From positions 1 to 32,573 of the forward strand of contig JAOZMB010000005.1 in assembly GCA_029934515.1 (NCBI GenBank): 32,573 nucleotides of DNA, in the 5' to 3' direction. This DNA comes from Bacteroidales bacterium. Its GTDB lineage: Bacteria; Bacteroidota; Bacteroidia; Bacteroidales; JAADGE01. The notes beneath the pieces are model-generated. The model did not search any database and was not told the origin of the DNA. It was given only the letters and a program-made list of their open reading frames with translations. Positions 1 to 32,573 of this stretch are shown piece after piece. Made by a program: the position numbers and the translations under genes. Position 1 is the first letter of the stretch; every line of letters begins with the position of its first letter.

Positions 1-1995
1 AATCTCAAATTTATTTTCATCGTTTCCATCTGTTATTGAAAATGTAAATTCTGAACCTGCATCCTCGTCCTCAACCTGAACCTGATGAACAATGTTTCAG
101 CATTTAAAATCATTCCGGGCTGATAATATTCAGTAACTTCTTCGCCTTCATAAGGACACATTGTTTGCCCTCCTCTTGTCATAAATACTGGTCCAGTATG
201 AGCTTTAGGTGTTTTAACATCCACACTAAGATAATCTCTTGCATTTCCGTCATTAAGAACATATCCGAAAGTAACTTCGTTGGTTGTTGTTGTTCCATCG
301 GTTTTAGTTTCGCGGTGTTCATAGGTTTGTTCAATATTAATAAGCGCTCCGAGAGATCCATTAATCGAAAAACCAGTTTCATAAGCAATTCTCGGCGATA
401 CCATCCATTCAAAAGTCTCAGTTTCGGTTGTCGTAGTATCATGTGTTTCATAACTTTCGTAAATTACGCCAGCATCAAAAGATAAATTCTGGTCGAGAAT
501 AGAATTAACTTTTTGCTTCTCATTTTGTTTAAGAATTTTTTCCCATTCTTTAATTTGTTGATTAAAATGCCAGACAGTATCAGTAAATAATGAGTCTTGT
601 TGCCAATCATCTGGAATACTGAAATTATATGAATTTCCAGTATAATTAACACTGTCGGATGTTGTTTGCGTTATGTTATCGCTACCATAGTATTCATTGT
701 CTTGTGGATAATGTGAAGTATAATCTGTAGCCGTTGCCAAAAAGGAATTTCTCAACATTTCTAAATTCGGTATCAAATAATTTTTAATATGATTTTGAGA
801 ATATTGAAAAGCTGTTCCGAATTCGGTGTTCATTCTTATTCCTACAAATTTTCCAATTTTATAGCCATTAATTGGATTACCTACATGACCTTCTCCGTCA
901 TCGGACTTAAGTAAATCAATAAAAGTACATTTTCCGTAAACAATGTTTGTCGAATGTCCTATAATTATATCGCCACCACTACCAACAAAGTTTTCTTCAT
1001 CGCTTGTTTGCCAACGTTTTGATGTAGTGATTATTGAAGTTGTAGTATTTTCGTCAACCCATGTTTCGCTATGTTCAAACCCTAATGTTATATTATTATG
1101 TGCCGATGTTTCAATAATTACACCTGCACCAAGTCTTGCAAAAGTTGTAACTGTTCCTCCCATAGTTACATTTGGAGTTTCTCTGTAAATAAAATCTAAA
1201 TTATAATGATACTGAATGCTGTCAATTCTGTATTCGTATTGAATTTCTCCGTTTGGCAATGTTATTTCATTTATTATAAATAAGCAACAAATTCTCCAGT
1301 TTCCTGGTCAGGAAAAATTTTTATATTTTTAGGTGAAAGCCCTGCGATATAATACCCTGTTTCTCCGACATTATTTTCTTGGTCGTCTTCATACATTATA
1401 TTATCCCATGAATCATCAACATTGCTTGAAGTATTATCAGTTATGTCATATAGTTTTTGAGTAGTGAAACCTATTTCAGCATTACCGATATTATTTGAAG
1501 TTTTTCCTAAGCCACTTGGTTTTGCAGCTTGAATCGGTACTCCAGTAACTTTTCCTATCACTTTAACAAGAGTAATATCTTCGAAATCAATTCCAGTTAC
1601 TGGTGCCTGAAAATTGTGGTTTCCTTCAATAGGTCAGCGTCCGTTGTCAGCAAATCTGTGATTGTTCATTTTTACTTCAAAATAATGCCAACCTATAGGA
1701 ACATAAATTTCGTAATTTCCGAGATTGTCTGATTTAATCGGAATTCCGTTTGCAGCAACAACTATCTTATTATCAATGTAAAAAGTAGCATCTTCAACAG
1801 GGAAATTTGTATCTTTGTATCTTATGTTTCCTGTAATTCTAAATGCAGCAATATCAATAAAATCAATATTTTTTTGTGCAAATGTTCCACTCGGTGCTAC
1901 AAGCAAAAAGCTAAATAGCATTGATAAAAGCCATAAATTCCCGAATCGGAATCTTTTTGGTTTTTTTCTCTAAGAAATAGATTTTTTGTTTTCAA
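1..1995 (-). pseudogene. Decayed large secreted/surface protein gene (broken, 3' end beyond window)
   Basis: Three minus-strand ORFs (1921-1634, 1561-1274, 1259-33) read as one broken protein. The first two share a frame and are split only by a TGA at 1634-1636; the codons after it continue sensibly (PIEGNHNF...), as if a Trp TGG had become TGA. A frameshift near 1275 joins ...GEFVAYL to INEITLPNGEI. Another near 93-101 replaces a nonsense tail with an acidic HQVQVEDEDAGSEFTF stretch that stays open to the window edge. The N-terminus looks like a signal peptide (LLSMLFSFLLVAPSGTFAQ). A one-base loss in a seven-A run at 1961-1967 would extend it to a TTG at 1995, adding a basic n-region. Residues after the signal resemble a carboxypeptidase-regulatory-like beta domain (ITGNIRYKDTNFPVEDATF); the rest is a large extracellular-type domain I cannot name. 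Long intact ORFs elsewhere argue against general sequencing error. Confidence 0.75.
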
Positions 1996-2033
1996 CAAAA
2001 ACAAAGTTTTTGTATTAACAGATTGTAAAATGT

Positions 2034-2168
2034 TAGGGCAGACACATCAAAAATAAATCATACTTGATTATCAATATGTTATGTTTTTAAAGCCATTAAA
2101 ATTCACTATTTTCAAAAATAGTAATTCCTTGATTTTCAGCATTTAAATATTTTGGTGCGTCTGCCCTA
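2034..2168. mobile_element. MITE-like non-autonomous transposable element, 135 bp, with 9-bp target duplication
   Basis: The left end TAGGGCAGACACATCAAAA (2034 on) and the right end, read on the other strand as TAGGGCAGACGCACCAAAA, form about 20-bp terminal inverted repeats with two mismatches. The element is flanked by a perfect 9-bp direct repeat GTAAAATGT at 2025-2033 and 2169-2177, which is the expected target-site duplication. No coding capacity is present. An internal hairpin (ACTATTTT/AAAATAGT) lies near 2104-2121. These are the hallmarks of a miniature inverted-repeat element mobilised in trans by a full-length IS with the same ends; no such IS is in this window. The family is not assigned. 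Confidence 0.85.
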
Positions 2169-2208
2169 GTAAAATGTAAAGAATTTACCCAATATTCAGT
2201 TTTATTCT

Positions 2209-2217
2209 TAACTTTGC
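2209..2217 (+). promoter_or_regulatory. Bacteroidota -7 promoter element for the AAA/nuclease gene
   Basis: TAACTTTGC matches the TAnnTTTG -7 consensus of Bacteroidota sigma-ABfr promoters and lies about 27 nt before the ATG at 2244. No convincing TTG -33 box is seen. The element starts 32 bp after the right duplication of the MITE, so the MITE sits directly upstream of this promoter. Confidence 0.5.
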
Positions 2218-2243
2218 ATTTTGTAATCTTAAAAATATTTATT

Positions 2244-3803
2244 ATGGAAAAATATTTTAACACCGCAGGACCTTGTAACAGTAAAGAACATTATATGTTG
2301 CCGACATCAGAAATAATAAAAGAAATAATGTTTTTAATAAGACGAAAACAATATTTTGTAATTCATGCTGCCCGACAAACAGGAAAAACAACATTAATAA
2401 AAAACATTGTAACTGAAATTAACAAGGGAAAAGATTACTACGCATTATATTGCTCGTTGGAATCGGTGCAGGTGTTTAGTAAACCTGAAATAGGAATAAA
2501 ACAAATATTAAGTGTTTTAAGAAAATCATTCAGATATTCAAAAATACCGAACAAAGAAAAATTCGGAGCAAATACTGAAAACGAAACAACAAGTACTTTG
2601 ATAAATGTAGCCCTAAGCGATTTTTGTATTGATACAGACAAACCTTTAATCATATTTTTTGATGAAATAGATGGATTAGAGAACGGAACATTATTAACTT
2701 TTTTGCGTCAATTAAGAGACGGATATATAAATCGCCCTGAAACCAACTTTGTTCATAGCATTGCTCTTGTAGGAATGCGAAATATCAGAGATTACAAATC
2801 AAAACTAAAAAAAGGATATCAAACACTAGGCTCAAAAAGTCCATTTAATATTGTTACAAAGACTTTTACATTAAAAAATTTTACTCTCGAAGAAGTTAAA
2901 AATTTATACAAACAGCATACAGACGCAACAAAACAAATATTTGAAAAATCAGTAACAGAATATATACATTCGCAATGCGATGGTCAGCCTTGGCTTGTAA
3001 ATGCAATTGCTGCCGAAATTATTCAAGAAATTTTAAAAAATGATTTTTCAAAAACGATAACAAAAAAATTAGCAAAACAAGCAATTCAAAACATTATTTT
3101 GCGAAGAGATACACATATTGACAGCCTTTTGAGTAAACTGAAAGAAGAAAGAGTAAAAAAAATAATTGAACCTATAATTATTACTACAATTGAAAATGAT
3201 ATTGACGATTTTACAAGCGATGATTTGCAATATTGTAAAGACCTTGGACTTATTGCCAAAAAAAATTATACATGGCAACCTTCAAATCTAATTTATTCTG
3301 AAATTATTATCCGCAGACTATCAAATAACAGTCAAGAAAAATTTGAAACCACAGTAAAAAATACTTGGATAAATAAAAATAATACAATTGATATGAACGG
3401 TTTATTAGAAGCTTTTCAAGAATTTTGGCGTGAAAATAGTGATATCTGGCTTAGCAAATATCAGTATCGAGAAGCCGCGCCTCACCTTATTTTACAAGCA
3501 TTTCTGCAAAGAGTTATCAACAGCGGAGGCGATATTCTGCGTGAATATGCCTACGCCAGAAAACGTATTGATTTATGCGTTCTTTTTGGTGGACGAAAAT
3601 ATCCATTAGAATTAAAACTTAATTACGGCAAAAAAACAATTCCCGAAGGTTTAGAACAACTTGATGAGTATATGGACGGTTTCGGTGAAAAAATTGGTTG
3701 GCTCATAATATTCGACAGAAATAATAAAATATCTTGGGAAGAAAAAATCTATTGGAAAACAGAAAAATATAACGATAAAATTATTCATATTGTAGGTTGT
3801 TGA
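2244..3803 (+). CDS. AAA-family ATPase with C-terminal PD-(D/E)XK nuclease-like domain
   Basis: This 519-residue protein has an N-terminal P-loop ATPase with Walker A ARQTGKTT (residues 43-50) and Walker B LIIFFDEID (135-143). A helical middle region follows. The C-terminal domain reads RIDLCVLFGG...YPLELKL, giving D443...E456-x-K458, a PD-(D/E)XK-type metal-site pattern. The track start at 2214 is a TTG inside the probable promoter; the ATG at 2244 (MEKYFNTAGP) is preferred. The architecture resembles the AAA-like ATPases with fused nuclease-like tails that are common and mobile in Bacteroidota. ATP hydrolysis and nuclease activity are inferred, and the substrate is unknown. It is transcribed convergently with the type III restriction operon and may belong to the same defence island, though it could equally be a selfish or housekeeping ATPase. 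Confidence 0.75.
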   Translation: MEKYFNTAGPCNSKEHYMLPTSEIIKEIMFLIRRKQYFVIHAARQTGKTTLIKNIVTEINKGKDYYALYCSLESVQVFSKPEIGIKQILSVLRKSFRYSKIPNKEKFGANTENETTSTLINVALSDFCIDTDKPLIIFFDEIDGLENGTLLTFLRQLRDGYINRPETNFVHSIALVGMRNIRDYKSKLKKGYQTLGSKSPFNIVTKTFTLKNFTLEEVKNLYKQHTDATKQIFEKSVTEYIHSQCDGQPWLVNAIAAEIIQEILKNDFSKTITKKLAKQAIQNIILRRDTHIDSLLSKLKEERVKKIIEPIIITTIENDIDDFTSDDLQYCKDLGLIAKKNYTWQPSNLIYSEIIIRRLSNNSQEKFETTVKNTWINKNNTIDMNGLLEAFQEFWRENSDIWLSKYQYREAAPHLILQAFLQRVINSGGDILREYAYARKRIDLCVLFGGRKYPLELKLNYGKKTIPEGLEQLDEYMDGFGEKIGWLIIFDRNNKISWEEKIYWKTEKYNDKIIHIVGC

Positions 3804-3879
3804 TTTTTTCTAATAGTTCCATGCTACTGGACAGATACAGACAAACAAAATCAATTTGAATTTCCTTTTCTTTTTCATT

Positions 3880-6441
3880 TTATTGTTCATTCAAAACATT
3901 TTCTAATGTTTCTTTAAATTTATTTTCATTATCGTTGTTATAAAAAGGAACACCTGTTATTAAATATTTATCAGATTGAATTTCTATTACTTCATTTTTG
4001 TTTCGTATTTCCTTTAAGAAATCTTCTTTCCATTTATCATAATATTTTAAGTGTTTGCCTTTTGGTTCAATAAAAACTTGATAAGTTAATTTTTTATCGC
4101 TCTTTTGCTGGCAGAATAAAACAAAATCTGGTTCAAATCCTCTACCAATTTTATCAAAGATTTTTAGTTCTCTTTCGTTTCTTATTAAGTATATATCTTC
4201 AAAATTTTGTTTTAAATTTTCGAATCGCCTTGCAAACATCTCTACAAATGATTTTTCTTCGCGCGTTCCATAGTTTGCATTATAAACATACCAATTTGGC
4301 TCACTTACAACATCAAACTGCCCATCTGCTCTTTCACTATCTTTATACACTTTTATTTTTTTGTCTTTGAATACTTCATGGACAAATTTATTTATATAGT
4401 TAGAACCCTCATATTCAGATAGATTTGATTTTATGTCGGTTTCAATAGTTTGTAATAATCCTTGAACTGCTGTTAAAAAATCAAAATGCGAAATTCTTGA
4501 AAGCCTTTTTTTTGTTCCTTTAAAAGTAATTTCTAATCCTCCAAGATAATCAATATTTTTAATGAAATTAGATAAAGAATTAACATTCGGAAAATAACGC
4601 TCTAAATTATTAAAATAGAAAAAAAGATTTTGCGATAATGCAAACCTGATAACATGTTTTGAAATATCTGACATCTTTATATCTTTTTCTATTTGTATCT
4701 CATCTTCCGAACTTGGACTTTCCATAAAATTAAATGCGCTTGTTACTTTACCGACACCAGAAGATAAAACATGCTTATAATTTTTGTTTTTAATTCCTAA
4801 ATCAGAAAAAGATTTTACATTATTGTAGCTCTTTTTAATTTTTTTATTGAAATGGACTCTTCCTTTTTTATAAAAATCTGTTTTCTTAAAATCTTTTTTT
4901 AGAGTTATTTGCTTTGTCTCTAACTTATTATCGTCTTCATAAATACCAGTATCAATTAGTGCTTTTTTTATTTCTGAAATATAACGGCTGTCTTCTTTTG
5001 TATGATAATAAAGCTCTTCTAATATTTTGAAATCATTTGAAATATCATTGTCATATTTACGAGTAAATTTATCTTGCGAGTCATCTAAGGTAAATGGAAA
5101 ATATCTTGCTCCACGTCCAATTAATTGTGCTTCCGAAACAGTAGTCTTTCCCAGATTACCTTTTTTACCGACTCTGGTTTCATATAAACGAACAATATCA
5201 AAAAGATTTAAAACGTCCCAACCTTCGTTTAATTTTTTAACTGCAAAAACAGCTCTAATAGGGTTGTTTTCATCTTCTAATGTATTTAAACGAATTTGGT
5301 TAGAAGTCGCTTCTTTGTCATTATTGGCACTTATACAATTTTCTATTTTGAAATTAGCTTGAATTCGTTTTGCTATTTCCGTATATGAAATATTTTTATT
5401 TTCAAAAAAAACAAAAGCTTTCTGAACAATATTTACTGTTGACGTTTTTTGAATATTCTCAACCATTTTTGATGAAAAATTATCAATCAATTTATGAAAA
5501 TTTAATTTATTCTGCTCAGACTCTTTTATAGTTCGCTTTGCTTTAAAAAGAATTACTGGTTTTAAATTAATGTCGTTTGAAGTTGCTAATTCTTGACGGT
5601 ATAAATTAAGAATCAGAGCTTGTATAATTCGTTCCTGCTCTTCGTAATATGAACGAATTAGATTAATTTCTTTTGAATATTTATCAATTCTGAATTGTGA
5701 AAGGTCATATTTATGTATTACTTTATCTTGATATTTTTTTGTAATTTTTTGGCTTTTATAATCAATAGTTGCTGTAAATTCTAAAAGAATATTTTCATAG
5801 TTTTGGTTTAATATTTTTTCAACTGTACCTTCCCAACTGCCAAATAATTTACCTTTTTTTTTGGTAGCAGAACTTAAATGGTGAGCTTCGTCGGCAATTA
5901 ATATTATTTTCCTATCTATAAAATCCTCGAAAGTAACGCTATTTTCTTTGGTAATGTTAAGGTCATTATGCAACTGTTGTATTGTAGTAAATTTGATATT
6001 GATATTTTCGTTGTCTGATTCTTCAAAATTATCTACTTCTTTTATAAATATTTCTTTACCATCAATTACAATTTTATTACTAAATAAATATTTTGATGCT
6101 TGCTTGTTTAAAAAATTGTCTTTCGTTTTATTTATAATATTATTTGAATTTACAAAAAATAAAAAATTAAGATAGCCAGTTTTTTCATATAAATAAAGTA
6201 TTAAACCAGCCATAACAAGAGTTTTACCGCTTCCAGTTGCCATATTGTAAAGTAAATGAAAGGGACGATTTGGTTTGTCTTCGAAATCTTCGTTGTAGCA
6301 AAGTATAAAACGCTGAAAAGACTCGGTTTGATAAGGTCTTACTTTGTATTTTAGATTATTCGTAACAAAATTGGGAACTTCTGTTCTGGCAAGTTCTCGT
6401 TTACCAAACTCATGTATTAAGGTATCGTATAAAAATGCCAT
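3880..6441 (-). CDS. res: Type III restriction endonuclease subunit Res
   Basis: This 853-residue superfamily 2 helicase-nuclease has Walker A ATGSGKT (residues 68-74), DEAH (184-187), a motif III-like FTAT and a motif VI-like QLIGRGARYFPF. The C-terminal nuclease motif is FEPDF...FIEPKG (D772, E792-x-K794). In type III systems Res and Mod form a complex that translocates or slides along DNA in an ATP-dependent way and cuts some 25 bp from one of two oppositely oriented unmethylated sites. The gene begins two bases after the mod stop codon, so the two are almost certainly cotranscribed and translationally coupled. All key motifs are present and the frame is intact, so the enzyme is probably active. 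Its length is near the family norm, slightly short. Confidence 0.93.
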   Translation of the reverse strand: MAFLYDTLIHEFGKRELARTEVPNFVTNNLKYKVRPYQTESFQRFILCYNEDFEDKPNRPFHLLYNMATGSGKTLVMAGLILYLYEKTGYLNFLFFVNSNNIINKTKDNFLNKQASKYLFSNKIVIDGKEIFIKEVDNFEESDNENINIKFTTIQQLHNDLNITKENSVTFEDFIDRKIILIADEAHHLSSATKKKGKLFGSWEGTVEKILNQNYENILLEFTATIDYKSQKITKKYQDKVIHKYDLSQFRIDKYSKEINLIRSYYEEQERIIQALILNLYRQELATSNDINLKPVILFKAKRTIKESEQNKLNFHKLIDNFSSKMVENIQKTSTVNIVQKAFVFFENKNISYTEIAKRIQANFKIENCISANNDKEATSNQIRLNTLEDENNPIRAVFAVKKLNEGWDVLNLFDIVRLYETRVGKKGNLGKTTVSEAQLIGRGARYFPFTLDDSQDKFTRKYDNDISNDFKILEELYYHTKEDSRYISEIKKALIDTGIYEDDNKLETKQITLKKDFKKTDFYKKGRVHFNKKIKKSYNNVKSFSDLGIKNKNYKHVLSSGVGKVTSAFNFMESPSSEDEIQIEKDIKMSDISKHVIRFALSQNLFFYFNNLERYFPNVNSLSNFIKNIDYLGGLEITFKGTKKRLSRISHFDFLTAVQGLLQTIETDIKSNLSEYEGSNYINKFVHEVFKDKKIKVYKDSERADGQFDVVSEPNWYVYNANYGTREEKSFVEMFARRFENLKQNFEDIYLIRNERELKIFDKIGRGFEPDFVLFCQQKSDKKLTYQVFIEPKGKHLKYYDKWKEDFLKEIRNKNEVIEIQSDKYLITGVPFYNNDNENKFKETLENVLNEQ

Positions 6442-6443
6442 AA

Positions 6444-8492
6444 TTAATATTTTTTTATTTGATAAAAACTATTTGTTATTTGTTGCTCTTCCGGGCTGAC
6501 TTCAAAATCGGAATCGTTGATAGACGAAAGATTTACATATAACTGATTTTTGTCTAATAATTCTACCAAATGTTCTTTTTGCTGTTTTAATTCTAATCGC
6601 GTAAACTCATCAATATGCTCTTCTTGTTTTTTTATATCTACATTGTAGTTTAAAAAAGATTTAGATTTCATCTGCTCCCATATTTTAAATAATGCTGTGC
6701 TGTCTTCGGCTTCTGATATATGTTCTATAAATGTTTGATTATATTTTTTTAGCTCGAAATAGGTAAAAGAACCGCCACCTTGCCAGTTTACTGACTTTGA
6801 AATTCCAGAAGTATCATTATTAATTACATTTTGTAATCTCTTAACACTATCATTTTTGCCATAATCTAACTGTTCTATTCCAATATATTGTCTTTCCATT
6901 TTATGAGCAACAGCACAAGTCGTTCCACTTCCTAAATGATAATCAAGAACTATATCAGTTTTATTGGTAATCATTTTTAAAAGTCTATGCAATATCTTTT
7001 CTGGTTTTTTACCATTACTCAGTTTTACTCCTCCTTCGTCAGATATTGCTCCTGTAGTTTTAATGTCTTGCCAAAAATCACAAGGATTTTTAAAAATGTT
7101 AGCATCTGCAAAAATTACCTGTAGTCTTGGTTGTTTTGTATTGCGATTAAAATTTGTAATATAGAAGAACAATATACCTTTTTTAGATATAGCGGCAGCA
7201 ATATCTTGTTTTGGAATTGAATCTAAATTTTTAACAAATTTAGTAAGACTTGAAGAACCAGCTGTCTTAATTATTCGATAACTATTATTAAATAACCACT
7301 CTTTTATTTCAACTTCATCTTTAAAATTTAATTCTTTTATTTTTTTTGAAAGTGATATTTTCTTGGTATTTGATAAGATTTTATTAGCTTCTATAACATC
7401 ATTATCTGTGTTGATTTCTTTTGCCTCAAATTCAATTAAAGCCTCTCTATCTTTTTTGCTTATTTCTTCAATAAAAATATTATTTTCTTTGTCCCATTCT
7501 TTTTGTTTATACTTATCAATTTTTAAAAATCCATTAAAATTTGACATTTTATAAATTAAAATATATTCCTTTATTTTTGGAAATCTACTTTTTGCATGAT
7601 TCATTTTTACACCACTTGCTTCACTCATTTTAACAACTATATTATTAAGAAAACAACCTTGAAAAACTTCATCCATAAGAATTTTTAAATATGCATTTTC
7701 ATTATCATCACATTGCACACATATAACTCCATCATTTCTCAGTAAATTGCGAGCTATTTCTAATCTATTCTTCATAAATGTTAACCATGTTGAATGATTA
7801 AAATTATCATTGTATTTAAAACTGTCATTACCTGTATTGTAAGGTGGGTCTATATAAATTAGTTTTATTTTTCCGGCAAATTCTTTTTTTAATGAATGTA
7901 AAGCGAGAAGGTTATTTCCTTTTATAATAATGTTGTCTGTGATTGTATTTTTTGGTAAGTTACGTTTTTTATTTAGTTCTTCATCACGCTTAAAACCTTT
8001 AAATTTATGTTCACCATTTTTGTCAAAAGTTTTAGCATTTGTTAGCATTTTTGGTTCTAAAAGTTGTGTAATTTCGTCTTGTGCGAGTGTTTCGTTAAAA
8101 AATATTTCTTCTCTTTTGTCTTCTTCTCTGCTTTGTCCTCCTTCTAGTATACAATCTTTAAAAGGCCATACGAGTGCTACTTCGTTTCTTTGTTTTAGAT
8201 ATTTGTTTCCAATTGTTAGTCCTACTTTGTTTTTATATTTTGTGTAGCTGTCATTTAAGTAGTTTTTTTGTTCTAGGAATTGGACAAACAAATTTTGTTT
8301 AAAAACTAATATTTTTTTTATTTCGATAAAGAATTTTTCTTTTAACTCTTTATTTTCCAATAGCAATTCAATTATTTTATCATCAAAATTTTGAGCTTTA
8401 TTTATTACAACCCATTTTTTAATTTCTCCATTATCAGTAACAAAATTGTTTTCTTTTTTGAGTTGTTTTTCTAATATTTTGTATAATTTCAT
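6444..8492 (-). CDS. mod: Type III DNA methyltransferase subunit Mod (N6-adenine)
   Basis: This 682-residue beta-class amino-methyltransferase carries the catalytic motif IV YIDPPYNTGND (DPPY at residues 215-218). The SAM-binding motif I follows later as VLDYHLGSGTT (about 515-525), the circular order typical of type III Mod proteins. The region between them, about 280-510, is expected to contain the target-recognition domain that sets the sequence specificity. Mod methylates adenine on one strand of an asymmetric site and also guides the Res subunit. It is the first gene of the mod-res operon. I saw no long simple-sequence tract of the kind that makes some mod genes phase-variable. Confidence 0.93.
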   Translation of the reverse strand: MKLYKILEKQLKKENNFVTDNGEIKKWVVINKAQNFDDKIIELLLENKELKEKFFIEIKKILVFKQNLFVQFLEQKNYLNDSYTKYKNKVGLTIGNKYLKQRNEVALVWPFKDCILEGGQSREEDKREEIFFNETLAQDEITQLLEPKMLTNAKTFDKNGEHKFKGFKRDEELNKKRNLPKNTITDNIIIKGNNLLALHSLKKEFAGKIKLIYIDPPYNTGNDSFKYNDNFNHSTWLTFMKNRLEIARNLLRNDGVICVQCDDNENAYLKILMDEVFQGCFLNNIVVKMSEASGVKMNHAKSRFPKIKEYILIYKMSNFNGFLKIDKYKQKEWDKENNIFIEEISKKDREALIEFEAKEINTDNDVIEANKILSNTKKISLSKKIKELNFKDEVEIKEWLFNNSYRIIKTAGSSSLTKFVKNLDSIPKQDIAAAISKKGILFFYITNFNRNTKQPRLQVIFADANIFKNPCDFWQDIKTTGAISDEGGVKLSNGKKPEKILHRLLKMITNKTDIVLDYHLGSGTTCAVAHKMERQYIGIEQLDYGKNDSVKRLQNVINNDTSGISKSVNWQGGGSFTYFELKKYNQTFIEHISEAEDSTALFKIWEQMKSKSFLNYNVDIKKQEEHIDEFTRLELKQQKEHLVELLDKNQLYVNLSSINDSDFEVSPEEQQITNSFYQIKKY

Positions 8493-8524
8493 ATATATAA
8501 AAAATTAAAAATAATTACAACCCG

Positions 8525-8532
8525 CAAAAGTA
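8525..8532 (-). promoter_or_regulatory. Probable -7 promoter element for mod-res
   Basis: On the minus strand the sequence reads TACTTTTG, matching TAnnTTTG, about 30 nt before the mod ATG. No clear -33 TTG is visible. Confidence 0.45.
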
Positions 8533-8582
8533 GAGTAAATATTACAGAAAGAGTAAACTATTTTAATTTTTGATACAATTCG

Positions 8583-8620
8583 CATAATAGGAACACGGAA
8601 GAACACAGATTTATAAATCT
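8583..8620. repeat. Dispersed intergenic repeat, copy 1 (internally deleted)
   Basis: The 28 bp at 8583-8610 (ending GGAACACGGAAGAACACAGAT) are identical to 20227-20254. The tail TTATAAATCT also matches the second copy, but 19 bp present there are missing here. The junction lies at a short GAT repeat, so a slippage deletion is likely. The repeat is non-coding and its role is unknown. Confidence 0.8.
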
Positions 8621-8622
8621 TA

Positions 8623-8662
8623 ACAAAAAACAAATCATGAAGTTATTTTTTAACAATTACTT
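8623..8662. repeat. 40-bp direct repeat, left copy (flanks Imm26 and PIN genes)
   Basis: The sequence starting ACAAAAAACAAATCATGAAG recurs at 10048-10087 in the same orientation with one mismatch in 40 bp. The pair brackets the three plus-strand genes at 8741-9987. No recombinase is associated, so an attachment-site role is only a possibility. Confidence 0.8.
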
Positions 8663-8740
8663 ACTGTATATAAACTGTCGTTGTTTCTTTAAGTCACACT
8701 GTCAGTAATTTATTTTCAAACAAAAAAAGTATTCACTATT

Positions 8741-9247
8741 ATGGAACGAAAACTAAAACGTCAAATAAAAACTGTTGGTTCTGTTGTTAAAATACCTCTT
8801 GAAAATGGCTATCATTCTTATGCAAGAATATTAGAAATTTTGATTGCATTTTACGATATTCAAACGAAAGAGGAATTAGAAGTTGAAGAAATTATAAAAA
8901 ATAAAGTTTTGTTTGTTACAGGAGTTTACGATTGGGTAATTAAAAAAGGTTATTGGCAAAAGATTGGAAAGAAACGTCCTTTGGAAAATTATTTGACAGA
9001 ATTGGAACGCCGACCTATGTACACGGAAGATGAATTTATAGGCAAATGCATCATTCATTATTACAATGGAAACAGAAAAATTGTTGAACGAGATGAAGTA
9101 AGAGGAATAGAAAGTGCTACCATCTGGGATTATAAAGGCATTGAAAAAAGATTAAGTGATCATTATGCAGGGCGTTTTAATCAAGATGTTGATAATATAT
9201 TGAACGGAAAGCCATTTACAGGAATGTTGGAGCGTTCAAGAAATTAA
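8741..9247 (+). CDS. Imm26-like immunity protein (orphan)
   Basis: This 168-residue soluble protein has no signal peptide or membrane segment. The N-terminal pattern SVVKIPLENGYHSYARIL followed by IAFYDI resembles Imm26-family immunity proteins, in which a small beta-rich domain is expected to neutralise a polymorphic toxin nuclease or similar effector. No polymorphic toxin gene is next to it, so it would be an orphan immunity gene or one reused for another purpose. It lies between the mod-res operon and the PIN toxin pair, inside the 40-bp direct repeats. The family call rests on recognising this N-terminal pattern only; the C-terminal half is not recognised. Confidence 0.6.
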   Translation: MERKLKRQIKTVGSVVKIPLENGYHSYARILEILIAFYDIQTKEELEVEEIIKNKVLFVTGVYDWVIKKGYWQKIGKKRPLENYLTELERRPMYTEDEFIGKCIIHYYNGNRKIVERDEVRGIESATIWDYKGIEKRLSDHYAGRFNQDVDNILNGKPFTGMLERSRN

Positions 9248-9270
9248 TATAAGATTTTTATTTCTTGATT

Positions 9271-9301
9271 TTTGCTTTATAAAAAAAACTTTATAAATTT
9301 G
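9271..9301 (+). promoter_or_regulatory. Bacteroidota-type promoter for the PIN toxin-antitoxin operon
   Basis: TTTG at 9271-9274, a 19-bp spacer and TAAATTTG at 9294-9301 give a near-perfect -33/-7 pair, 26 nt before the antitoxin ATG at 9328. Confidence 0.65.
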
Positions 9302-9327
9302 TATTTTTTAATTTAAATAACAAAAAG

Positions 9328-9564
9328 ATGTCTACTGAAACATTAAACCATCCTCTATCTAAAGCACAAATAGAAATCTTAAATTTATTTTCAATGAAAA
9401 TGACTGATGATGATTTGTTGAATTTAAAAAATGTTCTAATAAATTTCTTAACTCAAAAACTTGATATACTTACTAATGATTTTTGGGATAAGAATAATTT
9501 CGATAATGAAAAAATGGAACAGCTTTTAAATACACATAATAGGACAACATACAAACCAAAATAA
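9328..9564 (+). CDS. Putative antitoxin of a PIN-domain toxin
   Basis: This 78-residue acidic protein lies immediately before a PIN-domain toxin gene; its TAA stop abuts the toxin ATG with no spacing. The N-terminal half (LSKAQIEILNLFSMKMTDDDL...LKNVLINFL) looks helical. Small proteins of this kind commonly precede the PIN-family toxin in Bacteroidota. They are expected to bind and neutralise the toxin and, in many systems, to repress the shared promoter. I do not see a clear ribbon-helix-helix or AbrB fold, so the role is inferred mainly from position, size and tight coupling. Confidence 0.7.
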   Translation: MSTETLNHPLSKAQIEILNLFSMKMTDDDLLNLKNVLINFLTQKLDILTNDFWDKNNFDNEKMEQLLNTHNRTTYKPK

Positions 9565-9987
9565 ATGAAACCAAAAATAATTATTGATACAAATGTTTTG
9601 TTAGTCTCAGTTTCAAAGAAATCTAAATTTAGATGGATTTTTGATAGTTTTATTAATGAAAAATATATCTTATCTGTTACTACTGATATCTTATTAGAAT
9701 ATGAGGAGATAATTTCCAAACATATGACAAAACAAATTGCAGATGTAGTTTTGCAAATAATTCAAAATGCTTCAAATACTGAGTTTATAACTCGATATTA
9801 TAAATGGAATTTAATTAAAAATGACCCTGATGATAATAAATTTGCAGATTGTGCTATTGTCGCAAATGCAGATTATCTTTTAACACATGATAAACATTTT
9901 AACATTTTAAAAAATATTGATTTTCCAAAAATTAATGTTATAAATATTGATGAGTTTAGAAATATAATTGAAAATAATAACAATTAG
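9565..9987 (+). CDS. PIN-domain toxin (putative TA toxin, ribonuclease)
   Basis: This 140-residue PIN domain opens with KIIIDTNVLL (Asp8). Further acidic positions fit the metal-binding set: Glu45 in LLEYEEI, Asp90 and Asp95 in DDNKFADCAIVANA, and Asp109 in THDKHF. PIN toxins are magnesium-dependent endoribonucleases, often cutting tRNA or mRNA to arrest growth when the antitoxin is lost. The sequence fits the group annotated as putative TA system toxin component, PIN family, rather than classic short VapC proteins. All acidic positions are present, so it is probably active. It is translated directly after the antitoxin. The RNA target is unknown. Confidence 0.88.
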   Translation: MKPKIIIDTNVLLVSVSKKSKFRWIFDSFINEKYILSVTTDILLEYEEIISKHMTKQIADVVLQIIQNASNTEFITRYYKWNLIKNDPDDNKFADCAIVANADYLLTHDKHFNILKNIDFPKINVINIDEFRNIIENNNN

Positions 9988-9989
9988 TA

Positions 9990-10020
9990 AATTACGAATT
10001 ATAAATTATGAATTACGAAT
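9990..10020. repeat. Short degenerate tandem repeat (AATTACGAATTAT-type)
   Basis: Two to three near-copies of ATTACGAATTATAAATTATGAATT follow the PIN gene. This low-complexity intergenic sequence is common in AT-rich Bacteroidota genomes. No function is apparent. Confidence 0.5.
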
Positions 10021-10047
10021 TGGTTTACACCTGATAATAAGTATTTT

Positions 10048-10087
10048 ACAAAAAACAAATCATGAAGTTATTTTTTAACCATTACTT
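10048..10087. repeat. 40-bp direct repeat, right copy
   Basis: This matches 8623-8662 at 39 of 40 positions, same orientation. It lies between the PIN toxin and the FKBP lipoprotein gene. Beyond the 40 bp the flanks differ, so the match ends sharply. Confidence 0.8.
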
Positions 10088-10155
10088 TTGGTCATATTTT
10101 TTCTTGTGTTACTCCATAACGTCTGCATTGGTTTAACGACTTTTATAATTAGATA

Positions 10156-10635
10156 TTATCTAACATCAATAATACTTAAATCAAAAATTAATGTTGAATA
10201 TGGCATTATAACTCCTACTCTGTCTTCTCCGTAAGCCAAGTATGATGGTATAATTATTTTTGCCGAGATTCCTTTTTTCATATAAGCTATCGCTTCCTCC
10301 CAGCCTTGTATTACATTGTCTTCCTTGTAAACATAAATACCTGGATTGTCATAATCTTTTTCATCAAATACCTCTGAACTATCGCTAAGTAAATATCCAT
10401 TATAAGAAATAATAACAGTATCGCCTTGTTCTATTTCTTTTGAATTTATGTCATATGAATTTGACTGTTCTACTTCAATATAGTATAATCCACTCTCAAG
10501 CGGTTCTGTTTCAATTTCATTATTTTCTATATATTGCAATAATAATTCTAATTCTTTTTCTTCGTTGTCTTTATTACATGATACAAAAAAGATAAAAATA
10601 AAACAAAACAGCTTGAAAAAAAATAATATTTTCAT
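10156..10635 (-). CDS. FKBP-type peptidyl-prolyl isomerase lipoprotein
   Basis: The ATG at 10635 is preferred over the track start at 10725, because it gives a proper lipoprotein signal peptide ending in FFVSC, with Cys20 as the lipid anchor. The mature protein contains an FKBP domain with VIISYNGYL, VIQGWEEAIAYMKKG and IIPSYLAYGEDRVG...IMPYSTLIFDLSIIDV. It would speed cis-trans isomerisation at prolines during folding of periplasmic or outer-membrane proteins. Its size and anchor resemble the small GldI-like FKBP lipoproteins of Bacteroidota, but I cannot say it is GldI. A short tail after the lipid anchor (NKDNEEKELELLLQYIENNEIE) is acidic and probably a linker. Confidence 0.85.
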   Translation of the reverse strand: MKILFFFKLFCFIFIFFVSCNKDNEEKELELLLQYIENNEIETEPLESGLYYIEVEQSNSYDINSKEIEQGDTVIISYNGYLLSDSSEVFDEKDYDNPGIYVYKEDNVIQGWEEAIAYMKKGISAKIIIPSYLAYGEDRVGVIMPYSTLIFDLSIIDVR

Positions 10636-10743
10636 AATTTTATTATTATAATATTCTATAAAAACACTGATTATAACTGATTTTGTTGAGAGATACTTCT
10701 TTTTTAATAAAAAATTATTTTTCAAACAATAATCAATTATCAG

Positions 10744-13347
10744 TTATTTACAACCTAATACAATTGAGCTTCTTCCTTTAACTGAAATAAAATCATCGTA
10801 GAAAACTTCGCTACTATTTTTAATTGCTTTCGTTCCAGCTTGATTATAATCAAGTATTATATCTTTGTCTTTACACAAATATATTTCTTTATTCTTGAAA
10901 AATAATGTTTCCAGAGCAGCGTTGTGTATTATGATTAGTTTTTTGTAATTAGTTTTTATTTTAGTATTTTTTTCTATTGTATTATCGAGCTTATAAGCAA
11001 TATAACATTCTGAATATGTCTGCGATTGTTTATTTATTTTTCTGTTATCTTCGTTTATTATAAATCTTAAACCTTTACAGATATTTTCGGCAGAGCTGTA
11101 ACGAAAAGCAGGAATATTACGTCTCATTTTTATTAGTCCTTTGAAATATTCTAACAACTCGTTTGCGTATTTTTTATATTGGTTTGATAATCTATCCCAT
11201 CGAAACATATTTGTGTAATCATTTGAACAATATGAATTTTCATGAAAAAATAATGTTCCTTCTTCTTTATCTGTATTTATACTTGTTACTTTTTTGTGTT
11301 GTTCTTTATCGAAATCGGCAAGTGGTTTAGTTCTTAAAATTTCATCGCCTCCGTGCAGAACTATTTTACCCTGCGAGCAGAACAAAACAGCGGCTGCAAG
11401 TTTCATTATTTTAAGGCGTTCTTTTTTAGATTCGTCTTTTATACAGATATTTATTTTATCCCACATTGTTAATCCATTGTGTATAGAAAAATAATTTAAA
11501 CAATCGGCTGGCGAATCTGCAAAGAGCTTGTATGAATTATAAATAATATCTTTTTTGAATGGAAATTTTTGAATATCATAATTAGCAGAATCCCCAACTA
11601 TTCCAGCTGCAATACGGTTTATTTGTTTATAATTTCCCAAAATAAATCCGGGTGAATTTATTGTTCCTGCACAGGCATCTCTAAATGAATCATTAAAAAT
11701 TCCGATATTTTGGTTCTCAGTTTCTGAATAATTTAGTTTTGTAAATGTATTTTCTTTTAAATCTGTTTGTTCTAATACTTCGCCATGTAAAATCAAATCG
11801 TTTATATTATCTGTGTTATAGATGGCACCTACTTTTTTTCGTATAATTTTCAAAGTTTCTTTATCCATGTAATTCATCGAATCGAAACGAAATCCATCGA
11901 TGTGAAATTCTTTTACAAAGTATGTTAGAACATCAATAATAAGTTTTCTGACAATTTTATTTCTGCTTTCAAGTGTAGCACCTGTACCGTTGTGACCAGA
12001 TATTTTAAAATCTTTTGTGTGTCGATAATAACATCCAGATGCAACATTCTCAAATGTTTCAACAGCATAAGTATGACTTAAAACGACATCAAGAATAACA
12101 CCTATACCATTGTTATGCAAATTATTAATCAGATTTTTTAATTCAATTATTCTCAAATAAGGGTTCTCAGCATCACTTGAATATCTGCCATCAGGAGTAA
12201 AAAAATTCATTGGGTCGTAGCCCCAGTTATAATTACTGTGTTTTGATGATTTGCCAGTAAAATCACGGTCGTAATCGTTTGAGTTGTAACATTTGTTCAC
12301 AGGCATTAGCTGTACATGAGTAATACCAATTTGTTTCAAATAATCAATTTTTCCAACAAATCCTCTATATGTGCCAGCAAGCAAAGTGCTACCCGTATTG
12401 GGTTGTATCGAAAAATCTCTTACATTTATTTCATAAATAATTATATCTGTTTTTGTATCTATATATTTATGATTTTTATATTCTTTTGTTGTTTTATGTT
12501 CTGTGCTTTTCCAGTATTGATATGTTTTTCTGTCTCTGCTTGGTTTTTGTTCTTTTTCCGAAAAGTCGTCAACTATTTTTTGTGCTGGCATATTACTTTT
12601 TTCGTCAAAATTTTTAGCCGTTGTTCTTACTTTTGCAATATCTATAATTGCTGCTTTTCCGATTTCATCTGAACCTCCTGGCATATAAGCAGCCATTGAT
12701 TTTGCATAAGGGTCAAGTGCTGGTTTTATTTTGCCGTAAGAATAAACATTGTAACGATAATACAATTTCTCAAGCGATTCAATTCCTGTTTGTTTGGCTG
12801 TCAATACACAAGTCCAGACTCCATTTTTATTTTTTTTAAGATATAATTTTTCATTTACAATAAATTCTTCTTGGTGATTATTGAACAGAACAAGTTCAAC
12901 TTTACAAGCTGGTGGCGACCATATTTTAAAAATTAATTTATTTTTCTTGAACGTTAAGCCAAGATTATTAACAAAAGAGGCATCAAAATTTGTGTCTATA
13001 ACTCCACCGATTGATGGGTCGAGAATAACATTAATCTCCTCATTTACAACATAATTGCTGATTTTTTTGTCAATTTTTATGATATAATTTTTGTTAAGGC
13101 TGAAATTACCTATAAGCTTTATTTTATTCTCGTTAGGAAAATATTTTTTTTCCAAAATTGCGTGTCGTCTGCTGTTTATTTTTTTTCCGTATGTATAATT
13201 ATATAGATTTACATGTTCAGTATCAATTTTTCTGTACAGACAAATTTCTATCAATTTATTTGATATTAATAATGCACGTTTCAGTATTTTATTTTTTTTG
13301 TCCGAAAATAAATTATATTTTTTTAGTTCTTTATGTGTTGTAAGCAT
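10744..13347 (-). CDS. Pullulanase-like GH13 enzyme (catalytic Asp replaced)
   Basis: This 867-residue protein without a signal peptide has a CBM48-like domain (about 130-215, KLIFKIWSPPACKVELVLF) followed by a GH13 barrel. The type I pullulanase signature YNWGYDP is at 373-379, conserved region I at 420-426 (DVVLSHT), the nucleophile Asp489 in GFRFDSM, and a likely acid/base Glu523 in HGEV. The usual third carboxylate, in the family pattern NYVxxHDNxTLWD, reads NYFSIHNGLTMWD, so Asn624 stands where Asp is expected. It would debranch alpha-1,6 links of glycogen, starch or maltodextrin in the cytoplasm if active. Region I and the SGCGN-like stretch (SGHNGTGATLES) also diverge from the family, so altered specificity or a non-catalytic role is possible. 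The reading frame is intact. Confidence 0.8.
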   Translation of the reverse strand: MLTTHKELKKYNLFSDKKNKILKRALLISNKLIEICLYRKIDTEHVNLYNYTYGKKINSRRHAILEKKYFPNENKIKLIGNFSLNKNYIIKIDKKISNYVVNEEINVILDPSIGGVIDTNFDASFVNNLGLTFKKNKLIFKIWSPPACKVELVLFNNHQEEFIVNEKLYLKKNKNGVWTCVLTAKQTGIESLEKLYYRYNVYSYGKIKPALDPYAKSMAAYMPGGSDEIGKAAIIDIAKVRTTAKNFDEKSNMPAQKIVDDFSEKEQKPSRDRKTYQYWKSTEHKTTKEYKNHKYIDTKTDIIIYEINVRDFSIQPNTGSTLLAGTYRGFVGKIDYLKQIGITHVQLMPVNKCYNSNDYDRDFTGKSSKHSNYNWGYDPMNFFTPDGRYSSDAENPYLRIIELKNLINNLHNNGIGVILDVVLSHTYAVETFENVASGCYYRHTKDFKISGHNGTGATLESRNKIVRKLIIDVLTYFVKEFHIDGFRFDSMNYMDKETLKIIRKKVGAIYNTDNINDLILHGEVLEQTDLKENTFTKLNYSETENQNIGIFNDSFRDACAGTINSPGFILGNYKQINRIAAGIVGDSANYDIQKFPFKKDIIYNSYKLFADSPADCLNYFSIHNGLTMWDKINICIKDESKKERLKIMKLAAAVLFCSQGKIVLHGGDEILRTKPLADFDKEQHKKVTSINTDKEEGTLFFHENSYCSNDYTNMFRWDRLSNQYKKYANELLEYFKGLIKMRRNIPAFRYSSAENICKGLRFIINEDNRKINKQSQTYSECYIAYKLDNTIEKNTKIKTNYKKLIIIHNAALETLFFKNKEIYLCKDKDIILDYNQAGTKAIKNSSEVFYDDFISVKGRSSIVLGCK

Positions 13348-13369
13348 TGATTTTTTTGTAAATAATTAC

Positions 13370-13405
13370 AGATATTTAATTTATTTATAGAAATAAAAAA
13401 TATCT
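13370..13405. other. AT-rich hairpin between ccsA and the pullulanase gene
   Basis: AGATATTT at 13370 pairs with AAATATCT at 13398-13405, and inside it TTTATTT pairs with AAATAAA around an ATAG loop, with a two-base bulge. It sits just after the ccsA stop codon and could end ccsA transcription, but it is almost all A/T, so the call is weak. Confidence 0.35.
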
Positions 13406-13413
13406 AAAAAAAC

Positions 13414-14301
13414 TTATGATGTATATGTATGCACGCTATCTGCCGCCGAAGGCATATAATTAACACCAAACCATGCCAACAGAAGTATTGCAAAAGAGAG
13501 TCCGAGTATCCAAAGATGAATTTTTATTTTATTTTTATGATAAAGTCGAAAGTGCATATATGTAAGATAAGCTAGAAAAGTAAGAAGTGCCCAGGTCTCT
13601 TTCGGATCCCATGTCCAGTAATGTCCCCATGCTTCTTTTGCCCACAATGCTCCGAAAAGAAGTCCAAGTGTCAAAAAAGCAAAGCCAGTATAAACAAGAT
13701 TATCTGCAAGATTTAATACTTCTTTAATTTTTTTATTGTAATTGTTTGTATTATTTGTATTTAGAAAAATACCATAAAGAGCTATCAATGAAGATACACC
13801 AAGCAAAGCATAAGCAAAAATATAAACAACAACATGTGGTACAAACCATGGACTTTGTAGAGCAGGCATTAATGTTTTGCTGTAATTCTCTGGATGTGCT
13901 AAGTTTATACTTATAAATAATATTGCAAGTAAATTTGAATACATTAAAAACCAGCCAAACTTCCAGCGATTAAATGTGATTATTCCTATAAATGGTAAGA
14001 AAAAAGCATACCATATTCGTGTTTCGCCAAGTGTTCGTAGTGGTGGGCGGTCGAGTTTAATCCAAAGTAATGCAATAAAACCGCCCAATATTAATATCCC
14101 AAGTATTGTCAAAATATTTGCTATAATCGTTTTTTGTTTTGACGGGATAACAGGAAAAAAACTGCCAAGTTTTGTAACAATCATTTGTATGCCTTTGCCT
14201 TCTACAATTATCTTTTGTGTTGGCACAATTGCAATAAATGCAGCCAAAAGCCATAAAAACCCAGCTGAATACGCGTAATATGTAAAATTAATCCATTCCA
14301 T
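13414..14301 (-). CDS. ccsA: Cytochrome c biogenesis protein CcsA (heme handling, WWD domain)
   Basis: This 295-residue integral membrane protein has about eight hydrophobic segments and the heme-binding WWD-type motif WAKEAWGHYWTWDPKETWALL in its C-terminal third. CcsA works with CcsB/ResB in system II cytochrome c maturation to move heme across the cytoplasmic membrane and attach it to apocytochromes. No ccsB/resB partner lies in this window, and the protein is not fused to one. Conserved-looking His residues occur near SPWFVPHVVVY and in the tail MHFRLYHKNK. It lies downstream of nusB on the same strand with a repeat-containing gap of 43 bp. The function depends on a partner encoded elsewhere. 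Confidence 0.9.
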   Translation of the reverse strand: MEWINFTYYAYSAGFLWLLAAFIAIVPTQKIIVEGKGIQMIVTKLGSFFPVIPSKQKTIIANILTILGILILGGFIALLWIKLDRPPLRTLGETRIWYAFFLPFIGIITFNRWKFGWFLMYSNLLAILFISINLAHPENYSKTLMPALQSPWFVPHVVVYIFAYALLGVSSLIALYGIFLNTNNTNNYNKKIKEVLNLADNLVYTGFAFLTLGLLFGALWAKEAWGHYWTWDPKETWALLTFLAYLTYMHFRLYHKNKIKIHLWILGLSFAILLLAWFGVNYMPSAADSVHTYTS

Positions 14302-14304
14302 TTT

Positions 14305-14344
14305 TTAGTGGTTAGTTATTAGTGGTTAGTTTTTAGTTTTTAGT
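14305..14344. repeat. Short tandem repeat TTAGTGGTTAGTTA-type
   Basis: TTAGTGGTTAGTTA is followed by TTAGTGGTTAG and then TTTTTAG copies in the gap between nusB and ccsA. It is a degenerate short-period repeat like many in Bacteroidota intergenic regions. Confidence 0.55.
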
Positions 14345-15286
14345 TTATAATAGTCCTCTTCCTGTTTTTTCAAAAATATTTTCTTTTTTCATATACTTAA
14401 TTATTTTGTCAAGTACACCATTTACGAAACTGCCACTTTTTTGAGTTCCATAATTTTTTGCAAGTTCAATATATTCGTTGAAAGATACTTTTATAGGAAT
14501 AGAAGGGAACTCAATTATTTCTGAAATAGCCATAAGAAGAGTTATTTTATCGGAGAACGCTATACGTTCATAATCCCAGTTAACTATTTGACTTTTAATT
14601 ATTTCTTCATATTTTTTATGATTTAGAACTGTTTTAAGTAATAGGTCTCTTACGAATGTCTTATCATCTTCTTTTTTAAATAACTCAGGAAAAACTATTA
14701 TCTCTGGTTTATTTTTTTTGAATGAAGCAACAGTTTTGTTAATCATATCAATTACAAAATCTATATCACTGTTCCAAAATATATTTTGCTCTTCAAGTTT
14801 AGAATACAAATCTTTGCTATTGTATAAAATATCTCTCAAAATATACTTGACTATTCTTTTATCATTCCTGTATGTATGATATGGTTCGTTGATATAAGTA
14901 TCGTAAACAACAGTATTTCGTAGTGTTGTATGGATTTTTTTTATTAATTCCTGAGAATCTCTCCAACTTATTTTACTATTATTTATATAAGTTTTAAAAG
15001 ATTTGTTTTCTTTTATCTGTAAAATAACTTTATTTTCAACGAACCTTGTATTAGGATTGATATCTGTCTCAGATGCTGTGATTCTGTTCTTTCTAATATC
15101 GAACATTTTTCTTTCAAAATCTTGTAGTTCTGTTACAAATAAAAATATGTAATAAAACAGTTCATAAGTTTTTTCGACACTCTGAAATAACTCGTTATTA
15201 ATTTGTTGAAGCGAAACTTTACTTCTCGAAAAATACGAGTAAAGCATTTGTAGAACTTTTACTCTTAGTAGTCTTCTGCTTATCAT
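14345..15286 (-). CDS. nusB: Transcription antitermination factor NusB (long Bacteroidota form)
   Basis: This 313-residue protein begins MISRRLLRVKVLQMLYSY, the helical RNA-binding N-terminus of NusB. It ends with the diagnostic VSFNEYIELAKNYGTQKSGSFVNGVLDKI. NusB pairs with NusE (S10) on boxA RNA to form the antitermination complex that protects rRNA transcription. Most bacterial NusB proteins are about 140 residues; here a long central insertion (roughly 60-215) doubles the size, which is the normal form in Bacteroidota. It has a good promoter at 15317-15346 and is probably the first gene of a unit continuing into ccsA. Confidence 0.92.
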   Translation of the reverse strand: MISRRLLRVKVLQMLYSYFSRSKVSLQQINNELFQSVEKTYELFYYIFLFVTELQDFERKMFDIRKNRITASETDINPNTRFVENKVILQIKENKSFKTYINNSKISWRDSQELIKKIHTTLRNTVVYDTYINEPYHTYRNDKRIVKYILRDILYNSKDLYSKLEEQNIFWNSDIDFVIDMINKTVASFKKNKPEIIVFPELFKKEDDKTFVRDLLLKTVLNHKKYEEIIKSQIVNWDYERIAFSDKITLLMAISEIIEFPSIPIKVSFNEYIELAKNYGTQKSGSFVNGVLDKIIKYMKKENIFEKTGRGLL

Positions 15287-15316
15287 TATACGGTTATATA
15301 TTAATTATGAAAAATG

Positions 15317-15346
15317 CAAATTTACAATATTAATAATGAATACAAA
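15317..15346 (-). promoter_or_regulatory. Promoter of nusB
   Basis: On the minus strand TTTG (15346-15343), an 18-bp spacer and TAAATTTG (15324-15317) match the Bacteroidota -33/-7 consensus, 31 nt before the nusB ATG. Confidence 0.6.
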
Positions 15347-15429
15347 AAAAATTAGTAAATTTGAATTAAAAAATGTAAATATGATAGTGGTTTTATAGAT
15401 TTTGTAATTTTTTGTATATGTTTTATTAC

Positions 15430-15464
15430 AATAATAATTTATATTTTCCATATAAATTATTATT
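15430..15464. promoter_or_regulatory. 15-bp perfect inverted repeat upstream of accC
   Basis: The arm AATAATAATTTATAT-like at 15430-15444 is perfectly complementary to 15450-15464 around a five-base loop TTTCC. It ends three bases before the likely -7 element of accC, so it covers the -33 region. This is a plausible operator or, if transcribed, a hairpin. The arms are A/T-only apart from the loop, so chance formation cannot be excluded. Confidence 0.5.
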
Positions 15465-15467
15465 TAA

Positions 15468-15476
15468 TAACTTTGC
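15468..15476 (+). promoter_or_regulatory. -7 promoter element of accC
   Basis: TAACTTTGC matches the Bacteroidota -7 box and implies a leader of about 100 nt before the accC ATG at 15582. No -33 TTG is seen; the palindrome occupies that position. Confidence 0.5.
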
Positions 15477-15581
15477 ACAATAATATTGATGAGATTATTG
15501 AGCTTACAAATAAAAAACGAGAATATATTTTAAAAATAATTGATAAGGTCTGAAAATATTGACCTTAAATAATATTTTATT

Positions 15582-17078
15582 ATGAAACAAATAAAAAAAA
15601 TACTTATTGCAAATAGAGGTGAAATTGCGATAAGAGTTATGCGTTCGGCAAAAGAGATGAATATTTCTACGGTTGCAGTATTTTCGGAAGCAGACCGTTA
15701 CTCACCGCATGTTAAATATGCAGATGAGGCGGTTTGTCTTGGAGCGCCGCCTTCGGCACAGTCGTATTTGCTTGGCGATAAGATTATTGAATTTTCAAAG
15801 AAATTAGATGTCGATGCAATACACCCTGGTTATGGTTTTTTGTCGGAGAATGCTGATTTTGCAAACAAAGTTAATGATGCTGGATTAATATTTATTGGAC
15901 CAAGTGCTGATGCAATAAAAACGATGGGAGACAAACTTGCAGCCAAAGAAGCAGTAGGAAAATATAATATTCCTATGATACCGGGAACGAAAAGTGCAGT
16001 TACAAATATTGCAGAAGCAAAAAAAAATGGTAAAGAAATAGGATATCCGATATTGATAAAAGCGGCAGCTGGAGGAGGAGGAAAAGGTATGCGTGTGGTT
16101 GAAAACGAGCTCGATTTCGAAGAACAAATGAAACTCGCAGTAAACGAAGCACAATCTGCATTCGGTAACGGCGAAGTATTTATAGAACGCTATATTAGTT
16201 TGCCGAGACATATTGAAATACAAATAATGGCAGACGCATACGGAAATATAGTTTACCTATTCGAAAGAGAATGCTCAATACAAAGAAGACATCAGAAAGT
16301 TATAGAAGAAGCACCTTCGGCAGTACTAACACCAGAGTTAAGAAAAATTATGGGGCAAAGTGCAGTAAATGTTGCAAGGTCTTGTAATTATGTAGGTGCA
16401 GGAACAGTTGAGTTTTTGCTTGACGAAAACAATAATTATTATTTTCTTGAAATGAATACAAGACTGCAAGTAGAACATCCTGTTACAGAACTAATAACAG
16501 GGATTGACCTCGTGAGAGAACAAATAAGAATAGCAAACGGTGAGAAATTAAGTTTTACACAAGAAGAACTTCAAATTAATGGACATGCAGTTGAACTAAG
16601 AGTATATGCAGAAGACCCTGTAAATAATTTTATGCCCGATACAGGGAAATTAGAAATATATAAAAAACCAGAAGGAATTGGTATTCGTGTTGATGATGGT
16701 TTTGAGGAAGGTATTTCTATACCAATTTATTACGACCCAATGATATCAAAACTAATTACTTACGGTAAAGACCGAAATGAAGCAATAAAAAGAATGATTA
16801 GAGCTATTGATGAATATAAAATATCTGGTATTGAAACAACATTGCCTTTTGGTAAATTTGTTATGAAACACGAAGCCTTTATCTCTGGTGATTACGATAC
16901 TAATTTTGTGAAAAAATATTATACTAATAATGAAAATATTAAAAATAAAGAAGAATATGAAAAAATTGCAGCATTGATTGCAGCAAAATTTTTTAATAAT
17001 AACGAAAATAAAAACACATCAATAACTACAATAAAAAAGAACTGTAAATCTGCTTCTGCTTGGAAAAAAAATAGATAA
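15582..17078 (+). CDS. accC: Biotin carboxylase subunit AccC
   Basis: This 498-residue protein contains ILIANRGEIAIRVMRSAKE at the N-terminus, the HPGYGFLSENADFA segment, the glycine-rich ATP-grasp loop KAAAGGGGKGMRVV, and EMNTRLQVEHPVTE with the catalytic region. It carboxylates biotin carried on BCCP, using ATP and bicarbonate, to start malonyl-CoA or propionyl-CoA carboxylation. It is about 45 residues longer than E. coli AccC because of a tail ending SSxxWKKNR-like (SASAWKKNR), typical of the Bacteroidota form. No biotin-carrier or carboxyltransferase gene adjoins it: the next gene is an unrelated GH3-family enzyme. Its partners must be encoded elsewhere. Confidence 0.93.
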   Translation: MKQIKKILIANRGEIAIRVMRSAKEMNISTVAVFSEADRYSPHVKYADEAVCLGAPPSAQSYLLGDKIIEFSKKLDVDAIHPGYGFLSENADFANKVNDAGLIFIGPSADAIKTMGDKLAAKEAVGKYNIPMIPGTKSAVTNIAEAKKNGKEIGYPILIKAAAGGGGKGMRVVENELDFEEQMKLAVNEAQSAFGNGEVFIERYISLPRHIEIQIMADAYGNIVYLFERECSIQRRHQKVIEEAPSAVLTPELRKIMGQSAVNVARSCNYVGAGTVEFLLDENNNYYFLEMNTRLQVEHPVTELITGIDLVREQIRIANGEKLSFTQEELQINGHAVELRVYAEDPVNNFMPDTGKLEIYKKPEGIGIRVDDGFEEGISIPIYYDPMISKLITYGKDRNEAIKRMIRAIDEYKISGIETTLPFGKFVMKHEAFISGDYDTNFVKKYYTNNENIKNKEEYEKIAALIAAKFFNNNENKNTSITTIKKNCKSASAWKKNR

Positions 17079-17133
17079 ATTTTATATTATAAATTCAAAA
17101 TTATCCATTACAAAAATATAATAAATATAAATT

Positions 17134-17166
17134 ACTGTCGGTGTGGCTTAAAACCACGCCGATAGT
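17134..17166 (+). terminator. Strong hairpin after accC (possible terminator or dispersed element)
   Basis: ACTGTCGGTGTGG pairs with CCACGCCGATAGT over 13 positions with two G-U wobbles in RNA, and loop CTTAAAA. It is GC-rich compared with its surroundings. Only a weak T-rich tail follows (TTTATATG), so it may be a processed RNA hairpin or a mobile intergenic repeat rather than a classical terminator. Confidence 0.5.
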
Positions 17167-17214
17167 TTATATGCAATTGTAGAATAGAAATTGCAAGTTA
17201 ATAAACTTCTAAAT

Positions 17215-18720
17215 ATGATAAAAAAAGTAATTAAAAGTATAGTTAAGACCTCGATGAAAGATGTCATAAGATACGTAAAATATCCGATTGAAACACAAAA
17301 CAAAATATTTAATTATTTAATCGAAAATGGAAAAAATACTGCTATTGGTTCTGAGTTTAATTTTTCAGAAATAAATTCTATTGATAGCTTTCAAAAAAAT
17401 TTACCAATACAAAAATATGAAAATCTAAAACCGTATATTGAAAGAATATTGAAAAAAAAAGAAAAAAATGTTCTTTGGAATACGCCAGTCAAATGGTTTG
17501 CAATGTCTTCTGGAACGACTGATGATAAAAGTAAATATATTCCTGTTACACGAGAGTCGCTGAGAGATTGTCATTATAAAGGCGGTCGTCAGATGCTTTC
17601 TGTTTATATAGACAGACATCCTGAAACGAATTTTATTTTCGGAAAATCACTTATTCTCGGAGGAAGTCAACAGGTTAATACTATTGGAAATGATATTTTT
17701 ACAGGTGATATTTCTTCAATTTTGATTACTAAGCGTCCTTTTTATATTAAATATTCTTGTGTGCCAGACCTAAAAACAGTTCTGATTTCTGACTGGGAAG
17801 AGAAAATCGAAAAACTTGCAAAAAATACAATTAATGAAAATGTAACAAATATGGCGGGAGTGCCTTCATGGATTCTTGTTTTGCTTAAATATATTGAAAA
17901 TTATACAAATAAGACAATTCCAGAGATTTGGCCTAATATGGAGGTTTTTTTTCACGGTGGAGTTAGCTTTACACCTTACAAAGAACAATATGAAAAAATA
18001 ATTCCAATAAAAAATATGAACTACTGGGAAGTTTATAATGCCTCAGAAGGTTTTTTTGGATTTCAGTATTCTAATAATAATAAAGATATGATATTGATTT
18101 TGGATAACGGCATTTTTTATGAATTTATATCTTCGGCTGATTGGGATAAAGAAAATCCAAAAGTTGTACCTCTTGAGGCTGTCGAAATAGGAATAAATTA
18201 TGCTATTGTAATAACAACAAACGGAGGTCTCTGGCGATATCAAATCGGAGATACTATTGAATTTACTTCCAAGACACCATATTTGTTCAAATTTACAGGA
18301 AGAACAAAGTTATTTATAAATGCTTTTGGAGAAGAACTAATTATTGACAATGCCGAGAAAGCACTATCAATTGCTTGTAAAAAAAACGAAGCTATTGTGT
18401 CGGAATTTACAGCGGCTCCTATTTATATTGGAGACAAAAACAAAGGTTCTCACGAATGGCTAATTGAATTTGAAAAATATCCAAACGATATAAAAAAATT
18501 TACAAGAGACCTTGACAATGCTCTGAAATTAGTAAACTCTGACTATGAAGCAAAACGCTCACACAATCTAACAATGCTTATGCCACAGATTATTACGGTT
18601 AAGAAAGGTACGTTCTATAATTGGCTTAAATCAAAAAATAAACTCGGAGGACAAAATAAAGTACCATCTTTATCAAATGACAGAAAACATATCGAAGATA
18701 TAAAAAAATTCATTCTGTAA
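17215..18720 (+). CDS. GH3-family acyl-adenylating (amido synthetase-like) protein
   Basis: This 501-residue protein belongs to the family named after plant auxin-responsive GH3 proteins. It carries the adenylate-forming motifs FAMSSGTTDDKSKYIPVT (near residue 100), YNASEGFFGFQ and GLWRYQIGDTIEF, plus FTGRTKLFINAFGEEL. GH3 enzymes adenylate a carboxylic acid and join it to an amine or amino acid; the bacterial substrates are unknown. The track start at 17191 is a TTG; the ATG at 17215 (MIKKVIKSIVK) is preferred. It is probably transcribed after accC, but the hairpin at 17134 may separate them. It converges with the outer-membrane protein gene that follows. Confidence 0.85.
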   Translation: MIKKVIKSIVKTSMKDVIRYVKYPIETQNKIFNYLIENGKNTAIGSEFNFSEINSIDSFQKNLPIQKYENLKPYIERILKKKEKNVLWNTPVKWFAMSSGTTDDKSKYIPVTRESLRDCHYKGGRQMLSVYIDRHPETNFIFGKSLILGGSQQVNTIGNDIFTGDISSILITKRPFYIKYSCVPDLKTVLISDWEEKIEKLAKNTINENVTNMAGVPSWILVLLKYIENYTNKTIPEIWPNMEVFFHGGVSFTPYKEQYEKIIPIKNMNYWEVYNASEGFFGFQYSNNNKDMILILDNGIFYEFISSADWDKENPKVVPLEAVEIGINYAIVITTNGGLWRYQIGDTIEFTSKTPYLFKFTGRTKLFINAFGEELIIDNAEKALSIACKKNEAIVSEFTAAPIYIGDKNKGSHEWLIEFEKYPNDIKKFTRDLDNALKLVNSDYEAKRSHNLTMLMPQIITVKKGTFYNWLKSKNKLGGQNKVPSLSNDRKHIEDIKKFIL

Positions 18721-18822
18721 ATAAATCCATTGATTAATCTTTTTCTTGTAGAACTCCCAAATTTTAGAATAAAACCTTATATATTACATTTTTCAAAAAA
18801 AAAATAAGATATCTTGAATAAT

Positions 18823-20163
18823 CTAAAAAATATAATCCAATCCAATATATAAACCACTTTTGCCGTCTTGGCTATTAAAAACTCTTCCGTAATCAACAGC
18901 AATAATAAAATTATTGTTAATTGCAAATCGTATTCCAGCTCCGTAACTTGAATGAATACTATTATCTTTATTGTTTAATATTTTTAGATTTTCTTCTTTT
19001 GTATTTCCGTATCCAGCTGTAACTCCGCTCTTATCAAACGAGTAATCAGATACTATTGTTCCTGCATCAATAAATGTATTCAGTGCAATATATAGGTTTT
19101 GATTTAATATTATTGATTTAAAAAATTTCCATCTGAACTCAAAATTTCCAAATAAAAAACCATCGCCTACAACTCTATTTCTCATAATTCCTCTTAAATT
19201 TTTTGCTCCGCCCAAACCGTTCTTTGTAGATTTTGAATCAAAAACAAAAGGAAGCATGTAAAAAGGTTGTTCTCCAGCAATTTTTGATTGATAACTAAGC
19301 CTATATGCAAAAGTTAATCTGTCTTTAATTAACGTAAAATACTGACGATGAGTAAGCATAATTCTTAAAAAAGAATAATCGTTTTTCAACAATCCTGGTG
19401 CCGAAAGAAAAAGTAACTCCGACCATATTCCTCCGTTCGGATTTGCCTCATTATCACGAGTATCGTAAACCAATCCAGCTTTAATAATATTTGCATTTCC
19501 TCCATTTTTTTGGTCATCTTTTATTATTCCCCATTCAACATATTTGTCGTACAGCGCTGCTGTATCTGGCAATATGTCCTCTGTATCTTGTCCTTCGTTT
19601 AACTTATCAATATCAACCTTTCCGAGAGTTGTTCCGTAGTGAACAAAACCAGCAAGCCATCTAATTTTTTTTGATTTAATATTGCCTTGTAAATCAGCCT
19701 TCAAACGAAGTAGTTCTCTTGCGTGCCGATAGTAAACTCTCGAAATATAGTCGCTGTGTTTATCGTCTATAAAATTTTTATTATAATCAACATTATAACC
19801 ATTAAAACCGTAAAAATTAAGTGTTAATTCCGTGAAATATCCAGCTTCAATTGTCATACGTAAATTTGGAATTAATGTTTGCGTTTCGAAAACAGCCAGA
19901 TTAACTCCACTGCCCTTTGTTGTTCGAGATAATTCAAGATACAATGAATGATTATAATTTGGATAGCGAGTTCCATCGCCATAGTGATATAAATTTACAA
20001 GACCACCATATTTAAAACCAATATCGCTGTCATAGGCAACCACAGGAACACCGCCCATACTAAATCCTTTCTTTATTTTTTCGGTTTTTGTGCTGTCCTC
20101 CTGTGCATACATATTAGCAGAGGTAAATATTATGACAAATAAAATTGTAAAAAAGTATCTCAT
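18823..20163 (-). CDS. BamA/D15-type outer-membrane beta-barrel protein
   Basis: This 446-residue protein has an N-terminal signal peptide (MRYFFTILFVIIFTSANMYAQ) and repeated aromatic-alternating beta strands. Its C-terminal half resembles the Omp85/D15 surface-antigen barrel, including the GGAKNLRGIMRNR signature with the LRG loop motif that folds into the barrel. The protein ends GLYIGLDYIF, with the terminal aromatic residue expected for outer-membrane insertion. There is no room for POTRA repeats: only about 30 residues separate the signal peptide from the first strands. It may therefore be a small transporter-like or patatin-less D15 protein, not BamA itself. The substrate is unknown. 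Confidence 0.82.
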   Translation of the reverse strand: MRYFFTILFVIIFTSANMYAQEDSTKTEKIKKGFSMGGVPVVAYDSDIGFKYGGLVNLYHYGDGTRYPNYNHSLYLELSRTTKGSGVNLAVFETQTLIPNLRMTIEAGYFTELTLNFYGFNGYNVDYNKNFIDDKHSDYISRVYYRHARELLRLKADLQGNIKSKKIRWLAGFVHYGTTLGKVDIDKLNEGQDTEDILPDTAALYDKYVEWGIIKDDQKNGGNANIIKAGLVYDTRDNEANPNGGIWSELLFLSAPGLLKNDYSFLRIMLTHRQYFTLIKDRLTFAYRLSYQSKIAGEQPFYMLPFVFDSKSTKNGLGGAKNLRGIMRNRVVGDGFLFGNFEFRWKFFKSIILNQNLYIALNTFIDAGTIVSDYSFDKSGVTAGYGNTKEENLKILNNKDNSIHSSYGAGIRFAINNNFIIAVDYGRVFNSQDGKSGLYIGLDYIF

Positions 20164-20226
20164 AATTTTATATTAATATAAAAAAAATTAGTATTAATTT
20201 GATATGCGCGTGCTACTTGTATAACA

Positions 20227-20283
20227 CATAATAGGAACACGGAAGAACACAGATTATACGTATTTTCACGGATTTATAAATCT
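20227..20283. repeat. Dispersed intergenic repeat, copy 2 (full version)
   Basis: The 28 bp at 20227-20254 are identical to 8583-8610 and the end TTATAAATCT also matches. This copy keeps 19 bp (TATACGTATTTTCACGGAT) that copy 1 lacks. It lies in the gap between the siaC-like and OMP genes. Confidence 0.8.
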
Positions 20284-20293
20284 AAATAAAAAA

Positions 20294-20308
20294 GGGACAA
20301 TTAGCCCC
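20294..20308 (-). terminator. Rho-independent terminator after the siaC-like gene
   Basis: On the minus strand GGGGC-TAATT-GTCCC forms a five-pair stem (one G-U) followed by TTTTTTAT. It lies 38 bp past the stop codon of the siaC-like gene, where the siaB-siaC transcript should end. Confidence 0.55.
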
Positions 20309-20345
20309 ATTTTCAATAATAAAACTCAAAAAAAACAAAAAATAA

Positions 20346-20726
20346 TTATTCTTCCATTTCGATCATCTTGAACGGAATTTTTAATATTGATTGGTAATCT
20401 TCTCCCGCTTCAAGCATATCTTCATCATCCTCTTCGTAATACCAATTGATAATAACATTGTTATTGTTTTTATAAATTGTCTCTAATTTTTTAAATACAT
20501 CAAGAATACATTTGGACGAACTTGTATTAAAATACTCCAATTTAATATTTACATTTGTTTTTTGTGCTGGCTTATTTGCATATTCATCTAACCAATCCAC
20601 CAAAGGTTTATAAAATTCTATTGAATTTTCCGGAATTGATCTTCCTTCAATTTCTACAATTCCTTTACTTGAATCAAAAATAATATCCGGTGTTTTCCTT
20701 GATCCTTTAATTTTAATAGGTTCCAT
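20346..20726 (-). CDS. SiaC-family regulatory phosphoprotein (DUF1987)
   Basis: This 126-residue cytosolic protein matches the DUF1987/SiaC pattern, with KTPDIIFDSSKGIVEIEGRS at the start and VNIKLEYFNTSSSKCILDVF in the middle. Thr68 in FNTSS sits at the position of the phosphorylated Thr68 of Pseudomonas aeruginosa SiaC. There, unphosphorylated SiaC activates the diguanylate cyclase SiaD, and the kinase SiaB and phosphatase SiaA switch it off and on. The upstream gene, 41 bp away on the same strand, is a SiaB-like kinase, which strongly supports the pairing. No SiaA or SiaD homologue is in the window, and the output partner here is unknown. It may instead act on another target. Confidence 0.85.
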   Translation of the reverse strand: MEPIKIKGSRKTPDIIFDSSKGIVEIEGRSIPENSIEFYKPLVDWLDEYANKPAQKTNVNIKLEYFNTSSSKCILDVFKKLETIYKNNNNVIINWYYEEDDEDMLEAGEDYQSILKIPFKMIEMEE

Positions 20727-20767
20727 AATTTAGGCAATATTTTTTTCGGTGTTAATTTAATATTATT

Positions 20768-21313
20768 TTATGAGACAGTAATATCAAATATAAAAAATTT
20801 ATAGTCATGACTGTGCTCAACAAATTCAAATGTTAATTTATTTTTGGTTTTTCGGGCAATATCAACCATTCCAAGTCCGCCACCACCTTTTAACGAAAAT
20901 TCATCGTTACTCAAAACCAATTTATATATAACTCTTAGCTCTTGTTTTGTTAAATAATTAATCTGTTCTATTCTATCTCTTATTATTCTAACTCTTTCGG
21001 CTCTTACAAAATTTCCTGAAATAACATTATAATTTCCTGAAGATAACTTAGACAAAGAAAAAATTGCAAATCTTTTATCCGCTTCTTTAAAATTAGGTGG
21101 AACATCTGAGTGATGAAATAAATTTTGAAGAACTTCAACAGAAATATTGTAAACTCTGCGAATTACTCTTAATTTTTCACCTGTATCTTCAAGTTTTATT
21201 TCAATTTTATCAAGTAAATCATTTATTACATCGTCGGTAACAATTCCACTATAATTAATAAAATGATTATTTATACTTATTTTTTTATACCAACCAGTAA
21301 CATCAAATTCCAT
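20768..21313 (-). CDS. SiaB-family protein kinase (DUF6272)
   Basis: This 181-residue protein has a C-terminal SLKGGGGLGMVDIARKT box, the glycine-rich nucleotide-binding segment of SiaB-like kinases, which have a GHKL/HATPase-like fold. The N-terminus (YSGIVTDDVINDLLDKIE) and central VLQNLFHHSD also fit the family. It should phosphorylate the SiaC-like protein encoded directly downstream. The two genes form a probable two-gene operon with a promoter-like TATATTTG at 21390-21397 and a terminator at 20294. The output (c-di-GMP, aggregation or stress) is unknown in Bacteroidota. Confidence 0.83.
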   Translation of the reverse strand: MEFDVTGWYKKISINNHFINYSGIVTDDVINDLLDKIEIKLEDTGEKLRVIRRVYNISVEVLQNLFHHSDVPPNFKEADKRFAIFSLSKLSSGNYNVISGNFVRAERVRIIRDRIEQINYLTKQELRVIYKLVLSNDEFSLKGGGGLGMVDIARKTKNKLTFEFVEHSHDYKFFIFDITVS

Positions 21314-21389
21314 AATAAAATTAAAAACATATTTTTATAAAAAAAAATTAAATTTAAAAGAAATTAAGAAAATAATACTTTTCCAACAG

Positions 21390-21397
21390 CAAATATA
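21390..21397 (-). promoter_or_regulatory. Probable -7 promoter element of the siaB-siaC unit
   Basis: TATATTTG on the minus strand fits TAnnTTTG and gives a leader of about 75 nt before the siaB-like ATG. No clear -33 TTG is visible at the right spacing. Confidence 0.4.
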
Positions 21398-21506
21398 CAA
21401 ACTATTTACGGAAAACATATTTTTTTTTAATATAAAAATAAAAAAAAAAATAAAAACATTCAAAAATCGTTGTAAATAATATAGTATAATGTTAATATAC
21501 AGAATG

Positions 21507-21545
21507 TTATATTAATTTTTATTTATTTCATAAAAATTAATATAA
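21507..21545. other. 16-bp perfect A/T-rich inverted repeat overlapping the methyltransferase stop codon
   Basis: TTATATTAATTTTTAT at 21507-21522 is perfectly complementary to 21530-21545 with a seven-base loop. It covers the last codons and stop of the THUMP methyltransferase gene. It may form a 3'-end hairpin of that transcript, but no T-tract follows and the arms are A/T only. Confidence 0.45.
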
Positions 21546-22655
21546 TTCGTATTTAACGTACTGAGATTTTAAATTTCCAGCATATAAATCTGTTTTTTCT
21601 GTTGGTTTTAAACCTATTTTAGTTAGTGCTTCTATGTTTCCTGAAAATATATAAACAGTCCAGTTTGTAAATTTTCGTTTTAATGTGTTTCCTATATTCT
21701 TATAAAATTCAAAGATATTTTTTTCTTTTAATCTTACATCATAAGGTGGGTTTGTTATGATAATTCCGGGTTCTTTGTGTTTTGCTATTCTAAAAAAATT
21801 CTTTAACTGCAAATCTATAACATTAGATAAATTAGCTCTCGAAATATTTATGCGAGATGCACTTATTGCTTTGAAATCAATATCATGTCCGATAATTCGA
21901 CATCCAGTGTCTTTTTTTATCAGTTTATCTGCATTATTTTTTACAGATACCCAAAGTTCTGTATTGAAATCCGAAAATTTTTGAAAACCAAAATTCTTAC
22001 GATAATAACCAGCTGGAATGTTTAAAAGTATATTTGCAGCTTCAATTAATATCGTTCCAGAACCACACATTGGGTCTATAATATTTTTTTTATTTTTTAT
22101 TCCAGATAACAATATAATACCAGCCGCAAGGACTTCATTAATCGGTGCCTCAGTTCTTTGTATTCTATATCCTCTTTTAAAAAGTGCTGGTTCAGAAGTA
22201 TCCACAGAAATTGTACATTTTTTATTGCTAATATGCAAATTTATTCTTAAATCTGGATTCCTAGTATCAACAGAAGGACGTATTCCTTTTAAATCAGTAA
22301 AAAAATCAGCTATCGCATCTTTTGTTTTAAGAGCAGCAAAATGAGAATTATTAAAAAATTTTGAATATACTGTTTTGTCAATAGCATAAGTTTTGTCAGT
22401 ATCTAAAAAATTATTCCACTTAATTTTCTTAACATTTTTATATAGTTTATCATAATCATCTGCATAAAAAACATCTATTTCCCAAAGAATTTTTATAGCT
22501 GTCCGGGACAAATAATTTACCTTATACATAACTTCTTTATCTCCCTTAAAGCGAACTGCTCTTTTTATAATCTGTATATCTTTTGCGCCTATCTGACGAA
22601 GTTCGCCAGATAAAATATCCTCTAAACCCTGAAACGTCTTTGCAGTAAATTGCAT
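21537..22655 (-). CDS. THUMP-domain class I RNA methyltransferase (RlmL/YpsC-like)
   Basis: This 372-residue protein has an N-terminal THUMP region (about 45-155), then a Rossmann methyltransferase domain with IIDPMCGSGTILIEAANI as the SAM-binding motif I and IIITNPPYDVRL as the catalytic NPPY. This is the architecture of YpsC-type proteins and of the N-terminal half of E. coli RlmL, which make N2-methylguanosine in 23S rRNA; the RlmK half is absent, as is usual outside gammaproteobacteria. The NPPY motif explains why such proteins are often labelled N6-adenine DNA methylases. The exact rRNA position is unproven. It follows the giant surface-protein gene on the same strand, separated by a terminator-like hairpin. 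Confidence 0.87.
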   Translation of the reverse strand: MQFTAKTFQGLEDILSGELRQIGAKDIQIIKRAVRFKGDKEVMYKVNYLSRTAIKILWEIDVFYADDYDKLYKNVKKIKWNNFLDTDKTYAIDKTVYSKFFNNSHFAALKTKDAIADFFTDLKGIRPSVDTRNPDLRINLHISNKKCTISVDTSEPALFKRGYRIQRTEAPINEVLAAGIILLSGIKNKKNIIDPMCGSGTILIEAANILLNIPAGYYRKNFGFQKFSDFNTELWVSVKNNADKLIKKDTGCRIIGHDIDFKAISASRINISRANLSNVIDLQLKNFFRIAKHKEPGIIITNPPYDVRLKEKNIFEFYKNIGNTLKRKFTNWTVYIFSGNIEALTKIGLKPTEKTDLYAGNLKSQYVKYELY

Positions 22656-22665
22656 AATAAATTAT

Positions 22666-22709
22666 TATTGTGTGAAAAAATATTGTGTAAAAAATATTGT
22701 ATAAAAAAA
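22666..22709. repeat. Three-copy short tandem repeat (TATTGTGTAAAAAA)
   Basis: Three near-copies of a 14-15 bp unit, TATTGTGTGAAAAAA, TATTGTGTAAAAAA and TATTGTATAAAAAAA, lie between the giant gene and the methyltransferase gene. On the minus strand they give three T-runs just downstream of the terminator hairpin and may act as its U-tract. Confidence 0.65.
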
Positions 22710-22711
22710 TA

Positions 22712-22733
22712 TGTGCTGTAAAAACACCGCACA
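22712..22733 (-). terminator. Rho-independent terminator of the giant surface-protein gene
   Basis: On the minus strand TGTGCGGT pairs with ACAGCACA (one mismatch in eight) around GTTTTT, followed by TATTTTTTTATA. It lies about 55 bp after the giant gene's stop codon. Confidence 0.6.
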
Positions 22734-22788
22734 GTTGCAGTTCCTGAAAATATTTTTACACTATAAAATTTATAGATAAAAACATATT

Positions 22789-23050
22789 TTATTTTTGCAG
22801 AGTAAAATTTCCTTTTTCTAATAATCTACCTGTTCTTAAATCAATAACAACAAAGAAATATGTCCCCATTGGTAATAGATTATTTTCATAAGTTCCACTC
22901 CAATCGTTTTGATAATTTATTTGATGATAAACTTCATTGCCCCAACGATTGTAAATATAAACTTCATTTTCTGGATAATACTCAAGACCAACTATAACAA
23001 GATTATCATTTACGCCATCTCCGTTTGGTGTAATTATATCCGGAATAACC
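22789..23050 (-). other. T9SS type-B C-terminal sorting domain (gliding_CTERM/CHU_C-like)
   Basis: The last 85 or so codons of the giant gene encode VIPDIITPNGDGVNDN, then VYIYNRWGNEVYHQ, W-SGTYENN, LPMGTYFFVVI and KGNFTLQK. This is the established pattern of the type-B sorting domain used by Bacteroidota cargo of the type IX secretion system, often together with PorP/SprF-type partners encoded nearby. No such partner is visible in the window. Confidence 0.9.
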
Positions 23051-26000
23051 AACTCGCCAGTAACATCAATAAATACAGTTGCAGTATCGCACAGCTCAGG
23101 ACAATTCTCAACACAAATATTATAAATAAACTCATCTTTTCCTATATATTCATAAATCGGCGTGTAGTTTATAGTGTAATCAGAATTTATTTCAATATCA
23201 CCATTTTCAGTATATAATTCTATATCAATCGAATAATTATTACCCCAAATACTGTCGTTAATTGATATATTAATAAACTCTTCCGTATGATTTTGTGCTG
23301 CCGTAACATTATCGGAATTTGCAACAGGCATTTTTGCAATATTTACAATAATATTATCACTTGTGCTAATATTACAAGCACCAGAAGGCAAAGTCCAAAT
23401 AAATTCATAAGACTCACCGTCATTTAAATTTGTAATATAAGTTTCGTAAGAATTAGGTGTTACAATAATTGCATCGCTTTCGGTAGACCAACTACCAGAG
23501 ACAATAGAATTTCCAGCATTCAATTGAGCAGAACCGTTGTCTAAACAAACCAAGAAATCTTGACCAGCATAGGCAACCTCAGGAGAACTAACATCAACAA
23601 CAACTGCAACAGGCAAAGCAAGGTCAGAGGCACAATCATTCTGAACAATGGAAACAGTATATAAACCAGCATCATTTAAAACAGCAGGTTCAATTGTTAA
23701 GAAATTTACAGTTGTTGTAATATTTATCCCAAGCGGTATATTCCAAATATATTCATCGCCAGCGCCAGTTGTAGATAACACAATCTGATTATTCTCACAA
23801 ACAGGCGAATTTGTTGTAATTAATGGTTGTGCTGGTTTGTCATAAACCGTCATCACAATGCCTACATGCGTATAAGAACAATTATTATCATTTGTAATTT
23901 CAACTAAAACAATATCTCCATTTTCCAAATCAGAAGTTGTATATGTGTTATTTGCACTCAACTGCACTAACTGACCATTAATAATGAAATTATAAAACTC
24001 AAAACCGGGTGTAGCCGTAAATGTAACAAATTCATTTTCACATATTTCATAATCAGATGCAATTAAATCTACATCAGGAATATCATAAACTGTCATTGTA
24101 ATTGCTGGCGATTCCGAACTACAACCAGATGCATTCTCAATCTCAACAGTTACAATATCTTCATCTGATATTTCAGTCGTAGTATATAAATTAGAAACTC
24201 CGTTCTGAACAGCAATTTCATTTACTTTGAATATATAATTACTAAATCCGAGCGAAGCAGTAAATACAACTTCTTCGTTTTCGCAAATTTCATCTTCGGA
24301 AACATCCAAATTAGAAAAAGGAGCATCTTCAACAGTTACAGATATGCCTTCCGTTGTAACAGAACAATTATTTGAATTAATAACCTCAGCCGTTACAGTC
24401 TGTCCGTTTGTCAAAGTGTTTGTAGTATATGTTGTTATTCCCGATGGCCCCTGAACACTTGCACCATCAACAAAGAACTCATAATTTGTTCCGCCTGATG
24501 CCGTAAACACAACCGTTTCACCTTCGCATAAATCTGTTGCCGAACTAACTAAATTTGCATCTGGTAAATCATTTACAATTATAATCACAGCTGCACTGTT
24601 TCCACTACATTCATTTGAATTCGTGGCTGTTACAGTTACAATATCACCATTATTAAAATCAGAACTATTATATATATAAGAAGAAGAACTCTGGACAGAA
24701 TTATCATTTATAAAAAATTCATAGTTTTGATAACCGTTTGTAGCTGTAAATGTTACTGGTTCGTTTTCACAAATATCATTTGAAGTATATGATAAAACAA
24801 CAAAAGGTATTTCATTAACAGTTATGATAATCGGCGAAGCAGTAAATTCACATCCAGCATTACTTGTTACTCTAACAGAAATAAAATCTGAATTATTTAA
24901 ATTAGAATTAGAATAAGTGTTATCTGTTCCTCCCTGCACCTCTACGCCATTTAATATAAATACATAATTTTCAAAACCTTCAGTAGCCGTAAATATAACA
25001 TTCTCGCCACTGCATATTGCCGTTGAAGTAGCATTTAACTCAGCAATTGGAATTTCATTTACTGTTATTGTTACGCCGGGTGTTGTGTATGTGCAATTTC
25101 CTGGATTTATAACTTCAACAGTAATTATATCTCCATCTGAAAGCGAAGCAGTTGTATAAATATTTGAATTGCCCATATAAACAGGAATATCATTTATCAT
25201 AAAAGTATAATAATCAAACCCAGTAGTTGCTGTAAATACAACACTTTCACCGTTGCAAATATCATTATCCGAACTCATTAACGCCGCCGTAGCCTGATTA
25301 TAAACAGAAATTATTATTCCAGTTGAGACAATAGAACAACCAAATTCATTTTCAACTTCAACCGTTACAACATCATTATTTGCAAGTCCTGTTGTCGAAT
25401 AAGTATTAATTTCTTCGTCCTGAACTATTATTCCATTTACCCTAAATTTATAATTATTGTAACCAGGCATTGCCGTAAATATTACATTATTTCCAGAACA
25501 AATATCAGTATCCGATGCAGAGATGTTAGCATTCGGAGCATTACTAACACTTACTGTAATGCCTTCTGATTGCGATAAACAATAACTTGAATTCATAACA
25601 TTGACAGTAACAGTTTGTCCATTTAATAAAGAATTAGTAAGATAAGTTGTCGTTCCACTCGGTCCTTGAACACTCATCCCATCAATAAAGAACTCATAAA
25701 AAGAACCTCCTGATGCCGTAAATGTAATAAATTCGCTTTCACAAATTTCTGTTTCGCTTGCCTGTAAATTTGCAACAGGTAAATTACTAACTGTTAAGGC
25801 AATAGCTGAACTAATATCAGAACAACCACCACTGTTTGTAACTAATACTGTAATAATATCATCGTCTTGGAATGTATTGCTGGTAAATGTCGATGCAGGA
25901 GAATTCTGAACAGTATTACCGTTTATTCTGAAATCATAATTTACAAAACCAGCAGTAGCAAAGAATATAACCTGCTCGCCGGTACAAATATTATTAAGCG

Positions 26001-29000
26001 TACTTGTTAAAGTAACTTCTGGTATTTCACTTACGACCATTATTACTGGATTTGTATTTGCCGAACAATTTGTAGTATTATTAACCTGAACATCAATAAT
26101 ATCTCCATTGTTTATATTAACAGTATTATAAATATTTGAACTACTATTTTGAACCAATTCATCGTTTATAAAAAACTGATATGCATTGTATCCTTCCGTT
26201 ACGGTAAAAGTAACATTCTCGCCCCTGCATATAGCTGTTGTCGATGCTTCGAGTAAAACTTCTGGTTCTGAATTAACAACAATATCTATCGAAGGTGGCG
26301 AATAAGAACAACCACCATTACCAACAACCTCAACACCAACAATATCACCATCTGACAAATTATCAGTTGTATAAATATTTGATGTCCCAAACTGAACATA
26401 CGAATCATTTATGCTAAATTTATAATTCTCGTATCCATCAGTTACTGTAAATGTAACAGCTTCGTTTTCGCAAATTTCATCATCACTACTTACCAATAAT
26501 GCCGTTGGCGGTTCGTGAACAAACATCAAAATATTTTCTGATAAAGAAGAACAATTAGCTGTATTTTCAACTTCAACACTCACAAGGTCATCATTCGATA
26601 ATACCGATGAAGAATAAATATTTGAACTTCCTGTTTGCTTTTCAATAGAATTAACAAAGAAAGTGTAATTCGAATATCCAGCATAAGCAATAAAGTTTAC
26701 ATTCTCTCCTTCACATATCTCATCAGCAGATGCAACAAGCGTAGCCGTAGGAAGAGGCTGAACAGATACAGAAATATTATCAGAAATATCTAAACAATTA
26801 TTTATATTGGAAACGCCAACACTTACCAACTGCCCATCTGTCATCGAATTATTTGAATATGTCATTTGTCCAGAAGGTCCTTGAACAGATAATCCATCTA
26901 CAAAGAACTCGTAAACAATACCACCCGAAGCCGTAAATGTAATATTTTCGTTTTCACAAATATCTGCTCCTGAACTAATAAGTCCTGCAACAGGTATATC
27001 AGAAACAGTAATTGCAATAGCCGAAGCAACAGCCGAACAAGAGCCGTTGTTACTTGCCGTAACATTAACAATATCTCCGTTTGATAAATTAGAAGTTGTA
27101 AATGTATATGCACTTGATGTTTGAGCAGGTATGCCGTTTACCGTAAATTCATAATTTATATATCCGCTTGTTGCTGTAAATACAATATTCTCGCCATCAC
27201 AAATATTATTTGCAGAGTTCGTTAAATTTACTGTTGGTATTTCATTTACAGTAATTATTACTGGTGAAGTATTTACCGAGCAAGCCGATTGGTTTGTAAC
27301 ATTTACAGTAATAATATCACCGTTACTCAAACCTGTTGTGCTGTATGTATTATCATTTCCGTTTTGAATTTGTTCATTATTCAAAAAGAATTCATAATTT
27401 TCAAAACCTTCTGTTGCTGTAAATTCAACATTATCACCGTTACATATAGTTGTTGCCGAAGCATCAAGCGAAGCATCAGGCATATTGTTTACAGTGATAT
27501 TTATACCAGCATGACTGTAAGAGCAATTATTTTCATTATAAGTTATAACACTAACAAGCTCTTGGTCAGATAAATTATTTGCCGTAAAAATATTAGAACT
27601 TCCAGCTTGTGCAATAATTCCTTCAATATAAAATTCATAATATTCAAAACCAAGACTTGCCGTAAATACAACTTGTTCGCTTTCGCAAATAATTGTAGCA
27701 CTTGGCGTTAATGTTGCTGTTGGCTGTGGATATACTATTATCGGAACTCCTTCGGTTTCAAAAATACAAGATTCAGTATTTGCAATTATTACGTTTACAA
27801 TATCTCCTGTTGATAATTCCGAAGATGTATATGTATTTTGCGAACCCGTCTGGACTACAATACCGTTGAGTTTAAAATCGTAATTATCATACTCGCCAGT
27901 TGCAGTGAACGTTACACTTTCTCCAAAACAAATTTCATCGGCAGATGCCACAAGCACAGCTTCTGGAAGTTCATTTATTGTTACTGTTATTTCGTTTGAG
28001 ATATCAAAACAATTATTCAAATTAAATGCCGCAACGGATACAGTCTGACCGTTTGTTAAATTATCAGACACATAAGTCGTAGCAACATCAGGTCCCTGAA
28101 CACTAACACCATCAACAAAGAACTGATAAACAGAACCTCCTGATGCGGTAAAATTTATTGTCTCCCCAGAACAAATTGTTGTATTATTAGCTGATAAATC
28201 TGCAATAGGTAAATCGGAAACAGAAATAATCGAAACAGAACTTGCCGAGCAACCACCTGAATTATATACAGTAACTCCAACTACATCTGCATCGGATAGC
28301 TCGGAATTAGAATATGTATTTGCCGCCGATGTTTGCACTGTCTCTCCGTTTACACTAAAAATATAATTTACATATCCTTGCTGTGCCGTAAACAATACAG
28401 TTTCACCTTCACAAATATTATAATCAGAAACATCAAGAGTTACAGAAGGAACTTCATTTACAGTCATAATTACTGGCAATGATAAATCTGAACAACCCGA
28501 AAGATTTGTAACATTCACTCTAACAATACTGTTATTACTTATATTTGTAGTATTGTAAATATTAGAGTTTCCGTTTTGAACAGGTATTTCATTTATCAAA
28601 AATTCATAATTTTCAAAACCTTCTGTCGCCGTGAAAGTAACCTGCTCGCCGACACAAATTGTCGATGCACTCGCCTGAATTGTTGCAACTGGAATTTCGT
28701 TTACAGACATTGTAATTCCATTATGTAAATACGAACAACCTTCTGAACTAAATACTTCAACTTTAATAAAATCATTATCCGAAATTTCAGTTGGAGTAAA
28801 TGTATTTATATTACTGGTTTGTAAAATTATATCATTAATACTAAACTCATATGTATCATATCCTGAACTTGCCGTAAAAGTAAGCTGTTCGTTTTCACAA
28901 ATTTCTGTTTCAGTTGGTATTAATACAGTTATAGGATTATCAAAAATATTCATTGTTATAGAAGCAGGACTGGAAGAACAAGCCGTTGAATTAGTTACTT

Positions 29001-32000
29001 CTACTTCGACAATATCATTGTCAGCTAAATTAATCGAAGAATAATTATTGTTATCACCATTTTGAACAACTATATTATTAATCATAAATTTGTAATTATC
29101 ATAACCTTCTGTTGCCGTTAAATTAATTAGTTCTCCTTCACAAATATCATTATCTGAAACGAGAAGCACTGCATCTGGTAATTGATTTACAGTAATCGGT
29201 ATTTCCGAAGATACATCATAACAACCATTTGAATTACTAACTGAAACAGAAACAGATTGTCCGTTTGTCAATTCGCTTGTCGTAAATTGATTTAATCCAG
29301 AAGGTCCTTGAACATTTAATCCGGATACAAAAAATTCATAATTCATTCCGCCAGAGGCTGTGAAAGTAACTTGTTCGTTTTCGCAAATAGATGTCTCTGT
29401 ACTTATAAGTGTTGCCGAAGGCTGGTTGTTTACGGATACTATTATACCCGAACCAATTGCCGAACAATCTCCAGCACTTGTTGCCGTTACATTTACAATA
29501 TCATTATTATTCAAATTTGAATTTACATAAGTGTTTACCACAGAGTTTTGTACTGGTAAATCATTTACCGTAAAAATATAATTTGCATATCCGGGTGTTG
29601 CTGTAAATATTATCTGTTCTCCTTCGCAAATAACATCAGGATTGTTTGTTAATAAAACAACTGGCGAATCGCTGACCGTCATTATTACTGGTGATGTCAC
29701 CGTTGAGCAATAATTAGAATTTGCAACCTCACAAATAACAATATCACTATTTTCCAAACCAGAAGATACATATTCATTTACTGCACCGTTTTGAACAACT
29801 TGACCATTTAAGAAAAATTTATAATTTTCATATCCGCTTGTGGCTGTAAATGTAACCTGTTCACTTGTGCAAATAACACTCGAAGAGGCATTCAATACTG
29901 CATCTGGCGAATCGTTAATTGATGCCAAAATACCCGGATAATTATAAGAACAATTCTCTGTATTAAGTATTTCGACACTAATTAAATCATCGTCTGAAAT
30001 TATATTACTTGAATATGTATTTACTGAACCAGTCTGCACAAGCTCTGTATTTTTACTAAATTTGTAAATACTAAATCCCGGACTTGCCGTAAAAGTTACT
30101 TCATTGCCAGAACAAATAGACGCTGGTGTTTGTGATAAAGTTATAGCTGACGCATCAGGTAAAGAGTTTACAATTATTGAAATATTTGCTGTCTCTGCTT
30201 TACAAGCTGATAGATTTGTCGCTTCAACATTGACCTCATCACCGTTGTTGAGGTTTGTTGTTGTATAAATATTATTTTCATTATTTTGAACTTCAAACCC
30301 GTTGACCATAAATTTATAATTTTCATAACCACTGGTCGCCGTGAACTCAACTGGATAAGTTTCGCAAATTTCTGTATCGCTTGCCATTAAATCAACAACA
30401 GGTATATCGTTTACCGTCATTGTAATACCAGAATATATATCCGAACAATTATACTCATCGCTAACCTCAACAGAAACAGTCTGTCCGTCAAGAATAGAAT
30501 TACTAATATAAGAAGTATTTCCAGAAGGACCTTGAACACTTACTCCTGAAACGAAGAACTCATATAGCGATGCTCCCGAAGCTGTAAAAGTAACATCTTC
30601 GCCAGCACAAATATTATTATTATTTACATCAAGTTCGGCAGTAGGCTTATCGTGAACAGTTACAATAATCGCTGGACTCTCTGCAAGACAACCTTCTCCA
30701 TTCAATGCTTCCACACTGACAACATTAGAATTTGTCAAACCAGTATTTGTATATATATTTGCGCCAGAGTTTTGCACTTCGTCGCCATCAATCATAAATT
30801 TATAGTTTGTATATCCACCTGTTGCCGTAAAAATAATATTTTCATTTTCACAAATTTCATTATCAGAAGCTATCAAATTAACCTCAGGTATTTCGTTAAC
30901 AGTTATTAATACTGGCAATGTTGTTACTTGACAGTCATCAGAATTTGTTACTTTTACGATTATGTTATCCAAATTACCAAATTCGGAACTACTGTATGTA
31001 TTTGCACTTCCGTTTTGCACTGTAATATTATTTAATATAAATTCATAATTTGTAAATCCTGTGCTTGCTGTTAATGTAATATTTTCGCCGATACAAATTG
31101 TTGATTCAGAAGCCTCTAATGTTGCTGTTGGTAATGTATTTACATTTATTTCAACTCCGGGATGTGAATACGAACAGTTATCAGTATTATAAACATCAAC
31201 AGTAATAAGACTGCCATCGTCAAGCGAAGAAGAAGTAAATTCGTTTAATGTACCCGACTGTATAAGAATGTTATTAACTTTAAAATCATAATTTGAATAA
31301 CCAGAACTTGCCGTGAAAGTAATAGGTTCGTTTTCACAAATTTCGGTTGCACTTGGCGTTAAAACTGTTATAGGATTATCATGAACTGTCATTGTTATCA
31401 ATGAAGGTTCGGCAGCACAATTTGCTGTATTTGTTACTTCAACTCCAACTATATCATTATTGCTGAGTGTGTTAAAAGAACAACTATTTGAAGCTGTATT
31501 TTGAACTTCAATACCATTAATTGTAAATTTATAATTGTCATAATTACCTGTTGCAGTGAAAGTAACATTTTCGCCTTCACAAATTTCATCATCAGAACTT
31601 ATCAAAACAACCGATGGGTTTTCTTCAACCATTATAATAACATCTGCAAGGTCGGAACAGCCACTTTCATTGGTTACTTCTACGGTAACTGTTTGACCGT
31701 TGTTTAAAGAATTTGTAGTAAATTCTGTTAAATTTAAAGGACCTTGAACACTCATTCCTGCAACAAAAAATTCATAATTCGTTCCTCCAGATGCTGTAAA
31801 AGTAACATCTTCTCCTTCGCAAACAGGATTAGTATTTTCTGTAATAATAGCAATAGGATTAATATTTATATTCATTATTATATCTGGACTTCCAGCAGTA
31901 CAAGAATTACCTGATAAAGCAATTACACTAACAATATCTGTATTATTAAGTACAGAACTCGTATAAATATTTGAATTTGAATTCTGAATAGAACTGTTGT

Positions 32001-32573
32001 TTACAAAGAAATTATAATTTGAATAACCATCTGTTGCTGTAAATATAACATCTTCACCATTGCAAATATCATTGTCAGAGACAACAATATCAACAGCTGG
32101 ATTGTCATTTACATTCATTATTATAGGCAATGATATTTCCGAACATAATGAAGAATTGGTAACTTGAAGTGTTACAATATCATTATTTACTATGTTTGTT
32201 GTGCTGTAAATATTACTCGTTCCATTTTGAACAACAACATTGTTTATCATAAATTTGTATATTGCGTTTTCAACTATATTAGCAGTAAATACGGCATTAT
32301 CACCTGTGCATATTACGGTTGCAGGAATATTTAAACCAGCTGTTGGTACAGTATTAACAATCATTGCTATCGCAGCGGGTTCTACAAAACAACCATTTGC
32401 ATTAAATACTTTAACAGTTACTTGATCATTATTCATAATTTCAGAAGTTGTGAAATTACTTAATGCACCAGACTGTACAGCCGTACCTCCGACACTAAAT
32501 TCATATAAAGTAAATCCAGAACTTGCCGTAAAAGTAACATCTTCGCCTTCGCAAATTTCTGAATCATTAACGC
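22789..32573 (-). CDS. Giant T9SS-secreted surface protein with Ig/PKD-like repeats (5' partial)
   Basis: The frame is open from the stop at 22789 to the right edge; the track's ATG at 32436 is internal, and 45 more in-frame codons precede it, so at least 3260 residues are encoded and the true start is beyond the window. About 36 tandem modules of about 81 residues share the pattern ICEGE-VTFTA-GY-NY-F-VNG--VQ...Y----L--GD-V-V-VTN---C. Each has two conserved Cys, probably a disulfide in an Ig/PKD-like beta sandwich. After the array come a divergent Ig-like module (VCENNQIVLSTTG), two further extracellular-type domains, and a terminal ITPNGDGVND...IYNRWGNEVY...GTYFFVV domain. That last domain is the gliding-motility/CHU_C type-B sorting signal recognised by the type IX secretion machinery. 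The product is expected to be exported and held on or shed from the cell surface, likely as an adhesin or long filament. Ligand unknown. Confidence 0.9.
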   Translation of the reverse strand, partial: VNDSEICEGEDVTFTASSGFTLYEFSVGGTAVQSGALSNFTTSEIMNNDQVTVKVFNANGCFVEPAAIAMIVNTVPTAGLNIPATVICTGDNAVFTANIVENAIYKFMINNVVVQNGTSNIYSTTNIVNNDIVTLQVTNSSLCSEISLPIIMNVNDNPAVDIVVSDNDICNGEDVIFTATDGYSNYNFFVNNSSIQNSNSNIYTSSVLNNTDIVSVIALSGNSCTAGSPDIIMNININPIAIITENTNPVCEGEDVTFTASGGTNYEFFVAGMSVQGPLNLTEFTTNSLNNGQTVTVEVTNESGCSDLADVIIMVEENPSVVLISSDDEICEGENVTFTATGNYDNYKFTINGIEVQNTASNSCSFNTLSNNDIVGVEVTNTANCAAEPSLITMTVHDNPITVLTPSATEICENEPITFTASSGYSNYDFKVNNILIQSGTLNEFTSSSLDDGSLITVDVYNTDNCSYSHPGVEINVNTLPTATLEASESTICIGENITLTASTGFTNYEFILNNITVQNGSANTYSSSEFGNLDNIIVKVTNSDDCQVTTLPVLITVNEIPEVNLIASDNEICENENIIFTATGGYTNYKFMIDGDEVQNSGANIYTNTGLTNSNVVSVEALNGEGCLAESPAIIVTVHDKPTAELDVNNNNICAGEDVTFTASGASLYEFFVSGVSVQGPSGNTSYISNSILDGQTVSVEVSDEYNCSDIYSGITMTVNDIPVVDLMASDTEICETYPVEFTATSGYENYKFMVNGFEVQNNENNIYTTTNLNNGDEVNVEATNLSACKAETANISIIVNSLPDASAITLSQTPASICSGNEVTFTASPGFSIYKFSKNTELVQTGSVNTYSSNIISDDDLISVEILNTENCSYNYPGILASINDSPDAVLNASSSVICTSEQVTFTATSGYENYKFFLNGQVVQNGAVNEYVSSGLENSDIVICEVANSNYCSTVTSPVIMTVSDSPVVLLTNNPDVICEGEQIIFTATPGYANYIFTVNDLPVQNSVVNTYVNSNLNNNDIVNVTATSAGDCSAIGSGIIVSVNNQPSATLISTETSICENEQVTFTASGGMNYEFFVSGLNVQGPSGLNQFTTSELTNGQSVSVSVSNSNGCYDVSSEIPITVNQLPDAVLLVSDNDICEGELINLTATEGYDNYKFMINNIVVQNGDNNNYSSINLADNDIVEVEVTNSTACSSSPASITMNIFDNPITVLIPTETEICENEQLTFTASSGYDTYEFSINDIILQTSNINTFTPTEISDNDFIKVEVFSSEGCSYLHNGITMSVNEIPVATIQASASTICVGEQVTFTATEGFENYEFLINEIPVQNGNSNIYNTTNISNNSIVRVNVTNLSGCSDLSLPVIMTVNEVPSVTLDVSDYNICEGETVLFTAQQGYVNYIFSVNGETVQTSAANTYSNSELSDADVVGVTVYNSGGCSASSVSIISVSDLPIADLSANNTTICSGETINFTASGGSVYQFFVDGVSVQGPDVATTYVSDNLTNGQTVSVAAFNLNNCFDISNEITVTINELPEAVLVASADEICFGESVTFTATGEYDNYDFKLNGIVVQTGSQNTYTSSELSTGDIVNVIIANTESCIFETEGVPIIVYPQPTATLTPSATIICESEQVVFTASLGFEYYEFYIEGIIAQAGSSNIFTANNLSDQELVSVITYNENNCSYSHAGINITVNNMPDASLDASATTICNGDNVEFTATEGFENYEFFLNNEQIQNGNDNTYSTTGLSNGDIITVNVTNQSACSVNTSPVIITVNEIPTVNLTNSANNICDGENIVFTATSGYINYEFTVNGIPAQTSSAYTFTTSNLSNGDIVNVTASNNGSCSAVASAIAITVSDIPVAGLISSGADICENENITFTASGGIVYEFFVDGLSVQGPSGQMTYSNNSMTDGQLVSVGVSNINNCLDISDNISVSVQPLPTATLVASADEICEGENVNFIAYAGYSNYTFFVNSIEKQTGSSNIYSSSVLSNDDLVSVEVENTANCSSLSENILMFVHEPPTALLVSSDDEICENEAVTFTVTDGYENYKFSINDSYVQFGTSNIYTTDNLSDGDIVGVEVVGNGGCSYSPPSIDIVVNSEPEVLLEASTTAICRGENVTFTVTEGYNAYQFFINDELVQNSSSNIYNTVNINNGDIIDVQVNNTTNCSANTNPVIMVVSEIPEVTLTSTLNNICTGEQVIFFATAGFVNYDFRINGNTVQNSPASTFTSNTFQDDDIITVLVTNSGGCSDISSAIALTVSNLPVANLQASETEICESEFITFTASGGSFYEFFIDGMSVQGPSGTTTYLTNSLLNGQTVTVNVMNSSYCLSQSEGITVSVSNAPNANISASDTDICSGNNVIFTAMPGYNNYKFRVNGIIVQDEEINTYSTTGLANNDVVTVEVENEFGCSIVSTGIIISVYNQATAALMSSDNDICNGESVVFTATTGFDYYTFMINDIPVYMGNSNIYTTASLSDGDIITVEVINPGNCTYTTPGVTITVNEIPIAELNATSTAICSGENVIFTATEGFENYVFILNGVEVQGGTDNTYSNSNLNNSDFISVRVTSNAGCEFTASPIIITVNEIPFVVLSYTSNDICENEPVTFTATNGYQNYEFFINDNSVQSSSSYIYNSSDFNNGDIVTVTATNSNECSGNSAAVIIIVNDLPDANLVSSATDLCEGETVVFTASGGTNYEFFVDGASVQGPSGITTYTTNTLTNGQTVTAEVINSNNCSVTTEGISVTVEDAPFSNLDVSEDEICENEEVVFTASLGFSNYIFKVNEIAVQNGVSNLYTTTEISDEDIVTVEIENASGCSSESPAITMTVYDIPDVDLIASDYEICENEFVTFTATPGFEFYNFIINGQLVQLSANNTYTTSDLENGDIVLVEITNDNNCSYTHVGIVMTVYDKPAQPLITTNSPVCENNQIVLSTTGAGDEYIWNIPLGINITTTVNFLTIEPAVLNDAGLYTVSIVQNDCASDLALPVAVVVDVSSPEVAYAGQDFLVCLDNGSAQLNAGNSIVSGSWSTESDAIIVTPNSYETYITNLNDGESYEFIWTLPSGACNISTSDNIIVNIAKMPVANSDNVTAAQNHTEEFINISINDSIWGNNYSIDIELYTENGDIEINSDYTINYTPIYEYIGKDEFIYNICVENCPELCDTATVFIDVTGELVIPDIITPNGDGVNDNLVIVGLEYYPENEVYIYNRWGNEVYHQINYQNDWSGTYENNLLPMGTYFFVVIDLRTGRLLEKGNFTLQK
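23815..32573 (-). repeat. Tandem array of ~36 Ig-like modules in a five-module higher-order repeat (~1215 bp)
   Basis: Modules of about 243 bp fall into five classes that recur in fixed order. The class carrying VQGPSG (one residue shorter, YEFFVDGxSVQGPSG) is every fifth module, anchored at 24446, 25661, 26876, 28091, 29303, 30527 and 31739, so spacings are 1215, 1215, 1215, 1212, 1224 and 1212 bp. The class with CSYSHPG-like endings is likewise every fifth module, as is the class ending SPVIMTVNEIP. Sequence between copies has diverged clearly, so the five-module block was amplified long ago or is held under selection. Confidence 0.9.

Follow-up and report, generated by a model that had tools for sequence, protein, structure and literature searches.

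We examined a 135-bp element in a 32,573-nt stretch of DNA, analysed whole and referred to here as the window, from a Bacteroidales bacterium whose genome is a draft of 3.34 Mb in 201 contigs. The element lies between a gene of the secreted or surface type, interrupted by a frameshift as well as an in-frame TGA, and a gene for an AAA ATPase with a nuclease-like C-terminus (Table 1). The first-pass annotation had placed it between a decayed surface-protein gene and an AAA/nuclease gene, and this setting was recovered. The TGA falls where a tryptophan would fit, and the interruptions reflect either decay or an assembly error. The mechanically called reading frame of the AAA/nuclease gene opens at a TTG at 2214, and the most likely start is the ATG at 2244; the nuclease-like motif at the C-terminus of the AAA_35 protein was recognised by eye. 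Beside this gene, the minus strand at 3880-8492 carries what resembles a type III restriction-modification gene pair, with an adenine methyltransferase and, by eye, a helicase-type restriction subunit. Further along the window, a repeat protein of 3215 aa is encoded on the minus strand at 22789-32436, with a C-terminal end that by eye is of the gliding type, typical of Bacteroidota surface proteins.

Table 1. Features at and around the 135-bp element (positions in the window)
Feature	Position	Strand	Basis or remark
Gene broken by in-frame TGA and frameshift	33..1921	-	neighbour, outside element
Left copy of 9-bp target duplication, GTAAAATGT	2025..2033	.	sequence, repeat finder
MITE	2034..2168	.	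135 bp; sequence and repeat finder; 96% identity to family consensus
Left terminal inverted repeat, TAGGGCAGACACATCAAAA	2034..2052	+	repeat finder; 1 mismatch to family consensus
TATTTTTG, -7 consensus match pointing left, out of element	2048..2055	-	conserved; candidate only
Right terminal inverted repeat, TAGGGCAGACGCACCAAAA on minus strand	2150..2168	-	repeat finder; consensus TIR
Right copy of 9-bp target duplication, GTAAAATGT	2169..2177	.	sequence, repeat finder
TAACTTTG, probable -7 box of AAA/nuclease gene	2209..2216	+	match to TANNTTTG; outside element
AAA ATPase (AAA_35), nuclease-like C-terminus	2244..3803	+	neighbour, outside element

The element is bounded by terminal inverted repeats (TIRs) of 19 nt, in which 17 of the 19 positions pair (89% complementary) and the outermost 10 bases (TAGGGCAGAC) pair perfectly, and the same 9-mer stands on both sides of it. 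The intact ends and perfect 9-bp duplication reported in the first-pass annotation are therefore exact in their positions, with TIRs of 19 bp. We applied the name MITE to elements of about 50-600 bp without a transposase gene; the present element falls within this size range, and the list of open reading frames contained none of at least 80 codons overlapping it.

When the 135-bp sequence was compared with the host genome, at least 43 matches were obtained with 40 of 300 candidates scored, and the longer matches were 78-96% identical. Related copies numbered at least about 40 and were dispersed among different flanks, and 22 near-full-length copies aligned at a mean column identity of 84%. A search with the consensus end TAGGGCAGACGCATCAAAA at up to 3 mismatches returned 177 occurrences (92 + 85), against none on either strand for the reversed control pattern. 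The other genomic copies with the same ends, which the first-pass annotation had proposed to look for, are thus present in number. Shorter family members of about 62, 70 and 111 bp were also observed, some of which, judged by eye, seem to have lost internal sequence between short direct repeats (TTGATT, for example). On seven contigs (C35, C49, C64, C66, C99, C112 and C141), several MITE ends adjoin a common flanking repeat (AAAAAATCAGTGTTTAATCCGT...) and other MITE ends adjoin a second flanking repeat (GTAATGGTTAAAAAATAACTT...); MITEs in this genome adjoin or sit inside other repeat families.

The copy family refutes the reading in which the inverted symmetry arose by chance and no mobile element is involved, a reading to which we assign a negligible probability. 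In its favour, an empty orthologous site with a single GTAAAATGT was not found in 59 relatives, none of the same genus, in which the joined flanks gave short partial matches only. The flanks are not conserved in these relatives, however, which makes the failure to find an empty site uninformative, and chance symmetry does not account for dozens of copies in different flanks, a duplication specific to a length of 9 bp or matching IS ends.

We next considered the target duplications across the family. Both ends were located in 46 copies, with end calls that are approximate in some decayed copies and add noise to the counts. An exact 9-bp duplication was found in five of the 46, with 0.14 expected from random pairing, and one more copy had a 9-bp duplication with a single mismatch, giving six recognisable cases. 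Exact duplications of 6, 7, 8, 10, 11 or 12 bp did not occur among the 46, and the duplication length, whose inspection had been advised, is accordingly 9 bp only. The other 40 copies had no recognisable duplication; none had 2 mismatches, a distribution that slow decay alone does not predict, and the remainder looked random. The perfect duplication in the window is thus the exception in this family, and a test for duplications would miss most copies.

The ends of the MITE led to a resident IS. A transposase fragment on contig C174 scored 87 bits against the ISAs1-family model NF033564 (cut-off 70), and further fragments on C107, C31 and C55 scored below the cut-off; the N-terminal model PF13808 was matched at 45.2 bits (cut-off 32.3). 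TAGGGCAGACGCATCAAAT and TAGGGCAAACGCATCAAAA delimit the 625-bp remnant that contains the C174 fragment, and ends of the same type adjoin the fragments on C31 and C55. Between the MITE and the ISAs1 remnants, the TIRs are identical at 18 of 18 or 19 positions. Four contigs (C19, C37, C105 and C128) end 52-55 bp into the same IS left end, the kind of break expected of an IS present in several copies that resists assembly. The IS left ends of several contigs are almost the same in sequence, pointing to recent activity.

The contig breaks allowed a prediction. The 9 bases flanking each of the four contig-end left ends on the outside served as the expected duplication, and we searched for IS right ends carrying them. 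Two of the four were found exactly, near the ends of contigs that run into IS right-end sequence: C117 carries AAAAATTTC, pairing with C105, and C80 carries CAAATTTTA, pairing with C37. C19 and C171 were not accepted as the two ends of a single IS copy, because the end on C171 resembles a MITE and has a 9-mer of low complexity. The two exact matches indicate that the resident ISAs1-family IS makes 9-bp duplications, as the MITE does. Direct duplications of ISAs1-family elements range from 8 to 10 bp. Breaks between the contigs of a draft assembly thus allow target duplications to be predicted, and then verified, for an IS that is itself unassembled.

The first-pass annotation had also called for a full-length IS with matching termini, and this was borne out in part: ISAs1-family remnants and contig-end copies carry the matching termini, but the full-length IS is absent from the contigs. 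Only fragments of its transposase were assembled, and an intact single frame, taken as about 370-400 aa, was found nowhere in the assembly. The interior of the MITE had no match to the IS pieces, with which it has little in common beyond the 18-24 terminal bases. A 291-bp element on C127 speaks for a link, as 26 bp from the MITE left end are joined in it to IS right-end DNA.

With its intact ends, its duplication, its copy family and, in the same genome, an ISAs1-family IS of the same ends and duplication length, the 135-bp element is very probably an IS-derived (type I) MITE on which an ISAs1-family transposase acted in trans, as judged from sequence comparison. Full-length ISs in the genome would make an ISAs1-family DDE transposase, which would recognise the shared 18-19 bp ends TAGGGCAGACGCATCAAA and move the short element in trans, its staggered cut leaving the 9-bp duplication. 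The MITE would descend from an ISAs1-family IS that lost its interior or whose ends were captured, and it may still be mobile. It is also conceivable that the MITE is moved by a transposase from a different family with the same end specificity, so that the ISAs1 link is coincidental or ancestral only. The unlike interior, the lack of an assembled intact ISAs1 transposase and two other DDE_Tnp_1 fragments, at the starts of contigs C96 and C166, fit such an origin, but it does not readily account for the agreement of the TIRs with the ISAs1 remnants, for the identical duplication length or for the recent activity suggested by the near-identical IS left ends, and we regard it as very unlikely.

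The preferred reading, an ISAs1-derived MITE, agrees with the set of features found together in this element: TIRs, a target-site duplication, multiple dispersed copies and TIRs matching a resident IS. Weighing against it are the unassembled full-length IS, the small overlap with the IS pieces, the 10-bp rather than 9-bp duplications of related ISAs1 elements in other genomes, the 40 of 46 copies lacking a recognisable duplication and the empty site that was looked for and not found. The name MITE given in the first-pass annotation is upheld by the copy family and by a resident ISAs1-family partner with matching ends, and its claim of transposition rather than chance symmetry by the same copy family, the partner ends and the common 9-bp duplication length. 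The case for real transposition, of a well-known and ordinary kind, is solid.

We investigated the distribution of the ends beyond the host genome. Intact ISAs1 elements occur elsewhere in the order with related ends (CAGGGCAAACGCATCTAA and similar). One ISAs1 element there is 1224 bp long and has a frame of 367 aa and the duplication ATAGCCGAAT, a second is 1230 bp long with the duplication AATTTCTATT and a third spans 1861 bp with the duplication AATTATGCAA. The duplications of these relatives are 10 bp long, in contrast to the 9 bp in the host genome. An order-wide search for the TIR gave mostly single matches at 2 mismatches, at a frequency about equal to that of the control in many genomes, and at this rate it is no evidence for the MITE family in other genomes, one truncated copy excepted. 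This copy (L084, G036:C636:8443-8527), in another family of the same order, comprises the left 84 bp at 93% identity and represents either horizontal transfer or a misplaced contig. An exact 18-mer scan of GTDB contigs returned three single matches, one of them near a contig end in an uncultured Lewinella MAG, which may well be due to chance. Plasmid and phage collections contained no match, and Rfam gave no match within the window.

We also examined whether the element affects its neighbours, since it had been suggested that it could supply or disturb promoter activity. The Bacteroidetes -7 promoter consensus is TANNTTTG. The best promoter match of the AAA/nuclease gene lies in host DNA, entirely to the right of the right duplication, with a TTTA at 2184-2187 as the probable -33 region upstream of the -7 box (Table 1). 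Both boxes are outside the element, and the suggestion is not supported for this gene; positioned just upstream of this core promoter, the element could only displace upstream sequences.

A further explanation is that the element is kept as a regulatory module, serving its neighbours as a promoter that reads outward or as an RNA hairpin. The conserved leftward TATTTTTG in the left end and the strong predicted RNA folding of both strands (z of -4.8 and -6.1) are compatible with this, and promoters are known on other bacterial MITEs, as described in a review (PMC10969869) and in a report on BrickBuilt (PMC4596501). Yet the leftward site lacks a well-spaced -33 box and reads toward the broken gene, strong folding carries little weight because it is expected of any inverted-repeat element, and no terminator-like site was found. 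Among the 33 copies with called neighbours on both sides, the neighbour orientations were even (9/8/8/8), with no bias to positions upstream of genes. No MITE copy falls inside an open reading frame, which is weak evidence because an insertion interrupts the frame. We consider a regulatory module unlikely; no regulatory role is indicated at this site, where the MITE is most likely a near-neutral passenger.

The scarcity of matching duplications was examined by comparing the 9-mers at the ends of different copies. Eight reciprocal 9-mers were observed between ends of different copies, compared with a mean of 1.3 in shuffled data, in which none of 200 shuffles reached eight; shifted registers gave 0-3. 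Two of the eight are the IS gaps C105/C117 and C37/C80, leaving six against about 1.3 expected. Several of the six are low-complexity AT sequences, and the most distinctive is TTACACATG (C63/C189); C31/C165 is another pair of contigs with reciprocal duplications. This modest excess of swapped duplications hints at recombination between MITE copies. It is possible, though doubtful, that the family forms scattered recombination sites that have repeatedly rearranged the host chromosome. If so, this would explain why only six of 46 copies have matching duplications, why none has 2 mismatches and why reciprocal sharing exceeds chance. In a study of Aeromonas salmonicida, IS copies with reciprocal target duplications were read as inversions between copies (PMC5756416). 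As in the present genome, a target duplication was common to two different copies, but that work compared genomes and full ISs, whereas here the signal is a statistical excess among TIR ends only.

The MITE resembles ISAs1-family ISs (NCBIfam NF033564; Pfam PF13808 and PF01609) in its same or related ends and in direct duplications of 9-10 bp, and differs from them in its length of 135 bp, in having no transposase and in having only the terminal bases in common. The closest parallels in Bacteroidota come from Cardinium and Porphyromonas gingivalis. MITECca01 of Cardinium is likewise a high-copy, IS-derived MITE whose TIRs match a resident IS, with IS remnants as possible intermediates, as here; it is about 240 bp long and related to IS982, whereas the present MITE is 135 bp and related to ISAs1 (PMC9769881). 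In Porphyromonas gingivalis, MITE239, MITE464/PgRS, MITE700 and BrickBuilt also have TIRs like those of resident ISs, but these match IS5-family ISPg elements rather than the ISAs1 family; BrickBuilt has internal 23-nt tandem repeats and carries promoters on some copies (PMC4596501). A non-exhaustive check of portions of the literature on ISAs1 and MITEs found no ISAs1-derived MITE described, and ISAs1 is not mentioned in a 2024 review of prokaryotic MITEs (PMC10969869). The present family adds a high-copy MITE whose partner IS can be named, as a member of the ISAs1 family.

Elsewhere in the host genome, two 67-bp segments (C2, 5723-5789; C23, 14225-14291) that are 97% identical directly adjoin opposite ends of two different MITE copies; further out, the sequences are no longer alike.
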